Shown here: positions 1 through 64,000 of the stretch, one piece after another | Layout: each line of letters starts with the position of its first letter | How positions within the stretch are numbered: position 1 is the first letter of the stretch | Assembly (NCBI RefSeq): GCF_003670115.1 | Contig: NZ_QQTY01000001.1 | Span: forward strand, 372,001 to 436,000 | DNA from: Natronorubrum halophilum | Lineage (GTDB): Archaea > Halobacteriota > Halobacteria > Halobacteriales > Natrialbaceae | Length of the DNA stretch: 64,000 bases | Direction of reading: 5' to 3' | Made by a program: the position numbers and the translations under genes | The notes under the pieces: generated by a model | Databases searched by the model: none | Seen by the model: the letters and a program-made list of their open reading frames with translations, nothing else | What the model was told of the DNA's origin: nothing

Positions 1-374
1 TCGCCGAGTGGCTCGACGATCACCGCACCGTCGACCGCGTCTATTATCCCGGCCTCGAGACCCATCCGGGCCACGAAATCGCTTCCCGGCAGATGGACGA
101 CTTCGGCGGGATGTTGAGCTTCGAACTCGACGCGAGCCTCGAGGAAGCGAGCGAGGTCGTCTCGAGCACTGACGTCTTCACGCTCGCCGAGAGCCTCGGC
201 GGGGTTGAGAGCTTGATCGAACAGCCCGCCCCGATGACGCACGCCGCAATTCCCCGCGCGGAGCGCATCGAGGCCGGCCTCACGGACGGCCTGATTCGGG
301 TCAGCGTCGGTATCGAGCACGTCGACGACCTGATCGACGACCTCGAGCAAGCGATCGACGCGGCGCTCGCGTAA
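1..374 (+). CDS. Trans-sulfuration enzyme, PLP-dependent, C-terminal part (cystathionine gamma-synthase/lyase family)
   Basis: This is the 3' end of a gene that begins before the window; the frame is open from base 3. The visible 123 residues are the C-terminal subdomain of the Cys/Met-metabolism PLP enzymes. They include the family block PMTHAAIP, the LTDGLIRVSVGIE segment and a final helix DLIDDLEQAI, the usual end of the family. These enzymes act in the cytoplasm on cystathionine, O-acyl-homoserine or methionine. The PLP lysine is outside the window, so gamma-synthase, gamma-lyase and sulfhydrylase activities cannot be separated. Confidence 0.9.
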   Translation, partial: AEWLDDHRTVDRVYYPGLETHPGHEIASRQMDDFGGMLSFELDASLEEASEVVSSTDVFTLAESLGGVESLIEQPAPMTHAAIPRAERIEAGLTDGLIRVSVGIEHVDDLIDDLEQAIDAALA

Positions 375-410
375 CGCCGCTCGAGGAGGCGTCCGAAGGA
401 TTTTCGAGGA

Positions 411-1412
411 TTACGATCCGGATGCTCCCTTTGCGAGTTGTGCGCGAAAGACCGTCTCGAATCCCTCGAGGTACGCGCCGATATCGACCGAATCGATCTC
501 GTCGATGAACTGCGCGGCCTCGGTGTACTCGCTGCGCCAGCGATCGACGAAGTACTCTTCGATACCGGACTCGCGGATCTTCGTGACGATCGGTTCGATG
601 GGGGTCTCGGACGAACGCGTTCGGATCGCCCGCAGTTCATCGACCGAGAGGAGGTCGGTCTCGAACGCGCGAACGACGACCCCCGAACTGTAGTCGCCCT
701 CCGCGAGCTCGCGCTCCCAGGTTGCGATCCAGTTGCCGATGCGCGCCATCCGCTGGCAGCGGGCAACCACCCGCCGGACGGCCGAGAGGTCGGTCGAATC
801 GAACGCGGACGCGTTCGCAAGGTCGATCGTGGCGAAGACGAACACCAGCATGTTGTGGGCGTCGTACGTCCAGAGTTCGCGTTCGGAGGCGAGACCCGGG
901 TGGTGGGCCAGCAGTGCGGAGTAGTCGACCGCCTGGAGGGCCTGTCGCAGATCGAATCGGAGCAGGTCCGCGAACTCGTCGGCGCGCGCTCCAGCGTCAT
1001 AGAGCTCCAGAAACTGCGACCAGAGATCGCGCTGGAATCGGACGTACTCGCCGTCGACGTCGTCTCGAGTCGGATCGGCGTGCTGGTGCTCGAAGGGGAC
1101 GTTCCGAAGTTCCGCAAACGTCGCGCGGTCGCCGTATCGCTCGGCGACGTCGTCGGCGACGGTGATGAACATCATCGCGAGTATCTTCGCCTCGCAAGCG
1201 CGTCGTGTTCGCTCCGGCTCAACGCAGGACAGTCTGATCTCGGGTTCTATCCGGTGGAACCAGTGCCAGAGCGTCCGGTCTCTGTCCGCAATGCGTTCGT
1301 CGTACGCATCGGCCAGCGGCACGACGTTCTCGGGAAGCGGTCGGGCAGCGACGTCAGCGAACGGGTTCGTCTTCCCGTCGAGAGCGGGAACGCGGGGATC
1401 AGGTCGCGGCAT
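411..1412 (-). CDS. Class I terpene synthase-like protein
   Basis: This predicted 333-residue protein shows the two metal-binding signatures of class I terpene synthases at suitable spacing. An aspartate-rich motif DDVAE lies at residues 87-91 after a hydrophobic helix, and an NSE-like triad NWIATWERE lies at 227-235. The second motif fits (N/D)D(L/I/V)x(S/T)xxxE except that tryptophan replaces the second acidic residue. Such enzymes bind prenyl diphosphates through magnesium and release diphosphate. I chose the ATG at 1412 because a TATA-like box lies about 26 bases upstream; an in-frame TTG at 1436 would overlap that box. No prenyltransferase or P450 gene is adjacent, so the substrate is unknown. 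A degenerate, non-catalytic member of the fold remains possible. Confidence 0.6.
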   Translation of the reverse strand: MPRPDPRVPALDGKTNPFADVAARPLPENVVPLADAYDERIADRDRTLWHWFHRIEPEIRLSCVEPERTRRACEAKILAMMFITVADDVAERYGDRATFAELRNVPFEHQHADPTRDDVDGEYVRFQRDLWSQFLELYDAGARADEFADLLRFDLRQALQAVDYSALLAHHPGLASERELWTYDAHNMLVFVFATIDLANASAFDSTDLSAVRRVVARCQRMARIGNWIATWERELAEGDYSSGVVVRAFETDLLSVDELRAIRTRSSETPIEPIVTKIRESGIEEYFVDRWRSEYTEAAQFIDEIDSVDIGAYLEGFETVFRAQLAKGASGS

Positions 1413-1434
1413 CAAGATGCTAGTTACGCTCCTC

Positions 1435-1442
1435 AAATTTAA
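1435..1442 (-). promoter_or_regulatory. TATA box of the terpene-synthase-like gene
   Basis: On the minus strand the sequence TTAAATTT is centred about 26 bases before the ATG at 1412, the usual haloarchaeal TATA-to-start distance. The transcript is therefore probably leaderless, which supports the chosen start. Confidence 0.5.
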
Positions 1443-1560
1443 GCAATTATAACTATGTGTTCTGTTATGGTGTTCGCGAGGATTACGTTACCGACAGTTC
1501 GCTGACCGTCGACGCCCGCGGACGAACACTGCTTTGGGACTGGCCGCGAATCCCTCGAGT

Positions 1561-2265
1561 ATGCACTCCGACGAGGAACGCGACGCCGGCGTTCATACGC
1601 TACCGATCACGGTCGAGTACGGCGACGGAGAGATCACGATTACGCCGACGGTCGTCGAGACCGGGCGCGGACTCGTCCTGATCGACGTCGGGCCGCGAGG
1701 GGCGACCGACGCCATCCGAACGCATCTCACCTCGCTCGGGTACGCGCTCGAGGATATCTGGCTCGTCGTCCTGACGCACCACGACGGCGACCACGCCGGC
1801 GGCCTCGCGGAATTGCTTGAGCGGGTCGACGCGGTCGTCGCAACACACCGGGACGAAGCGCCGTTTCTCACGGGCGAGCGCGATCCGATCAAGAGCACCG
1901 GCGGCGACCGCTATCCGCCGGTCGCCGTGGATCTGGAACTCACCGGCGGCGTTCGAATTCCGACGCTCGCGGGACCGATGGCGGTCGTCGACACGCCGGG
2001 GCACGCGCCGGGACACGTTTCGCTCCACTTCCCCGAAAACGGCCTTCTGATCGCCGGCGACGCGCTCGTCGCCGACGGCGACGAGCCGCTGTCCGGTCCG
2101 AAACCGGTGTTCACGCCGGATATGGACCGCGCGCTCGAATCGGTCGAGGCACTCGCCGCGCTCGAGATCGAGCACGTCGTCTGCTACCACGGCGGCTACG
2201 TCGACAGCGGCACCGAGCGTATTCGAGAGATCGCCGAGACGCGAACCGAGCGGGACCTCGAGTAA
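1561..2265 (+). CDS. Metallo-beta-lactamase fold hydrolase
   Basis: This 234-residue cytoplasmic protein has the MBL-fold metal motif HHDGDH (HxHxDH class with His-His in front), followed by the later ligands in DTPGHAPGH, in AGDALVADGD, and in a final histidine in CYHGG. The family hydrolyses thioesters, lactones or phosphodiesters at a dinuclear metal site, and the substrate here cannot be told. The ATG at 1561 is preferred; an in-frame TTG lies 27 bases upstream. The gene stands alone between a divergent neighbour and the next plus-strand gene. Confidence 0.85.
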   Translation: MHSDEERDAGVHTLPITVEYGDGEITITPTVVETGRGLVLIDVGPRGATDAIRTHLTSLGYALEDIWLVVLTHHDGDHAGGLAELLERVDAVVATHRDEAPFLTGERDPIKSTGGDRYPPVAVDLELTGGVRIPTLAGPMAVVDTPGHAPGHVSLHFPENGLLIAGDALVADGDEPLSGPKPVFTPDMDRALESVEALAALEIEHVVCYHGGYVDSGTERIREIAETRTERDLE

Positions 2266-2401
2266 CCGCCACCCGCTCGTCTCGAGGATATCACCGGTCA
2301 CGGGCAGAGGGACGGCGTCGCCGCCCGGCGCGTTCCGAACGATCGCACCGACGGCGACGGAAGCGGAATTCTCATCGGTGTTCGGGACCAATCCTCTCCG
2401 C

Positions 2402-2836
2402 ATGCGAATCGAACTCCGCGTCTGCCAGCACTGTCTCGACGGCGACGACGGCCACGGGGGTCATGAGAAGGCAGCACTCCTGCAGGATATGGTCGCGTGT
2501 GCCGAGACGATCAAAGCGCACAAGGACGTCCTCGAACTCGACTCCGTCCACATCCGGCGGGTTCGAGACGACGAACAGGGAAAGCCCGAAGCGTTACCCG
2601 TCGTCGCGGCCACGATCCAGAACAACCAGATCGTCCTCAACGATACGCAACTCGTCGCGGAAGGACAGGACGGAAACATGTTGCTGTACGCGAACCCGGA
2701 CGACATTCTAACGGTCCTTGCGGGGAACGTCGACGAGATCAGCAAAGCGGTTCACGAAGACGTCACGGTCGACCTCTCACAGCGGGGAGCCGAAATCATC
2801 TCCAACGCCGGACTCGGCGCGGATCGAGAGCAGTAA
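2402..2836 (+). CDS. Conserved-looking small acidic protein of unknown function
   Basis: I do not recognise this 144-residue protein. It starts with a CQHC pair at residues 8-11, followed by a histidine- and glycine-rich stretch (DGDDGHGGH), a possible metal-binding corner with too few ligands for a complete zinc ribbon. The rest alternates predicted beta strands and helices, has no signal peptide or membrane segment, and is strongly acidic. The ATG at 2402 is chosen over a GTG eight codons upstream. Codon use and acidity match neighbouring real genes. Confidence 0.7.
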   Translation: MRIELRVCQHCLDGDDGHGGHEKAALLQDMVACAETIKAHKDVLELDSVHIRRVRDDEQGKPEALPVVAATIQNNQIVLNDTQLVAEGQDGNMLLYANPDDILTVLAGNVDEISKAVHEDVTVDLSQRGAEIISNAGLGADREQ

Positions 2837-2923
2837 CCGCCGACGGACAGCCGTCTGCATCTCCGACGCCGATCGGTCTCCCGTTTCCCTCGAAAGCGCC
2901 GTGTACCGCCCACTCGAGCGCTC

Positions 2924-4219
2924 TCAACTCGGCGTCGGCGATTCGGCAGTCGCGTCGCGAGCGAGCAGCCACAGCGAACACAGGAAGGCGAGACCGACGG
3001 TGGCCGCGAGAATGCCGAACGCGATCCGGTAGCCGAACTGGGTGTACGCGACGGTGCCGCCGACGGTTTCGTCCGTCCGGTACGTATCGAGTACCACTCC
3101 CATGATCGCCGGGAGTACCGTTGCCCCGACGAACCCCGCCGTATTCACGGTCGCCGTCGCGACGCCGCTGGCTCCGGCCGGATACCGTTCCTTGACGACG
3201 GACAGCGAGAGCATGGCGGCACCGAAGAGGAAGCCACAGGCCAGATAGGAGAGTGCGATGACGACGAGCGGTGGTCGGCCGAGAACGGGGATGGTGCTCA
3301 GCGTGAGCAGCAACAGCCCGGTCCCGACCGCCATCGGGAGCAATCGCTGCGAGCGGGCGTCGGAGATCCAGCCGATCGTCGGCGGCCCGATCAGGATTCC
3401 GACCGAGCCGAGCAGCGTGAAATAAGACGCCGTCGTCACGTCGAATTCGTAGACGACCACGAGGTACGGGACCCCCCACAGCCCCACCAGCGTCAGTATC
3501 GAACCGTTGCCCGCGAAGAAGACGACGGACAGGAGCCACTGATCGAGATCCCCGAGGAGCGTCCGCAGGTAGCCGCCGGTCTCCGCGAGCGCAACCGACG
3601 GCTGCTCGGGAACGCCGTCTATCGGCTCGAGGCCGGCGGCCGCCGGCGACTGGCGGGCGAGGAAGAACACCGCTCCGGCGGCGATGAAGCCGACGGTCGC
3701 CAGCCCGAAGATCGTCTCCCGCCAGCCGAACAGGGCAACGGTAACTGCAAGCGGCGTCGTCGCGAGAATCGCCCCGATTCCGGCGACGCTGCCGGTGAGC
3801 CCGGTCATCGTCGCGAACTCGTCGGCGCGGTACCAGTTGGCACAAAAGCGGAGGATCGAGACGAAGATCACGCCGCTGCCGAGGCCGATGAGCGCGCGCG
3901 ACGCCAGCGCCGCGAGGTAACTATCGCTGAGTGCGAAGCCGACCGCACCGAGGCTCAGAACGATCCCGCCGACCGATCCGACGTACCGGGGACCGACCCG
4001 ATCGGCGAGCACACCCGTCGGGATCTGAATGGCGGCGTAGATCAGGAAAAACGACGCGTGAAGCGTTCCGAGCTGTGCCGCCGTCGTCTCGAAATCGGCG
4101 GTCAATCGCTCCGACAGGACGGCCGTCGAAAGTCGGTGTAAGTTGACGAGCAGAAAAACGGTCGCCAACGCGGCCCACGCGAGCCACCGTCGCTTGGTGG
4201 GATCCGACAGTACGTTCAC
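2924..4219 (-). CDS. Major facilitator superfamily transporter
   Basis: This protein of about 431 residues has twelve hydrophobic segments. The MFS loop 2-3 signature appears as [10 protein letters not shown] near residue 65, and a degenerate copy ([10 protein letters not shown]) occurs in the second half, indicating the duplicated six-helix fold. It would move a small solute across the cytoplasmic membrane with a proton or other ion gradient; the sequence does not name the solute. I start it at the GTG at 4219, with an AT-rich box about 30 bases upstream. A longer form from the GTG at 4261 would add a 14-residue polar tail encoded across that box. Confidence 0.85.
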
Positions 4220-4246
4220 GGGAGACCGGTTTCTCGAGCACCGTGG

Positions 4247-4253
4247 TAAATAT
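4247..4253 (-). promoter_or_regulatory. TATA-like box of the MFS gene
   Basis: On the minus strand ATATTTA lies about 30 bases before the GTG at 4219. It is the only AT-rich block in the divergent interval that points this way and argues for the shorter MFS start. Confidence 0.4.
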
Positions 4254-4395
4254 TGTGACACCGGCCATCGCGAACGGCCGTGATCGACAACCGGTGGAGG
4301 GGTGGCTGCCGGTCGAACACGAGAGCCCGTCGGCTGCGACTGGTTCGCGTCTCGAGAAGCGAATTCCGTACCGGAGGTGGACGGAAGACGTGCGT

Positions 4396-4402
4396 TTTAT
4401 AA
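4396..4402 (+). promoter_or_regulatory. TATA box of the rpl21e-rpoF operon
   Basis: TTTATAA lies 33 bases before the ATG of the L21e gene, predicting a transcript with a leader of only a few bases. The next gene follows six bases after the L21e stop and should be on the same transcript. Confidence 0.5.
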
Positions 4403-4431
4403 CGTTCAGCGGACAACAGCGTCGTACGACT

Positions 4432-4740
4432 ATGCCGAACTCTAATGGCCCTCGTCAGGGAACCCGAAGAAAACTCGCGAACAGTCCTCGAGACCGCGGC
4501 TCCTCGCCGCCACAGCGAGCGATTCAGGAGTACGAGGAAGGAGAGAAAGTCCACCTGAAGATCGACCCGAGCGTCCCGAAGGGACGTTTCCACCCGCGTT
4601 TCGACGGACGAACCGCCGAAGTCACCGGCAAGCAAGGCGACGCGTTCAAGGTGCAGATCAACGACGGCGGCAAGGAAAAGACCCTGATCGTCACCGCAGC
4701 GCACCTGCGCGCCCAGAATCAGGAGAAGTCTCGGATCTGA
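4432..4740 (+). CDS. rpl21e: 50S ribosomal protein L21e
   Basis: This 102-residue protein matches archaeal/eukaryotic L21e. It has a basic N-terminus ([11 protein letters not shown]), the block [19 protein letters not shown], and an SH3-like barrel ending [12 protein letters not shown]. It is a structural protein of the large ribosomal subunit. The ATG at 4432 follows a TATA box and gives the usual MPNSNG-type start. rpoF follows after six bases and DUF655 and ksgA lie further down, a common archaeal translation and RNA-processing cluster. Confidence 0.95.
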
Positions 4741-4746
4741 GCCAGG

Positions 4747-5103
4747 ATGACGATCTTCAAAGAGATCGTCGACGAGGAGTTCCTGACGGTCTCGGAAACG
4801 AAGGAGCTACTCGCCGACATCGAAGCCGAACGCGCGCTGGACGAGGACCGCGATCTCCGCTACGAGCTCGCTCGAGCGATCGAACACGCCAACCGATTCG
4901 CGGTCTTGGATCCCGCGGAGGCCCAGGACCTCGTCGACCAACTCGAGGCGCTCGAGAAGGTCGACGAAGCCACGGCGTACAAGATCGCCAACCTCCTGCC
5001 GCGAAACCGGGACGAGCTCCGATCGGTGTACGCACAGCAACGGTACTCGCTGTCGGGGGACGAACTCGACGAGATTCTGAACGTCGTCGCGCAGTACGCC
5101 TGA
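4747..5103 (+). CDS. rpoF: DNA-directed RNA polymerase subunit F (Rpb4 family)
   Basis: This 118-residue acidic helical protein matches archaeal RpoF, the counterpart of eukaryotic Rpb4. It pairs with RpoE (Rpb7) to form the stalk of archaeal RNA polymerase. The recognisable features are the N-terminal FLTVSETKELL segment, the central helices, and the HRDC-like C-terminal part (VDEATAYKIANLLPRNRDELRSVYAQ, given here as 72-97 approximately). It starts six bases after the L21e stop, so co-transcription is likely. Confidence 0.95.
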   Translation: MTIFKEIVDEEFLTVSETKELLADIEAERALDEDRDLRYELARAIEHANRFAVLDPAEAQDLVDQLEALEKVDEATAYKIANLLPRNRDELRSVYAQQRYSLSGDELDEILNVVAQYA

Positions 5104-5117
5104 TACGGGGCCGACTC

Positions 5118-5125
5118 TTTAAGTA
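5118..5125 (+). promoter_or_regulatory. TATA box of the DUF655 gene
   Basis: TTTAAGTA is centred 28 bases before the ATG at 5149. It overlaps an earlier in-frame ATG at 5125, which argues that translation starts at 5149 and that this gene has its own promoter besides any read-through from rpoF. Confidence 0.5.
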
Positions 5126-5148
5126 TGCCGTCGCCGTATCGTGAGTCA

Positions 5149-5745
5149 ATGAGCGAAGGCGACAACGACGGGACGGACGTTCGTCACGCAGTCGTGTTGG
5201 ACTATCTCGCCCACGGACTCTCGGACGACGGCCGCCCGCAGTACGAGAAGTCACCGGCGGGGTACGCACTCAGTATCGACGACTTCCAGCTCTATCAGGT
5301 GGCCTTCGACGAAGAGGAGCGGCTCACCATCGGGAGCGAGGTCGTCATCGAACCGCGCGAGGAGCGGTCGGTCGTCACCGAATGCCACCGCGTCGACTAC
5401 GAGGACCTCTCCTCGGGGGCCCAATCCGAACTCGAGTACGTCGTTGCCGACCTGGTCGAGGAGAACGAACAGCGGTTCGTCGACTTCTACAACGACGCCC
5501 AGCCGATCACGCTGCGCCTCCACCAGCTAAACCTCCTCCCGGGGATCGGGAAGAAGCTCCGCAACGGGATCCTCGACGAGCGAAAGCGTAAACCCTTCGA
5601 GAGCTTCGACGAACTCTCCGAGCGCGTTTCCGGGCTCCACGACCCCGACGAGATCCTGGTCGAACGGATCCTCGAGGAACTGCGCGACGACGACCTCAAA
5701 TACCAGACGTTCGTCGGCCGCCGCGAGCAAGAACAGAACCAGTAG
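5149..5745 (+). CDS. DUF655 family protein, helix-hairpin-helix nucleic-acid-binding type
   Basis: This 198-residue protein has an N-terminal small beta barrel-like region and a C-terminal helix-hairpin-helix module. The hairpin reads LLPGIGKKLRNGILDERK near residues 130-147, with a second helical unit ending ILVERILEELRDD. Archaeal DUF655 proteins have this arrangement and are usually encoded beside ribosomal or RNA-modification genes, as here between rpoF and ksgA. A nucleic-acid-binding role is inferred from the motif and context; no catalytic residues are evident. The start at 5149 is set by the upstream TATA box. Confidence 0.85.
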   Translation: MSEGDNDGTDVRHAVVLDYLAHGLSDDGRPQYEKSPAGYALSIDDFQLYQVAFDEEERLTIGSEVVIEPREERSVVTECHRVDYEDLSSGAQSELEYVVADLVEENEQRFVDFYNDAQPITLRLHQLNLLPGIGKKLRNGILDERKRKPFESFDELSERVSGLHDPDEILVERILEELRDDDLKYQTFVGRREQEQNQ

Positions 5746-5926
5746 CGCGGTCGCTCGAGTTCGATCGCGACTGGTTTTTGCAGCCTCGATGTGATGATGG
5801 AGCGACAGGCTCGCATCCGCGGCCGGGAGGAGCCGATGACAATCCGTGAACTGACCGCCGATGGCGAGCGGCAGGACGCGGTCCCGGTCCAGACAGAATG
5901 TAATGATACCATCTCGAAAGTCCCAT

Positions 5927-6206
5927 CCGCAGGGCCTCACCCTCCCCAGCCGACTCGTTCACTCGCGCAACGTCGACGGCCCACCCTCGCAATGCTCGGG
6001 TGCGCCGTCAGCGCGCGCCACGTGGCCGGGAGCGCGGCTCGAGCGCTGCGAGAGCCGCGTGAGCCGGGGGAGGGCAGGCCTGCGGCCGATCCTGGCGGAC
6101 TGAAAGGGCGAAGCGGGCTCGCGTCGTAGTAGAGTCGCTGTGACGGCACTATCCGACCGAAGCGAGGATATCCGTTACAGCGACCGTGAGCCCGCTGAGG
6201 GCTTTC
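5927..6206. repeat. Structured GC-rich intergenic element with nested inverted repeats
   Basis: This 280-base region between DUF655 and ksgA is built of inverted repeats. An outer pair joins about 5927-5957 with 6052-6085. Inside it lie a hairpin with arms starting GACGGC and ending GCCGTC and a perfect 8-base stem CGCGGCTC/GAGCCGCG. A second large imperfect palindrome runs 6102-6206 (arms GAAAG/CTTTC, then AGCGGGCTC/GAGCCCGCT, then GTCGCTGTGACGG/CCGTTACAGCGAC). Short open frames cross it but show no protein-like composition. It looks like a non-coding, possibly mobile or structured-RNA element; parts resemble the region near 27571-27700. Confidence 0.6.
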
Positions 6207-6332
6207 GAAACCATATTCGAGCCAGGAAAGAGGAGACAGAGGAAACCTGAGTACTATCCGAAGGCTCACTTCGCCGGTCCACGCCTCGGACTGTGTTCTC
6301 GAGGAACACTCGAGACGGTCTGAGACGGTGCG

Positions 6333-6338
6333 TTTACA
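6333..6338 (+). promoter_or_regulatory. TATA box of ksgA
   Basis: TTTACA lies 27 bases before the ATG at 6363, predicting a leaderless ksgA transcript that starts just after the structured repeat. Confidence 0.45.
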
Positions 6339-6362
6339 CCCGGCGGCGCGCAAACGCAGCCA

Positions 6363-7220
6363 ATGAGAGATCCAGACGGACTGATCGCCCGGGCGGGCGT
6401 CCGCGGCGATCCGGATCGCGACCAGCACTTTCTCGTCGACGACCGCGTGCTGGACCGACTGCCGACCTACGTAGCAGAGATCGACGCCGACACCACCCAC
6501 ATCCTCGAGATCGGAGGCGGAACGGGCGCGCTAACCGACCGGTTGCTCGCGCTCGGCGACACCGACGAGGGAGACCGCGTGACTGTCGTCGAGCGCGACC
6601 GCGACCTCGCCGCCTTCCTGCGCCGGGAGTTCGCGGACGAGATCGATGCCGGCCGACTGACGGTGATCGAGGGCGACGCGCTCGAGGTCGACCTCCCCGA
6701 CTTCACCGCCTCCGTCTCCAACCTCCCCTACGGCGTCTCGAGCGAGATCACGTTCCGACTCCTGCCCGAAAAACGCCCGCTGGTCCTGATGTTCCAACAG
6801 GAGTTCGCCGAGCGGATGGTCGCCGAGCCGGACACCCCGGAGTACGGTCGCCTCTCGGTCTCGACTCAGCACTACGCCGACGCCGAACTCGTCGAATCGA
6901 TCCCGAAGGAGGCGTTCTCGCCGCCGCCGGCGGTACAGAGCGCGGTCGTCCGATTGGTGCCGCGCGACCCGGAGTACGAAATCGACGACGAGGCGTTCTT
7001 CCTGCGCTTCGTGAAGGCGCTGTTCACCCAACGCCGGAAGACGATCCGCAACGCGATTCGGAACACGGCACACATCTCGGGCCTCGAGGAACCCGACGCA
7101 GTCGTCGAAGCGGCCGACGAGGAGGTCCTTCGGAAGCGCGCGGGCGCGATGGCTCCCGAAGAATTCGCGGCGCTGGCCCGGCTCGCAGCCGACGTCAGCG
7201 ACCTACACGACGGGCAGTAA
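6363..7220 (+). CDS. ksgA: 16S rRNA dimethyladenosine transferase
   Basis: This 285-residue KsgA/Dim1 enzyme methylates two adjacent adenines in the 3'-terminal hairpin of small-subunit rRNA using S-adenosylmethionine, late in subunit assembly. It shows the family N-terminus with QHFLVDDRVL, the SAM loop EIGGGTGALT near residues 51-60, and the catalytic motif NLPY near 120. The basic C-terminal RNA-binding domain contains FTQRRKTIRNA. Length is typical for archaea. It lies in the conserved neighbourhood with DUF655 and a HemK-like methyltransferase. Confidence 0.95.
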   Translation: MRDPDGLIARAGVRGDPDRDQHFLVDDRVLDRLPTYVAEIDADTTHILEIGGGTGALTDRLLALGDTDEGDRVTVVERDRDLAAFLRREFADEIDAGRLTVIEGDALEVDLPDFTASVSNLPYGVSSEITFRLLPEKRPLVLMFQQEFAERMVAEPDTPEYGRLSVSTQHYADAELVESIPKEAFSPPPAVQSAVVRLVPRDPEYEIDDEAFFLRFVKALFTQRRKTIRNAIRNTAHISGLEEPDAVVEAADEEVLRKRAGAMAPEEFAALARLAADVSDLHDGQ

Positions 7221-7320
7221 TTCACGCCGTCGAACAGTGGGACTCGCTCACAGCGCTAGCAGCAACCGACGGATACTCATAGGTGCACGAACCATTCACT
7301 CGAGAGACACAAACTGATCT

Positions 7321-8487
7321 ATGTCCGAGATACTGACGGGGTTCGACTGGCTATCGGACGTCTTCGAGACGACCAATCTCAAACTCGCGGTGACGGTCGC
7401 GACGGTCGGACTCTTGCTCGTCGTGCTCCTCTCCTATCGCCAGCTTCAGGGCTGGCTCGCCGATCGAATGCGACCGCTGTACAGCGACGTCGTCTCGATG
7501 ACGGTGTTGATCTCGGCCTGTCTGCTCAGTCTCGCCATCGTCCTCGGCGTCTGGGACCAGACGAGCGGGATCCAGGCGATTTACGCGGACCAAGATCTCG
7601 GCAGTGACACCATCGCGCGGGGGGTCTTCACGTTCGTTCTCGTCGTCGGGACGTTCATCCTCACGCGGTTCGCTCGCCGGATCATTCGGGAGGTTCTCGG
7701 TTCGGCCTCGACCGTGACGGACCACCAGCGCGAGATCACGCACCGGCTCACGCAGGTGAGCATCTGGTCGGTGTCGCTCGTCATCATTCTCGGCGTCTGG
7801 ATCGACGACCTCGGCGGCCTGCTCGTCGGGGCCGGATTCCTCGGTATCGTCGTCGGTATGGCCGCCCGGCAGACGCTCGGAACGATCATCGCCGGCTTCG
7901 TCCTGATGTTCGACCGGCCGTTCGAGATCGGCGACTGGATCGAGATCGAAGACGAGGAAGGGATCATCACCGACATCTCGATCGTCAACACGCGAGTTCA
8001 GTCGTTCGACGGCGAGTACATCATGGTCCCTAACGACGTCATCTCCTCGAGTACGGTGATCAACCGGTCGAAACGGGGCCGACTGCGGATCGAAATCGAC
8101 GTGGGCGTCGACTACACGACGGACGTCGAACGGGCCGCCGATATCGCGAAAGACGTCGTCACCGAGCTCGACGAATCGCTGACCGGTCCGTCGCCACAGG
8201 TCGTCACCAAAAACTTCGCCGACTCGGCGGTCGTTCTCGGCGTTCGCTTCTGGATCGATAAACCGAGCGCGAGGCGGCGCTGGAACGCCCGAACGGCTGC
8301 GATTCACGCGATCAAGACCGCCTTCGAGGAGGAGGGGATCAAGATCCCGTATCCGCAGCGCGAACTGTCCGGCCGGGCCGAAACCGGCGGCTTCCGGATC
8401 GACGACGACCGGACTCGAGCGGCGACCGACGAGTCGTCGGACGGACAGGAAACGAGTACGAAACCCCTACCGACGGAGGACGACTAG
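7321..8487 (+). CDS. Small-conductance mechanosensitive channel, MscS family
   Basis: This 388-residue membrane protein has four to five predicted helices in the first 185 residues. The pore helix is glycine/alanine-rich (LLVGAGFLGIVVGMAARQTLG). The cytoplasmic beta domain follows with FDRPFEIGDWIEIE and FDGEYIMVPNDVISSSTVINRS, both diagnostic of MscS (quoted in pieces of the stretch 195-245). The C-terminal alpha/beta cage ends in a low-complexity acidic tail. It would open under membrane tension and release solutes on osmotic downshock. Its stop touches the start of the next gene, so the two are probably translated from one message. Confidence 0.9.
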   Translation: MSEILTGFDWLSDVFETTNLKLAVTVATVGLLLVVLLSYRQLQGWLADRMRPLYSDVVSMTVLISACLLSLAIVLGVWDQTSGIQAIYADQDLGSDTIARGVFTFVLVVGTFILTRFARRIIREVLGSASTVTDHQREITHRLTQVSIWSVSLVIILGVWIDDLGGLLVGAGFLGIVVGMAARQTLGTIIAGFVLMFDRPFEIGDWIEIEDEEGIITDISIVNTRVQSFDGEYIMVPNDVISSSTVINRSKRGRLRIEIDVGVDYTTDVERAADIAKDVVTELDESLTGPSPQVVTKNFADSAVVLGVRFWIDKPSARRRWNARTAAIHAIKTAFEEEGIKIPYPQRELSGRAETGGFRIDDDRTRAATDESSDGQETSTKPLPTEDD

Positions 8488-9069
8488 ATGACGCTGAGAG
8501 ATCGACGCGACGTCGAAACGGACGTCTACCAGCCGGCCGAGGACTCACAACTGCTCGCCAAAGTGACTTGCGAGCGCCTCGAGGACGCCGAGAGCGACCG
8601 GGTCGTTCTCGAGGTCGGGACGGGATCGGGGTACGTCGCGGGCAGGATCGGTGACGAGACGGACGCCCGCGTGATCGCCTCGGATCTGAACCCGCACGCG
8701 GTTCGACAGGCTCGAAGCGAGGGGATCGAAACGGTTCGAGCCGATCTGGTCACCCCGTTCGCGGACGGCGCGTTCGACGCCGTCGTGTTCAACCCGCCCT
8801 ACCTTCCGACCGATCCCGACAGCGAGTGGGACGACTGGATGGAACGCGCGCTCTCGGGCGGCGAGGACGGTCGGGCGGTCATCGATCCCTTCCTCTCTCG
8901 CGTCGGTCGCGTGCTCGCGCCCGGCGGCGTCGTCTACTTGCTCGTCAGCAGTCTCACCGGGGTCGAGGAAGTGGTCGAAGAAGCCGGCGAACACGGGTTC
9001 AGCGCCGTCGCCGTGGCTGACGAGTCGTTTCCCTTCGAGACGCTGACGGTGCTCGAGTTGTGTCGGTGA
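8488..9069 (+). CDS. HemK2/Mtq2-type class I methyltransferase
   Basis: This 193-residue protein has the SAM-binding motif VLEVGTGSGYVAG near residue 35-47 and the catalytic NPPY motif (FNPPYLP, about 96-102). This is the signature of HemK-family glutamine methyltransferases. The short form without an N-terminal domain corresponds to archaeal/eukaryotic Mtq2 (HemK2), which methylates the GGQ glutamine of aRF1/eRF1 with a Trm112-like partner. The ATG follows the preceding stop without a gap. A broader substrate range is possible from sequence alone. Confidence 0.85.
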   Translation: MTLRDRRDVETDVYQPAEDSQLLAKVTCERLEDAESDRVVLEVGTGSGYVAGRIGDETDARVIASDLNPHAVRQARSEGIETVRADLVTPFADGAFDAVVFNPPYLPTDPDSEWDDWMERALSGGEDGRAVIDPFLSRVGRVLAPGGVVYLLVSSLTGVEEVVEEAGEHGFSAVAVADESFPFETLTVLELCR

Positions 9070-9194
9070 CCGACGGAACCTGAGGGTGTCGTCGACCGCT
9101 TACGGTTCGCGTCTCGCTGGCTGCGCGTGGAGTACTCCGCCGACTAGCGAGCGATTCTCCAAAACGGAGCAAAACGAGTGGTGTCCGACGCCGA

Positions 9195-10616
9195 TCAGGC
9201 TGGCACGTTCGGAATTACCGTCGCCAGCGCCAGAGTGATGATGAACGCCGTCACCGAGATGATCGTGGTCAGTACCGTCCAGATCTTCAGCGTCTCGGTC
9301 TCCGTGAGGCCGCCGATCTCCTTGATCAGCCAGAAGCCGCTGTCGTTGAACCACGAGCAGATGTTCCCGCCGGCACCGATGACTAACGCGAGGTAGACCG
9401 CGCTCACGCCGAGTTCCGGTACCTGCGGGGCCATGATCCCCGCCGTCGTGATCATCGCGACCGTCGCGGAGCCCTGTGCGATGCGGATCGCCGCCGCGAT
9501 GACCCACGCCGAGACCAGCACGGAGATACCCGCGCCGCCGACGTTGATGAGGTCGACGATGTACACACCGATGCCGGAGGCCGCGAGCAAGGCGCCGAAC
9601 GCGCCGCCGGCGGAGGTGATCGCCGCGATGTGGCCGCCGCTTTTCAGCGCCTCGACGAGTTCGTTGTTCCAGGCGTCCTGATCGAGGTCTCGAACGCGCA
9701 GGAAGGTCAACGCGGCCACCAGCGCCGCCGCGGTGAGCGCGAAGTTCGGATCGCCGATAAAGGCCGCGGCCGGCTGTGCCGCCTCGAGCGCGGCCTCGAA
9801 CGTACCGAGACCGAAGAAGCCCTCGGCGGCCAGATCGAGGAGGTAGTCGAGCGTCGTGTTCGACGCGATGAGGACGACTGCGAGGAGGATCGGCAGCGAG
9901 GCTTCGAAGACGCCCGGCAGCGCCGACGTCTCCCGTTCCGCGAGTTCGCGTGCGTCTTCGGCGGTCGAGCCAACGGTTTCACGGAGCGGGATGTCGTCGA
10001 GTCGGCGGTTGATCCACTTGCCGTAGATGATCCCCGACACGATCGCCGTCGGGATCGCGACGCCCGCACCGATGATCATCGTCCACAGGAGATCGGCACC
10101 GAGCTCGAGCGAAACCGCGAGCGGACCCGGCGTCGGCGGGACGAGAACGTGCGTCGTCGCTGCGCCGGCGCCGATGACCGCGATGTACAGCGCGTAGTCG
10201 CGACCGGTACGGGCCCGCATCGAGCGCGCGAGCGGGGTCAACAGGAAGAATACGTTGTCGAAGAAGACCGGGATCGACAGCGCGGTACTGCTCCCCCACA
10301 GCGCCAGATAGGAGCGCTCCTCGCCGGTCAACGACTGGAACGCTCTAACGATCCGTTCCGCAGCGCCGCTTTCCATCATCGCCTTCCCGATGATGGCGGC
10401 CATGAGGATGGGAATACCGACCCCTTCGAACGTGTCACCCAGACCGACGGCCAGTTCCGACGGGACGTCGCCGAGTGGCACCTCAGCGGTCGCGACACCG
10501 ACGATGAGTCCGGCGATAATAAGACCCAAGACGGCAGGCAATCGTAACCATACGAGTAACGCAATTACAGCAATCAACCCGATTGCGAAGACAATCAAGG
10601 GATTTTCAAACGCCAT
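9195..10616 (-). CDS. GntP family gluconate/carboxylate permease
   Basis: This 473-residue protein has 12-14 hydrophobic segments and the layout of the GntP family, proton symporters for gluconate and related sugar acids. Recognisable parts are a start with FAIGLIAVIALLVWLRLPA, the segment PPTPGPLAVSLELGADL (about 155-171), and the closing part with GGNICSWFNDSGFWLIKE. The last segment is a GntP signature in which a short re-entrant loop is expected. It is transcribed alone, divergently from the methionine synthase pair. The exact substrate is not evident. Confidence 0.9.
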   Translation of the reverse strand: MAFENPLIVFAIGLIAVIALLVWLRLPAVLGLIIAGLIVGVATAEVPLGDVPSELAVGLGDTFEGVGIPILMAAIIGKAMMESGAAERIVRAFQSLTGEERSYLALWGSSTALSIPVFFDNVFFLLTPLARSMRARTGRDYALYIAVIGAGAATTHVLVPPTPGPLAVSLELGADLLWTMIIGAGVAIPTAIVSGIIYGKWINRRLDDIPLRETVGSTAEDARELAERETSALPGVFEASLPILLAVVLIASNTTLDYLLDLAAEGFFGLGTFEAALEAAQPAAAFIGDPNFALTAAALVAALTFLRVRDLDQDAWNNELVEALKSGGHIAAITSAGGAFGALLAASGIGVYIVDLINVGGAGISVLVSAWVIAAAIRIAQGSATVAMITTAGIMAPQVPELGVSAVYLALVIGAGGNICSWFNDSGFWLIKEIGGLTETETLKIWTVLTTIISVTAFIITLALATVIPNVPA

Positions 10617-10637
10617 ACGGGGTCATATTACACCGGG

Positions 10638-10644
10638 CAAATAA
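10638..10644 (-). promoter_or_regulatory. TATA-like box of the GntP gene
   Basis: On the minus strand TTATTTG is centred about 25 bases before the GntP ATG at 10616, inside an AT-rich divergent intergenic region (10617-10865). Confidence 0.45.
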
Positions 10645-10865
10645 CAATTGGTATTCGGAACCGTGTAAATATTTTCTAACTCGCATAAATGGAATAACGT
10701 TACGCGGATAGTCGAACGATGTGCCGAGATGAACTCCGTTTCGAACGAGTAGCGCGGTGGCGAGAACGACCCGGTCGATCGCTCGAGCGGATCGCGGACA
10801 ATTACTGCCACGTATTTGTTGATATGGAAAATATTAAGCGTCGGTATAGCCTACTCTGGCGTACG

Positions 10866-11870
10866 ATGACTGAGTACGTTTCGACCACGCCGGGGCTGTT
10901 TCCGCTCCCGGATTGGGCGAAAGACGATCTCTCGGATCTGAAGGGGCACCAGAAACACGATCTCGTCAGCGGCGACGAGGGTGCGGAGATCTCCTCGGTG
11001 TACGAGGAGGCCCGCGAAGAAGTGATCGAGTCCCAACGGGACGCAGGGCTCGACCGCGTCGTCGAGGGACAACTGCGCTGGGACGATATGCTCGCCCACC
11101 CGCTCGCCGTCCACGACGCCGTCGAAACCCGCGGCATCGTCCGCTACTACGACAACAACAACTTCTACCGAGAGCCCGTCGTCAGCGGCGACCTCGAGTT
11201 CTCCGGTGACGTGGCGAACGAACTCGAGGCCGCAGCCGAACTGACCGGCGACGACGATTTGCAGGCCGTGTTGCCGGGTCCGTACTCGCTGGCCGACCTC
11301 GCGACCGACGAACAGTACGGCGACGAGACCGAGTTCCTCGGAGCGATCGCGGAGTTCCTCGCGGGCGAGGTCGACGCCTTCCCGAGCGTCGAAACGCTGT
11401 TCCTGCTCGAGCCCTCTCTCGTCGAGAACGCACCCGAAGACGGTGTCGACGAGCGCGCGAGCGAGGCGATCGATCGGGTCGCGAGCGCGACCGACGCCGA
11501 CGTCGTCGTCCAGCCCTACTGGGGCGCACTCGAGGAGAAGGTGTACGCCCACCTGCTCGACGCCGACATCGACGCGGTCGGCTTCGACTTCGTGGCGAAT
11601 CAGGACGACAACGTCTACAACATTCAGGAGTACGGCGCGACCGGTGACGTCTCGCTCGGCCTCGCCGACGGCCAGAACACGCTCGTCGAGGATCCCGAGG
11701 CGATCCGCGACCGCGTCGACTGGGTCGAAGACCAGCTTCAGGTGACGGAGTTCGAGACGGTCTACCTGACGACGAACACGGAGACGTTCTACCTGCCGTA
11801 CGCAAAATACCAGGAGAAACTCGAGGTCCTGGCGGAAGCCGCGGACCTCGCGGAGGTGACCGCCGCATGA
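10866..11870 (+). CDS. MetE/UROD-fold protein, partner of methionine synthase, lacking the zinc site
   Basis: This 334-residue protein has the barrel fold of the MetE/uroporphyrinogen decarboxylase superfamily: an early GHQKHDL segment, a glycine-rich LPGPYSLADLA block, and a late strand TVYLTTNTETFYLPY. At the position where catalytic MetE proteins carry the zinc-binding cysteine of an SPDCG-type motif, this protein reads TTNTE, and the upstream HxC ligand pair is also absent. It should not bind the homocysteine-activating zinc itself. It overlaps the next gene by four bases (ATGA), so the two products are probably made in equal amounts and may form a complex. An ATG at 10866 with an upstream AATATTAAG box sets the start. 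Confidence 0.8.
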   Translation: MTEYVSTTPGLFPLPDWAKDDLSDLKGHQKHDLVSGDEGAEISSVYEEAREEVIESQRDAGLDRVVEGQLRWDDMLAHPLAVHDAVETRGIVRYYDNNNFYREPVVSGDLEFSGDVANELEAAAELTGDDDLQAVLPGPYSLADLATDEQYGDETEFLGAIAEFLAGEVDAFPSVETLFLLEPSLVENAPEDGVDERASEAIDRVASATDADVVVQPYWGALEEKVYAHLLDADIDAVGFDFVANQDDNVYNIQEYGATGDVSLGLADGQNTLVEDPEAIRDRVDWVEDQLQVTEFETVYLTTNTETFYLPYAKYQEKLEVLAEAADLAEVTAA

Positions 11871-12943
11871 GCGCGAACGAGAACAAAGACCAGTTCCGAC
11901 CGGAGAATCACGCGAACGACCACTTCCTGCTGACGACCGTGGTCGGCTCCTACCCCAAACCCAAGTGGCTCAACCGCGCGAAGGAACTCTACCAGGACCC
12001 CGATCACGGGTTCGACGAAGACGACTACCAAGAGGCCAAAGACGACGCCTCGAGGCTCATCACGAACGAACACGAACGCGCGGGTCTCGACGTCGTCGTC
12101 GACGGCGAGATGCGACGCAACGAGATGGTCGAGTTCTTCGCCCACCGCATCGAGGGCTACGAGTTCAACGGCCCGGTCAAGGTCTGGGGACACAACTACT
12201 TCGACAAGCCGAGCGTCGTCAGCGAGGTCGAGTACGACGAAAGCTGGCTCGTCGACGAGTACGAGTTCACCGCCGAAGCGAGCGACCGACCGGTCAAGGT
12301 CCCGATCACGGGTCCCTACACGCTGGCCAACTGGTCGTTCAACGAGGCCTACGACGACGACGACGAGCTCACCTTGGAGCTCGCCGACCTCGTCAACGAA
12401 GAGATCGAGAAACTCGTCGACGCCGGCGCGCGCTACATCCAGATCGACGAGCCCGCGCTCGCGACCACGCCGGACGACCACGCGATCGTCGGCGAGGCCT
12501 TAGAGCACATCGTCGCCGACATCGACGACGACGTTCGCATCGGACTGCACGTCTGTTACGGCGACTACTCCCGTATCTACCCCGAAATCCTCGAGTACCC
12601 CGTCGACGAGTTCGACCTGGAACTCGCCAACGGCGACTACGACCAGCTCGACGTCTTCAAAGACCCCGAGTTCACAGCCGATCTCGCACTCGGCGTCACG
12701 GACGTCCACGTCGCCGAGGTCGAATCGGTCGAGCAGATCGAGCAGAACATTCTGAAGGGGCTCGAGGTCGTCCCGCCGGAGCAGTTGGTCGTCTCCCCCG
12801 ACTGCGGCGTGAAACTCCTGCCTCGCGAGGTCGCCTACGGCAAGATGGCGAACATGGTCGAAGCCGCCCGAAACGTCGAGGCGGATCTCGACGCGGGCAA
12901 CATCGACGTCGAACGCGGTGCGCCGACGCCGGCCGACGACTGA
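11867..12943 (+). CDS. Methionine synthase, cobalamin-independent type (MetE catalytic domain)
   Basis: This 358-residue protein corresponds to the catalytic half of MetE. It starts with the TTVVGSYPKPKWL block and carries the zinc ligands expected of homocysteine-activating enzymes: HVCYGDYS (His and Cys near residue 226-228) and SPDCGVKLLPRE (Cys near 309). Full bacterial MetE is about 750 residues with an N-terminal folate-binding half. Here only a core enzyme plus the separate upstream barrel protein is present, as in archaeal 'core' methionine synthases. The methyl donor is therefore uncertain: methyl-folate, methylcobalamin or a corrinoid protein. Confidence 0.88.
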   Translation: MSANENKDQFRPENHANDHFLLTTVVGSYPKPKWLNRAKELYQDPDHGFDEDDYQEAKDDASRLITNEHERAGLDVVVDGEMRRNEMVEFFAHRIEGYEFNGPVKVWGHNYFDKPSVVSEVEYDESWLVDEYEFTAEASDRPVKVPITGPYTLANWSFNEAYDDDDELTLELADLVNEEIEKLVDAGARYIQIDEPALATTPDDHAIVGEALEHIVADIDDDVRIGLHVCYGDYSRIYPEILEYPVDEFDLELANGDYDQLDVFKDPEFTADLALGVTDVHVAEVESVEQIEQNILKGLEVVPPEQLVVSPDCGVKLLPREVAYGKMANMVEAARNVEADLDAGNIDVERGAPTPADD

Positions 12944-13174
12944 GACCGCTCACGGCGTCCGCCGCGTCGTTTTTCGATCCGAAGCCGCTACCAGCCGTCG
13001 CCCCGGTCGTGGATGGATTCCCGAAGCCGTTCCCGTCCGTCGTCCCGCGGCTCGAGGCTGAAAACGAACGAGACGCAGTACCGTTGCTCCGCTGCAACGC
13101 GGACTTCTCACGTAGCATTCTCGAGTTATGTTCTACAACCGTGGTGAATGGGGACACGCGGCAGCGACGCGACC

Positions 13175-13187
13175 GTTACCAGGTAAC
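13175..13187. promoter_or_regulatory. Perfect 13-base palindrome upstream of the nitroreductase gene
   Basis: GTTACC-A-GGTAAC is an exact palindrome ending about 15 bases before the TATA box of the nitroreductase gene. The position suits an operator for a dimeric regulator. The binding protein is unknown, and no second copy was seen in the window. Confidence 0.4.
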
Positions 13188-13202
13188 CCTTCTGTCTAAA
13201 AA

Positions 13203-13210
13203 TGTATATC
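13203..13210 (+). promoter_or_regulatory. TATA box of the nitroreductase gene
   Basis: TGTATATC is centred about 29 bases before the ATG at 13236 and is preceded by a run of A residues; it predicts a leaderless transcript. Confidence 0.5.
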
Positions 13211-13235
13211 TGTCTCGAGGCGAAACCGGGGAGCA

Positions 13236-13856
13236 ATGTCAGAGAACGCGCCGAAGCGAAGGGAACTCCGCGAGGAAGTTGCCGCTCACCGTAGCCCGGA
13301 CCACGACATCGATCCGCTGTTCGTCAACCGCTGGTCGCCGCGCGCGATGACCGGCGAGTCGCTCGACGAGGACGAGTACCTTCCCCTGTTCGAGGCCGCC
13401 CGCTGGGCACCCTCGGCGTACAACAACCAGCACTGGCGGTTCCTGTACGCCACCCGCGAGGACGACGAGTGGGACACGTTCGCCGACCTGCTGCTCGGGG
13501 GCAACGAGGAGTGGGCGACCGACGCCGCCGTCCTCGCCGTTATCGTCTCGAAGACGACGTTCGACCACAACGGCGAACCGGCCCCCGTCCACTCGTTCGA
13601 CACCGGCGCGGGCTGGCAGAACCTCGCCCTCGAGGGGGCGCGCCGCGGACTGGCCGTCCACGGGATGGCCGGCTTCGACTACGAACGCGCGGCCGAGGAA
13701 CTCGACGTTCCCGACGAGTACGCGGTCGAGGCCATGGTCGCGATCGGTGAACGCGCACCGCCCGAAACGCTCCCCGAGGAACTCCAGGAGCGCGAACAGC
13801 CCAGCGACCGGAAGCCGCTCTCGGAGATCATCCACCGGGGCGGCTTCGAGAAGTAG
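13236..13856 (+). CDS. Nitroreductase family FMN-dependent oxidoreductase
   Basis: This 206-residue protein has the nitroreductase fold. The N-terminal FMN-phosphate region reads RWSPRAMTGE with the following AARWAPSAYNNQHWRF block (about 30-70), which corresponds to the family's RRS and APSxxNxQPW motifs. Later come the GAGWQNLALEGARRGL helix and a C-terminal AMVAIGE segment. The family uses NAD(P)H and FMN to reduce nitro compounds, quinones or flavins in the cytoplasm. It is a single-gene unit with its own TATA box and a palindrome upstream. Confidence 0.9.
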   Translation: MSENAPKRRELREEVAAHRSPDHDIDPLFVNRWSPRAMTGESLDEDEYLPLFEAARWAPSAYNNQHWRFLYATREDDEWDTFADLLLGGNEEWATDAAVLAVIVSKTTFDHNGEPAPVHSFDTGAGWQNLALEGARRGLAVHGMAGFDYERAAEELDVPDEYAVEAMVAIGERAPPETLPEELQEREQPSDRKPLSEIIHRGGFEK

Positions 13857-14267
13857 ACCGCTCCGTGCCGGTTCTGGACGATCAGCGCCCGCTCCGTGGG
13901 CCGGTATCCGATCGGTAGTCAGCCCGAACGGCACCATTCCGAGTTCGACCGCTTTTCGTCCGGGACCCACCGGTATGGTCGACCCGCTCTCGAGTGACGC
14001 GCCCCGGGGGCGAACCGATGTGCGTCGGATCGCTCACTGGCTCTCGCTCGATGCGAACCGGTTCGCTTGGCCCGTTCGACCTCCGCCGCGCGGAACGGAC
14101 GAATGCGATCGACCGGGAAAACGAACTGTGATCGGGGTTACACCGGCGAGAGATATTGTTCAGAAAGCTACGTTGTTATTATCGGATGATACGTTGAAGC
14201 TAGCCGACTACTACCGCCGAATAGTTGCCAAATAGTTATCCTAATCCGAGTTGTGATATGTACCTGA
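13857..14267. other. Intergenic region upstream of the GH3 gene, no supported gene
   Basis: This 411-base interval contains an 86-codon open frame from 13975 that lacks protein-like character and was not accepted. From about 14150 the composition becomes AT-rich. AATAGTTATCCTAATC at 14231-14246 is in the right place for a TATA element about 28 bases before the GH3 ATG. A CCGAGTTGTGA stretch at 14246-14256 distantly resembles the CCTGTTGT motif seen before the sugar-uptake genes. Confidence 0.4.
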
Positions 14268-16790
14268 ATGACAGAAGATAATTCACTTGGGTCGGCTGAC
14301 GAAGTCGACGAGTCACGACGGACGTTCATGAAGGCGACCGGTGCAGCGACCGCAGCGACGGCAGCCGGCGTTGGGGTACCGAGCGCGACAGCGGCGGCGA
14401 CCGGGAAAATCCGGGAACTGATCGACGAGATGACCCTCGAGCAGAAGGTCGGTCAGCTGACGCAGGTCGCACTCGGCGAATCGGGGGAAGGATTCGATCC
14501 GAACGACGAGTTCGCGACCCACGACGACGTCGAGACGGTCGGCGAACTGTTCACGGATCTCCACGTCGGCTCGATACTCAACGGCGGCGCCTCGGGGCCG
14601 ACGTTCGACGGGGAGGAGTTCGTCGCGGGATTGAACGGCCTCCAGCAGTTTGTCGTCGAGAACAACGAACCCGGCGTTCCGTTCATCTGGGGCGGCGACG
14701 CCCTCCACGGGAACTGTCTGCTCGACGGCTGTACGAGTTTTCCCCAGCGGCTCAACATGGGCGCGACCCGCGACATCGACCTCGTCGAGCGGGCGGCGAC
14801 CCACACCGGCGAGTCCGTCGCAGCGATGGGCGGTCACTGGAACTTCGGGCCGACGCTCGACATCCTGAGAGACATGCGCTGGGGCCGCTACTTCGAGGGC
14901 CACAGCGAAGACCCGATGTTGTTGGGCGAGATGGGGAGCGCACGGGCACGCGGCTTCGAACGCAACGGTCGCGTCGCCGCGACGGTCAAACACTTCGCCG
15001 GCTACGGGACCCCGAACACCGGAAAGGACCGGGCACACGTTCGAACCTCGATGCGGGACCTCCGGACCAGACAGCTGCCGCCGTATCGGCGCGGTCTCGA
15101 GGAGGCCAAGACGGTGATGGTCAACAGCGGGGCGGTCAACGGCAAACCAGCACACGGCTCTCCCTGGCTGTTGACGACAGTGCTCCGGAAACGCTACGAC
15201 TTCGACGGCGTGGTCCTCACCGATTGGGACGACTTCAAGCGGATGCTCACCAACCACGAGTATCGTCCGGACACCGACGAGGGCTGGCGGCAGGCGGTCA
15301 AAGAAGGGCTGCAGGCCGGCATCGATATGCACATGTGCGGCGGGGAGACCGCGCCGACCGAGTTCATCGACACGACCGTCGATCTTGTCGAGAGCGGCGA
15401 ACTGTCCGAAAAGCGCATCGACGAGTCGGTCCGTCGGGTTCTCGAACTCAAACACGAGGTCGGCCTGTTCGAGCAACCGTACGCGCCGGAAGACGAGATC
15501 GGCGACATCGTCGGCGGCGCGGCGGACGTCTCCGAACGACTCGCCAAGGAGTCGCTGGTCCTGTTGCAAAACGAGGGCGCGCTCCCGCTCGAGGACGACG
15601 GAAACGTGTTACTGACCGGTCCCGGTATCGAGGACGGAACGCCGAACCGGTTCTTGATGCAACACGGCGGCTGGACGCTTGGCTGGCAGGGAGTCGAGGA
15701 CGGGTTCCTGACGGCGGACGGGCCGCGTCCGCGCCAGACGACCATCGAGGGCGCGCTGGCCGACCGTCTCGGCGACCGACTCACGCACGTCCCGACCGAG
15801 TTCGAGCCCGCCGTTTACGAGAGCATCTACGAAAACTTCGACAACGGCTTCTTCGACGTCACCGACGAGCAAGAGGCGGCGGTGCTCGAGGCGGCCGGAA
15901 CCGCCGACGCCGCTGTCGTCGTGCTCGGCGAAGGGCCGCACAACGAGGGCTTCGGCGACCGAGACAGGATGCGATTCCCCGAGTCCCAGCGGGAACTCGT
16001 CGAACTCGTCGACGGGGAAACCGGCGACGACGTTCCCCTCGTGGGCGTGATTCTCGCCGGGAGTCCGCGCGGGACCGCGGAGACGTTCCAGCATCTCGAC
16101 GCCGTCCTCTTCGCCGGACAGCCGGGTAGCGACGCCGGCGTCGCGATCGCGGATACCCTCTTCGGCGACTACAACCCCTCGGGAAAGCTGCCGTTCACCT
16201 GGGAGGGGAACGTCGGTCACGTTCCCCAGTTCTACGACGACTACCCGCCGCGTCAGTCCGTGGACGCGAGCGCGGGGACCGTCCAGTTCGAATTCGGACA
16301 CGGCCTCTCTTACACCGACTGGGAGTACTCGGAGCTGTCGCTGTCGCCCGACTCGGTGAAAGATCCCGCGACGAACCCCACGGTTACCGCTCGAGTGACC
16401 GTCGAAAACACGGGCCGGATGGCCGGCGACCACATCGTCGAGGTGTACAACACGGAGTTCTACGGCTCGGTACTCCAGCCCCACCGCCGACTGATGGGAT
16501 TCGAACGGGTCCACGTCGAAGCCGGCGGGAGCGAGCGCGTCACGATCGATCTCGACCTCTCCACGCTCGAGGTCGTCCCGGGCGACGTCCCCGGCTGGCG
16601 GCCGAAAGTCGTCGAGGCGGGCGAGTACGAGTGTTCCGTCGGCGTGGAGTCGACGACGCTGACCGTCGCAAAGACGGCCTCGATCACCGATCCCGAACCG
16701 GCACCCGGCCGCTACGACATCAACGACGACGGCCGCGAGGACTTCGCGGACGTGATGGCGCTCCACCGGCGGCTGAAACGCCGGCGCTGA
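14268..16790 (+). CDS. Exported glycoside hydrolase family 3 enzyme (beta-glucosidase/xylosidase type)
   Basis: This 840-residue GH3 enzyme begins with a Tat signal (SRRTFMKATG, twin arginines at 17-18, ending near SATAAA). The N-terminal barrel includes TVKHFAGYG and the nucleophile motif VVLTDWDDF near residue 320. The alpha/beta sandwich contains a likely acid/base region, GEGPHNEGFGDRDRMRF, near 555-570. A C-terminal fibronectin-III-like domain follows. The last 25 residues (DINDDGREDFADVMALHRRL) resemble one dockerin-like calcium-binding repeat. It should release monosaccharides from beta-glycosides outside the membrane, feeding the ABC importer encoded downstream. Specificity for glucose or xylose is not decidable from sequence. 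Confidence 0.93.
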   Translation: MTEDNSLGSADEVDESRRTFMKATGAATAATAAGVGVPSATAAATGKIRELIDEMTLEQKVGQLTQVALGESGEGFDPNDEFATHDDVETVGELFTDLHVGSILNGGASGPTFDGEEFVAGLNGLQQFVVENNEPGVPFIWGGDALHGNCLLDGCTSFPQRLNMGATRDIDLVERAATHTGESVAAMGGHWNFGPTLDILRDMRWGRYFEGHSEDPMLLGEMGSARARGFERNGRVAATVKHFAGYGTPNTGKDRAHVRTSMRDLRTRQLPPYRRGLEEAKTVMVNSGAVNGKPAHGSPWLLTTVLRKRYDFDGVVLTDWDDFKRMLTNHEYRPDTDEGWRQAVKEGLQAGIDMHMCGGETAPTEFIDTTVDLVESGELSEKRIDESVRRVLELKHEVGLFEQPYAPEDEIGDIVGGAADVSERLAKESLVLLQNEGALPLEDDGNVLLTGPGIEDGTPNRFLMQHGGWTLGWQGVEDGFLTADGPRPRQTTIEGALADRLGDRLTHVPTEFEPAVYESIYENFDNGFFDVTDEQEAAVLEAAGTADAAVVVLGEGPHNEGFGDRDRMRFPESQRELVELVDGETGDDVPLVGVILAGSPRGTAETFQHLDAVLFAGQPGSDAGVAIADTLFGDYNPSGKLPFTWEGNVGHVPQFYDDYPPRQSVDASAGTVQFEFGHGLSYTDWEYSELSLSPDSVKDPATNPTVTARVTVENTGRMAGDHIVEVYNTEFYGSVLQPHRRLMGFERVHVEAGGSERVTIDLDLSTLEVVPGDVPGWRPKVVEAGEYECSVGVESTTLTVAKTASITDPEPAPGRYDINDDGREDFADVMALHRRLKRRR

Positions 16791-16802
16791 CCGACACGAC
16801 GG

Positions 16803-17645
16803 TCAGCGCTCGCTCTCGTCGGCGTCGAAGGTGAAAAAGCGCTCGTTGCAGGCGGAACAGACCAGTTTCTTCGGCGGCGTCCTCCCGATCGGAGTCACCT
16901 CGCCACAGCAACTCGAGCGAGAGACGGTCACCGGGCCGTCACAGAGCGGACACCGCTCGAGGAGCGAACGCAGCGGCCGTCCGGCGGCGCGGCGGATCGC
17001 GGGAGAATCGACGCGGCCCTCGAGGGCGCGGGTCGCGGCGAGTTCGGCGACGGCGACTCCGCGCGGGAGCGTTACCAGCGCATCGCCACCGTCCAAAACG
17101 AGGACGGAGCGCCCCCAGTTCCGGCGCGTTCGCGCGTCGACCGACGAGTCGGTCCGCCGGTCGGCGATTCGCTCCAGCGTCGCGAGATCGGCCTCGCGAA
17201 GGGTCCGCATCTCCCGGTGCCACTCCTCGCGAAAGTCGCGCTCGAGGACGATTTCGTCGCCGTCGACTGCAATAGCGCCGGCCTCGAGGAGTTCGGAAAG
17301 GACGGTTTCACCGGTCGGGACGGCCGGGTCGGCGCCGTCGGCTGTACTACCGACGTTCGAGAGCGACCCCGTCCCGGCGTCCGGCCTGCCGTGGTCGAAC
17401 GGGTCGATCGGGAGCGTCCCGACGAGGGTGGGCGCGAACCGCGGCGTGTACGGAACGACGTATCCGCGGAGTGCGATCGCGACGGTGCCGGCGAGCGCGA
17501 CCACCCCGGCGGTGAGTCGCCGACCGAGTATCGCCAGCCCGCCGACGAGAACCGCGAGCGCGATGCTGTTGGTGATCGTACACGGCCAACAGCGATTCTC
17601 GCCGGTGTATTCGGGTCGTCGGATGCGGTCGAGTGGATCGGTCAT
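16803..17645 (-). CDS. Membrane protein with C-terminal zinc-ribbon-like cysteines, unknown function
   Basis: I do not recognise a named family in this 280-residue protein. A CWPC pair at residues 19-22 precedes two hydrophobic segments (about 24-65), suggesting a membrane hairpin. The middle is soluble and acidic. The end carries CPLC, SCC and CSAC groups (about 231-270), enough for one or two zinc-binding knuckles. It converges on the GH3 gene with a 12-base gap and is divergent from the TrmB gene, sharing the interval with the operator at 17697. Confidence 0.75.
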   Translation of the reverse strand: MTDPLDRIRRPEYTGENRCWPCTITNSIALAVLVGGLAILGRRLTAGVVALAGTVAIALRGYVVPYTPRFAPTLVGTLPIDPFDHGRPDAGTGSLSNVGSTADGADPAVPTGETVLSELLEAGAIAVDGDEIVLERDFREEWHREMRTLREADLATLERIADRRTDSSVDARTRRNWGRSVLVLDGGDALVTLPRGVAVAELAATRALEGRVDSPAIRRAAGRPLRSLLERCPLCDGPVTVSRSSCCGEVTPIGRTPPKKLVCSACNERFFTFDADESER

Positions 17646-17696
17646 ATGCCGTGCGTTTCGATCGGATCGCCTTCAGTCTACTGCGTTAGCAAGGTT

Positions 17697-17715
17697 TTTA
17701 CAACAGGTGTTATAG
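17697..17715 (-). promoter_or_regulatory. Putative TrmB operator, site 1
   Basis: Read on the minus strand this is TATAACACCTGTTGTAA, which shares ACACCTGTTGTAA with site 2 at 18979 and the core CCTGTTGT with site 3 at 26275. The arms TACA and TGTTA are partly symmetric. It lies in the divergent promoter region of the TrmB gene and of the membrane-protein gene, consistent with autoregulation. Confidence 0.55.
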
Positions 17716-17843
17716 ATAATCATCAATGCAGGAATTTACGACGCGTAACCGACGGGGCGTCTCGATCCGTCGCCGACGGCACCAGGCCCCTATTCGCCAC
17801 CTCTCGAGCGATCCGCGTTCCGCGGCACGGACGGTGAGTCGCA

Positions 17844-18920
17844 GTGGACGGTGAGGAACTCACCGAGACGCTCGAGGATGCGGGTCTTTCGCCGTACCAG
17901 GCGGACGCGTTCGTGACGCTGCTCGGGCTGGGATCCGCCTCGGCGACCGACATCGCGCAGGCGAGTTCGGTTCCCGACCCGCGAATCTACGACGTCCTGC
18001 GCGGACTCGAGGAGCAGGGGTACATCGAAACCTACGAGCAGGACAGTTTGCACGCTCGCGCTCACGACCCGACGGACGTGCTCAGGAATTTGCGGTCCCG
18101 CGCCGATCGCTTCGAGGCGGCGGCCGGCGAGATCGAGGACCGCTGGAGCCGTCCCGATCTCGAGGAGCACAAGGTGAGCATCGTCAAACGCCTCGATACG
18201 GTCCTGGCGCGAGCCGACGAACTGATTCGCGAGGCCGGGAATCAGGTTCAAATCGGCCTGACGCCCGCGCAGTTTGAGGATCTCTCGGACGCTCTCGCGA
18301 CTGCCCTCGAAAACGGCGTCGACGTCAAGGTCTGTCTGTTCCCCGAGATCGGGACGGAGTCGGCGCTGCCGTCGACGGACGCGCTGGCCCGCGCCTGTAC
18401 GGAAGCGCGATACCGCGATCTCTCCTCTCCCTTCCTGGCGCTGATCGACCGCTCGTGGACCTGTTTTTCCCCCCACGGCGACTCGACGAACGAGTACGGC
18501 GTGATCGTCAACGACCGGACCCTCGCGTACGTCTTCCACTGGTACTACCTCACCTGTCTCTGGGAGATCCACGAGACGATTTACTCGGATCGCCGCGACG
18601 AGCCGCCGATCACGTACGTCGATCTGCGACAGTGTCTCCGGGACGTCGAGCCCTTGCTCGAGGACGGCGTGACGATCGAAGCCACGGTCGTCGGGTTCGA
18701 AACCGACACGGGACGCGAGGTGACGAAGCGGGGAACGATCACCGATCTCACGTACGCCGGCGTTTCGGCCAGCGACGAACGGACGACACCGCTCCCCCAG
18801 CTCGCGGGCGAAGCCTCGATCACTCTCGAGGTCGGCGGGGAACGATACACGATCGGCGGCTGGGGGGCGATGCTCGAGGACCTCGAGGCGGTCCGGATCA
18901 CGATCGAGTCGCTCGAGTGA
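17844..18920 (+). CDS. TrmB family sugar-sensing transcriptional regulator
   Basis: This 358-residue protein has an N-terminal winged helix of TrmB type: LSPYQADAFVTLLGLGSASATDIA at about 15-38 (quoted in part), then VPDPRIYDVLRGLEEQGYI. A short coiled segment follows, then the phospholipase-D-like and C-terminal domains that bind sugars in characterised TrmB proteins. In archaea TrmB activates or represses sugar transport and central-metabolism genes depending on sugar and on operator position. A GTG start at 17844 is forced by an in-frame stop three codons upstream. Likely targets are its own gene, the ABC operon and the Gfo/Idh gene at 26304, which share a motif. Confidence 0.93.
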   Translation: MDGEELTETLEDAGLSPYQADAFVTLLGLGSASATDIAQASSVPDPRIYDVLRGLEEQGYIETYEQDSLHARAHDPTDVLRNLRSRADRFEAAAGEIEDRWSRPDLEEHKVSIVKRLDTVLARADELIREAGNQVQIGLTPAQFEDLSDALATALENGVDVKVCLFPEIGTESALPSTDALARACTEARYRDLSSPFLALIDRSWTCFSPHGDSTNEYGVIVNDRTLAYVFHWYYLTCLWEIHETIYSDRRDEPPITYVDLRQCLRDVEPLLEDGVTIEATVVGFETDTGREVTKRGTITDLTYAGVSASDERTTPLPQLAGEASITLEVGGERYTIGGWGAMLEDLEAVRITIESLE

Positions 18921-18978
18921 CGACGGAACGCCCGTCGTAGCTCCGCAATCTCCCGGCGTCTCGAGCGCGCGGTTTGAA

Positions 18979-19001
18979 TTAACTACACCTGTTGTAACAT
19001 T
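18979..19001 (+). promoter_or_regulatory. Putative TrmB operator, site 2
   Basis: TTAACTACACCTGTTGTAACA matches sites 1 and 3 and ends seven bases before the TATA box of the ABC transporter operon. A site directly upstream of the TATA/BRE region is where archaeal activators usually bind, so activation of the transporter is the simpler reading. Confidence 0.6.
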
Positions 19002-19007
19002 CCATCA

Positions 19008-19018
19008 AATATATATAG
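19008..19018 (+). promoter_or_regulatory. TATA box of the sugar ABC transporter operon
   Basis: AAATATATATA is centred about 29 bases before the ATG at 19042, predicting a leaderless message. Confidence 0.6.
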
Positions 19019-19041
19019 TACTGAGTATCATAGTTCTTAAT

Positions 19042-20523
19042 ATGAGTGAGAGACACTCACACTGGCGGAGTCGAACTGACTCGAGCGTTTCGCGTCGAAC
19101 GTTCGTCAAGGCGGCTGGGGCAACTGGTGCGGCGGCCGGTCTCGCGGGCTGTATTTACGGCGATAGTTCCAGTTCCGAGAACGCGATAACGATCGCGATG
19201 GGATCGACGACTATCGGCGACGTCAGGGACAACCTCCCGGATCTGCTCCACGAGAACGGAGTCGACGACGAGATCGAGATCGAGTTCAGCGAGCAGTCGG
19301 ACGACACCGGCGACCAGCGCGACAAGTATATCTCCTTGCTCGAAGCCCAGGAGACGACTCCCGACCTGTTCATGATGGACACCGGCTGGGCGAACGTCCT
19401 CATCGAACGGGGGTACATCGCGAACCTGTCCGAGGAACTGGACGACGAGACCCTTAGTCGGATCGACGAGGACTACTTCAACGCGTTCACCAACACGGTC
19501 CGCGATACGGAGAGCGGCGACCTCCACGGCGTCCCGCTGTACCCCGACTACGCGGTCATGCTGTACAACAAGGGGTACGCGCGCGAAGCCGGCTACTCCG
19601 ACGAGGACTTCGATCAGTGGGAATCCGAGCCGATGACCTGGCAGGAGTGGGCCGAGATGGCCGAGGAAATCGTCGCGGCGTCCGACGCCGAGTTCGGCTT
19701 TTCGACCCAGTGGGACGTCTACGAGGGAACCGCCTGCTGTACCTTCAACGAGGTCATGACCTCCTTCGGCGGCGCGTACTTCGGCGGCGAGGAGAACCTG
19801 GGCGGTCCCGTCGGCGAACGACCGGTAACCATCGACGAACCGGAGTTCATCGAGGCGCTCAGCATGATGTACACGCTCGCCGCCGACGAGGAAGACGAGT
19901 ACACGCTCGATGACTATCCCACGGGCGTCGCGTCGCCGGACATCACCCAATGGACGGAGAACCCGGCACTCGCACCGTTCACCGAGGGTAAAGCTGCGTT
20001 CCACCGGAACTGGCCGTACGCGATCGTCGAGGCCCTCAGCGGCGAGTACGATTTCGAGGACGAGGACGATCTCGGTGTGATGCCGATTCCCTACGCAGTC
20101 GAAGAAGGCGAGGGTGAGTATCCCGGAACCGGCGGTTCGACCTCGGCCCAGGGTGGTTGGCACATCGGCCTCAACCCCAACTCCGAGCAAACGGACGAGG
20201 CTCTGCAAGTGATCACCGCCATGACGGAAGACGACTTCAACCTCGGGATGCTCGAGGCTATCGCATGGCTGCCGCCGAAACCGGCTCTTTTCGACGCCGA
20301 CGAAGCGACCGATCCGGACACTATCGGAGACGTTGCCAACTACATGAACACGCTCCGGGTCGCAGGAGAGGGAGCAATGCCGCGGCCAGTCACCACAGAG
20401 TGGCCTTCCCAAGCGACGACGATCGCCGAGCAGGCCAACCAGGCCGTCGCCGGCGAGAAGAGTCCCGCAGACGCTGCGGCTGACCTACAGAGCGCGATCG
20501 AAGACATCGAATCGCAAGAATGA
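19042..20523 (+). CDS. Sugar ABC transporter substrate-binding lipoprotein
   Basis: This 493-residue family 1 solute-binding protein begins with a Tat signal (SRRTFVKAAG, twin arginines 18-19) and a lipobox LAGC with the acylated cysteine at 37. It would be exported folded and anchored outside the membrane. The mature part has the usual two-lobed pattern, including FMMDTGWANVLIERGY and GVPLYPDYAVMLYNKG. It binds a mono- or oligosaccharide and hands it to the two permeases. Its stop overlaps the first permease start by four bases (ATGA). Confidence 0.95.
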   Translation: MSERHSHWRSRTDSSVSRRTFVKAAGATGAAAGLAGCIYGDSSSSENAITIAMGSTTIGDVRDNLPDLLHENGVDDEIEIEFSEQSDDTGDQRDKYISLLEAQETTPDLFMMDTGWANVLIERGYIANLSEELDDETLSRIDEDYFNAFTNTVRDTESGDLHGVPLYPDYAVMLYNKGYAREAGYSDEDFDQWESEPMTWQEWAEMAEEIVAASDAEFGFSTQWDVYEGTACCTFNEVMTSFGGAYFGGEENLGGPVGERPVTIDEPEFIEALSMMYTLAADEEDEYTLDDYPTGVASPDITQWTENPALAPFTEGKAAFHRNWPYAIVEALSGEYDFEDEDDLGVMPIPYAVEEGEGEYPGTGGSTSAQGGWHIGLNPNSEQTDEALQVITAMTEDDFNLGMLEAIAWLPPKPALFDADEATDPDTIGDVANYMNTLRVAGEGAMPRPVTTEWPSQATTIAEQANQAVAGEKSPADAAADLQSAIEDIESQE

Positions 20524-21539
20524 GTACAGAACGACAGACGGTTGGCAGCGGCCGGGAATCCCGGCGATCGGGACCGGTCGTCGCGGTCACGCGGTGGCTC
20601 GAGAACCTGGGTGAAACGGCGTTCGCCTACCTGCTGTTGACGCCGGTGTTCGTCCTGTTGACCGCGATCGCGCTCTATCCGCTGCTGCGGACGTTCGAGC
20701 TGTCGATGTACACGGGTATCCTGGGAAACACCGATCCGGAGTTCGTCGGCTTCGAGCACTACGTCGACCTGTTCACCGGTAATGCGAACTCGAGTTTACC
20801 CGGTTCGGTCACATTCCTCCCCGAAGTCTACACGGACGGGACCTTCCCGTTCGTTCACGTCGAGGGCTGGGTCCGGAGTACGCTGGTCGTAACGATCCTC
20901 TTTGCGGTCGTGAGCGTCTTCTTCGAGACCCTGATCGGGTTCGGGCAGGCGCTCGTGCTCGACAAGGAGTTCCGCGGACGGCGCTGGGTACGTGCGGCGA
21001 TCATCATCCCGTGGGCGATTCCGCTGGTCATTCAGGGAATGATCTTCTACCTGATGTTCCACCCGAGTACCGGGTTCCTGACCCAGTACCTTTCGACGAT
21101 GGGGATCGTCGCGGAGACGAACACCCTCAACGATCCGATGAGTGCGTTCCTTATCGTCACCGTCGCGGACATCTGGAAGACGACGGCGTTCATGGCGTTG
21201 CTGATCCTCGCCGGACTCCAGAGCATCGATCGAAGCCTCTACGACGTCGCGAAGGTCGCCGGGGCCTCGAAGTGGCAGCAGTTCAAACTGGTCACGTTCC
21301 CGCTGGTCCTGCCTTCGCTCGGTATCGCCGTCCTCTTCCGAACGGTCGACGCGATGCGGATCTACGGGCTGATCGACTCCGTCTCGAGTTGTACGACTGT
21401 CCCGTCGCTATCGTGTATGGTCATCGAGACGTTCTACTCGAGTCGCGGACTGGCCTCCGCGATCGCGTTCGTGACCGCCGGTATCATCGGCGTGATCGTG
21501 ACCGGCGTCATCTACCAGCAGTACAAGGAGGGGTTCTGA
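20520..21539 (+). CDS. Sugar ABC transporter permease, MalF/UgpA type
   Basis: This 339-residue inner-membrane subunit has six main hydrophobic segments and the coupling-helix EAA-like motif YDVAKVAGASKWQQFKLVTFP near residue 240-260 (in part). It pairs with the next gene product to form the channel. It overlaps the binding-protein gene by four bases and lies one base before the second permease. Confidence 0.95.
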   Translation: MSTERQTVGSGRESRRSGPVVAVTRWLENLGETAFAYLLLTPVFVLLTAIALYPLLRTFELSMYTGILGNTDPEFVGFEHYVDLFTGNANSSLPGSVTFLPEVYTDGTFPFVHVEGWVRSTLVVTILFAVVSVFFETLIGFGQALVLDKEFRGRRWVRAAIIIPWAIPLVIQGMIFYLMFHPSTGFLTQYLSTMGIVAETNTLNDPMSAFLIVTVADIWKTTAFMALLILAGLQSIDRSLYDVAKVAGASKWQQFKLVTFPLVLPSLGIAVLFRTVDAMRIYGLIDSVSSCTTVPSLSCMVIETFYSSRGLASAIAFVTAGIIGVIVTGVIYQQYKEGF

Positions 21540-21540
21540 C

Positions 21541-22539
21541 ATGGCAACAGCATCCGACCACGGAACCGACGCGACCGACGCGGACGAGGGGCTGTTGAAC
21601 AGTTGGGTTCGCGGCGTCCTCGAAGAGGACGGCAAGCGCCAGCGCCTCTACAGGGCGCTGTTCTGGGTCGCGTGTACCTTCTTCCTCGTGACGACGCTGT
21701 TCCCGTTCTACTGGCTGCTCGTCCTCGCACTCACGCCGAATAGCCAGATTCTCACGGGCGACTGGAGCCTGCCGATTATCGGGATCGAGTTCCCCCATCC
21801 GCAGGGGTTCAACGTCTACGCGTTCGTCGAGGTGTTCCAGCAGGTTCCGTTCCACCTCTACGTCTTCAACAGCTTCGTGCTCGCGACGACGACGACGATC
21901 ATCGTCCTCGCCGTGGCGACCCTCGCGGGGTACGTGTTCGGACGCCTCGAATTCCCCGGTCGCGGAGCGTTGATGCTCGCGGTGCTGATGATCTCGTACT
22001 TTCCGCCGGCGGCGTTTCTCATCCCGCTGTTCGACGCGTTCCTCGGAAACGCGGTCGTCATCCCGTTTTTGGGGATCGAGTTGTTCCAGGCCCCGCGGCT
22101 GGTGAACACGCCTGGCTCGATGATCATGCCCTTTAGCGCGCTGTTCCTGCCGCTCGCGATATTCATCCTGACGACGTTCTACGCCCAGATTCCGGACGGG
22201 CTCGAAGACGCCGCCAGGGTGGAGGGAACGACCCGGCTCGGCGCGCTGTTCCGGGTCATCATGCCGCTGTCGGCACCCGGCGTCGCGACGGCCGCCGTGT
22301 TGACCTTCATCGCCGTCTACAACGAGTATTTCTTCAGTTCGATCATGGCACTGGAGAGCCAGCCCGAGAACTGGTCACCCCTCGTCGGCGGCATCCTGAG
22401 CTACCAGACGCAGTACACGACGGACTTCAACTTGATGGCGGCGGCGAGTATCATCGGCGTGTTGCCCATGTTGATCCTCGTGATCGTCGCACAGGAAAAG
22501 ATTGTCAGCGGCCTGACTGACGGAGCACTCAAAGAGTAA
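21541..22539 (+). CDS. Sugar ABC transporter permease, MalG/UgpE type
   Basis: This 332-residue membrane protein starts with an acidic cytoplasmic tail. Six hydrophobic segments follow, with the EAA-type coupling motif DGLEDAARVEGTTRLGALF near residues 219-237. It belongs to the second permease class of carbohydrate ABC importers. It is packed one base after the first permease and two bases before the ATPase gene. Confidence 0.95.
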   Translation: MATASDHGTDATDADEGLLNSWVRGVLEEDGKRQRLYRALFWVACTFFLVTTLFPFYWLLVLALTPNSQILTGDWSLPIIGIEFPHPQGFNVYAFVEVFQQVPFHLYVFNSFVLATTTTIIVLAVATLAGYVFGRLEFPGRGALMLAVLMISYFPPAAFLIPLFDAFLGNAVVIPFLGIELFQAPRLVNTPGSMIMPFSALFLPLAIFILTTFYAQIPDGLEDAARVEGTTRLGALFRVIMPLSAPGVATAAVLTFIAVYNEYFFSSIMALESQPENWSPLVGGILSYQTQYTTDFNLMAAASIIGVLPMLILVIVAQEKIVSGLTDGALKE

Positions 22540-22541
22540 CA

Positions 22542-23762
22542 ATGGCACGAGTACGACTCAACGACGTTACGAAACGCTACGAAGACATCACCGCAGTCAA
22601 CGAGATGAACCTCGAGATCGAGGACGGCGAGTTCATCTGTCTCGTCGGCCCCTCCGGCTGTGGCAAGTCGACGACGATGGAGACCATCGCGGGGCTCACG
22701 AAACCGAGCGAGGGAACGGTCCACATCGGCGACACCGACGTTACGAAGCTCCCGCCGAAAGATCGCGGGGTTTCGATGGTCTTCCAGAACATCGCGCTGT
22801 TCCCGCACATGGACGTCTACGACAACATCTCCTTCGGCCTCCGACTGCGGAAATACGACAAAGCGGAGATCGACGAGCGGGTCGAGCAGGCGTCCGATAT
22901 CGTCCAGCTCGAGGGGATGCTCGATCGCATGCCCGACGAGCTCTCGGGCGGCCAGCAACAGCGGGTGGCGATCGCTCGCGCGATCGTTCGTAACCCCGAC
23001 GTCTTCCTGATGGACGAGCCACTCGCCAACCTGGACGCGAAGCTGCGCGTCCACATGCGCACCGAACTCCAGCGGCTCCACAAGCAACTGGACACGACGA
23101 TCATCTACGTCACGCACGATCAGGCGGAGGCGATGACCATGTCCGATCGGATTGCCGTCATCAACGCCGGCGAACTCCAGCAGATCGATCCGCCGCTGGT
23201 CTGTTACAACGAACCGGTGAACCTGTTCGTCGCCGGCTTCATCGGCTCGCCGTCGATGAACTTCGTCGACGGCGAACTGACCGAGAAGGGACTGGCAACC
23301 GATCACTTCGACCTCGAGTTCGACGTCGACGGGCTCGAACTCGCTCCCGGCGACGCCGTCACGATGGGGATTCGGCCGGAGGACATCTATCCGACGGCGC
23401 AGTCGTCGTCGCTATCGAGTTCCTCGGCCGGCATCGACGCGACGACCGACGTCCTCGAGCCGATGGGCGACGAAATCTTCGTCTACCTCACGCTCGACGG
23501 CTCGAGCGCCGAGACGATGACGAGCACGGAGGCGTCGACCGCCTCGAACCAGCTACAGATGAGCGTCGATCCGGACTCGGCGATCGGCGAGGGCGAAAAC
23601 ATCACCGTCGTGCTCGATCGGTCGAAGATCCACCTGTTCGAGACGGCGTCGGGCGACGCGGTCGCTCACGGAATCGAGACGGTCTCGAAACCGGATGCGG
23701 ATCGGGCGAGCGCGAAAGTCGAAGCCGAAGCAGAAGCGGACGCGGGTGGGCGACATGAGTAG
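22542..23762 (+). CDS. Sugar ABC transporter ATP-binding protein, MalK type
   Basis: This 406-residue ATPase has Walker [10 protein letters not shown] (36-44), the signature LSGGQQQR, Walker B VFLMDEP and the H-loop [10 protein letters not shown]-terminal TOBE/OB extension of about 150 residues, typical of MalK/UgpC-type subunits, includes MGIRPEDIY. The tail is enriched in alanine and glutamate. It energises import through the two preceding permeases. The last codons overlap the start of the small membrane-protein gene. Confidence 0.95.
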
Positions 23763-23955
23763 CCTCGTACCGGTCGTCTACTACGGCGGCGCGACGGTCC
23801 TGTTTTTCTTCTGGATCTACGGGATCGTCTCGTTCGCACTGGACGTAAAGAACAAGATCGTTCCCGGAATCCGACAGTATCGTCGCGGCCGAACGCACCC
23901 CGATCACCGCCAACACGACAATGAACACACAGCAGACGAAGAGCAGTTGTACTGA
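23755..23955 (+). CDS. Small single-span membrane protein at the end of the ABC operon
   Basis: This 66-residue protein has one hydrophobic segment (about residues 5-31, including VYYGGATVLFFFWIYGIVSF), a basic stretch KNKIVPGIRQYRRGR, and a polar histidine- and acid-rich tail. The ATG at 23755 lies inside the last codons of the ATPase gene, so translational coupling is expected. No enzymatic motif is visible. A role as an accessory or regulatory subunit of the importer is inferred only from position and coupling. Confidence 0.75.
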   Translation: MSSLVPVVYYGGATVLFFFWIYGIVSFALDVKNKIVPGIRQYRRGRTHPDHRQHDNEHTADEEQLY

Positions 23956-24018
23956 GCGCAGAGCCGAAGACGGCCGATTGACAGCCGCGTTCGCGCGGAC
24001 GACGCCGACGGAGGACCG

Positions 24019-25095
24019 GTGACCGTGACGGCGACGTCACCATACATCCGAACCGGAATCGTCGGCCTCGGCAACATCGGCCACCACCACGCCGACCGTC
24101 TCGTCGAACTCGGCGTGCCGCTGGTCGGCGGCATGGACGTCTCCGAGAAGGCCTGCGAGCGATTCGCTTCCCGGTACGACGTCGAGACCTACACGGACCA
24201 CCACGCCCTCTACGACGACGTCGACGCCGTCGTGATCACCACGCCGAACAAGTTCCACGAGGAGTACGCCGTCGCCGCGTTCGAGCGGGACTTGCACGTC
24301 CTGCTCGAGAAGCCGCTGGCACACTCGATCGGGAGCGCCGAACGGATCGCCGCCGCGGCGGCGAACACCGACGGAACGTGCACGGTCGGGTTCAACAACC
24401 GATTCCTGAACGCCGTGAAACTCCTCAGGGATCGGATTGAGCGCGGCGAACTCGGCGAGGTGACCCACGTCGAGGCCAACTACGTCCGTCGACGGGGCGT
24501 TCCCGGCCGCGGGTCGTGGTTCACTCGCCGCGAGATTTCCGGCGGCGGCGCGCTCATCGACCTCGGCGTCCACGCGATCGATCTCTCGTTGTACCTGTTG
24601 GGCTACCCCGACGCCGAAGAGGTCTCGGGCGTCACCCGCTCGGAGTTCGGCTCTCGCGAGGACTACGCCTACCTCGAGATGTGGGGCGACGACGCGGACT
24701 CGGCGACGTTCGACGTCGACGACTCCGCGAGCGCGTTCGTCCGCTGTGCCGACGACAGGACGATCAGCCTCGAGGTCGCGTGGGCGACGAACCGACCGCC
24801 GACCCACGAGTTCGTCGTCCGGGGAACCGAGGCCGCCGCTCGGTTCGACCTCCTCACGAACGACCTCACGATTCACTCGGCGGGCGCGGAGGGCACCGAC
24901 CACCTGTCGGATACGACCATCGAAACCCGCGAGAACGACACGCACGCCGACGAGCAGGCGGCGTTCTTCGACTCGATCACCGACGGGAGAGATGGCGGCT
25001 CGAGCATCGACGAGGCCCTGACCGTACAGCGCGTCGTCGACGGCATCTACCGCTCGAGCGACGGCGGGCGAACGGTCGCGCTCGGCGACCGCTGA
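24019..25095 (+). CDS. Gfo/Idh/MocA family oxidoreductase (first copy)
   Basis: This 358-residue NAD(P)-dependent dehydrogenase has the Rossmann motif VGLGNIGHHH near residues 16-25 and the family EKP motif in LLEKPLAHS near 98. The C-terminal substrate-binding domain contains GGGALIDLGVHAIDL with the catalytic-type Asp and His. Family members oxidise or epimerise sugars, inositols and sugar glycosides. The start is a GTG 63 bases after the small membrane protein, so it probably belongs to the ABC transcript and acts on the imported substrate. Confidence 0.92.
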   Translation: MTVTATSPYIRTGIVGLGNIGHHHADRLVELGVPLVGGMDVSEKACERFASRYDVETYTDHHALYDDVDAVVITTPNKFHEEYAVAAFERDLHVLLEKPLAHSIGSAERIAAAAANTDGTCTVGFNNRFLNAVKLLRDRIERGELGEVTHVEANYVRRRGVPGRGSWFTRREISGGGALIDLGVHAIDLSLYLLGYPDAEEVSGVTRSEFGSREDYAYLEMWGDDADSATFDVDDSASAFVRCADDRTISLEVAWATNRPPTHEFVVRGTEAAARFDLLTNDLTIHSAGAEGTDHLSDTTIETRENDTHADEQAAFFDSITDGRDGGSSIDEALTVQRVVDGIYRSSDGGRTVALGDR

Positions 25096-25214
25096 CGCTC
25101 GAGTATCGTCCTCGAGCGTAATCCCCTGGATCGCCGTTCACGACGAAAATTCGGCCGACCATCGGGAGACGAGTAGCGTCGCCTGCATTTTTATTTCTAA
25201 TATTATGATACCGG

Positions 25215-25223
25215 AATTTATTT
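25215..25223 (+). promoter_or_regulatory. TATA box of the TIM-barrel isomerase gene
   Basis: AATTTATTT is centred about 30 bases before the ATG at 25249. An earlier in-frame ATG at 25234 lies too close to the box to be the start of a leaderless transcript. Confidence 0.5.
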
Positions 25224-25248
25224 CACGACGACGATGCTACCGGGTCGT

Positions 25249-26217
25249 ATGGACATCGGCGTACACACCCCACCGCTGGCGGACGAATCGCTCGAAGACG
25301 CGCTCGCGTACCTCTCCGATATCGGTGTCGACGCGATCGAACCCGGCGTCGGCGGCTACCCCGGCGACGACCACCTCGTCCGTCGGGAGTACTTAGACGA
25401 CGAGGACGCCCGGACCGAACTGCGCGACCTCCTCGAGACCTACGACATGCGAATCAGCGCGCTCGCGACGCACAACAATCCGCTGCACCCCGACGACGAA
25501 CGAGCCGAAGCGGCCGACACCGAACTCCGCGAAGCGATCCGGCTCGCCGACCAACTCGACGTACGTACGGTCACCTGCTTTTCCGGACTTCCCGCGGGGG
25601 GTCCAAACGACGAGGTGCCGAACTGGATCACGGCCCCGTGGCCCTCGGAACACGCCGACGCCCACGAGTACCAGTGGGAGCAGGCGGTGTCGTACTGGGG
25701 CGAACTGGCCGCCCACGCCGACGAGCACGGCGTCGATATCGCGATCGAGATGCACCCGAACATGCTGGTCTACGAACCCCACGGGATGGCCCGCCTACGC
25801 GCGGAGACGAACGAGCGCGTCGGCGCGAACTTCGATCCCTCGCACCTCTACTGGCAGGGCATCTCGATCACCGACGCGATCCGGTACCTCGGCGAGCGAG
25901 ACGCCATCCACCACTTCCATGCCAAGGACACCAGGGTCTACGAGGAACAGGCGCGGGAGAAGGGCGTCCTCGACACGACGGCCTACGACGACGAGCCGAA
26001 CCGCTCGTGGCTCTTCCGATCGGTCGGCTACGGCCACGACGAATCCCACTGGAAGGACCTCGTCTCGACGCTGCGCATGGTCGGCTACGACGGTGCCCTG
26101 AGCATCGAACACGAGGACTCGCTGACGAGTTCCCGGGAGGGCCTGGAGAAAGCCGTCGACCTCCTCGAGCGGGCGATCTTCCGGGAACAGCCCGGCGAGG
26201 CCTACTGGGCGGAGTAG
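25249..26217 (+). CDS. Sugar phosphate isomerase/epimerase family TIM-barrel protein
   Basis: This 322-residue protein belongs to the xylose-isomerase-like/AP-endonuclease-2 barrel superfamily. Metal ligands are visible in IAIEMHPNM, GANFDPSHLYW, HFHAKDT and LSIEHED, the expected Glu, Asp, His, Glu series. Members isomerise or epimerise ketoses, dehydrate inosose (IolE), or cleave 3-keto sugars. Between two Gfo/Idh genes, it most simply acts on a keto-sugar made by them. The exact reaction is inferred, not shown. Confidence 0.9.
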   Translation: MDIGVHTPPLADESLEDALAYLSDIGVDAIEPGVGGYPGDDHLVRREYLDDEDARTELRDLLETYDMRISALATHNNPLHPDDERAEAADTELREAIRLADQLDVRTVTCFSGLPAGGPNDEVPNWITAPWPSEHADAHEYQWEQAVSYWGELAAHADEHGVDIAIEMHPNMLVYEPHGMARLRAETNERVGANFDPSHLYWQGISITDAIRYLGERDAIHHFHAKDTRVYEEQAREKGVLDTTAYDDEPNRSWLFRSVGYGHDESHWKDLVSTLRMVGYDGALSIEHEDSLTSSREGLEKAVDLLERAIFREQPGEAYWAE

Positions 26218-26274
26218 CGATCACCCCCCGAATCCGCCGCCGGTCCGACTAGACCGGTGCCGTGACGGCAAGTT

Positions 26275-26296
26275 CTAACTACTCCTGTTGTGAAAG
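26275..26296 (+). promoter_or_regulatory. Putative TrmB operator, site 3
   Basis: CTAACTACTCCTGTTGTGAAA matches site 2 with a few changes. It ends eight bases before the ATG at 26304 and covers the place where the TATA box of a leaderless gene should be. Its effect may therefore differ from that at the ABC promoter. Confidence 0.5.
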
Positions 26297-26303
26297 AATA
26301 CGT

Positions 26304-27431
26304 ATGACGATCGAAATTGGCGTTCTCGGCTATCGGTTCATGGGAAAAGCACACGCAAACGCGCTGGCGCGGCTGCCGATGTTCTTCCCGGACGCGCCGG
26401 ATGTCGAACGGAGCGTCCTCGTCGGCCGCGACGAGGCGGCGCTCGAGGACGCTGCTGACCGACTCGGCTTCGACTCCATCGCGACCGACTGGGCGGACGT
26501 CGTCGACGACGTGGACGCCTTCTACAATCTCGGCCCGAATCACATTCACGCCGAGCCCTCGATCGCCGCCCTCGAGGCCGGTACGCCGGTTTTCTGTGAG
26601 AAACCCCTCGCCCCGACGCTCGAAGGGGCCGAGGAGATGGCGACGGCGGCGCGAGAGGCCGGGGACGGCGTTCCCGCCGGCTGCGCCTTCAACTACCGGT
26701 TCGTGCCCGCGATCCGGTACGCGAAGCGATTGCTCGACGCGGGCGAACTCGGCGAGATCCGTCACGCTCGCGGGCGCTACCTCCAGGACTGGCTCGTCGA
26801 TCCCGACGCTCCGTGGTCGTGGCGCAACGACGAGGAACTGGCGGGATCGGGCGCGCTCGGCGACCTCGGCGCGCACACGGTCGACCTGCTCCGATACCTG
26901 GTCGGCGACGATGACCTCGCGGGCGAGATGGAACGCATCAGTGGTCAGTTGCAAACGTTCGTCGACGAGCGTCAGGTCGAGGGAAGCGACGGCGAGACGC
27001 GCCCCGTCACCGTCGACGACGCCTACTCCGCACAGGTCGCGTTCGAAAACGGCGCGATGGGCACGCTGGAAGCCTCCCGATTCGCGACCGGGCACAAGAA
27101 CGACCACACGATCGAAATCCACGGCTCCGAGGGTAGTCTCCGATTCTCCCTCGAGCGACTGAACGAACTTGAGGTGATGCGAACGGACGAAAACCGCGGC
27201 TACGAGACGGTTCTGGTGACCGACGAGGACGATCCCTACCTCGAGCACTGGTGGCCGCCGGGCCACGTCATCGGCTGGGAGCACACCTTCGTTCACGAGA
27301 ACTACGAGTTCCTGCAGGCAGTGGAGAGCGGCGGCGAGTTCGAACCGAGTTTCGAGGACGGTCTCGCCGCCCAGCGCGTCCTCGCGGCAATCGAGGAGAG
27401 CGACGAGAACGGCGAGTGGGTGTCGATCTAG
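26304..27431 (+). CDS. Gfo/Idh/MocA family oxidoreductase (second copy)
   Basis: This 375-residue dehydrogenase has the EKP motif in FCEKPLAPT and the dimer/substrate domain with GSGALGDLGAHTVDLLRYL. The nucleotide-binding loop reads GVLGYRFMGKAH, so the middle glycine of GxGxxG is arginine; cofactor binding may be modified. It differs clearly in sequence from the gene at 24019, so the pair is not a recent duplication. The ATG at 26304 follows site 3 directly. The likely role is oxidation, reduction or epimerisation of the imported sugar or its product. Confidence 0.92.
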   Translation: MTIEIGVLGYRFMGKAHANALARLPMFFPDAPDVERSVLVGRDEAALEDAADRLGFDSIATDWADVVDDVDAFYNLGPNHIHAEPSIAALEAGTPVFCEKPLAPTLEGAEEMATAAREAGDGVPAGCAFNYRFVPAIRYAKRLLDAGELGEIRHARGRYLQDWLVDPDAPWSWRNDEELAGSGALGDLGAHTVDLLRYLVGDDDLAGEMERISGQLQTFVDERQVEGSDGETRPVTVDDAYSAQVAFENGAMGTLEASRFATGHKNDHTIEIHGSEGSLRFSLERLNELEVMRTDENRGYETVLVTDEDDPYLEHWWPPGHVIGWEHTFVHENYEFLQAVESGGEFEPSFEDGLAAQRVLAAIEESDENGEWVSI

Positions 27432-27843
27432 TCGGGTTGCTCGAGCCGGTCGTGCTCGATTTGGGTCGCTCGAATTGGGTTGTTCGGTCCGGGTTCGAAG
27501 TTTGCGACGCTGTTTCTGTGGCGGTGGCGAGCGACTCGAGCGTGCTGTGCACGCTGGCAACGGGGAGTTCCACGTCCTCCCCAGCCGATTCACTCGGTCG
27601 TTTCACTCCCTCGCTCATCCCTCACACGGATTCGAGCCGTCGCTCGCTTCGCTCGCCACGGCTCGGCGCGTGCCACCGCACGTGGCTCGAGCGGTTCGAA
27701 GTAAGGGTGCCACAGTTCGATTCCGGGACCGCCCATGAGACCGACTGCGCGCTATTCGAACGGTCGAGTGCCGGAACGCTGGCGGTCTCGAGTCGGTGGG
27801 GAAATCGGAGTCACTTAGGCGGATCCGCGGGTATCGAACGGGC
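27432..27843. repeat. Intergenic region containing a GC-rich hairpin-rich element
   Basis: No gene is supported in these 412 bases. Between about 27571 and 27700 it resembles the element at 5927-6206. CCTCCCCAGCCGATTC occurs here with one difference from the copy near 5944, and both carry a CACGTGGC stretch followed by CTCGAGCG. A hairpin GAGCCGT...ACGGCTC lies at about 27633-27665. The similarity is partial and the element ends are not defined. Confidence 0.4.
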
Positions 27844-28572
27844 ATGGAACTCGAGCGAAATTCGTGGACGGCGGTCGAGGACTCGGCACCGACGACGGCG
27901 CTGCTCCCGGTCGGTAGCACGGAACAGCACGGCCCTCACGCCCCCGTCGGAACCGACACGATCGTCGCGCGGGCGATTGCCGCCGCAGCCGATCGGACGC
28001 TCCCGACCGAAACGGTCGTGCTGCCGCCGCTACCGGTCGGCGTCGCGCCCTATCACGGACCCTTCCCCGGAACGCTTTCGGTCTCGCCGGAAACGCTTCG
28101 CAGCTACGCCCGCGACGTGGTCACGTCGCTCGAGGGAACGAGCGTCGAGACGGTCGTGTTCGTCAACGGCCACGGCGGCAACGGCGAGACGCTCGGCCAC
28201 CTCGCGCGGAGCCTGACCAACTCCTCGTCGAACGACCTCGCGGTCTATCTCTGGGAGTGGATGCGCGCCGTCGACGACCACGTCGGTCACGCGGGAGAAC
28301 TCGAGACGTCCGTTCTGCTCCACGTCTGCCCGGACGACGTCGGCGAACCGGTCGCCGGCGACGCGACGGCGTGGGACAGTACCGTCGACGGCGGCGTCGT
28401 CCACCACTTCACGGACGGGTTCAGCGAAAACGGTGCCGTCGGCGACGCGACGGCCGCCTCCGCCGAGCAGGGCGAGGACGTGTTCGAGACCGCCGTCGAC
28501 GCGCTCGCGTCGTTCGTCACTCGAGTCGATCCAACGGACGACGGTAGTAGCCCGGCCGGTCAAACGGACTGA
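27844..28572 (+). CDS. Creatininase family amidohydrolase
   Basis: This 242-residue protein has the metal-binding blocks of the creatininase family: GSTEQHGPHAPVGTDT (Glu, His and Asp ligands, about 23-38) and FVNGHGGNGETL (about 104-115). A later glutamate lies in HAGELETS. The family cleaves creatinine-like lactams or formamides at a dinuclear metal site. In archaea, one branch works in riboflavin/F420 synthesis. Following the carbohydrate genes it may act on a sugar-derived lactam or lactone, but this is weak inference. Confidence 0.9.
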   Translation: MELERNSWTAVEDSAPTTALLPVGSTEQHGPHAPVGTDTIVARAIAAAADRTLPTETVVLPPLPVGVAPYHGPFPGTLSVSPETLRSYARDVVTSLEGTSVETVVFVNGHGGNGETLGHLARSLTNSSSNDLAVYLWEWMRAVDDHVGHAGELETSVLLHVCPDDVGEPVAGDATAWDSTVDGGVVHHFTDGFSENGAVGDATAASAEQGEDVFETAVDALASFVTRVDPTDDGSSPAGQTD

Positions 28573-28602
28573 GCTACCCGAACAGCCAGCGGTCCGCGCC
28601 CC

Positions 28603-30153
28603 TTACTCCTCGAGTTCGACCGACTCGAGACCGTACCGTAATTCGGTCGGATGCGGTTCGTAGCCGTCGACGGCCGTCGACGTCGCGACGACGTTCGTGT
28701 AGTTCGTGAGGACGGCGATCGGCGCTTCGTCGACGGTAATCGACTGGACCTCGTAGTAGCGCTGTTTTCGTTCCTCGCGCTCCTCGAGTTCGCGCGCTTC
28801 CTCGAGAAGCGTATCGACCCGATCGTTTTCGTAGCCGTGGTGCAACGACGCCGCCGTCGAGTGAACCATCTCCGTGAGTCGATCCGGATCGGGATACCAC
28901 AGCGTCCCCCACGAGGTCAGGTAGGCGTCGAACGAGCCCCGACCGGCCCGGTCGTCCATCGAACTGAACTCCATCGTCGTCACGTCGACGTCGAACCCGA
29001 CGTCGGCGAGTTGGTCCTGGATCACCTCGGCGATCAGCGGGAGGCTCCGCGCATCGAACGTCATGAACTCGACGCTGAGCGCCGATCCGTCGCGGGTTCG
29101 AACGTCCCCGGCGCCACTCGATCCGCCCGTCCAGCCGGCGTCCGAGAGTAGACTTCGAGCGCGGTCGGGGTCGTAGATCCGGTCGTCTATGTCCGGATTC
29201 GCCCACTCCGTAATCGCCGGCGAAAACGGGCCAACCGCGGGCTCTTCGGCACCGTCGAGAACCGACTCGGTGATCGCCGTTCTGTCGACGGCGTAGCTCA
29301 GCGCCCGTCGGACGCGCTCGTCGTCGAACGGTTCCGACGTCGTGTCGAACGTGAGGAACCTGATGCGCGGGATTTCCGGGGTGTAGACATCGATGCCATC
29401 CGTGGACTCGAGGGACGCGACCATCTCGGTGGGGAGAATTCGCGCCATCTCGAGTTCGTCGTTCTCGAGTTTCATCCGCCGCGTCTGATCGTCTTCGACG
29501 ACCTCGTAACGAACGGACTCGAGGGCCGGATCGTCCCCGTAGTACTCGTCGTTACGAACGGCGCGAAGCTCGGTGCCGGCCCGGGCCGACTCGAAGACGA
29601 ACGGTCCGGTGCTCACCGGCTCCGAAACGCCGCCGTCGTCCTCGAGCGCCCCCGGACTGAGGAGCACCGCCTCGTTGCGCGAGAGGTGAGCGGGGAGCGG
29701 CGAGAACGGCGTTTCGGTTTCGACGTCGAGGGTCGTCTCGTCGACCGCCTCGATAGTATCGATCGGGACGGCCGCGAACGCCGACGACGCGGCGGTTCGA
29801 CGAAGCGACTCGACGGCGGCCGTCGCATCGAACGGCTCGCCGTCGTGGAAGGTCACGTCCGCTCGAAGCTCGAACCGCCACCGATTCGCGTCGCGTCGGT
29901 CCCAATCGGTGGCCAACTCGGGCATCGGATTCGCGTCGTAATCGACGCCGACCAGGGCCTCGGTGATGCCGAGTCGCCGAAGCAGACTGCCTCCGTCGAG
30001 GGGGTCACTCCCCGGTTCCCACGGCCCGCCGATACGCATCTCGGCCGCGTCGGTCTCGCTCGAGAGACAGCCGGCGGCGGCGAGCGTCGCGGTCGCGAGC
30101 GTCGTTTTGAGTGCGGTGCGTCGATTCATCGTGCGTGGTGACTCGTCGGTCAT
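28603..30153 (-). CDS. Peptide/nickel-type ABC transporter substrate-binding lipoprotein (SBP family 5)
   Basis: This 516-residue binding protein starts with a Tat signal (MNRRTALK, twin arginines 11-12) and a lipobox AAGC with cysteine 29. Family 5 features include FHDGEPFDATAAVESLRR near the N-lobe and the GPFVFESA segment. It should capture peptides, nickel complexes or sugars outside the membrane. Its start overlaps the fused ATPase stop (ATGA), so it is the last gene of the operon; in most such operons the binding protein comes first. Confidence 0.93.
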   Translation of the reverse strand: MTDESPRTMNRRTALKTTLATATLAAAGCLSSETDAAEMRIGGPWEPGSDPLDGGSLLRRLGITEALVGVDYDANPMPELATDWDRRDANRWRFELRADVTFHDGEPFDATAAVESLRRTAASSAFAAVPIDTIEAVDETTLDVETETPFSPLPAHLSRNEAVLLSPGALEDDGGVSEPVSTGPFVFESARAGTELRAVRNDEYYGDDPALESVRYEVVEDDQTRRMKLENDELEMARILPTEMVASLESTDGIDVYTPEIPRIRFLTFDTTSEPFDDERVRRALSYAVDRTAITESVLDGAEEPAVGPFSPAITEWANPDIDDRIYDPDRARSLLSDAGWTGGSSGAGDVRTRDGSALSVEFMTFDARSLPLIAEVIQDQLADVGFDVDVTTMEFSSMDDRAGRGSFDAYLTSWGTLWYPDPDRLTEMVHSTAASLHHGYENDRVDTLLEEARELEEREERKQRYYEVQSITVDEAPIAVLTNYTNVVATSTAVDGYEPHPTELRYGLESVELEE

Positions 30154-32333
30154 CGTGTATCTGGTTCGTGAGTGGTGGTCGTCGCCGGTCGTGTGCGCCG
30201 CGTTTCCGGTTCGTCGTCCGGTTCGGTCGCGAACAGACACCGCGATCGAGCGTCGCCGACGGGTTCGAGGGCGGGGTCGGTCCGCGAGCACTCGTCGTCG
30301 GCGACCGGACAGCGAGGGTGAAACGCACAGCCGGCCGGCGGTGCCGTCGGGCTCGGCGGCTCGCCCGCCAAGGCGTCGTGATAGTGGTCGCTCGTCGCGT
30401 TGGAACGGTCGCCGGGGGTCGCTGCCAGCAGCGTTTCCGTGTAGGGATGGATCGGCTTCGAGAGCGTCCGACTCGCCGGGCCGACCTCGACGAGCTCGCC
30501 GAGATACATCACCGCGACGCGGTCAGCGACGTGGCGAACGACGTCCAGATCGTGCGAGACGAACAGGTACGTGAGCCCGAGGTCGTCCTGCAAGTCGGCG
30601 AGGAGATTGAGGATCGCGGCCTGAATCGAGACGTCGAGCGCGGCCGTCGGTTCGTCCAGAACGAGCACCGACGGCTCCAGGGCGAGCACTCGAGCGATCG
30701 CGACGCGCTGGCGCTGCCCGCCCGACAGCTGTCGGGGGTACCGGTCGGCGTACTCGAGGGAGAGGCCGACGAGCGACAGCACGTCCTCGACGCGGTCGTC
30801 CCGGCGCGCGGGCTCCCAACCGGCCTCGACCAGCGGTTCGGCGATCGACTGGCCGACCGTCCGTTTCGGATCGAGGCTCGTGCCGGGGTTCTGGAAGACG
30901 AACCCGATCTCGGAGAGTTGGTCGTTCGTCCGCGAGCCGACGGCACCGACCGACTCACCACGTAACCGGACGGTTCCGTCGGTCGGTTCCTCGAGCCCTG
31001 CGATCAGCCGCGCGAGCGTCGATTTCCCGCAGCCGCTCTCGCCGACGAGGCCGACGGTCTCCCCGGCTTGCAGGGCGAGGGAGACCCCCCTGACGGCCGG
31101 GACCACCGCGTCGGTTCCGAGGAGTCGGTCGAGGAGCGCGTCGGATTCGCGGAAGAACTTGGTGACGGCTTCGAGTTCGACGACGGGTCCGTCGTGTGCC
31201 GATCGCTGCGTGCGATCGTCCGCCGCGTCCGTCGCGTGACTACCCGTCGTTCGACGTTCGCGGCCGCGTGCCGATCCCGCGGACGTCGCCGCGCGCATCG
31301 ACTCGGTCGTCGCGGTACGCGCCGCCGGAACGCCACACCGGACCGTGTGCGTATCCCCGTTGCCTACCGAGACGAGCGGCTGGTCGTCGCGACACTCCTC
31401 GGTCGCGAACGGGCAGCGATCCGCGAAGACGCAGCCGGGATTCGGCGGCGAGCCGTCGGGCGGCGTTCCGGCGACCGTCGGCAGTCGAGTCTGTGGTTCC
31501 GATCGGTGAGGCAGACAGCCGAGCAACGCTTTCGTGTAGGGGTGACTCGGATTGGCGCGCAGTTCTTCCGCCGGCCCCTGCTCGACGACCGTCCCATCGT
31601 ACATGACGACGACTCGGTCACAAAGGTCGGAGACGACGCCGAAGTCGTGGCTGATCAGGAGGATGCTCATTCCCCGCGTCTCGTTCAACTCGGCGAGGCG
31701 CTCGAGGATCGCCGCCTGGGTCGTCGCGTCCAGCCCCGTCGTCGGTTCGTCGGCGATCAGCACCGACGGCCGGCGGGCGAGCGCGATCGCGAGGAGCGCG
31801 CGCTGGCGCATCCCGCCGCTGAACTGGTGGGGGTAGGCGTCGATCCGCTCTTCGGGTCGCGGAATGCCGACCGTCTCCATCAACTCGAGGACCCGCGAAC
31901 GTGTCCGTCGGGATCGGAGCCGCGAACTCGCGCCGACCGCGAGTTCCCTGAAGACAGATTGGCGTTCCGGACTTCGGTGCACCCGGACGGCTTCGGCGAT
32001 CTGTTCGCCGACGGGGTAGACCGGATTGAGCGTCGTCGACGGGTCCTGAAACACCATCGCGAGGTCGCGCCCGCGCAGTCGCCGCAGCGTTCGGTCGACG
32101 GCCGTCGTGAGGTCGCGACCGTCGTAGCGAACGCTGCCGCCGACGATTTTGCCGGGCTCCTCGAGCCGGACGATCGAGCGAGCGGTGACGGATTTACCGC
32201 AGCCGCTCTCGCCGACGAGACCGACGATCTCGCCGGGTTCGATTCCGAAGGAGACGCCGGAAACGGCGTGGACGGTCTCCGACTGCGTCCGGAACTGTAC
32301 GTGGAGGTCGTCGATTGCGAGTCCATCGCTCAT
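30150..32333 (-). CDS. Fused DppD-DppF type ABC ATPase with two nucleotide-binding domains
   Basis: This 727-residue protein joins two complete oligopeptide-transporter ATPases. Each half has a Walker A motif (GESGCGKSVTA and GESGCGKSTLA), an ABC signature (FSGGMRQRA and LSGGQRQRV), a Walker B and a C-terminal oligopeptide-transporter domain. The cysteine motifs of those domains read CVFADRCPFATEEC and CAFHPRCPVADDEC. The fusion fixes the one-to-one pairing normally made by separate DppD and DppF. I start it at the ATG at 32333, two bases after the permease stop; open frame further upstream is out of frame with the overlapping permease and not part of it. Confidence 0.93.
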   Translation of the reverse strand: MSDGLAIDDLHVQFRTQSETVHAVSGVSFGIEPGEIVGLVGESGCGKSVTARSIVRLEEPGKIVGGSVRYDGRDLTTAVDRTLRRLRGRDLAMVFQDPSTTLNPVYPVGEQIAEAVRVHRSPERQSVFRELAVGASSRLRSRRTRSRVLELMETVGIPRPEERIDAYPHQFSGGMRQRALLAIALARRPSVLIADEPTTGLDATTQAAILERLAELNETRGMSILLISHDFGVVSDLCDRVVVMYDGTVVEQGPAEELRANPSHPYTKALLGCLPHRSEPQTRLPTVAGTPPDGSPPNPGCVFADRCPFATEECRDDQPLVSVGNGDTHTVRCGVPAARTATTESMRAATSAGSARGRERRTTGSHATDAADDRTQRSAHDGPVVELEAVTKFFRESDALLDRLLGTDAVVPAVRGVSLALQAGETVGLVGESGCGKSTLARLIAGLEEPTDGTVRLRGESVGAVGSRTNDQLSEIGFVFQNPGTSLDPKRTVGQSIAEPLVEAGWEPARRDDRVEDVLSLVGLSLEYADRYPRQLSGGQRQRVAIARVLALEPSVLVLDEPTAALDVSIQAAILNLLADLQDDLGLTYLFVSHDLDVVRHVADRVAVMYLGELVEVGPASRTLSKPIHPYTETLLAATPGDRSNATSDHYHDALAGEPPSPTAPPAGCAFHPRCPVADDECSRTDPALEPVGDARSRCLFATEPDDEPETRRTRPATTTTHEPDTR

Positions 32334-32335
32334 GA

Positions 32336-33265
32336 TCAGGGGTGTCTCCGCTGTCGGTCGTCCAGGTGGTCCGGATCCAGCGCGTCCCGAAGGCCGTCGC
32401 CGAGCAGGTTGAATCCGATGACGGTGCCCGCGATGGCGACGCCGGGCGCGGTGATGAGCCACGGTGCCGATCGCAGGTAGATCCGCCCGTTGGCGATCAT
32501 CGTTCCCCACTCGGCCGTCGGCGGCTGTGCGCCCAGGCCGAGAAAGGAGAGCCCGGCCGCCGCGAGCACGACGGTGCCAAGGTTGAGCGTCGCGAGAACG
32601 ATGACCGGACTCGCGACGTTCGGCAGCAGGTGTCGCCTGACGATCCGCCGGCGCGGGGTTCCGTAGAGCCGGGCGACCTGAACGAACGGCCGGTCCTTGA
32701 TCGCGAGAACGCTTCCGCGCACGAGACGCGCGTACGTCGCCCAGCCGACGACCGAGAGCGCGATCACGACGTTCGTCAGGCTCGGCCCGAGGACGCCGGC
32801 GACCACGAGCGCGAGCACGAGTCCGGGAAACGCGAGTTGAACGTCCACGAGTCGCATCAATGCGGTATCGGTGAGCGTCCCGCCGGTAGCCGCGACCACC
32901 CCGATGGCCGTCCCGATGACGAGCCGAACGAGCGTCGCGACGAGTGCCAGGGCGAGCGAGATTCTGGCACCGTAGACCAGCCGGGTCGCCACGTCGCGGC
33001 CGAGCGCGTCGGTGCCGAGCGGATGGGCGAGCGACGGCTCCTGAAGCCGGGCACCCAGCGACTGGGCCGTCGGATCGTAGGGAGTCACTAGCGGTCCGAC
33101 GATCGCGACGAGCGCGAGGGCGCAGACGATCCACCCGCCGAGACGGATCCGGAAGTTTCGGCGAACGACGACGCCGAGCCCCGATCCCAGGCGAGCGCGG
33201 ACTCGCTCGCGGAGCGTGGACAACCACGGGATCGCCTCGAGACGGGTATCGGAACGCGGTTTCAC
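32336..33265 (-). CDS. Peptide-type ABC transporter permease, DppC type
   Basis: This 309-residue protein has an N-terminal hydrophobic segment preceding HPLGTDALGRDVATRLVYG, a DppC-family hallmark, then five more membrane segments. The coupling region includes FVQVARLYGTPRRRIVRRHLLPN. It begins at a GTG overlapping the preceding permease stop (GTGA). With the other permease it forms the channel energised by the fused ATPase. Confidence 0.93.
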   Translation of the reverse strand: MKPRSDTRLEAIPWLSTLRERVRARLGSGLGVVVRRNFRIRLGGWIVCALALVAIVGPLVTPYDPTAQSLGARLQEPSLAHPLGTDALGRDVATRLVYGARISLALALVATLVRLVIGTAIGVVAATGGTLTDTALMRLVDVQLAFPGLVLALVVAGVLGPSLTNVVIALSVVGWATYARLVRGSVLAIKDRPFVQVARLYGTPRRRIVRRHLLPNVASPVIVLATLNLGTVVLAAAGLSFLGLGAQPPTAEWGTMIANGRIYLRSAPWLITAPGVAIAGTVIGFNLLGDGLRDALDPDHLDDRQRRHP

Positions 33266-34218
33266 GGCCGATCACCCTGTGATCCTCGCCCCCGGTCGAT
33301 GCGGGGATCGAGTGCGACGTACGCGAGATCCACGAGTTGGTTCGTCACGACGAACGTGAGCGCGGTGACGAGAACGATACCCTGTATGATCGGGTAGTCG
33401 CGGGCGAAGACGGCGTCGACGAGTAACGTCCCGAGCCCCGGCCGCTGGAAGACGACCTCGACGACGACCGCACCGTTGAGAACGAACCCGAACTGGAGGC
33501 CGACGATCGTCACGACCGGCACCAGAGCGTTCCGGAGCGCGTGTTTGTAGACGACGAGTCGCTCGCGGACGCCCTTCGAACGCGCGGTGTCGATGTACTC
33601 CGCCTCGAGGACGTCGAGCATCGACGTCCGGACGAGTCGCGTGATGATCGCGGCCATGCCGGTTCCGAGCGTGATCGCCGGGAGGACGAGGTGACCGAGC
33701 GTTCCGACGCCGGAGACGGGCGTCAACCCGAGCCAGAGCGAGAAGACGAGGATCAGCAGGTACCCCAGCCAGAAGTTCGGCATCGAGATCCCCACCAGTG
33801 CGGCGATCTGACTCGTGCGATCGATCCAGGTGTCGCGATGGACGGCGCTCAACACGCCCAGCGGAACGGCCAGCAACAGCGAGACCGCCGTCGCCGCCAG
33901 CGCGAGTTCGAGCGTGTTCGGCAGGTACTCTAGCAACAGCGTCGTGACGGGTTCCGACCGGTAGTAGGAGGTCCCGAGGTCGCCCTGAAGCGCGTCGGTG
34001 AGCCACGAGAGGTACTGAACGAGAAAGGGGTCGTCGAGCCCGTGTTCGGCACGAAACGCCGCGGCTTCGGCCGCCGACGGCGGGCTCTGTCGCTGCTCTC
34101 TGAGGATCGTGTACGCCGGGTCGCCGGGCGTCAGAAAAACGAACCCGTACGTGAGGAGCGACACGCCAACCATCACGACGGTGACCGAGGCGAGGCGCTC
34201 GAGGAGTGCGCGTATCAC
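33262..34218 (-). CDS. Peptide-type ABC transporter permease, DppB type
   Basis: This 318-residue protein starts IRALLERLASVTVVMVGVSL, the typical DppB first helix. It continues with FLTPGDPA, a periplasmic-side loop, and a permease core with EYIDTARSKGVRERLVVYKH (coupling motif) and GLQFGFVLNGAVVVE. The GTG at 34218 is chosen because the open frame upstream is polar, poorly conserved-looking and crosses AT-rich non-coding sequence. It is the first gene of the four-gene operon. Confidence 0.92.
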   Translation of the reverse strand: MIRALLERLASVTVVMVGVSLLTYGFVFLTPGDPAYTILREQRQSPPSAAEAAAFRAEHGLDDPFLVQYLSWLTDALQGDLGTSYYRSEPVTTLLLEYLPNTLELALAATAVSLLLAVPLGVLSAVHRDTWIDRTSQIAALVGISMPNFWLGYLLILVFSLWLGLTPVSGVGTLGHLVLPAITLGTGMAAIITRLVRTSMLDVLEAEYIDTARSKGVRERLVVYKHALRNALVPVVTIVGLQFGFVLNGAVVVEVVFQRPGLGTLLVDAVFARDYPIIQGIVLVTALTFVVTNQLVDLAYVALDPRIDRGRGSQGDRP

Positions 34219-34633
34219 GGTCTCACCACCGTCGGGCCGAACCCGCCCGAACGGGACGGCGAATCGGCCGATTACCGCTCGAGACCATCGGATCGGCAAC
34301 CGATCCGCCTCTCCGATCGTCTCCGTTCGCTCCTCGATACCGCCGTTCGGCCCGGGTACCTGTGGCCTCGAGCGCAGACATAAAACTGAATTGGGGTAGT
34401 GAAAGCTTAGTTGTAAAACTTCGGATTTCTGCGGATGGAGTATCGGACCCGACGCGCGCATGTCGATGGTCGGTCTCGGCAGTTCGCCCCATCAATTAAC
34501 AACTCTAAACATACAGATGATAAACATTGTTATTTCTCTTGGGTATAGTATCAACTATGGAGCGTCGTCCGAAGAACTGTTCTGTGAAGTCGCCGACCGA
34601 CTTCCGATCAGCACTGGATACGACGGGTCAGTA
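34219..34633. other. Upstream region of the peptide ABC operon, no gene seen
   Basis: No protein-like frame is supported in these 415 bases. The composition turns AT-rich from about 34376. On the minus strand AGTTTTA at 34380-34386 could be a TATA element; if used, it would give a leader of roughly 135 bases before the GTG at 34218. The stretch 34496-34560 is the most AT-rich of the interval and has no recognised element. Confidence 0.35.
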
Positions 34634-34880
34634 CTGTAGGAACAACTGACACGATTTACACACCCACGGTTCTCGATCGCTTCGTTTGCTCACGGCTTGC
34701 AGGACTCGCCGTCTGCTCACGGGCGCTGTGCGCCCGTTCGCATGGTCCGCGGGATCAAAGATCCCGCGCTATTCGCATTCCCGCGGTTCTCGCTCACTCC
34801 GTTCGCTCCGAACCGCGCTCGCTCCGAACCGCGCTGCCCTCGTGGATCAGGTGTGCAGCGACGTTCAGTGGCTACGATAG
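34634..34880. repeat. Terminal-inverted-repeat element, long form (copy B)
   Basis: This 247-base element has the same two ends as the compact copy at 39719, in opposite orientation. The right end reads CTATCGTAGCCACTGAAC on the minus strand; the left end has GGAACAACTGAC then CGATTTACACACCC. The centre holds three perfect hairpins: CGGGCGC-TGT-GCGCCCG at 34720-34736, GCGGGATC-AAA-GATCCCGC at 34749-34767, and GCGGTTC/GAACCGC at 34783-34816. No open frame suggests a protein. It may be a miniature mobile element or a structured RNA. Confidence 0.6.
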
Positions 34881-34898
34881 CCGAGCGTGCCGTGAATC

Positions 34899-35147
34899 CT
34901 ATGCTTCCTCGACCCTGCTAACGGTCTCGATTTCGTCGTATCGGACGCTTCCTTCGGTGAGCGAGCGTCCGTCGAGTTCGAGATACGCGGGTTCGAATCC
35001 CGTCACTTCGCCGGTGAGCTCAGGATCGTCGCCGCCGGTTCGCTCGCGCCCCCAGATCTGGACGACGTCGCCGACGGTAACGTGGTCGCGAACGAGTTCC
35101 GCAGCACGATCTTCGCTCGCGTCGGGTGGGACAGTCAGTTCGGTCAT
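34899..35147 (-). CDS. Small beta-barrel-like protein of unknown function
   Basis: This 82-residue acidic protein has no recognised domain. Alternating short strands (VTVGDVVQIWG, LTGEVTGFEPAYLELDG, VRYDEIETV) suggest a small SH3- or Sm-like barrel of the kind found in RNA-binding proteins, but this is structural guesswork. The ATG at 35147 is preferred over a start five codons upstream. A tRNA-like GGTTCGAATCC string inside it is only coding sequence. Confidence 0.6.
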   Translation of the reverse strand: MTELTVPPDASEDRAAELVRDHVTVGDVVQIWGRERTGGDDPELTGEVTGFEPAYLELDGRSLTEGSVRYDEIETVSRVEEA

Positions 35148-35320
35148 AAGCGGTACGGGCAAACGCCAGCCACGCGGGTAAGTGACCCCTCGTCAACTGA
35201 CGGCCGCTTTTAACTCGCGTGACGCACTCGAGCCGTCGATCGTCGTCTCCCCTCCGGGACGCGCGGGCGATCTACCGGTCCAAACGACAGTTTTTGTGTG
35301 ATAGCGCCGAAGCAGTCGGT

Positions 35321-36553
35321 ATGAAGACGATCAAGGATAGCGTCCACGATCACATTCGGATCGACGGGGTCGCCCACGCTCTTCTCGATACGCCCGAACT
35401 ACAACGGCTCCGAAACATCCGACAGCTCGGAACCGTTTCGCTGGTCTATCCGTCGGCCAATCACACGCGTTTCGAGCACAGCCTGGGCGTCTACCACCTC
35501 GCCTGCGAAGCCCTCGAGCACCTCGGCGTCGAGGGACGACAGGCCGAACGCGTCCACGCGGCCGCGCTCCTCCACGACGTCGGCCACGGACCGTTCAGCC
35601 ACAACCTCGAATCGATCACCCACCGACGAACGGGGCGGTACCACGACGACGTCCACGAGTTGCTGGTCGAGGGCGACGTCGGAGCGGTTCTGCGCGAGCA
35701 CGACCTCGAGCCGACCGCGGTTGCGGACCTCGTGGCGGGCGAGGGCCGGTTCGGACAGCTCGTTTCGGGCGAACTCGACGTCGACCGGATGGATTACCTC
35801 GTTCGCGACGCCCACCACACGGGCGTCCCCTACGGAACGATCGACCACGGACGCCTCGTTCGCGAGTTGACGTTCGCCGACGGCGAACTCGTCCTCGACG
35901 AGGGCAACGTCCAGAGCGCGGAGAGCCTGTTGGTCGCGCGAGCGCTGATGAACCCCACCGTCTACAGCCACAGCGTCGCCAGGATCAGCAAGGCGATGCT
36001 CCGCCGGGCGACCGAACGATTGCTCGAGTCGCCCGCTGCCGATATCGACGCCGCCACCCTCCAGCGGATGGACGATCACGACCTGATCGTCGCCCTCCGC
36101 TCGTGTGAGGCGACGGACGAGTTCTCGCGGCGACTGGACCAGCGGGACCTGTTCAAACGGGCGGTGTGGGCCGAGATCGACGACGTTCCCGGCGGAATCA
36201 TCGAGGCCGACCACGAGACCATTCGGGAGTTCGAACGCGAAATCGCCGACGCTGCCGGCGTCGATCCGGAACGTGTGATCCTCGACGTTCCGGGTCGCCC
36301 CTCGATGACGGAGTCGACGACGCGCGTGATGGTCAACGGCGACGTTCGTCGGCTCGGCGAGCAGTCGCCGCTGGTCGAGGCGCTCCGAGCGGCGCAGTAC
36401 TCCCAGTGGCGACTCGGCGTCTACTCGCCGCCGGAGCTGCGCGACAGGGTCGGCCGGGCCGCCGTCGCCGTCCTCGGATTAGATATCGACGGCGGACTCG
36501 TGAGCGAGGTTCGAGACGGTCTCGACGCGACGCTGGACCAGTTCGTCGAGTGA
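35321..36553 (+). CDS. HD-domain phosphohydrolase (dNTPase/SAMHD1-like)
   Basis: This 410-residue protein has the N-terminal segment IKDSVHDHIRIDG and the metal-binding HD series: RFEHSLG (His53), LLHDVGHGPFSH (His85, Asp86) and an Asp in DVDRMDYLVRD near 155. This combination defines the YdhJ/SAMHD1-like branch, which hydrolyses deoxynucleoside triphosphates or other phosphate esters. The protein is cytoplasmic and transcribed alone. The ATG at 35321 gives the canonical start just before the first conserved block. Confidence 0.92.
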   Translation: MKTIKDSVHDHIRIDGVAHALLDTPELQRLRNIRQLGTVSLVYPSANHTRFEHSLGVYHLACEALEHLGVEGRQAERVHAAALLHDVGHGPFSHNLESITHRRTGRYHDDVHELLVEGDVGAVLREHDLEPTAVADLVAGEGRFGQLVSGELDVDRMDYLVRDAHHTGVPYGTIDHGRLVRELTFADGELVLDEGNVQSAESLLVARALMNPTVYSHSVARISKAMLRRATERLLESPAADIDAATLQRMDDHDLIVALRSCEATDEFSRRLDQRDLFKRAVWAEIDDVPGGIIEADHETIREFEREIADAAGVDPERVILDVPGRPSMTESTTRVMVNGDVRRLGEQSPLVEALRAAQYSQWRLGVYSPPELRDRVGRAAVAVLGLDIDGGLVSEVRDGLDATLDQFVE

Positions 36554-37112
36554 CCGTCTCGAGGTCGTCTCGTCCCTCGGTGCTGTACCCTCGTCGCCGA
36601 GGGATCGTTTGAAATGGATCCCCGCTCTCCGAGACCGACTCGCTGTTTGCACACCGATTACACAACCGCCGTGCGGTCGGGTGCCTGCTGGCGTTCGGCG
36701 ACACCCGTGCGCAGACGAAGCCACAACGACAACTGTGGAGCGGGCGACCTGATACATCAGTGACGGTAAAAGACGATATTGACGGACAGTAACGATAGCC
36801 ATCCGAATCGACGCTTCCTCTCGAGGTGTCAGCGCCGTCGTCCCACCGATCGAAGGCGTCGGGAAACGAGATCGCTGCTGTCGGCCTCGCGGACACCCGC
36901 CGTTCGTAACAGGATGGTTTCGCCACCGGGAAACGATCGTTCGGAACCTGTACGGGACCGTTACTCTCCCCCGTAACTGTGTCTCACTCCGACGAGGAGT
37001 TTCGATCGGTTCAGCAGAGACGTTCGCGACACCCTGATAGTCGGTCGACGACGAAATACCACTGTACAGGAAAACAACTTAACGTGGTCGTTCATGTTGC
37101 TATGAGTTACGA
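36554..37112. other. Intergenic region without a supported gene
   Basis: I find no convincing gene, RNA or repeat in these 559 bases. Open frames on both strands are short and arginine- or serine-rich, as in out-of-frame high-GC sequence. An AT-rich CAACTTAACG near 37075-37084 could belong to the promoter of the FemAB-like gene starting at 37113. Confidence 0.4.
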
Positions 37113-38234
37113 ATGGCCCAGACGACCGCAGCAACTATCTCATCGGAGTCATCGAACGGGATCTCGAAGGCCGGGACCGACATCAGCGAGTCGGCCAGGA
37201 CGGTGCGTACGTCGGCGGCCGGTCTCGAAGTCACCCTCCTCGAGACGATTCGAGCGACGTCGGCGTCACGGTGGAACGCGGTCGTCGAACGAGCGACCTG
37301 TGGGAGCATCTTTCACCGCTACGAGTGGCTCGAGGCCATCGAGGACGGGCTCGGATACACGCCGCGGCATCTCGTCGTCGAAAAAGACGGGAACACCATC
37401 GGGCTGCTACCGAACTTCGTCGTCGATATCGAAAAGACGCCCTTCCGCCGGCTCTCGTCGGCGTACCCGGGGTTCGGCGGGCCGCTGGTTACGACCGACG
37501 CGGGCGATTCGCTGTCGCTGCTCGCCGAGACCGTTCCGGATCTCTGTACCGGTCGGACGGTCGTCCACCAGATCCGCGCCCTCGATACGAAGTACCTCCG
37601 GTACAACGATCTCCTGCAATCGGAAGGGTACGAACCGTACCGGCGGGAGTGTCGGTTCGTGCTCGATCTGACGCAGGGGTACGACGAGATCCGCGACGGG
37701 ATGAGCAAGACCAGACGGAACGGAATCGAACGCGGACGCGACGCCGACTACGAGGTCGTCGAGGAAGAACTCACACCGTCGACCGTCGAGCGATTTTACG
37801 CGGCGTACGAGCAGGTGATGGACCGCGTCGGCGGCGACGTCTATCCGCGCTCGTTTTTCGAACGGCTGTCGGCGATGCGCGAGCGACTGCTGTTGATGAC
37901 GATCCGGATCGACGGCGAATACGCGGGCGGGTTCCTCGAACTCCTCGACGAGCAGCGGTCGTCCATCCACGGCTTTTTCGCCGCGGTCCCGCGGGAGTAC
38001 TTCGACGATCACGCGTCGGAGTTGCTCTATGACCAGGTGATCCGATGGGGGATCGAGAACGGGTACGAGACGTACGACTTCGGCAGTACGAACTCGAGCT
38101 TCGAGAACGGCGTCTTCAGGTTTAAAGAGGGGTTCGGTGGACGGCTCATCCCGATCCTCGTCTGGGAACGCGGCTGTAGTCCGCTCTGGAGGGTGCTCAA
38201 AACGGGCCGATCGCTGTACTGGCCCCACCGGTAG
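37113..38234 (+). CDS. GNAT/FemAB-like acyltransferase (Acetyltransf_6 type)
   Basis: This 373-residue protein contains a tandem GNAT arrangement like FemAB and related peptidyl or acyl transferases. Typical pieces are GSIFHRYEWLEAIEDGLGY near residues 64-82, the core MSKTRRNGIERGRD near 195-208, and the C-terminal LLYDQVIRWGIENGYETYDFG with FKEGFGG. In haloarchaea such proteins often occur with surface polysaccharide genes, but no such genes are adjacent. Acceptor and acyl donor are unknown. The serine/threonine-rich first 30 residues could be partly non-native if a later start is used. Confidence 0.85.
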   Translation: MAQTTAATISSESSNGISKAGTDISESARTVRTSAAGLEVTLLETIRATSASRWNAVVERATCGSIFHRYEWLEAIEDGLGYTPRHLVVEKDGNTIGLLPNFVVDIEKTPFRRLSSAYPGFGGPLVTTDAGDSLSLLAETVPDLCTGRTVVHQIRALDTKYLRYNDLLQSEGYEPYRRECRFVLDLTQGYDEIRDGMSKTRRNGIERGRDADYEVVEEELTPSTVERFYAAYEQVMDRVGGDVYPRSFFERLSAMRERLLLMTIRIDGEYAGGFLELLDEQRSSIHGFFAAVPREYFDDHASELLYDQVIRWGIENGYETYDFGSTNSSFENGVFRFKEGFGGRLIPILVWERGCSPLWRVLKTGRSLYWPHR

Positions 38235-38568
38235 CGTTGACGCCTTCGCGTTCGATCGGCATGAACAGCAACGAGAGCGACGGAGGTCCGAGTGCGAGAA
38301 TCGAACTACGCGTCTCAGTCGAAACTGACTGAAGGATGACCACTACCCCAACCCGGACGCGAGTGCATCCGAATCGACTACGGATCGACAAAAAGGTCTT
38401 CTGTCGGCTCTCGGTTCGTGAGATCAATCGGTACCGGAAATCGCCCGAGGAAACGCTACTGTCCCGTTACGTGACGAGTAACAGAGCTCGCGAGTTGGAC
38501 CGCCAGTTCGGCGACTCGCGTTTCCTCGTCCCTCACCGTCTTTACCCTCGAGACCGACTCCAGAACCG
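38235..38568. other. Intergenic region without a supported gene
   Basis: These 334 bases separate the FemAB-like gene from the alcohol dehydrogenase gene. They contain only short frames without protein-like composition, and no repeat or hairpin was recognised. Confidence 0.4.
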
Positions 38569-39582
38569 ATGCGAGCCGCAGCGTTTACCGATCTGATCGG
38601 CCCGGACGGAGTGAGCGTCATCGACCAGTCTGATCCAGCCCCCGGCCCCGGTGAGGCCCTCGTCGATATCGAGGCCTGTGCGATCAACCGCCACGACCTC
38701 TGGATTCTCGAGGGCGATTCGGCGATGGTCGACGCGGACGACCTGCCGTTCGTCACGGGGCTCGACGTCGCCGGCGTCGTCAGTGATGTCGGCGCGGACG
38801 TCAGGGGCGTTGAACCCGGCGACAGGGTCGTTCTCTGCCCGAATCAGACCTGCGGAACCTGTCGGTTCTGTCGCGAGGGGCCGGAGAACACCTGCGAGCG
38901 CTTCTCGCTCTATCACGGCGGCCTCGCGGAGTCGGCTCGCGTACAGGCCGATCGACTCGTCGCGCTGCCCGACGGCGTGGACGCGACCGCCGCAGCCGCG
39001 CTGCCGACGGCGTACATGACGGCGTTTCACATGCTCCGACGCGCCGACGTCGGCCCGGGCGACCTCGTCTTCGTCCCAGGCACAACGGGCGGCGTCGGCG
39101 TCGCCACCGTCCAGCTCGCGGCCATCCTCGGCGCTCGGACGGTCGGGACGTCTTCCTCGGCGAGCAAACTCGAGCGCATCCGCGAACTCGGCCTCGACCA
39201 CGGGATCGAGTCGACAGATACCGACGACATCCGCGATGCAGTCGCCGAGGTCGGCGCTCCAGACGCGGTCATCAACCACCTCGGCGGCGAGTACACGAAA
39301 CTCGGCCAGCACGTGCTGCGCCGCGGCGGGACGATGGTCGTCTGCGGCCGAACGGCCGGCGACGAGTCGACGATCGACGTTGCGAACCTCTTTCTCGGAC
39401 ACAAGTGCGTCGTCGGCTCGACGATGGGGACGCAGGACGATCTGCGGCGGCTCGTGAAGTTGGCGGCTTCGGGAGCGCTGTCGCCGGAAATCGATCGGAC
39501 GTTCGCGCTCGAGGAGACCGGCGACGCCTTCGCGACCATGCAGGACCGCGAGAGCGTCGGCAAACTCGTCGTCGAACCGTAG
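38569..39582 (+). CDS. Zinc-dependent medium-chain alcohol dehydrogenase
   Basis: This 337-residue MDR protein has the catalytic-zinc region CAINRHDLW (Cys37 and His42) and GLDVAGVV. The four structural-zinc cysteines are at 95, 98, 101 and 109 (CGTCRFCREGPENTC). The NAD(P)-binding motif is GTTGGVGVATVQLA. It oxidises alcohols or reduces aldehydes or ketones. The family also includes zinc-type quinone reductases, but the complete structural-zinc set favours a dehydrogenase. It is a single-gene unit. Confidence 0.92.
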   Translation: MRAAAFTDLIGPDGVSVIDQSDPAPGPGEALVDIEACAINRHDLWILEGDSAMVDADDLPFVTGLDVAGVVSDVGADVRGVEPGDRVVLCPNQTCGTCRFCREGPENTCERFSLYHGGLAESARVQADRLVALPDGVDATAAAALPTAYMTAFHMLRRADVGPGDLVFVPGTTGGVGVATVQLAAILGARTVGTSSSASKLERIRELGLDHGIESTDTDDIRDAVAEVGAPDAVINHLGGEYTKLGQHVLRRGGTMVVCGRTAGDESTIDVANLFLGHKCVVGSTMGTQDDLRRLVKLAASGALSPEIDRTFALEETGDAFATMQDRESVGKLVVEP

Positions 39583-39718
39583 TCAGCAGACCCGTTCTCG
39601 GATGCGTTTCAGCAGGTCGCCCTCTTCGCCGCCGGGTGGGACTTTCGAGGTGGGATCGCTGCTTTTCGCCGTTGAAGAATTCAGTCGAGTTCGACCACGT
39701 CTCCGTACACGAGAACGC

Positions 39719-39793
39719 CTATAGTAGCCACTGAACGTCACTGCACACCTGATCGCACGACGGGTGTGTAAATCGGTTCAGTTGTTCCGATAG
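39719..39793. repeat. Terminal-inverted-repeat element, compact form (copy A)
   Basis: This 75-base element forms an imperfect hairpin along its whole length. The left end CTATAGTAGCCACTGAAC and the inverted right end CTATCGGAACAACTGAAC agree at 14 of 18 positions, and inner arms carry GCACACC and GGTGTGT. The left 36 bases differ from the corresponding end of copy B (34634-34880) at only two positions, but the centre is reduced to a few bases. It sits between two unrelated plus-strand genes. Confidence 0.65.
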
Positions 39794-39843
39794 CCGGAAC
39801 GCGCTGGCCCGACCTATTTCCACTCTCTCGATGTCTACCGCCC

Positions 39844-40611
39844 ATGACCGACATCGCCATCACCGGCGCATCGGGACGGGTCGGCAGGGAGGCTATCGAG
39901 GCGTTTCCGGACGCGAATCTCACGCTCTTTTCCCACAGCGAGACCGAGGACCTCGACACGCAGCCCATCGATATCACGGATCGCGACGAGTTCGTCGACG
40001 TTCTCGAGGGCCAGGACGTGTTGATCCACCTCGCGGCGAACTCCGGTCCGCGAGCCGAGTGGGACGAGGTCTCGGGCCCGAACGTCGAGGGGCTCTACAA
40101 CGCCTACGCGGCGGCGGCCGAGAACGACCTCGAGCGGGTCGTCTTCTCGAGTTCGAACCACGCGGTGAATATGTCGAACACCGTCTCGCCGATCCGGCCG
40201 GAAACGACGGTCGGAAAACCGGACGTCGTCCGTCCGGACGATGGGATGGATCCGGACACCTACTACGGCGTCACCAAGGTCTTCGGCGAGGCGATGGGCC
40301 ACTACTACGCGAAGCGCCACGGCATGGACGTGGTCAACCTGCGAATCGGCTGGTTGCTCTCCCCCGACGAACTAACGCGGGAGGTCGAAGAGCGCGACGC
40401 ACCGGGTGAGCGCTTCGCCCGCGGGATGTGGCTCAGCCCCGCGGACTGCCGTCGGGTGATTCGCGCGGCCGCGACGACGAGTCTCGACGAGAATCCCACG
40501 ACGGCCCACGGGATTTCGAACAACTCCGAGCGATTCCTCTCGCTCTCGGAGACGATGCTCGAGTTGGCCTATCGACCGCGAGACGACTCGGCCGACGTGC
40601 TCGAGGAGTAA
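39844..40611 (+). CDS. NAD-dependent epimerase/dehydratase family protein (Azf/uronate dehydrogenase-like)
   Basis: This 255-residue extended-SDR protein has the Rossmann motif TGASGRVGREA (8-18), the VLIHLAANSGP strand, the active-site Tyr-Lys in YYGVTKVFGE near residue 140, and VVFSSSN with the catalytic Ser. Its length and these blocks match the hexuronate-dehydrogenase-like group. That group includes haloarchaeal NAD-dependent glucose-6-phosphate dehydrogenase (Azf), so either activity, or a related sugar oxidation, is possible. The ATG follows copy A of the repeat by 50 bases. Confidence 0.85.
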   Translation: MTDIAITGASGRVGREAIEAFPDANLTLFSHSETEDLDTQPIDITDRDEFVDVLEGQDVLIHLAANSGPRAEWDEVSGPNVEGLYNAYAAAAENDLERVVFSSSNHAVNMSNTVSPIRPETTVGKPDVVRPDDGMDPDTYYGVTKVFGEAMGHYYAKRHGMDVVNLRIGWLLSPDELTREVEERDAPGERFARGMWLSPADCRRVIRAAATTSLDENPTTAHGISNNSERFLSLSETMLELAYRPRDDSADVLEE

Positions 40612-40729
40612 CCCGCTCTCGAAATCGCGGCTCCGGCCGGCCGAACGGATCACGGACTTCGCACCGCCGCGCGGTCGAACGGATCCTGGAACCGTAAGGT
40701 CGAATACCGACAGGGGCCTACTCGGCGAT

Positions 40730-40948
40730 ATGTCTACAAAGGTAGCCGACTCGACGGGCTACGCGCCGAACTTCCAAATGTCGGCGTTCGGATACATCAT
40801 GGCGGGTATTCTCGTGGTCCTCATGTTGCCACTGTTGCCGGTACTCGTCCCCGCATACGTCCTCTGGCGGGTGTTCTTCGGAGAGACGAAGTTCGAACAC
40901 AGTTTCGAGTCGTGGCGAGAATCGGAGCAGCCACCCGGCGACTCGTAA
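40730..40948 (+). CDS. Small single-span membrane protein, unknown function
   Basis: This 72-residue protein has one long hydrophobic segment (about residues 18-50, including YIMAGILVVLMLPLLPVLVP) and a polar C-terminal tail rich in Glu and Ser. No motif is recognised. It is transcribed alone on the plus strand, and its tail and codon use look native. A structural or accessory membrane role is all that can be suggested. Confidence 0.7.
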   Translation: MSTKVADSTGYAPNFQMSAFGYIMAGILVVLMLPLLPVLVPAYVLWRVFFGETKFEHSFESWRESEQPPGDS

Positions 40949-41093
40949 CTCCGGTCGTTCGCTTTCGCGCCGATGGACTCGGTCAGCGACGCGACTCGAG
41001 CCCTGCGGGTCACCGCGAATACGATCGGCTCGGTCGGGTTCAACGGCTCAGAGTGCGGTATCCCCGCCGTTGCACCGATTCAGAAGTATCCCG

Positions 41094-42617
41094 TCACGAT
41101 GACGACGACGTGATCCACTCTCGAGTCTCTCCGTCAACGACGACTCGACTCCCGACATCGTCGAACGCGACGCCTCCGTAGGCAACGCTACTACCGGGTC
41201 CCGAGTAGATTCCCGCAGTGCCACAGTCCGTGGCTCGAGCGGTCGTGAGCGTCACGTCGACGTTTTCTCGGAATCGGAACGCCTGGTGTCTCGCCCCCTT
41301 CGCCGTGACCGCGCTCATCTTCAGGTCGTCCATATCGTCGAAAATGATCGCGTTCGTGAACGCGCCGTCGACGACGACGTTCGAGACGGTAGCGCCGTCG
41401 AATCCACTCGCATAGAGCCCCGATCCGGCGGCCAACCCGTGATCGTCGGTCCTGATAGTGACGGTATCGATCGTCAACTCTCGCCGTCCGTCCTCGACGT
41501 GGCCCAGCGAGATCCCTCTCGCGTTTTCGATGCACGAGACGCAGTCGATCGTGAGGTCCGCGATCAGATCACCGGTATCGGCCCTGATAGCCGAATGCTG
41601 GCAGCCGGTGATGTATCCGTCCCTGATGGTGATCGACTCGTTTCCGTCGCGATGGATATGCACGCCGTACTCGGGGCCGTTCGCCGGATCGATCTCGAAG
41701 TTCGTGAGGGTGCAGTTTCGGGTCGGGGTATCGTCGTCCGTCACGGTCGTCTGGCGCTTGCCGTCCCACACGCTATTCCAGCCCGTGCCCGCGTTTTGAT
41801 TGTCGAACTGCACCGGGGCGTCCGAGCCCCCTTCTCCGCCGCGGGTCGCCCAGTATCCGTCCACGACGACGTTTTTCGACGAGACGATGTCGATATGGTG
41901 GTGGTAGATGGCGTCGCCGTAGATATTCTCCAACCGGACGTTTTCCGCGTGCGCGGGCATGATCCCGTTCGACTCCGGCGCATCGATTCGGATATTACAG
42001 ACGCCCCAGTTCGATGCGCCACCGTACTCGGTCGCGTCGTAGCCCCTGTTGGAGAGTAGCGCCTGTCCTTCGTCACTCGACGTGCGTGCCCCGTCGAGGA
42101 CGGTCGAGCGACCCGCACCCATCAGGATCGTATCGTCACCAACCAGCGGCGTCCGCTCGAGCAGATACCGTCCGGGCGGGACGTACACGATCCCACCGCC
42201 AGCCCGGTCGACCGTCTCGAGGAGGTCGTGGATGGCCTGTCCGACCTCGGTAGTCCCGTCGCCCTCGATTCCGTGTGCCTCGACGTTCCACACGGGGGTC
42301 TCCTCGGTACGCGCGTGGACGGCACGTGTCACTTCGGAGCGTGTCGACTCGAAGTGACTCGTTCCCGGTACCGGTTGGCCAGGACACCCCTGTCCGCTAA
42401 AATAGTCCCAGTCTTCGCTCGAGGCGTCCCAGCGCCAGGTGATCCCCTGATCGATCGCGTAGAAGAGTTCGTCGTCGTACTCGCCCTCCGTCGGGCGCTC
42501 AGCGATCGGTCCGTGTACGATCGCGCGCTCGTCGAGCGCCTCGACCGTGTCCGTGTGATCCCAGTTTTCGCCCTGCGCATACGTCCCCAGCCCGAGCCGC
42601 GGCGTTTGATCAGCCAT
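41094..42617 (-). CDS. Right-handed beta-helix (pectate-lyase-like) protein with tail-fibre-like N-terminus
   Basis: This 507-residue protein has an N-terminal domain of about 100 residues (LGLGTYAQGENWDHTDTVEA, then HGPIAERPTEGEYDDELF), of a kind also seen at the start of haloarchaeal and haloviral fibre or surface proteins. A pectate-lyase-superfamily beta helix follows with GGGIVYVPPGRYLL and repeated IRIDAPESNG/ENVRLENIYG/SITIRDGYITGC-like coils. Such helices bind or cleave polysaccharides; no catalytic triad was identified. It has no signal peptide of its own. The tiny lipoprotein frame ending two bases upstream supplies a Tat-lipobox leader in another frame. Confidence 0.85.
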   Translation of the reverse strand: MADQTPRLGLGTYAQGENWDHTDTVEALDERAIVHGPIAERPTEGEYDDELFYAIDQGITWRWDASSEDWDYFSGQGCPGQPVPGTSHFESTRSEVTRAVHARTEETPVWNVEAHGIEGDGTTEVGQAIHDLLETVDRAGGGIVYVPPGRYLLERTPLVGDDTILMGAGRSTVLDGARTSSDEGQALLSNRGYDATEYGGASNWGVCNIRIDAPESNGIMPAHAENVRLENIYGDAIYHHHIDIVSSKNVVVDGYWATRGGEGGSDAPVQFDNQNAGTGWNSVWDGKRQTTVTDDDTPTRNCTLTNFEIDPANGPEYGVHIHRDGNESITIRDGYITGCQHSAIRADTGDLIADLTIDCVSCIENARGISLGHVEDGRRELTIDTVTIRTDDHGLAAGSGLYASGFDGATVSNVVVDGAFTNAIIFDDMDDLKMSAVTAKGARHQAFRFRENVDVTLTTARATDCGTAGIYSGPGSSVAYGGVAFDDVGSRVVVDGETREWITSSSS

Positions 42618-42619
42618 AC

Positions 42620-42760
42620 TTAGTCGGTACCGTATCCGTGGCCGTACGCCGTCCCGTACCCCGATCTGACGGGCGCGCTCTCGGTACAACCGGCGAGTGT
42701 CATGCAACTGCCCGACACCGCGAGCAGGACATCCCGCCGCCGCTGACCCGAACTGTTCAT
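42620..42760 (-). CDS. 46-residue Tat-type micro-lipoprotein upstream of the beta-helix gene
   Basis: A short frame starts at an ATG 26 bases after a strong TATA box (TTTTATATAG). It encodes SGQRRRDVLLAVSGSC then TLAGC, a basic n-region, hydrophobic core and lipobox with cysteine at 25. A glycine/tyrosine-rich mature part (YGTAYGHGYGTD) of about 21 residues follows. It stops just before the beta-helix ATG. It may be a genuine small lipoprotein, a leader that couples translation, or the severed signal peptide of an originally exported beta-helix protein. Confidence 0.6.
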   Translation of the reverse strand: MNSSGQRRRDVLLAVSGSCMTLAGCTESAPVRSGYGTAYGHGYGTD

Positions 42761-42780
42761 AACATCAAACGATCCTGGTA

Positions 42781-42790
42781 CTATATAAAA
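42781..42790 (-). promoter_or_regulatory. TATA box of the micro-lipoprotein/beta-helix operon
   Basis: On the minus strand TTTTATATAG is centred 26 bases before the ATG at 42760. This places the transcription start at the micro-lipoprotein rather than at the beta-helix ATG. Confidence 0.6.
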
Positions 42791-42881
42791 ACGATCATGT
42801 GTCGGGCGTCCCGGCGGGGTCGCCCGCGGATAGGAGGCGGTCGAGTGAACGACCGACGCGTCAGGACGCTCCGACCGGGTC

Positions 42882-43889
42882 TCAGTCGTCCGCGCCCGTC
42901 GCAGCCAGCGCCGACGGCGGCCCGCCCGGTAACTCGTCGCGGTCGTGTGGAGCCCCGAACTCGAGGTCGGGGCCGCGGGCGATGATCCGGTTCGGATTCA
43001 CGTCGGGGTGGGTCGTGTAGTAGTGTTCTTTGATGTGATCCATATTCACCGTCTGGGCCACGCCTGGCGTCTGGTACAGATCACGGAGGTACGGCCAGAG
43101 GTTCTCGTACTCGCGGACGTACTGTACGTTACACATGAAGTGAGTGTGGTAAACGTTGTCGAACCGAACGAGCGTCGTGAACATGGCGACATCGGCCTCT
43201 GTCAGCCGATCTCCGGCGAGATACCGCTGGTCCGCCAGCACGTCGTCCCAGTGGTCCAGCGCGGCAAACAGATCGTCGACCGCATCGTCGTAGGGCTCCT
43301 GTCTGGTCGCGAAACCGGCCCGGTAGACGCCGTTGTTGATCGGTTCGTAGATGTCGTCGATGATCCGGTCGACGTCGTCCCGGTAGCCCTCGGGGTAGAG
43401 ATCGACGTCCCTCGAGGCGACATCTCTGAATTCGGTGTCGAGCATCCGCATGATCTCCTTCGATTCGTTGTTGACGATCGTCTCCTCCGCTCTGTCCCAG
43501 AGAACTGGTACCGACACGCGAGAGGTCACGTTCGGGTCCGCCTCGACGTAGAGTTCGCGCAGGTAGTCGGCGTCGTGGATAGGGTCGCGCGTACAGCCCT
43601 CCTTTTCGGGCGTGAACTGCCAGCCGTCCTCGTCGCGGTAGGGATCGACGACCGAAACGGAGATGGCGTCCTCGAGTCCCTTCAGCGCCCGAACGACGAG
43701 CGTTCGGTGAGCCCACGGGCAGGCGTAGGAGACGTAGAGGTGGTACCGTCCGGCCTCGGGCTGGAACGTCGCGTCGGGGTCGTCGCGGATCCGGTCGCGG
43801 AACGTGGTCTCCTGGCGTTCGAACGAGCCGTCGTCGTCGGTGTACGCCCCCGCGTCGGTTCGCCACTCGCCGTCGACGAGCATGTTCAT
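42882..43889 (-). CDS. Glutathionyl-hydroquinone reductase-type (xi-class) glutathione S-transferase
   Basis: This 335-residue protein has the xi-class GST catalytic motif SYACPWAHRT with Cys57, followed by VVDPYRDEDGWQF. The C-terminal helical domain includes LAGDRLTEADVAMFTTLVRFD and HTHFMCN. ECM4/YqjG relatives reduce glutathionyl- or similarly thiolated quinones; haloarchaea use gamma-glutamylcysteine instead of glutathione, so the natural thiol is probably different. The ATG at 43889 is preferred over one nine codons upstream. Confidence 0.9.
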   Translation of the reverse strand: MNMLVDGEWRTDAGAYTDDDGSFERQETTFRDRIRDDPDATFQPEAGRYHLYVSYACPWAHRTLVVRALKGLEDAISVSVVDPYRDEDGWQFTPEKEGCTRDPIHDADYLRELYVEADPNVTSRVSVPVLWDRAEETIVNNESKEIMRMLDTEFRDVASRDVDLYPEGYRDDVDRIIDDIYEPINNGVYRAGFATRQEPYDDAVDDLFAALDHWDDVLADQRYLAGDRLTEADVAMFTTLVRFDNVYHTHFMCNVQYVREYENLWPYLRDLYQTPGVAQTVNMDHIKEHYYTTHPDVNPNRIIARGPDLEFGAPHDRDELPGGPPSALAATGADD

Positions 43890-43937
43890 ACGCGAACGTA
43901 CGGGCTCGAGGGTCAAAGGGACTCCCTGACATCCGTG

Positions 43938-44107
43938 TTACCACCGCCCCGCCGCACCGACCGCGGTCGCGATCAGGGAGACCGGCCCGAACGCGACGGG
44001 GACGACGCTCTCGAGCCGCCGGGCACCGTCCAAAGGGGGAACACACCGACGACGGGCAGAGCGAGGATTCCGACGAGAGTGATTCGTGTCCCGCGGGGGA
44101 TCACCAC
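43938..44107 (-). pseudogene. Frameshifted small membrane protein remnant
   Basis: On the minus strand one frame reads a hydrophobic segment (TLVGILALPVVGVFP) starting at a GTG near 44107. A second frame continues with LDGARRLESVVPVAFGPVSL and ends ...GAAGRW at 43938. Inserting one base in the C5 run near 44034-44038 joins them into one two-span protein of about 56 residues. It could be a real frameshift, a sequencing error or chance. Confidence 0.35.
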
Positions 44108-44206
44108 AAGTGCTGACGAATCGGTGACGTCTCGTCCGGATATCAGTCACCCGCTCCTTGGCAAGATTTATCACTACCAATTTGAGTATACAAATCGTGA
44201 TTTACA

Positions 44207-45778
44207 ATGAGCGGAGTCAGTGATGATTCGGCTGATGGCGATCCAACTGATTCGTTCGTCCAGGGAACGGACGATGATGAACCACGAATAACATTTTACG
44301 GCGGCCGAGGAATGAGCGCGCTACCGATCGTGTTCTTCATCGTCTGGGCCATCGCACAGACGGCACTCTGGCGGATTTCGGATACGGGCGGACTCATCGT
44401 GGGGATCCTGATCGGCCTCATCGTCGGGATGTTCTTCGTCCGCGGGAGCTGGAAATCGTACGCGAACACCATTTTCGAGGGAATGACCCAGCCCGTCGCG
44501 GTGACGGCTATCGTCGCGTGGGTCTGGGCCGGCATGTTCGCCGAACTGTTACAGGACGGCGGCTTCGTCGACGGTCTCGTCTGGTTCGCCGACGTTGCCG
44601 GAATCGGCGCGACGCTGTTCCCGGCGGCCACATTCGTCCTCGCGGCGCTGTTCACGACGGGAATCGGAACGGGGTACGGCGCGGCCATCGCGTTCGTGAC
44701 CCTGTTCTTCCCGGCCGGAATACTGCTCGGCGCGAACCCGATCTTGCTGTTCGGCGCGATCCTGTCGGGCGCGATCTTCGGCGACAACCTCGCGCCGGTC
44801 AGCGACACGACGATCGTCAGCGCCGTCACGCAGGACTCGGACATCGGCGGCGTCGTCGCCTCGCGGTTCAAGTACGTTATCATCGCCGCGATCGTGGCGT
44901 TCGTCGGCTACGTCATCGCCGGTCAGTTCATGGCGAGCCCCGAAATCCCGGGCAACGCCGGGGAGATCCTGGTCGCCGAGAGCGAACCTATCGGACTGAT
45001 CCACCTCGTCTCGATGGGCGTCGTGATCGGCACGGCGGTCGCCGGCCGACACATCGTCGAGGCGATCTCGTGGGGAATCGTCTCCGCGATCACGTTCAGT
45101 CTCGCCCTCGGGCTGACGACCGTCGGAGACATCGTTTCGTTCAACGCGCCGACGGACGCACCGCTGGCCGAACCGCTCGAGTTCCTTCCGTTCCTGACGG
45201 TCGTCGAAAACCCCGAAGCGGTCGGCGTCAGCGGGAGCCTGATAAACGGTGCGGCGGGCTTTTTCGAACTTGCAATACTCATCCTGTTCATCATCGCCGC
45301 AGCCCAGATCATGATCCGGGGCGGCGCGTTCCAAGCGATCCTCGACTGGTCGCTCGAGAACCTCGCGACGAACGTTCGAAACGCCGAACTCACGATGGTC
45401 GGCTCCGCGGCGCTGATCAACGCCGTCATCACGATCAACACGGCCGCGGAGGTCGCGATCGGGCCGTACATCTCGAAAATCGGCGAACGGTTCAACCTGA
45501 ACGGCTACCGACGGGCGAACATTCTGGACGGTCAGACCGCCGCGCTCGGGTACATCTTCCCGTGGTCCGGCGGCGTCCTCGCCGGCTACACGGCGATGCA
45601 AGATTTACCCGGAGCGTACGACTGGTTCGACACTGGAATGCTCGTTACACCGATCGACGTCGTTCCGTTCGTGTTCCAGGGCTGGCTGCTGGTGGCGGTG
45701 TTCGTTATCGCGGCGATCACCGGGTTCGGCCGCGAGTACGTTACCGACCGCGAAACCGAGGAGGTGGCGCGAATATGA
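44207..45778 (+). CDS. NhaC family Na+/H+ antiporter (first copy)
   Basis: This 523-residue protein has about 12 hydrophobic segments and NhaC features: GIGTGYGAAIAFVTLFFP, AIFGDNLAPVSDTTI near residue 190-204, and INTAAEVAIGPYISK. It exchanges sodium for protons at the cytoplasmic membrane, a central task in salt-in halophiles; some relatives move amino acids or carboxylates instead. The N-terminal 35 residues are acidic and probably cytoplasmic. Its stop overlaps the start of the next small gene (ATGA). Confidence 0.9.
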   Translation: MSGVSDDSADGDPTDSFVQGTDDDEPRITFYGGRGMSALPIVFFIVWAIAQTALWRISDTGGLIVGILIGLIVGMFFVRGSWKSYANTIFEGMTQPVAVTAIVAWVWAGMFAELLQDGGFVDGLVWFADVAGIGATLFPAATFVLAALFTTGIGTGYGAAIAFVTLFFPAGILLGANPILLFGAILSGAIFGDNLAPVSDTTIVSAVTQDSDIGGVVASRFKYVIIAAIVAFVGYVIAGQFMASPEIPGNAGEILVAESEPIGLIHLVSMGVVIGTAVAGRHIVEAISWGIVSAITFSLALGLTTVGDIVSFNAPTDAPLAEPLEFLPFLTVVENPEAVGVSGSLINGAAGFFELAILILFIIAAAQIMIRGGAFQAILDWSLENLATNVRNAELTMVGSAALINAVITINTAAEVAIGPYISKIGERFNLNGYRRANILDGQTAALGYIFPWSGGVLAGYTAMQDLPGAYDWFDTGMLVTPIDVVPFVFQGWLLVAVFVIAAITGFGREYVTDRETEEVARI

Positions 45779-46050
45779 GTTTCTTCCAGAAGTACTTCGG
45801 CGGATGGACGTTCCGCAGTACCAAGCCGTCGTTCGAACCGGGCGACGAGATCGACGTGTTCGTCGCCGAGACGAACGGCACCGACGCGGGGCTGGCCTAC
45901 GTCGGTGACACGAAACTGAGAGTCGAGGGTGCCGGTCCCGAGACCGTCGAGAAGCGCGTCCGGGTCCGGGTCATCGAGTTCGACGAGACGGACGCGACGG
46001 GGAACGGCGAGTTCCTCGAGATCGTCGGCGAGAGTTCCTACACCAGCTAA
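45775..46050 (+). CDS. 91-residue protein, possible TRAM-like barrel
   Basis: This small acidic protein is translationally coupled to the NhaC gene by an ATGA overlap. It starts with aromatic-rich SFFQKYFGGWTFRS, then a strand-rich part (DEIDVFVAETNG, AYVGDTKLRVEGAG, KRVRVRVIEFDE, FLEIVGESSY) suggestive of a TRAM/OB-like small barrel. The order of strands is inferred only from hydrophobic patterns. Its coupling to an antiporter hints at a regulatory role, but a chance neighbour is equally possible. Confidence 0.7.
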   Translation: MSFFQKYFGGWTFRSTKPSFEPGDEIDVFVAETNGTDAGLAYVGDTKLRVEGAGPETVEKRVRVRVIEFDETDATGNGEFLEIVGESSYTS

Positions 46051-46125
46051 CCGCGACCCTCGACTTTTCCGAGGGACCGCTCCATCGACCCTCCATCGCT
46101 CGAGCGACGGCGACGAGAGCCACGC

Positions 46126-46132
46126 CTTTAAG
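46126..46132 (+). promoter_or_regulatory. TATA box of the DNA methyltransferase gene
   Basis: CTTTAAG is centred 27 bases before the ATG at 46156, predicting a leaderless transcript. Confidence 0.5.
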
Positions 46133-46155
46133 CGATCGCGGTATCCACTCGAGGT

Positions 46156-47265
46156 ATGGCAGATGACGGGGACCGGCATCGACAGAGTCGCCTGTTCACG
46201 GACGACGACGGAGAGTTCGACGCCGAACGCGCTCGAGACGAGTCCCTCCCGGTCGAGGACGGCGAGGTGGTGGATACCGACGAACTCGCCGACCACCAAC
46301 GGTACGTCGAGGGGAGGGGGATCTACGACGAACGAAACCGGGTCAACGACCTCACGGGCAAGGAGTGGAAGTACGCGACGAAGTCGGTGATTCCGGAGGG
46401 GTACCCGCCGGCCGTCCAGCACGACCTGCGAAGCGAACACGGCGGCCAGAAACCGCCGCGGCTCTGTGCCGAACTGATCGGCCGGTTCAGCCAGGCCGGC
46501 GACACCGTGCTCGACCCGTTCGCCGGCGTCGGCGGAACCCTCCTCGGGGCGAGTTTCTGCGAACACGAGGGGACCGGCCGCCGCGACGCGATCGGCTTCG
46601 AACGCACCGAACGCTGGATCGAGATCTACGAGGAGGTCCTCGAGCGCGAAAACGACGACCGACGGGCCCGCGGTGAGCCGCCGCTCGCCGAACAGGACGT
46701 TCGTCACGGCGACTGCGCGGACCTGATCGAGGAGATCCCCGACGATTCGGTGGACCTCCTCCTGACCGATGTTCCCTACTGGCACATGGACGAACTCGAG
46801 CAGACGCGAAACGAACGTGCGACGCGCGAGAGCAACCTCGGGTCGTTTGATGCGGACGAGTCCGGTTCGGAGGTTGCGGATGACCGCGAGGGAGACGGAG
46901 CCGCGACCGACGAGGCCGGTGCAACTGGGACGAGTGCCGATACTGACGGCGACGAACCGGCCACGCAGACGAAAGCGGAGTGGCTGGCCGACATGGCCGA
47001 GAAGTTCGACCGGTTTGCCGACGCGGTCGCTCCGGACGGCCACCTGGTCGTCTTTATCGGCGACATGTACCGCGAGCAGTCGTACGAGTTCCTCTCGGCG
47101 GATCTCGCTCGAGCCATCGAGTCGACCGCACCGGTAGCGCTCGCGGCGAATCTGATCTGGTACGACCACACAAAAGACCTTCACGTCTACGGCTATCCGT
47201 TCTCGTTCGTCCCGTCGATGGTCCATCAGAACGTGCTTGTCTTCCGGCCCGAAACCGACGGCTGA
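46156..47265 (+). CDS. DNA methyltransferase, N4/N6-type, with unusual DVPYW motif
   Basis: This 369-residue SAM-dependent methyltransferase has the FxGxG-type motif DPFAGVGGT at 120-128 and, later, the catalytic motif as DVPYW at 205-209, in place of the common (D/N/S)PP(Y/F). A highly acidic, low-complexity insertion spans about residues 225-270. The C-terminal part contains GHLVVFIGDMYRE and a final strand with HQNVLVFRP. No restriction enzyme is adjacent, so it would be an orphan methylase; a tRNA or rRNA substrate is an alternative. Confidence 0.85.
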   Translation: MADDGDRHRQSRLFTDDDGEFDAERARDESLPVEDGEVVDTDELADHQRYVEGRGIYDERNRVNDLTGKEWKYATKSVIPEGYPPAVQHDLRSEHGGQKPPRLCAELIGRFSQAGDTVLDPFAGVGGTLLGASFCEHEGTGRRDAIGFERTERWIEIYEEVLERENDDRRARGEPPLAEQDVRHGDCADLIEEIPDDSVDLLLTDVPYWHMDELEQTRNERATRESNLGSFDADESGSEVADDREGDGAATDEAGATGTSADTDGDEPATQTKAEWLADMAEKFDRFADAVAPDGHLVVFIGDMYREQSYEFLSADLARAIESTAPVALAANLIWYDHTKDLHVYGYPFSFVPSMVHQNVLVFRPETDG

Positions 47266-47496
47266 GAGGGTTTCGGAACGGACCGCCGAATTCGGTCTGA
47301 CCCGCGTCGTTCGGGTGTCTGACGCAGTTTTATTGACTAGTACGGCGTTGTTGTAATCGGCGCGCACTGACGGAAACGCTCCCCATCCCACTTCACACCA
47401 CCCGCGCGCCACCGCTCCCCTCGCTCCCGTTTTCGCTTTTGCGTGTTCCGAGACGACAGTTCGAACGGAGTCTCTCGTTCGATACCGCCGTCCTTC

Positions 47497-48159
47497 TCAG
47501 GCGCTCACGGATAGCAGCGTCGTCCGGACCGCGTCCGCCTGATCGGTTTCGGTGATGATGGCGACCTCGTCGCCGGCCTCGAGTTCGGTTCCGGGAAGCG
47601 GAATCGTCAGCGACTCGCGTTCGCGACCGTGGGCGTAGATCCGCGCCCCGTCGGGGAGTTCGAGTTCGCTCATCCGCTTCCCGACGGCGGGCGAGCCGTC
47701 TTTGATCTCGAGGACGGTCAGTTGGAGGTTCGCGGCGAGGTCGGCGACGACGTTGAAGTCGCCGCCGAGCATGGCCGTTTTGGCACCCGCGGCGCCGAGT
47801 CGTTCGGGGTAGATGATCTCGTCGACGTCCTGGGCGTACTTCGCGTAGATATCCTCGCGGTAGTCCTCGTCGATCCGGAGAACCGTTCGGCAGTCGTGAT
47901 GGGTGCCGACCATACAGGCCGCGAAGTTGACGTTCAGATCCGGCGTGAAGGCACCGATCGCGTCGGCGGTGGCGATGCCAGCGTCGACGAGCACCGCTTC
48001 GTCGGCACCGTCGCCGTGGATCGTTTCGAACCCGTCGCTGCCCGCCCGCTCGACCCGATCAGGGTCGTTGTCGACGACGATAACTTCGTGACCTTCTTCG
48101 GTCAGAATACGCACCGTTCGCGAACCGACTCGACCGTAGCCCACGATAACGAACTTCAT
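47497..48159 (-). CDS. TrkA-type potassium channel/transporter regulatory protein
   Basis: This 220-residue protein has an N-terminal RCK/TrkA-N domain (VIVGYGRVGSRTVRIL, GDGADEAVL) that binds NAD(H) or ATP. The C-terminal TrkA-C domain includes TVLEIKDGSPAVGKRMSEL and LEAGDEVAIIT. It would sit on the cytoplasmic face of a Trk/Ktr-type channel and gate potassium uptake; no channel subunit is encoded nearby. The ATG at 48159 is chosen five codons inside a longer frame. Confidence 0.9.
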   Translation of the reverse strand: MKFVIVGYGRVGSRTVRILTEEGHEVIVVDNDPDRVERAGSDGFETIHGDGADEAVLVDAGIATADAIGAFTPDLNVNFAACMVGTHHDCRTVLRIDEDYREDIYAKYAQDVDEIIYPERLGAAGAKTAMLGGDFNVVADLAANLQLTVLEIKDGSPAVGKRMSELELPDGARIYAHGRERESLTIPLPGTELEAGDEVAIITETDQADAVRTTLLSVSA

Positions 48160-48316
48160 GGTACCACGGTACACGCTCCGTGGTCAAATACGTTGGCTCG
48201 GTACTCGAGTACCGCGGTCGAGGGGAGGAATCGGGGCGGATACGTTCAGCGCACGTTCTGCGCCGACATTGGGATAGCTATCTCATCGTCTTCCACCAGG
48301 TCGTGGAACTGCTCGA

Positions 48317-49636
48317 TTAGTCGACGACCAGCACCCGCAGATCGTTCAGGTTCGTTCCGGACGGGCCGGTGACGATCAGCCCGTCGCGTTCGTCGAGATA
48401 CGGATAGACGTCGTTAGTCGCGAGCGCCGCGCGAGCCGTCTCGCGGTCTTCGACGGTCGTCGCGTCGACGAGGGCACCCGCCGCATCCGTGGCTCCGTCG
48501 ATCCCGTCCGTGTCGACGGCGGCGACGGTGATCCGGTCCTCGAGTTCCAGCGCCGCGCTGGTCGCGAACTCCTGGTTCGGCCCGCCCTCCCCGTCGCCGA
48601 TAACCGTCACGGTCGTCTCGCCGCCGGAGAGAATTACAGCCGGGGGTGAGACCGGCGTCTCCGTGGCCACCATCTCCTCCGCAACGGCGACGTGCATCGT
48701 GGCCGCGTCGCGGGCCTCGCCGCGGATCCGGGAGGAGAGCACGAGCGTCTCGTAGCCCCGCTCGACGGCGACGTCGCGGGCCGCCTCGAGCACCGTCATC
48801 CCGTCGGCGACGATGTGATTCGACACGGTTTCGAACGCCGGATCGTCCGGTCCCGGCGTCTCGGGGTACTCGCCGGCAGTACCCGCCTCGAGCCGGTCGG
48901 AAACGGCCGCCGGGACCTCGATCTCGTATCGCTCGAGGACCGCGAGGGCGTCCGCGAACGTCGACTCGTCGGGAGCCATCGGCCCGCTCGCGATGACGCT
49001 CAGATCGTTGCCGACGACGTCGCTCAAAATCAGCGAGACGACGGTCGCCGGGGCGGCGCGACGGGCCAGTTGGCCCCCCTTCAGCGCCGAGCAGTGCTTC
49101 CGGACGGCGTTTATCTCGTGGATATCGGCCCCGCTCTCGAGTAAGGCGTTGGTGGTCGCCTGGAGGTCTTCGAGCGAAACGTCCCCCGCGGGCGCGGGCA
49201 TGAGCGCGCTTCCCCCGCCGGTGATCGCCGCGAGCACGAGCGTCCGCTCGTCCGCCGCGTCGGCGGCCGCGAGTACCTCCCGCGTCCCCTCGACGGCCCG
49301 TTCGCTCGGGACCGGATGGTCGCCCTCGTTCACCGTGACGCGGTCGGTTTCGGCGGGATCGTCCGTAACCACGACGCCTCGGTCGATTCGGTTCTCGAGG
49401 ACCTCCTCGAGCGCCGCGGCGACGTGTGCTGCGGCGTTTCCGCCGCCGATAACGACGACCTCGTCGTACCGCGTGAGGTCGTACGCCGCGTCGGCGATAC
49501 GGAGGGTATCCCCCTCGAGCGAGAGTGCATCCCGAATCACTCGCCGCGGGTGGCCGGCCTCGATTCCCGCTTCGATGCAGGAGAGGGCGGTGTCGCGCGC
49601 GTCGGTCGTCGCCAGCCGATCCCGGTTTTCGATCAC
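48317..49636 (-). CDS. Glycerate 2-kinase (MOFRL/DUF4147 family)
   Basis: This 439-residue protein matches glycerate 2-kinases of the MOFRL type: VVVIGGGNAAAHVAAALEE near residue 60, NEGDHPVPSE, GGGSALMPAP and the C-terminal MOFRL block ILSGGETTVTVIGDGEGGPNQE. The enzyme phosphorylates D-glycerate to 2-phosphoglycerate, linking glycerate from sugar-acid breakdown to glycolysis. It could process glycerate made by gluconate or uronate pathways. The start is a GTG at 49636. It lies alone on the minus strand. Confidence 0.93.
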   Translation of the reverse strand: MIENRDRLATTDARDTALSCIEAGIEAGHPRRVIRDALSLEGDTLRIADAAYDLTRYDEVVVIGGGNAAAHVAAALEEVLENRIDRGVVVTDDPAETDRVTVNEGDHPVPSERAVEGTREVLAAADAADERTLVLAAITGGGSALMPAPAGDVSLEDLQATTNALLESGADIHEINAVRKHCSALKGGQLARRAAPATVVSLILSDVVGNDLSVIASGPMAPDESTFADALAVLERYEIEVPAAVSDRLEAGTAGEYPETPGPDDPAFETVSNHIVADGMTVLEAARDVAVERGYETLVLSSRIRGEARDAATMHVAVAEEMVATETPVSPPAVILSGGETTVTVIGDGEGGPNQEFATSAALELEDRITVAAVDTDGIDGATDAAGALVDATTVEDRETARAALATNDVYPYLDERDGLIVTGPSGTNLNDLRVLVVD

Positions 49637-49905
49637 CGTCGATCACCCGAGGATGGATTTGCAGTTCGATACGACCCATCGGACGACTCGGCGACGGACG
49701 GAACGCCCCCTTCGGTTCCCATACCCGACCGTTCTCCGTGTAGCCGCTAAAACTACCGGCTTTTCGTCGACGACGCTTGTGATCATCCGGAGACAATTCA
49801 ATAAAAACGGGACAGTGACAGAGTATACACGAATGTGTACACAGATGTGGCGAGCTCGGACGGGAACATTTAACTGAGCGGTCTGGTTATGCTCGATCGT
49901 CCAAT

Positions 49906-51318
49906 ATGGGACTTTCCGATACGCTCGAGGAGTATTTCGGAGTCGCCGAGCACGGCTCCGACGCTGGCACTGAAGCGATCGCGGGGATCACGACGTTCCT
50001 CGCGATGTCGTACATTATCTTGGTCAATCCGTTTATTCTGGCGGACGCGATCGAGATCTCGGGATACGAGTACATCGAGGTCGTCCAGATGATCGCCATC
50101 GGGACGATCATCGCCTCGGTCGTCGCGATCTTCGTGATGGCGTTTTACGCGAACCGTCCGTTCGGACTCGCACCGGGGATGGGGCTGAACGTCTTCTTCG
50201 CGTACACGGTCGTCCTCGGGATGGGGGTCCCGTGGGAGACGGCGCTCGCAGCGGTGTTCGTCGAAGGGATCGTCTTCATCGCGATCACCGCGGTCGGCGC
50301 TCGCGAGTACGTCATCCGGCTGTTTCCGGAGCCGGTGAAGTTCTCCGTGGGAGCCGGGATCGGTATCTTCCTCCTGTTCATCGGACTGCTAGAGATGTCC
50401 ATCGTCGTCCCCGACCCGGACACGGCAGTCACGCTTGGTAGCCTTGCAACGAACCCGGCGGCGCTGCTCGGCCTGTTCGGCCTCCTGGTGACGTTCATGC
50501 TCTGGGCGCGCGGTGTCACCGGCGCGATCATCATCGGAATCGTCGGCACGACGGTCGCCGGGTGGCTCGCGTACCTGTCGGGGATCGCCGGCTCGGCGGT
50601 CCTGCCGGCAGCACTCGTCGGCGAAGAGGGTGGACTCTCGTTTGCGGTCGTGTCCTCCCCGCAGTACGACATCTCGCCGCTCCTGTTCGCGTTCGTCGAC
50701 GGAGTACAGGGCATCGATCCGCTCACGTTCACGCTGGTCGTCTTCACGTTCTTCTTCGTCGACTTCTTCGATACTGCCGGGACGCTCATCGGCGTTTCAC
50801 AGTTCGGTAATTTCCTCGACGAGGATGGGAACCTTCCGGAGATCAACCGCCCGCTAATGGCGGACGCCGTCGGGACGACCGTCGGCGCGATGGTCGGCAC
50901 GTCGACCGTGACAACGTACATCGAGTCCTCGACCGGCGTCGAAGAAGGCGGTCGGACGGGCCTGACAGCGCTCGTCGTGGGTCTCCTCTTTCTCGCGACG
51001 CTGGTATTCATCCCGCTGATCGCGATGATTCCCGCCTACGCGTCGTTCATCGCGCTGGTCGTCGTCGGGATCATCATGCTCGAGGGCGTCCTCGACGTCG
51101 ACTGGCACGATCCGGCGTGGGCCGTCTCCGCCGGGCTGACGATTACGATCATGCCGCTGACCTACTCGATCGCGAACGGTCTCGCGGCCGGGATCATCGC
51201 CTTCCCGCTGATCAAAGCCGCAACGGGTGAGTTCGACGACGTCCACCCCGGCCAGTGGCTCATGGCGCTGGCGCTCGTGGGCTACTTCTACGTCTACACC
51301 AGCGGGATGCTCGGCTAG
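49906..51318 (+). CDS. NCS2/AzgA-type nucleobase permease
   Basis: This 470-residue membrane protein has the AzgA-like layout with 12-14 segments. It shows the N-terminal EAIAGITTFLAMSYIILVNP and APGMGLNVFFAYTV, and later FTFFFVDFFDTAGTLIGV and GTSTVTTYIESSTGVEEGGRT, which are characteristic family blocks. It imports adenine, guanine or hypoxanthine with protons. A TATA element is not clear, though CATTTAAC occurs at 49868-49875. Confidence 0.93.
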   Translation: MGLSDTLEEYFGVAEHGSDAGTEAIAGITTFLAMSYIILVNPFILADAIEISGYEYIEVVQMIAIGTIIASVVAIFVMAFYANRPFGLAPGMGLNVFFAYTVVLGMGVPWETALAAVFVEGIVFIAITAVGAREYVIRLFPEPVKFSVGAGIGIFLLFIGLLEMSIVVPDPDTAVTLGSLATNPAALLGLFGLLVTFMLWARGVTGAIIIGIVGTTVAGWLAYLSGIAGSAVLPAALVGEEGGLSFAVVSSPQYDISPLLFAFVDGVQGIDPLTFTLVVFTFFFVDFFDTAGTLIGVSQFGNFLDEDGNLPEINRPLMADAVGTTVGAMVGTSTVTTYIESSTGVEEGGRTGLTALVVGLLFLATLVFIPLIAMIPAYASFIALVVVGIIMLEGVLDVDWHDPAWAVSAGLTITIMPLTYSIANGLAAGIIAFPLIKAATGEFDDVHPGQWLMALALVGYFYVYTSGMLG

Positions 51319-51405
51319 TTCGGTCGCGGATCGAAGCCGTCGACTCCGTCCGGACCGCCGCAACCACTGCGTTCTTACGACTCGAGGTCTGATCTCTAGC
51401 CCAGC

Positions 51406-51663
51406 ATGGCTGACATCACGATGTACGAACTGCCGGGCTGTCCCTACTGCGCGAAAGTCCGTTCGAAACTCGACGAACTCGAACTCGAGTACGACGTTAT
51501 CGAAGTTCCCCGCTCACACGGCGAGCGAACCGAAGTCGAGAACGTCAGCGGTCAGACCGGCGTCCCCGTTATCGTCGACGAAGCCCAGGGCGTCGAAGGC
51601 ATGCACGAGAGCGACGACATCGTCGACTACCTCGAGGAGACCTACGGCGAGAGTGGCGCGTAG
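51406..51663 (+). CDS. Glutaredoxin/thioredoxin-fold redox protein
   Basis: This 85-residue protein has a glutaredoxin fold with the CPYC active site (residues 12-15), the cis-proline loop GVPVIVDE and a GMHESDDIVDYL helix. It reduces protein disulfides or mixed thiol disulfides. With gamma-glutamylcysteine as the main haloarchaeal low-molecular thiol, it may not depend on glutathione. It stands alone between the permease and a convergent small membrane-protein gene. Confidence 0.92.
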   Translation: MADITMYELPGCPYCAKVRSKLDELELEYDVIEVPRSHGERTEVENVSGQTGVPVIVDEAQGVEGMHESDDIVDYLEETYGESGA

Positions 51664-51740
51664 GCGGGATACTCGTTCCGGACGACCGCCCCCGAGTTGC
51701 ACGGATTCGCCGCTGGTCCTCGAGCATCCTCTCGAGCCCG

Positions 51741-51950
51741 TCAGTCCTTCCACAGAAGTCGATCGATCAGCAGATCCATCACCGTGAGCGTGAGGTAGCC
51801 GCCGACGAGGAAGATGGCCGCGGCGGCGGCCACATCGGACGCGGTCACGACAAGCGAGCCGTAGTTGAACACGAGTAAGAGGCCCGCGATGAGAACCGTC
51901 AGGAGCACGCGCCCGATATCGACGAGGGCGACGGTGGACTGGTCTGGCAT
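51741..51950 (-). CDS. Small two-span membrane protein, unknown function
   Basis: This 69-residue protein has two hydrophobic segments (about 12-32, including VLLTVLIAGLLLVFN, and 39-60, including AAAAAIFLVGGYLTLTVM) and a short charged C-terminus DRLLWKD. No family is recognised. It converges on the glutaredoxin gene. Hydrophobicity and position support a real gene. Confidence 0.65.
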   Translation of the reverse strand: MPDQSTVALVDIGRVLLTVLIAGLLLVFNYGSLVVTASDVAAAAAIFLVGGYLTLTVMDLLIDRLLWKD

Positions 51951-52035
51951 CTGAATTACAGTTATAGTTCTGTTCGTCCACTAAAAGCTGTTCCTACGGC
52001 TCCTGAGTCGCGAAAATCGGATCTCGGCGCGCGAT

Positions 52036-53007
52036 TCAGGCCGCCTCTTCGTACTCGGCGCGCTCCCGAATGACCTTGCGAAGCTCTGCGGCGTCGTTGA
52101 GTTCCGCGAGCTCCTCGCGCTCGACCAGTGCGGTGCCGTCGACCGAGTCCTGCGTTGCGCGGTCGACGACGTAGACGGATCGCGTGTGGGTGACGTGGCC
52201 GATCGAACTCATGATCCGAGCGCGCTTTTCGGCGGCTTTCGTGAACTTGGAGTGACCGGTCAGTACGACGTTTTCGTCGTCGTCTTCCTCGTCGCGGCTG
52301 ACGGCCTTGAACGGCGAGCGAAGCGTCGGGTGGACGTTGTAGCCCGCCTTCGTGAGGACGGTTACGACCTGTTCGTCGTCCGGGTCCGCCTCGGGATCGT
52401 CCGGCGTCGCCTCGGTCTCGTGGACTTCATCTGCCCCGTCCAGCACGTCGACGGGGCTCGTCAGCGGCGCGTCGAACAGTTCCTGTAGCGCCATCGCGAC
52501 CTCGACGGAGGCGTTCATCCCGTCCTCGTACTTCGAAACGGTCCGCCGGGAGACGCCGAGTTCGCTCGCGAGTTGGCCGAGACTCCAGTCTCTGTCCTGG
52601 CGCTCGTCGGCGAGCAGGTCGCCGTCGATGCTGACGTAGAGGCCGCCGGGGGCGGCGTAGATCAGCGGCGGAACCTCCTCGATAAACAGGTTGTACGCTG
52701 TGTCTGGACTGAGGACGGGGACGCCGTGTCTGAAGTATACGACGTCCGGTTTGAGATCCTCGTCGCGACTTCGCAGGCCGATAACCATCGGCGTCGCCCG
52801 GAGATAGGTCCCCAGACGACGCATCTCGTGACCGGTTGCCTGGTTGAACGCGTCGATGTTGCCGAGGATTTTGACCAGAATCAGGTCCTCATCCCGGCGC
52901 GCAGCGATATCGAAACTCTTCGGTCGGATCGCACACCGGTCGCTAACCACGAAACCCGCGTCCTCTAACATCGCGGTTACGTTGCCGACCAGTGCGGAAC
53001 GGGACAT
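52036..53007 (-). CDS. HTH-type transcriptional regulator with XRE-like DNA-binding domain
   Basis: This 323-residue protein has an N-terminal nuclease-like alpha/beta region ([20 protein letters not shown]), then a helix-turn-helix unit [22 protein letters not shown] near residues 138-159. A C-terminal acidic domain ends in a helical tail. This architecture occurs in a conserved archaeal family of putative XRE-type regulators. DNA binding is expected from the helix-turn-helix; the target is unknown. The ATG at 53007 follows a TATA box (TATAAG, minus strand). Confidence 0.88.
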
Positions 53008-53030
53008 AGGGGGATGTAAGCTATTCCTCG

Positions 53031-53036
53031 TATAAG
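53031..53036 (-). promoter_or_regulatory. TATA-like box of the HTH regulator gene
   Basis: On the minus strand CTTATA is centred about 26 bases before the ATG at 53007, supporting that start over one 15 codons upstream. Confidence 0.45.
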
Positions 53037-53095
53037 ACGTTTTCCCCAGCATGCCCGGGTGCCGTGTCGCGGTTCGGTTCCGTGCCGGCAGTATA

Positions 53096-53103
53096 CTTAT
53101 ATA
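53096..53103 (+). promoter_or_regulatory. TATA-like box upstream of tiaS
   Basis: CTTATATA lies about 97 bases before the ATG at 53198 in the divergent region with the HTH gene. It predicts an unusually long leader of roughly 70 bases for this otherwise leaderless-rich window. Confidence 0.35.
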
Positions 53104-53197
53104 TCAGCACACGTTCTCCGGCGGCAGTCAGTCCCTGAAACTGCCCGATTCGGTCCGTCCCGAAAGGGGTTACTCGCTCGCAGCCCAAGCGCCGGCG

Positions 53198-54496
53198 ATG
53201 ACCGTCGTCGGACTCGACGATACCGACTCCCGCGAGCGCGGGATGTGTACGACCTACGTCGCCGCGGAGATCGCGGAGCGACTTCGCCGCGCGAGCGACG
53301 GCGACGACCCGGTTTCGCGACTCCTCCTCGTCCGACTGAATCCCGCCGTCGAGTACAAGACGCGGGGGAACGCAGCGCTCGCGATTCACACCGACTGCGA
53401 GCCGGACCGGGCCTTCGATATCGCTCGCGACCGCCTCGAGTCGCTCGCCGAAACCGCCGACGAGCGGACGAATCCGGGACTGGTGGTGGCCCCGGGCGAA
53501 CCCGACGACGTTCCCGCCGCCGTATCGACGTTCACCGGGCGCGCGGTTCGCGACCACCTCGAGATCACCGACGCGACGGCGTTGCTCGAGCGCCACGGCT
53601 ATCGATCGTGGCACGCCGGCGACGGCCGCGGTCGGATCGGCGCGCTGGCTGCGATCGGCAGCTGGAAGGGGCTCGAAGGATGGACCTACGAACGTATTTC
53701 CTACCGCGAATCCGACCGGTGGGGGACGCCGCGCGAGGTCGACCCCGAGAGCGTGTTCGCCGCGGCCGACCGGGGCTATCCCGCCGTCTGGGACACGGTC
53801 GACCGCGGCGAGGACGAGACCGTCTGCGTTCCCCACACTCCGGGTCCGATCCTGCACGGCGTTCGCGGTGACGACCCCGAAACCGTTCGCGCCGTCGCCG
53901 AGGGCATCGAGGGCGAACCCGTCGCCTCGAGTCAGCTGTTCGTGACCAACCAGGGGACGGACGCCCACTTGCGGGACGGGACGCTCGAGTCGGTCGCGGA
54001 CGGCCGCGCCTATCGCCTCGACGGTCGCGTCGCGAGTTCGCCTGAGACGCGACGCGGAGGACACGTCTTTTTCGACCTCGAGGGCGTCCGGAGCGGCGAT
54101 GACGGACGGCCGCCGTCGCTCGAGTGCGCCGCGTTCGAGCCGACGAAACGCTTTCGCGACCGGATTCGGTCGCTTCGCGTCGGCGATCGGATCACCGCCT
54201 GCGGCGAGGCGTCACGGGGGACCCTCAAACTCGAGAAGATCGCGATCCGGGACCTCGTGACCACCGAGCGCGTGACACCCATCTGTCCGGACTGCGAGCG
54301 AACGATGGAGAGCGCCGGTCGCGATCAGGGGTATCGGTGTCGAGACTGCAAAACGAACGCCGACGGGAAAGCTCAGCGCGACCTCGAGCGCGACCTCGAG
54401 GTCGGCTGGTACGAAGTGCCCCCGTGTGCGCGAAGACACATTTCGAAGCCGCTGGTTCGCGGCGGGTTCGACGGGCCGACGCATCCGGAGCGGTAG
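53198..54496 (+). CDS. tiaS: tRNA(Ile2) 2-agmatinylcytidine synthetase TiaS
   Basis: This 432-residue enzyme matches archaeal TiaS, which adds agmatine to C34 of tRNA(Ile2), giving agmatidine so that AUA is read as isoleucine. Visible blocks are the start VVGLDDTDSRERGMCTTYVA, the catalytic kinase-like region (GDGRGRIGALAAIGSW, TYERISYRESDRWGTPREV), an OB-fold region, and a C-terminal zinc ribbon CPDCERTMESAG...CRDC. Length is normal. It is essential in archaea that lack TilS. The ATG at 53198 gives the standard N-terminus. Confidence 0.95.
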   Translation: MTVVGLDDTDSRERGMCTTYVAAEIAERLRRASDGDDPVSRLLLVRLNPAVEYKTRGNAALAIHTDCEPDRAFDIARDRLESLAETADERTNPGLVVAPGEPDDVPAAVSTFTGRAVRDHLEITDATALLERHGYRSWHAGDGRGRIGALAAIGSWKGLEGWTYERISYRESDRWGTPREVDPESVFAAADRGYPAVWDTVDRGEDETVCVPHTPGPILHGVRGDDPETVRAVAEGIEGEPVASSQLFVTNQGTDAHLRDGTLESVADGRAYRLDGRVASSPETRRGGHVFFDLEGVRSGDDGRPPSLECAAFEPTKRFRDRIRSLRVGDRITACGEASRGTLKLEKIAIRDLVTTERVTPICPDCERTMESAGRDQGYRCRDCKTNADGKAQRDLERDLEVGWYEVPPCARRHISKPLVRGGFDGPTHPER

Positions 54497-54521
54497 TCCA
54501 GTCGCGGATGTCCGAATACAC

Positions 54522-55505
54522 TCAGGCGAACAGCCCCTCACCGGCGTCCCAGCCGCGGGCCTCGAGTCGGTTCAACAGGTTCGCCACCACCGACAACAGC
54601 GGCAACTCGAGCAGCGGGCCGATCACCAGCGCCAGCGCGATCAGGGGCTCGTCGGGGAAGGCGACGACGGCGATGGCGAGCGCAGTCGGCGAGTTTCTCG
54701 AGAGGATCGTACAGTTGAAGCAGGCGACCTCACCGTAGGAGAACTCGAGCAGTCGACCGATCGCGAGGCCGAGCGAGAAGTTGATGACGTAGAACGCGAG
54801 GACGGGGACGGCGAGCAGGGCCAACACGTCGGGTCGCTCGAGGACGAGGTCGCCCTGCGAGGCGAACATCGCGGCGACCGCGAGCGCGAGAAAGGCGATC
54901 TGAACGGGGCCGAGTTTCGGGAGGAATCGATCGGTGAGCCACTCCCGTCCCTTCAATCCCGTGAGCGCGCGGCGCGCGATCCCGGCGAGGACGAGGGGAA
55001 CGACCAGCACCAGCAGGACGCTCTCGAGGAGGAACCGAAGCCGAAGATCTACGAGCGCATCCGCGAAGACATAGAGATAGACCGGGAGCAAGAGCAGTTG
55101 GAAGACGAGGTTGTACGGAAGCAGCGACGTCGCGAGTGACACGTCGCCGTTGGCCAGATCGGTGAAGATCAGGTACCAGTCGGTACAGGGGGTGACGAGC
55201 AACATGAGCAGACCGACCCAGAGCGCCGGCTGATCGGCGAGAAAGACCGCCCCGAGACCGACCGCGAGCAGCGGATTCCAGAGGAAGTTCACCGCGAGAC
55301 TCGAGCCGACGACGCGCCGATTCCCGAAGGCTCGCCGGAGATTCGCGAGGGGGATCCCCGCGAACGCGGCGAACAGCATGACCACCAAGAACGGAAGGAT
55401 GAGTCGCTCTGCGATGGCGGGAACGCCGTCGATCTGCGACGCCGCGAGACCGATTCCGATCCCCGCCATCACGAACAGCGTCTGGAACCGCTCGAGAACG
55501 TTCAC
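54522..55505 (-). CDS. ACR3/bile-acid:Na+ symporter-type transporter, arsenite-efflux-like
   Basis: This 327-residue membrane protein has about ten hydrophobic segments and the TPCTDWYLIFTDLANGD block followed by LPYNLVFQLLLLPVYL, close to the APCTAM...LPW region of ACR3 arsenite permeases. The late segment EVACFNCTILSRNSPTALAIA is also ACR3/BASS-like. Arsenite efflux or sodium-coupled organic-anion transport are both possible; no arsenate reductase or ArsR gene is adjacent. I start it at the GTG at 55505; a TTG 29 codons upstream gives an implausible polar extension. Confidence 0.8.
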   Translation of the reverse strand: MNVLERFQTLFVMAGIGIGLAASQIDGVPAIAERLILPFLVVMLFAAFAGIPLANLRRAFGNRRVVGSSLAVNFLWNPLLAVGLGAVFLADQPALWVGLLMLLVTPCTDWYLIFTDLANGDVSLATSLLPYNLVFQLLLLPVYLYVFADALVDLRLRFLLESVLLVLVVPLVLAGIARRALTGLKGREWLTDRFLPKLGPVQIAFLALAVAAMFASQGDLVLERPDVLALLAVPVLAFYVINFSLGLAIGRLLEFSYGEVACFNCTILSRNSPTALAIAVVAFPDEPLIALALVIGPLLELPLLSVVANLLNRLEARGWDAGEGLFA

Positions 55506-55780
55506 TATCGATGTGTTGGGTGATTCGCTTGAGTGGGTGTCGGTCTCGAGTCGGAACCGCCGACGGCCGGTGCCGGCCGGTTTCGAAACCAAGTGAACGG
55601 GTCGTCTCTCGTAGAAGCCGCGATGGTACCAGCCGAACTGATTCGCCCAGTGATCACCCTGCAGTCGTGCGGTCAGGAGGTAAATTGGGCCCGGCGTGAC
55701 TATCTAACGGACCCATATCGTTTCTTCTGAGGAGCGCAACTATCGAGAGCGGCCGGTTCGTCGTCGAACGCACCTAGACG

Positions 55781-55786
55781 TTTATG
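55781..55786 (+). promoter_or_regulatory. TATA box of the PRC-barrel gene
   Basis: TTTATG is centred about 28 bases before the ATG at 55811. An in-frame ATG at 55784 overlaps the box and is therefore unlikely to be the start. Confidence 0.45.
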
Positions 55787-55810
55787 AGCGGTGCTGATGG
55801 ACCGGGGACT

Positions 55811-56077
55811 ATGAGCGAAGTGTTCGCGAAAACGCTTACGGAGAAGTCCGTGGTCGGCGTCGACGGCGTTGAGTTCGGTCTGGTTCACAATATCACGCTG
55901 AACCCGGTATCCGGCGAACTCGTCGATCTCGTCGTCGAACCGTCCCAGCGGGAGGAGGCCCGGTCGGTTAATTTCGAAACCAACGAGGATGACCGTCTCC
56001 TCGTCCCTATCGACTGTATCCAGGTCGTCAAGGATGCCATCGTCGTCCAGTACCGTCCCAACTATAGTAGCAACTGA
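55811..56077 (+). CDS. PRC-barrel domain protein whose end is supplied by a repeat
   Basis: This 88-residue protein is a single PRC-barrel domain, with KSVVGVDGVEFGLVHNI near 15-31 and the strand LVDLVVEPSQ. PRC-barrel proteins occur in RNA metabolism and, in haloarchaea, in cell-division machinery (the CdpB group). The last residues (YSSN) and the stop codon are encoded by the beginning of the repeat at 56062. A native C-terminus may have been altered by repeat insertion. Confidence 0.82.
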   Translation: MSEVFAKTLTEKSVVGVDGVEFGLVHNITLNPVSGELVDLVVEPSQREEARSVNFETNEDDRLLVPIDCIQVVKDAIVVQYRPNYSSN

Positions 56078-56150
56078 AACGATCCACACGCTGATCGCAT
56101 CTCCGCGGTTCTCGCTCGCTCCGAACCGCGCTGCCGTCGGACGATCAGCC
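56062..56150. repeat. Terminal-inverted-repeat element, degenerate copy C
   Basis: The left end CTATAGTAGCAACTGAAACG matches the ends of copies A and B, and the centre has the same hairpin GCGGTTC/GAACCGC (56105-56129) seen in copy B. The right end is diverged or lost; I set its limit at about 56150, but remnants may reach 56175. It overlaps the last codons of the PRC-barrel gene. Confidence 0.5.
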
Positions 56151-56306
56151 GCGCGACGACGTTTTCGGCTCCGCTCCCCGAAGACTGACGAGCAGCATCC
56201 GGAACGAACGCGCTATCGCGGCCGTCTGGCACCTCGTAGCGGCGATCCCCGCACAGCGTGAAGGGGTCGAAAGGGTTTTTCCGCACGACCGGCTGGATAC
56301 AGACAA

Positions 56307-57416
56307 ATGGGGCTCGAGGACGAAATCGAGGAAATCGAAGATGAAATCGCCAACACGCCCTACAACAAGTCGACGGAGGCCCACATCGGTCGGCTGAAGT
56401 CCAAGCTCGCGGAGAAAAAGGAGAAACTCGAGAATCAGAGCTCCTCGGGCGGCGGAACCGGCTACTCCGTCGAGAAACACGGGGACGCGACCGTTGCGCT
56501 GGTCGGCTTTCCGAGCGTCGGGAAGTCCTCGCTGTTGAATTCGCTGACCAACGCGGAGAGCGAGACGGGCTCCTACGAGTTCACGACGCTGGACGTCAAC
56601 CCCGGAATGCTCAACCACCGCGGGGCGAACATCCAGATGCTCGACGTCCCTGGACTGATCGAGGGCGCGGCGACGGGGAAAGGCGACGGCCAGCAGGTGC
56701 TCGCGGTGGTCCGCAACGCCGATCTGATCATCTTCATGCTCTCGGTGTTCGAGATTGACCAGTACGAGCGCCTGCAGGAGGAACTCTACGACATCAACAT
56801 TCGCGTCGATCAGGAACCCCCGCGGGTCACGGTGCGCCCGAAGATCAAAGACGGCATCAAGATCACCTCGAGCGCCGACCAGGACTTGGACGAGGAGACG
56901 ATCTCCGACGTGCTTCGCGAACACGGTTACGTGAACGCGGTCCTCAACTTACAGGAGAAAGTCACGATCGATCGACTGATCGACGGGCTGATGAAAAACC
57001 GGGAGTACATCCCGTCGATCACCTGCGTGAACAAGGTCGATCTGATCGATCCCGACTACAAGGAGACGGTCGACGAGCAACTCCGCGAGCGCGACCTGGA
57101 TCCCGAGGACGTGACGTTCATCAGCGCCGAGAAAGAGAAGGGACTCGACGTGCTCAAAGATCGCATCTGGGAGAACCTCGGACTCATTCGCGTCTACATG
57201 GAAAAACCCGGTCGCGGGATCGACTGGGAGGAACCGCTCGTCGTCGAGCGGGGAACGACCGTCGACGAAGCCATCGAAAAGCTCGGCGGCGAGATGCAAG
57301 AGCGGTTCCGCTTCGCTCGCGTCACGGGACCCAGCGCGACCCACGACCAACAGCAGGTCGGAAAGGACCACGTTCTCGAGGACGAGGACGTGTTGAAGCT
57401 GATTCTGCGTCGGTAA
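56307..57416 (+). CDS. DRG-family GTP-binding protein
   Basis: This 369-residue GTPase belongs to the DRG/Obg-like family: G1 VGFPSVGKSS (66-75), G3 DVPGLIEGAATGKG and G4 NKVDL. The N-terminus is helical (about 45 residues) and the C-terminus is a TGS domain, including FRFARVTGPSATHDQQQVG. DRG proteins bind ribosomes and help translation under stress. Cytoplasmic and single-gene; the ATG at 56307 gives the usual MGLEDEIEEIE start. Confidence 0.95.
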   Translation: MGLEDEIEEIEDEIANTPYNKSTEAHIGRLKSKLAEKKEKLENQSSSGGGTGYSVEKHGDATVALVGFPSVGKSSLLNSLTNAESETGSYEFTTLDVNPGMLNHRGANIQMLDVPGLIEGAATGKGDGQQVLAVVRNADLIIFMLSVFEIDQYERLQEELYDINIRVDQEPPRVTVRPKIKDGIKITSSADQDLDEETISDVLREHGYVNAVLNLQEKVTIDRLIDGLMKNREYIPSITCVNKVDLIDPDYKETVDEQLRERDLDPEDVTFISAEKEKGLDVLKDRIWENLGLIRVYMEKPGRGIDWEEPLVVERGTTVDEAIEKLGGEMQERFRFARVTGPSATHDQQQVGKDHVLEDEDVLKLILRR

Positions 57417-57500
57417 GACGGTTCCGTCGGCGGGTGTCGCAATCGATGCGGTAGCGTTCGTCGACTACTTGTGAGAAATCTCTCAGATAACGGATGAGTA

Positions 57501-57509
57501 ATATTATTT
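57501..57509 (+). promoter_or_regulatory. TATA box of the second NhaC gene
   Basis: ATATTATTT is centred about 27 bases before the ATG at 57532, predicting a leaderless message. Confidence 0.5.
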
Positions 57510-57531
57510 GAATCCTCGATGAGTATCGACT

Positions 57532-59196
57532 ATGTCCGACTTTGGTGCGCTATCGCTGCTCCCGCCGTTGCTCGCGATCGTTCTCGCGATCGTCACCAGA
57601 CGCCCGATGCTGTCGTTGTTCCTCGGGATCTGGTCGGGTGCCGTCATCTACACCGAGAGCCTCGGTATCGCACAGACGTTCGACTGGATCGTCGGCGCGA
57701 TCATCGCCGACGACGGCTTCCACGTCCAGATCCTCCTTTTTACGCTCCTGTTGGGATCCGGCGTCGCGCTCATCTGGCGACTCGGCGGCGCGATGGCCGT
57801 TCGGGAGTGGGCGACGGCTCGCCTCGAGACGAGGCGGAACGTCGGTCTGGCGACGTGGATTCTCGGGTTGCTCATGTTCTTCGACGATTACGCCAACACG
57901 GCGATCGTCGGCAGTACGATGCGCGAGATCTCGGATCAGATGCGCATTTCCCGCGAGAAGTTATCGTACATCGTCGACTCGACGGCCGCGCCCGTGGCGA
58001 CGATCGGCCTCTCGAGTTGGGTCGCGTTTCAGCTTTCGTTGATCGCTGACGCGTACGAGGGTCTCGAAGGGGCACCTTCCGCGTTCGAGACGTTCGTCTG
58101 GTCGATCCCCTACAATACCTACGCGCTGCTGGCGATCGTCATGGTTGGGATCATCGTCTATACCGGACGGGACTACGGCGAGATGCTCGATGCCGAACAC
58201 CGCGCGCGGACGACCGGAAAGGTCAACCGCGAGGGTGCACAGCCGTTACAGAAAGTCGAGGAGGATCTCGGCGAACCGATCGGAGATCGGCCGATGCTTC
58301 GGACGTTCTTCACACCCGTCGTCGTCCTGATCGCGGTCACGCTGGCGGGTGCGTTCTGGACGGGGTACGAGTCGTGGACCGCCGATCAGGCGGAAGCTGG
58401 CGACCCGGCTACGATCGGAGCGGCCGCGGACGAAGTGGGCGCGTTGCAGGTGCTCGTCGACGTCATCGGCGCTGGTGACTTCGCCGGGGCCTTAGTCTGG
58501 GGGTCGTTCGCAATGGTCGCGACCGCGATCGCGATCGGCGTCGGTTACGATCTCTTCGATCTCGGCGACGGGATCGAGAGCGTCCTCGACGGGTTCAAAC
58601 TCATGGTAACGGCCGTGACGATCCTCATCCTCGCGTGGGCGATCAGCGACGTCGCGACGGCGCTCGGGACAGGAGAGTACGTCGCCAGCAGTGTCGGCGA
58701 TACGATTCCGGTTGCGATCCTCCCTATCGCGATCCTGTTCGTGGCGGCGTTCATCGCGTTCACGATGGGATCGTCGTGGGCGACGATGGGAATCGTGACA
58801 CCGATCGCGATCGAGATCGCGTACGAACTGACGGGGACGTTCGAACTCATGCCGATCGTCGTCGGAGCCGTCTTCTCGGGTGCGATCTTCGGCGACCACA
58901 CGTCGCCGATCTCCGACACCTCGGTGCTCTCATCGACGTTCACCGGGGCCGATCTGATCGATCACGTTCGAACCCAGTTACCGTACGCCGGAACGGTCAT
59001 CTTCGTCGTGGTGATCTGTTACTTGCTCTACGGCTATCTCGGTCTCTCGCCCGCGTTCTTCCTTCCGATCAGCGTCGTTCTACTCGCCGTCCTCGTTCGC
59101 GGGCTGTCGGAGTTCGACGGCGCTCGAAAGGGGCTTCATCCGATCGCCTCGAACTCGCTCGAGGAGACCGCCGATCGCGAGCAGCAAGCCGAGTAG
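57532..59196 (+). CDS. NhaC family Na+/H+ antiporter (second copy)
   Basis: This 554-residue protein has 12-14 hydrophobic segments and the family block LLMFFDDYANTAIVGSTMR near residues 112-130, with later IVVGAVFSGAIFGDHTSPISDTSVLSS (in part). Compared with the copy at 44207, it has the longer form with a FFDDYANT motif typical of the larger NhaC/YuiF-like members. Antiport of sodium and protons is the likely role, but carboxylate/amino-acid exchange occurs in relatives. No partner gene overlaps it. Confidence 0.9.
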   Translation: MSDFGALSLLPPLLAIVLAIVTRRPMLSLFLGIWSGAVIYTESLGIAQTFDWIVGAIIADDGFHVQILLFTLLLGSGVALIWRLGGAMAVREWATARLETRRNVGLATWILGLLMFFDDYANTAIVGSTMREISDQMRISREKLSYIVDSTAAPVATIGLSSWVAFQLSLIADAYEGLEGAPSAFETFVWSIPYNTYALLAIVMVGIIVYTGRDYGEMLDAEHRARTTGKVNREGAQPLQKVEEDLGEPIGDRPMLRTFFTPVVVLIAVTLAGAFWTGYESWTADQAEAGDPATIGAAADEVGALQVLVDVIGAGDFAGALVWGSFAMVATAIAIGVGYDLFDLGDGIESVLDGFKLMVTAVTILILAWAISDVATALGTGEYVASSVGDTIPVAILPIAILFVAAFIAFTMGSSWATMGIVTPIAIEIAYELTGTFELMPIVVGAVFSGAIFGDHTSPISDTSVLSSTFTGADLIDHVRTQLPYAGTVIFVVVICYLLYGYLGLSPAFFLPISVVLLAVLVRGLSEFDGARKGLHPIASNSLEETADREQQAE

Positions 59197-59245
59197 ACCG
59201 CCGCGTTCGCCACGTTTTTGCCGTCCGCTGGTGTGAGTTCCGGGT

Positions 59246-60037
59246 ATGGATGGAACGCTCGATCACACAATGATTCGCGTCGCCGATCTCGAGGAATCGC
59301 TCGACTGGTACGGGACCCACCTCGCGTACGAGGAAAAAGATCGCTACGAGGGCGACGACTTCACGATCGTCTACCTCGGCCCGGAGGACATGCACGAGGA
59401 CGGGGCGATGCTCGAACTTACCCACAACGAGGGCGAGGACGATCTCGAAGTCGGCGACGCGTGGGGGCACATTGCCGTTCGCGTTCCCGAGGGCGAACTC
59501 GAGGACCACTACCAAGGGCTCATGGACGAGGGCGTCGCGGACTATCGCGACCCCGAAAGCTGTGGCGGGCGCTACGCGTTCGTGAAAGACCCCGACGGTC
59601 ACGAGATCGAGATCGTCCAGCGCGATCAGGGTGCGAAGTGGTCGCTCGATCACACCATGATCCGCGTCGAGGACGCCGACGAGGCGCTCGGTTTCTGGAC
59701 CCGGAAGTTCGGCTACGACGAGGTGGGCCGCTGGGAGTCCGACACCTTCGCGAACTATTTCGTCGAACCGACGGACGCCGCGCCCGAGGCGATGTCCGTC
59801 GAACTCACCTACAACTACGACGGGCGCTCGTACACGATGGGCGACGCATGGGGTCACCTCTGTGTCCGCCTCGACGACCTCGAGGAAGACTGGGACCAAC
59901 TGCAGGTTCGGGAGGCCCCGGATTATCGCGACCCCGAAAGCTGTGACAACATGTACGCGTTCACGAAGGATCAGGACGGCCACGAGATCGAACTGCTAAA
60001 GCGAGACGCCGAGGCGGACTCGCTGTTCCCGTTCTAA
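59246..60037 (+). CDS. Tandem VOC (glyoxalase-fold) protein
   Basis: This 263-residue protein has two vicinal-oxygen-chelate domains (about 1-130 and 133-263). Each begins with LDHTMIRV and ends with DGHEIE, and each contains GDAWGH and YRDPESC. Glyoxalase I-type enzymes use such folds to isomerise thiol-methylglyoxal adducts; other VOC enzymes cleave aromatics. The two halves share a 22-base identical stretch (59543-59564 and 59924-59945), indicating internal duplication with homogenisation. Confidence 0.9.
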   Translation: MDGTLDHTMIRVADLEESLDWYGTHLAYEEKDRYEGDDFTIVYLGPEDMHEDGAMLELTHNEGEDDLEVGDAWGHIAVRVPEGELEDHYQGLMDEGVADYRDPESCGGRYAFVKDPDGHEIEIVQRDQGAKWSLDHTMIRVEDADEALGFWTRKFGYDEVGRWESDTFANYFVEPTDAAPEAMSVELTYNYDGRSYTMGDAWGHLCVRLDDLEEDWDQLQVREAPDYRDPESCDNMYAFTKDQDGHEIELLKRDAEADSLFPF

Positions 60038-60171
60038 ACGACGTGAGAGCCGGTTTCGTGGTCGCTTTTCTGTAGCGGACCGCCGATACTGCTGGGAGAC
60101 GTCCGTGGAACGATCCACGACCGGCTTCAGGGACCCGTCGACACGGATTCCCGACACGACGCGACTGCCGA

Positions 60172-61269
60172 TTACTCGAGGATGTCGGCGTCGTCCCAAC
60201 TCGCAGATGCGGTCAGTCGATCGTCGTCGAACTCGATAGTCACGTCGTCGGCCGAGACGCCGAGCGTATCCTCGAGTTCGGCTTTGGTATCGTCGTCGAT
60301 GCTCTCGAAGGTCATCGCGTAGTCGGCGCTGAGTCCGCCGCCGTCCTCGACGGAGAGGGAACTGACGAGTCCGGTCGCCGACTCGAATTCGTCGTCTCCG
60401 GCTGGATCGTCGAGGTCGTCTTCCGCTGGCCCGTCGGCGTCGTCTTCATCTAATTCGCCAGCCATGCCGATGACCATCTGGCCGTGGCCGGCCGTCTCGA
60501 GGAGCCAGCCGAACTCCTCGAGGACGTCCGTCGCACCGTCGCTGTCGCCCTCTCGGACGTCGAGCACCCGTCGGATCCGCTCGGTCGCGTCGGTTTCGTC
60601 GGCGTTGCCGGCATAGATGATCGCGTCCTCGCTGACGGCGATCGCGTCGTCCGGTGACGAGATCGCGTACTCGTCGTCGTTCTCGGCCGGTTCGTACAGT
60701 TCGTAGTCGGCGTACTCGTCGCTTCGCTCGTAGATCCGCGTCATCGAGACCGCATCGTCAGGTTCCTCGGTGAGTGCGTCGACGATTTCCTCGGTATCGA
60801 TCTCGCCGGCGAGGACGTAGACGTCGTTGATCCAGAGCAGCTCCTCGACCGTCGTCTCGAAATCGGCTGCCGTGTCGCCGTCATCGTCGCCGTCCGTGGT
60901 GATGATTCCGTCCAGTCCGGTACCCCAGAATCCGAAGCCAACGCCGAGGGCGATGATCAACGCGCCCATCGCCGGCATCTCGAGCAACAGGTCGGTCTCG
61001 TGGACGAGCGCACCGTCGTCCGCCTCGTCGGACGCCTCGCGGTCGACCTCGTCTTCGAGGGCCTCGAACTCTTCGAGGGCGGCCCACTCGAGGGTGCCGA
61101 ACTCGATGCTGCCGTCGGTCGCGGCTAGCCAACTTTCGGAGGGCGGATACTCGCTTCCCTCACCGCCGCCACCGAATCCGACGGTATCGAGACAGCCGGC
61201 CAGCCCCGCCGTCGAGGCGGCTGCTGTCAGACCGGTGCATTTCAGCACGGTGCGTCGCTCGGGATTCAT
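60172..61269 (-). CDS. Secreted lipoprotein of unknown function, very acidic
   Basis: This 365-residue protein has a Tat signal (ERRTVLKCTG, Arg5-Arg6) and a lipobox LAGC with Cys26, so it is probably anchored outside the membrane. The mature part is very acidic and contains a hydrophobic segment (MGALIIALGVGFGFWG). It has a low-complexity acidic tract (DEDDADGPAEDDLDDPAGDD). No enzyme motif is recognised. It is transcribed alone. Confidence 0.8.
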   Translation of the reverse strand: MNPERRTVLKCTGLTAAASTAGLAGCLDTVGFGGGGEGSEYPPSESWLAATDGSIEFGTLEWAALEEFEALEDEVDREASDEADDGALVHETDLLLEMPAMGALIIALGVGFGFWGTGLDGIITTDGDDDGDTAADFETTVEELLWINDVYVLAGEIDTEEIVDALTEEPDDAVSMTRIYERSDEYADYELYEPAENDDEYAISSPDDAIAVSEDAIIYAGNADETDATERIRRVLDVREGDSDGATDVLEEFGWLLETAGHGQMVIGMAGELDEDDADGPAEDDLDDPAGDDEFESATGLVSSLSVEDGGGLSADYAMTFESIDDDTKAELEDTLGVSADDVTIEFDDDRLTASASWDDADILE

Positions 61270-61377
61270 ATGCGCCGGTATTATGAGACGGTCGACAAAT
61301 CAGTTCTGATTACAGTCAGCTACGGATTACGGAGTGATGTGGCGGAACGACGTGGCCGGTGAACGGAAACGGGGATG

Positions 61378-61383
61378 TTTACG
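61378..61383 (+). promoter_or_regulatory. TATA-like box of the PAP2 gene
   Basis: TTTACG is centred about 28 bases before the ATG at 61408, and overlaps an upstream in-frame ATG at 61375, which supports the shorter protein. Confidence 0.4.
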
Positions 61384-61407
61384 TCGCTTCGCGTGGCGTG
61401 TGCGTCT

Positions 61408-62136
61408 ATGAGTCGCGGTATTGGAGTCACCGAGACGCTCCGGGAGACGCTTCCGGAGTGGACCGCTCCGCTCTTCGAGCTGGCTGCACTCGGTGGCGAC
61501 CTGCTGTTGATCGTCCCCGTTCTGGGGCTGCTGTACGTGACGAGCGTCTTCGTTTCGTTGCGACGGTCGACGGACGCCGGGGAGGGCCCGCTGTGTTCGG
61601 ACCGGTCGGCGTTCGTGATCGCGGTCGTCTTCGGCGGATTGGCGCTCATCGTACTCCTGAAGGCGGCGCTCTCGCTGCCGCGCCCGCCCGCGGAACTACA
61701 CGCCGTCTCACCCAGCGAGTACGGCTTCCCCAGCGGCCACACGATGGCCGCGACGATCTTCTGGGGGGCGATCGCGCTGTGGTCGACGATCGGGCGGCAA
61801 CGCGCTCGGTTCGCCGTCGCCGCGGCGGTCGTCTCGCTCGTCGGTCTCTCCCGACTCGCCCTCGGCGTCCATTATCTCGTCGACGTCGTCGCATCGATCG
61901 CGTTCGGGCTGGTGTACCTCGCAGTGGTCGCGGGGATCGCGAACGGACGTCCCGGTCGAGCGTTCGTCATCGCCATCGCAATCGCAGGAATCGCGGTGCT
62001 CGTCGGCGGTGAACACAGCCGGGCACTCCTCGCGCTCGCGGGATCCGTCGGTGTCGGGACCAGCTGGTGGGTCCTCGAGCGAGCATCCGTTCGCCGCCGG
62101 CCCGTCCGAACGGTCGAACGGGGGCTGTCGGGATAG
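61408..62136 (+). CDS. PAP2 superfamily membrane phosphatase
   Basis: This 242-residue membrane protein has the three PAP2 motifs: KAALSLPRP (Lys85, Arg92), PSGH (108-111) and SRLALGVHYLVD (Arg149, His155, Asp159). About six hydrophobic segments surround them. Such enzymes remove phosphate from lipid or prenyl phosphates, for example undecaprenyl/dolichyl diphosphate or phosphatidate. The active site should face outside the cytoplasm. It is a single-gene unit. Confidence 0.93.
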   Translation: MSRGIGVTETLRETLPEWTAPLFELAALGGDLLLIVPVLGLLYVTSVFVSLRRSTDAGEGPLCSDRSAFVIAVVFGGLALIVLLKAALSLPRPPAELHAVSPSEYGFPSGHTMAATIFWGAIALWSTIGRQRARFAVAAAVVSLVGLSRLALGVHYLVDVVASIAFGLVYLAVVAGIANGRPGRAFVIAIAIAGIAVLVGGEHSRALLALAGSVGVGTSWWVLERASVRRRPVRTVERGLSG

Positions 62137-62196
62137 CGCTCGTCGGTTTCACAGGAGTACAACGATCGGTCGTCGTCCGAGCGTAGCCATCGTTTG

Positions 62197-63033
62197 TCAG
62201 GACTGTGTCCGGTCGGTCCAACCGCCGTCGCTGGACGTACCGTCGGTGGAACGGCCGGCCGACTCGAGAGCGGATCCGACGTCGGTATCGCCGTTTGTCT
62301 CCGCCGGTTCGGTGGTGGCCGGCGGCTCCGGCGGTTCGAACGCCGCCGTGAGGGTGTGCACGATTCGCGTCTCGAGCAGGTCGTCCAGATGTCGAGTCGA
62401 GCGGAGTCCGAGCGCGGCCAGCGCAACGAGGAGGAGGTAGACCGCGAGCAACGGTCCGGAGAGTGCACTCGCGAGCCCGGTCGCGAGGAAGGAGCCGAGA
62501 ACCGCGAGCAGTCCGAACGCGCTCACGGCCCGCAGTGGACGATCGCGGGCGGCCGCGGCGAGTGCGGTTCCAGCGCCGGCGACGGCCGACGACGGTGCGC
62601 CCGCCGCGAGTTCGCGAACCGTTCGGTCGATCGTCCGGATGACGGGACCGACGGTTCGGGTCTCGCGGAGATCGACGACGATCACGTCGGGCTCCGGTTC
62701 CGCGGTGAGCCATCGATAGCCAGCGGAGGAGTTTGCACACTGCTTGCACCGCGTTACGAAACCGACGAGTCGCGAACTCGACACCGATCGCTGGATTCGC
62801 GTTCCGACGTTCGTAACCGGTGCGAGCACTGTTCGGGTCCGAGAGCGAGCGACTCCCCTTTCGAGCGGGCGCACCAGGAACGACGCCGGTCGTGGGTCCG
62901 TGGAGTCGCGTAACTGTCTGCCAACCCCGAGCACCCGGGCAAGAGCGGAGCGTTCGGTTGCCGCTCGGACACGCTTGCGTCCTGTGGCTATGAGCCGGCA
63001 AACGGCCGATCGCTCGCGTGCGCATTCGAACAT
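62197..63033 (-). CDS. Membrane protein with long soluble N-terminus, unknown function
   Basis: This 278-residue protein begins with a basic region containing scattered cysteines (FECARERSAVCR, VTRCKQCANSS). It has a soluble part and then two hydrophobic segments (about residues 170-215). The tail is acidic and threonine/serine-rich. I do not recognise a family. The ATG at 63033 follows the upstream gene stop by five bases; a GTG at 63042 overlapping that stop (GTGA) is an alternative. Either way it is coupled to the upstream gene. Confidence 0.7.
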   Translation of the reverse strand: MFECARERSAVCRLIATGRKRVRAATERSALARVLGVGRQLRDSTDPRPASFLVRPLERGVARSRTRTVLAPVTNVGTRIQRSVSSSRLVGFVTRCKQCANSSAGYRWLTAEPEPDVIVVDLRETRTVGPVIRTIDRTVRELAAGAPSSAVAGAGTALAAAARDRPLRAVSAFGLLAVLGSFLATGLASALSGPLLAVYLLLVALAALGLRSTRHLDDLLETRIVHTLTAAFEPPEPPATTEPAETNGDTDVGSALESAGRSTDGTSSDGGWTDRTQS

Positions 63034-63038
63034 CGCTC

Positions 63039-64000
63039 TCACTCGATTCGAGTGACGTCGCCCTCGAGATATGTCGTGTCGAGATCGAGGACGATGCTGT
63101 TGCCTACGCGGAGCGATTCACCGTGGAAGCGCAGCCCGCTCTGAGTATCCTGCGTGCGTAACTCGACCGTCAACGTCACGTCCTTGTTCGTGGGGTGTTC
63201 CCGGAGGTGGATCCCGCCGTCCTCGCTCTCGGTGACGATTTCCGCCGGTGTCTGTTCTACCGACGTGACCGTCGCGAGCGTCTCGCCGCGAACGGTCTCC
63301 GTCATCCCGGACTCGAGTTCGTTAGCGACCGACGGCCGCACGTTCCGGAGTTCGATTTCGGCGACCGTGGTCGTCGTTTCGCCGGCTTCGACCGTCGCGC
63401 CTCGGCGAACGACGTCGCCCGTCAGGTCGTAGTCGGCCGGGTGCAACTCGAGTTCGCTGTCGATGCTGACGGACGTCCCGCCGAACGTCGGCGTCGTCGC
63501 GCGCTCGAGGGTGACGAGTTCGACGCCGACGAGCGCACGTCGCTCGTCGGTTCCGTTCGGATACAGCTGCAGGTCGGTTACCGTTGCGACGGTGTGGGAA
63601 CCGATCTGGACGGCATCTCCCGGTTCGATTTCGCCTGTGGTCGTCCCGGAGACCGTCGCGTCGAGCAACACCGCCGTTTCCGCGATCTGAAGCGAGTCCC
63701 CGTCGTGATCGAGGCTCGTCACCTCGCCGTCGGTGACGTACTCCTCGGTCTCGAACTCGAGGGTGCTTCCGCTCCGAAGGCGAGTTCCGGCGAACTCGAA
63801 GACCGATCCGTCTCGAGCGTCGTCGACGAGTTCGCCGTTGACGGCCACCCGGACCGTCACGCGGGGCTGGGTACCGTTCTCGCCGTCTCCGGGCGGCGGC
63901 GTGACGTAGACGTCGGTGACGGTAGCGTTGTGGCCGGAGCCGTCGACCGTGGTCGTATCGCCCGCAGCGATGCGGTCGACCACGTAATCCGGCTGGGGGC
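63039..64000 (-). CDS. Beta-rich protein of unknown function, 5' end outside the window
   Basis: The frame is open to the end of the window; 320 residues are visible and translation begins beyond 64000. The visible part is made of repeated beta-strand units of about 70 residues, each with a segment like EPGDAVQIGSHTVATVTDLQ, VEAGETTTTVAEIELRNV or GTRLRSGSTLEFETEEYV, suggesting several small barrel or sandwich modules. It ends with LRVGNSIVLDLDTTYLEGDV. Its stop overlaps or directly precedes the next minus-strand gene, so the two form an operon. No known family is assigned with confidence. Confidence 0.75.
   Translation of the reverse strand, partial: PQPDYVVDRIAAGDTTTVDGSGHNATVTDVYVTPPPGDGENGTQPRVTVRVAVNGELVDDARDGSVFEFAGTRLRSGSTLEFETEEYVTDGEVTSLDHDGDSLQIAETAVLLDATVSGTTTGEIEPGDAVQIGSHTVATVTDLQLYPNGTDERRALVGVELVTLERATTPTFGGTSVSIDSELELHPADYDLTGDVVRRGATVEAGETTTTVAEIELRNVRPSVANELESGMTETVRGETLATVTSVEQTPAEIVTESEDGGIHLREHPTNKDVTLTVELRTQDTQSGLRFHGESLRVGNSIVLDLDTTYLEGDVTRIE

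Follow-up and report, generated by a model that had tools for sequence, protein, structure and literature searches.

Haloarchaeal repeats with conserved ends and variable hairpin centres are best explained as a CTAG-targeting MITE family of the IS630 type

The window analysed here is a stretch of 64,000 nucleotides from Natronorubrum halophilum (contig NZ_QQTY01000001.1, positions 372,001 to 436,000), in which three repeats share conserved ends around centres of different length. These repeats are best explained as members of a MITE family of Natrialbaceae haloarchaea, short, abundant and non-coding. An IS630-type MITE mobilised in trans accounts best for them, because they combine a TA/CTAG insertion signature with the CTA-TAGTAG ends of IS630 elements. 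Very probably, they target CTAG and are moved in trans, and their larger copies carry hairpin modules captured at the apex of the palindrome.

In the window sequence, the compact copy (39719-39793, 75 bp) and the long one on the opposite strand (34634-34880, 247 bp) have both ends in common, and the copy at 56062 contains one end and one hairpin before its homology disappears after 56148. The two complete copies and the truncated one (56062-56148) belong to one family. An earlier note on this DNA had placed all three correctly, and the three hairpins that it described in the long copy (34720-34736, 34748-34768 and 34782-34817) are real. The compact copy is not the basic form of the family: 97 of the 125 copies examined are exactly 86 bp long, and the 75-bp copy derives from such an 86-bp unit by shortening. 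The features are as follows.

34634-34880, minus strand: long MITE copy, left end at 34880, right end at 34634, multi-hairpin centre
34720-34736, no strand assigned: perfect hairpin CGGGCGC-TGT-GCGCCCG in the long-copy centre (sequence and fold)
34748-34768, no strand assigned: perfect hairpin CGCGGGATC-AAA-GATCCCGCG in the long-copy centre (sequence and fold)
34782-34817, minus strand: inner hairpin module CGCGGTTCGGAGCGAACGGAGTGAGCGAGAACCGCG, common to the medium and long classes
34803-34835, no strand assigned: 16-bp tandem duplication (2.1 copies) adjoining the inner hairpin
39719-39793, plus strand: compact copy, 75-bp derivative of the 86-bp unit without the right inner arm
56062-56148, minus strand: truncated copy with right end at 56062 and inner hairpin, homology stopping before the left end

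A small PRC-barrel open reading frame (55784-56077) ends within the truncated copy, which provides its final codons and stop (NYSSN*).

When only the window is considered, the short motifs of the ends are no more than weakly above chance. The genome-wide search with the end patterns that the earlier note had proposed yielded many more copies: the right-end pattern, with up to 3 mismatches, gave 45 matches in the window's genome compared to 0 for a reversed-pattern control, and the left-end pattern gave about 20 true copies. A covariance-model census, in which 150 candidates per genome were scored, returned 84 matches in the window's genome (G000) and 9 to 133 per genome in 10 genomes of the genus. 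An exact left-end scan of public genomes recovered 89 stretches; among the matches listed, these came from related haloarchaea such as Natronorubrum, Natrinema, Natronococcus, Natronolimnohabitans, Haloterrigena and Natrialba. The exact left-end pattern had no match in viral contigs. The basic unit is an imperfect palindrome of 86 bp with sharp ends, CTATAGTAGCC...GTTACTATAG, and the aligned copies follow the layout CTATAGTAGCCACTGAAAGTCAATGCACACC-TGATCGCAC-loop-GTGCGATCA-GTGTGTAAATCGTTTCAGTTGTTACTATAG. As is usual for MITEs, the unit is short and non-coding and has terminal inverted repeats, its left and right ends agreeing in 12 of the 14 outermost consensus bases, and its many dispersed copies have precise boundaries and empty sites.

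Across the 125 copies, conservation spans TATAG to CTATA. Beyond C-TATAG...CTATA-G the base composition is non-informative, and outside the unit it is at background except for a C before (69%) and a G after (60%), an enrichment that a CTAG target predicts. No target duplication of at least 3 bp was found among the copies examined; what fits best at CTAG is a TA duplication of 2 bp. Clean empty sites were obtained by comparing copies in G007, G008 and G009 with close relatives. The cleanest reads GACTG-CTAG-AGGAG in G002 and GACTG-C-TA[80 bp]TA-G-AGGAG in G008, with left flanks identical over about 50 bp and a filled allele carrying CTATAGTAG...TTACTATAG. A second empty site reads CTAA and a third, of equal length, CCAG. 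At two further sites (L190 and L164, compared with L197-L201) the empty alleles are 4 bp and the filled ones 86; these empty alleles mostly have TG in the middle, and the filled ones have TA on at least one side, which is not what a strict TA target predicts. In a comparison of L111 (G008) with L214 (G002), the empty allele is CACCTATAACCCGATC where CACCTAGAGCCGATC was expected, possibly an excision footprint.

The net gain at the CTAG/CTAA empty sites is 82 bp. The reading that suits the sequence best is a unit of 80 bp together with a duplicated TA, although a TA-initial unit of 82 bp inserted without duplication would leave the same alleles, and sequence alone does not separate the two. For the window genome's own copies, the flanks at empty sites had diverged too far to give exact junctions. 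Where G005 (L096) corresponds to position 39719, it has a diverged element whose ends are recognisable by eye and which did not score in a search allowing 8 mismatches per end; the other relatives examined have no element there. The insertion at 39719, or the use of this site, may therefore be old.

A TA duplication within CTAG is a signature of IS630/Tc1-mariner elements. TA within CTAG is reportedly the preferred target of IS630, as the title of a 1991 paper by Tenzen and Ohtsubo has it. The related element ISY100 duplicates TA on insertion (PMC2170065). The CTA-TAGTAG ends of the MITE recur in IS630 elements, about 1,055 bp long, of its own genus and family. Seven of them carry TAGTAG(N)CGTTAGAA or near it (also given as TAGTAG(T)CGTTAGAA) at both element ends, and CTA precedes 15 of 16 IS630 ends. 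The consensus ends of the insertion sequence and the MITE have an identical 6-bp prefix and agree at 16 to 17 of 30 positions (shuffle P of 0.0004 at 30 bp and 0.005 at 14 bp). Past the first 6 bp the likeness is moderate, which counts against an IS630 mobiliser. These elements are candidates for the transposase with matching ends that the earlier note had suggested looking for. The MITE thus resembles known IS630-associated MITEs in its CTAG target, with a TA duplication as the best reading, and in having ends like those of autonomous IS630; as judged from these sequences, the end likeness supports, and does not prove, mobilisation in trans. At L240 (1381-1429), 48 bp separate an IS630 end from a MITE-like left end whose start (TAGTAGTCGTTGAAAGTCATTGCAC) resembles that of IS630, and this left end may be intermediate between the two types.

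IS630 transposases (PF13358, NF033545) were found in G002, G003, G005, G007, G008, G009, G010, G011, G017 and others, including several other genera; the transposase at L221, in G002, is broken up into two reading frames that overlap and both match the NF033545 IS630 family transposase. PF13358 had no match in G000, G001, G004 or G006. The window's own genome was accordingly rejected as the source of the transposase. G006 has 57 MITE matches and yet no PF13358 match, which also counts against an IS630 mobiliser. With many MITE copies but an IS630 transposase nowhere detectable, the window's genome looks as though it has lost the mobiliser, and so its copies are probably stranded, immobile and decaying.

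By length the copies group around 86, about 126 and about 245 bp, and what sets these size classes apart is the hairpin modules that sit at the palindrome's apex. The added part is the hairpin CGCGGTTCGGAGCGAACGGAGTGAGCGAGAACCGCG, and the long form has further hairpins. In the window's genome, all 20 matches to this inner module (up to 3 mismatches) lie in a MITE-family context, two of them without the left arm; relative to the arms, we read 15 as oriented one way and 5 as reversed. A looser search with a 20-bp core found four matches beyond the family, of which one stood by itself and three belonged to a different repeat. A 25-bp direct repeat in the long copy L006 brackets a segment absent from the medium form, so medium forms can arise by deletion. 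The centre of L256 in N. bangense consists of a 16-bp array of 7.9 copies and a 54-bp array of 5.5 copies. A second abundant repeat of the genus, GAGGGATGAGCGAACG..AATCGGYTGGGGAGGACGTGG... (L037, L014, L302, L303, L305), has a GAGCGAACGNAGTGAGCGA core in common with the inner module. In other genera the module is also found where MITE ends are lacking, for instance directly after gene ends in L254. Near the centre of both L254 and L257, in two genomes, arrays of the inner hairpin with no MITE ends directly follow a stop codon, itself preceded by a Gly-Met-rich tail (GGMGGM..) typical of thermosome subunits. The variation of the centres looks like the outcome of captured modules, growth in tandem, deletions between direct repeats and inversions.

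The earlier note had proposed a miniature element, which the precise boundaries, additional copies, empty sites and candidate transposase bear out, and had held its exchangeable centres to be unlike a simple decaying transposon. Whole hairpin modules do vary and also occur outside the element; the element in which they sit looks, however, like an ordinary IS630-type MITE. Long copies could instead have arisen by insertion of a second small element, a mobile hairpin that targets the apex of the MITE palindrome. We regard this as rather unlikely: many copies do have an extra hairpin at the apex and related hairpins stand alone in other genera, but in the window's genome the module (up to 3 mismatches) is confined to the MITE-family context, it shows no boundaries or duplications of its own, and the recurring class of about 126 bp suggests that the enlarged MITE itself spread. 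It is a long shot that the MITE serves as a platform which picks up, flips and multiplies haloarchaeal 3'-end hairpins at its apex and so spreads mobile modules for transcript ends or RNA processing.

The repeats could also be small mobile repeats of the SMR-A type described in Haloquadratum walsbyi, with inverted ends, no target duplication, IS605-type palindromes as targets and mobilisation by means not known. SMR-A is haloarchaeal, about 110 bp long, has prominent inverted ends and a high copy number, and nests with other palindromes (PMC3119063), so that it is the nearest described relative by host range. It differs in two stated features, having been reported without target duplication and with ends unlike known transposons, as well as in targeting IS605-type palindromes (PMC3119063). 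The empty sites here fit a TA duplication at CTAG, the ends match IS630, and the copies inspected lie in ordinary flanks in which no IS605-type palindromes were noticed; this makes an SMR-A origin improbable, the distinction being drawn from the description of the Haloquadratum elements. We give still less credence to a selected structured RNA or terminator module whose dispersal is incidental. Such a module would fit the inner hairpins just past stop codons in other genera (L254, L257) and the folding of the 86-bp form, which as single-stranded DNA has a z of -7.5 relative to shuffles. A near-palindrome folds by construction, however, and the long window copy does no better than shuffles (z of -0.9). 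Double changes occur in 4 of 35 arm pairs, so that covariation is barely above shuffles; a structured RNA identified by covariation was rejected on this count. Rfam gave no match at the gathering threshold within the window. Moreover, the scattered, non-orthologous sites, precise boundaries and empty alleles argue against a conserved RNA locus.

From the family, its boundaries, the 82-bp gain at CTAG/CTAA and the shared ends, all of them observed, we infer that an IS630 transposase mobilises the MITE. The mobile unit would be an 80-bp non-coding imperfect palindrome, TAGTAGCCACTGAA...GTTACTA, lying between duplicated TA dinucleotides. Full-length elements with the same TAGTAG ends would supply the IS630-family transposase, which would bind the ends of the unit in trans, excise the 80 bp and insert them at a TA, preferentially in CTAG. 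Haloarchaeal hairpin repeats were probably captured at the apex and grew in tandem, with subsequent deletion between direct repeats and hairpin-mediated inversion, and some enlarged forms may have spread as units.

Comparable elements are known in bacteria. The pneumococcal RUP is about 107 bp long, has about 108 intergenic copies, inserts at TA and has ends like those of IS630-Spn1, and its mobilisation in trans by the transposase of that element has been proposed (PMC2229807). The haloarchaeal MITE shares its TA insertion, IS630-like ends, many copies and proposed mode of mobilisation; RUP is bacterial, has another sequence and has not been described as having size classes based on hairpin modules. 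The Correia/NEMIS elements of Neisseria are small, likewise flanked by TA, and have a shorter form (about 107 bp) and a longer one (about 155 bp), set apart by 50 bp of internal sequence, whereas the extra part of the MITE consists of one or more hairpin modules that are also found alone elsewhere and can be inverted. BrickBuilt of Porphyromonas gingivalis has constant inverted ends around a tandem-repeat centre (PMC4596501), comparable to the L256 arrays, with other repeats and in another host. IS630/Tc1-mariner elements themselves share the TA target duplication, the reported CTAG preference and, in the IS630 copies found here, the ends; unlike them, the MITE repeats encode no protein. RUP, Correia and BrickBuilt together cover nearly every feature, and the MITE is therefore of a known kind and apparently a new family. 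No relevant paper emerged when the literature was searched for the end sequences and for haloarchaeal MITEs linked to IS630, an absence that does not prove novelty; within the literature searched the family is apparently new, with SMR-A set apart by its description.

A large and so far unexplained family of haloarchaeal repeats thereby gains a likely mobiliser, an IS630 transposase, and a likely target, CTAG. This suggests that the "enigmatic" small mobile repeats of Haloquadratum should be re-examined, in case they too have ends like those of IS630 and duplicate TA. The copies with hairpins, for their part, offer natural material on the gain, loss and inversion of palindrome modules in archaea.
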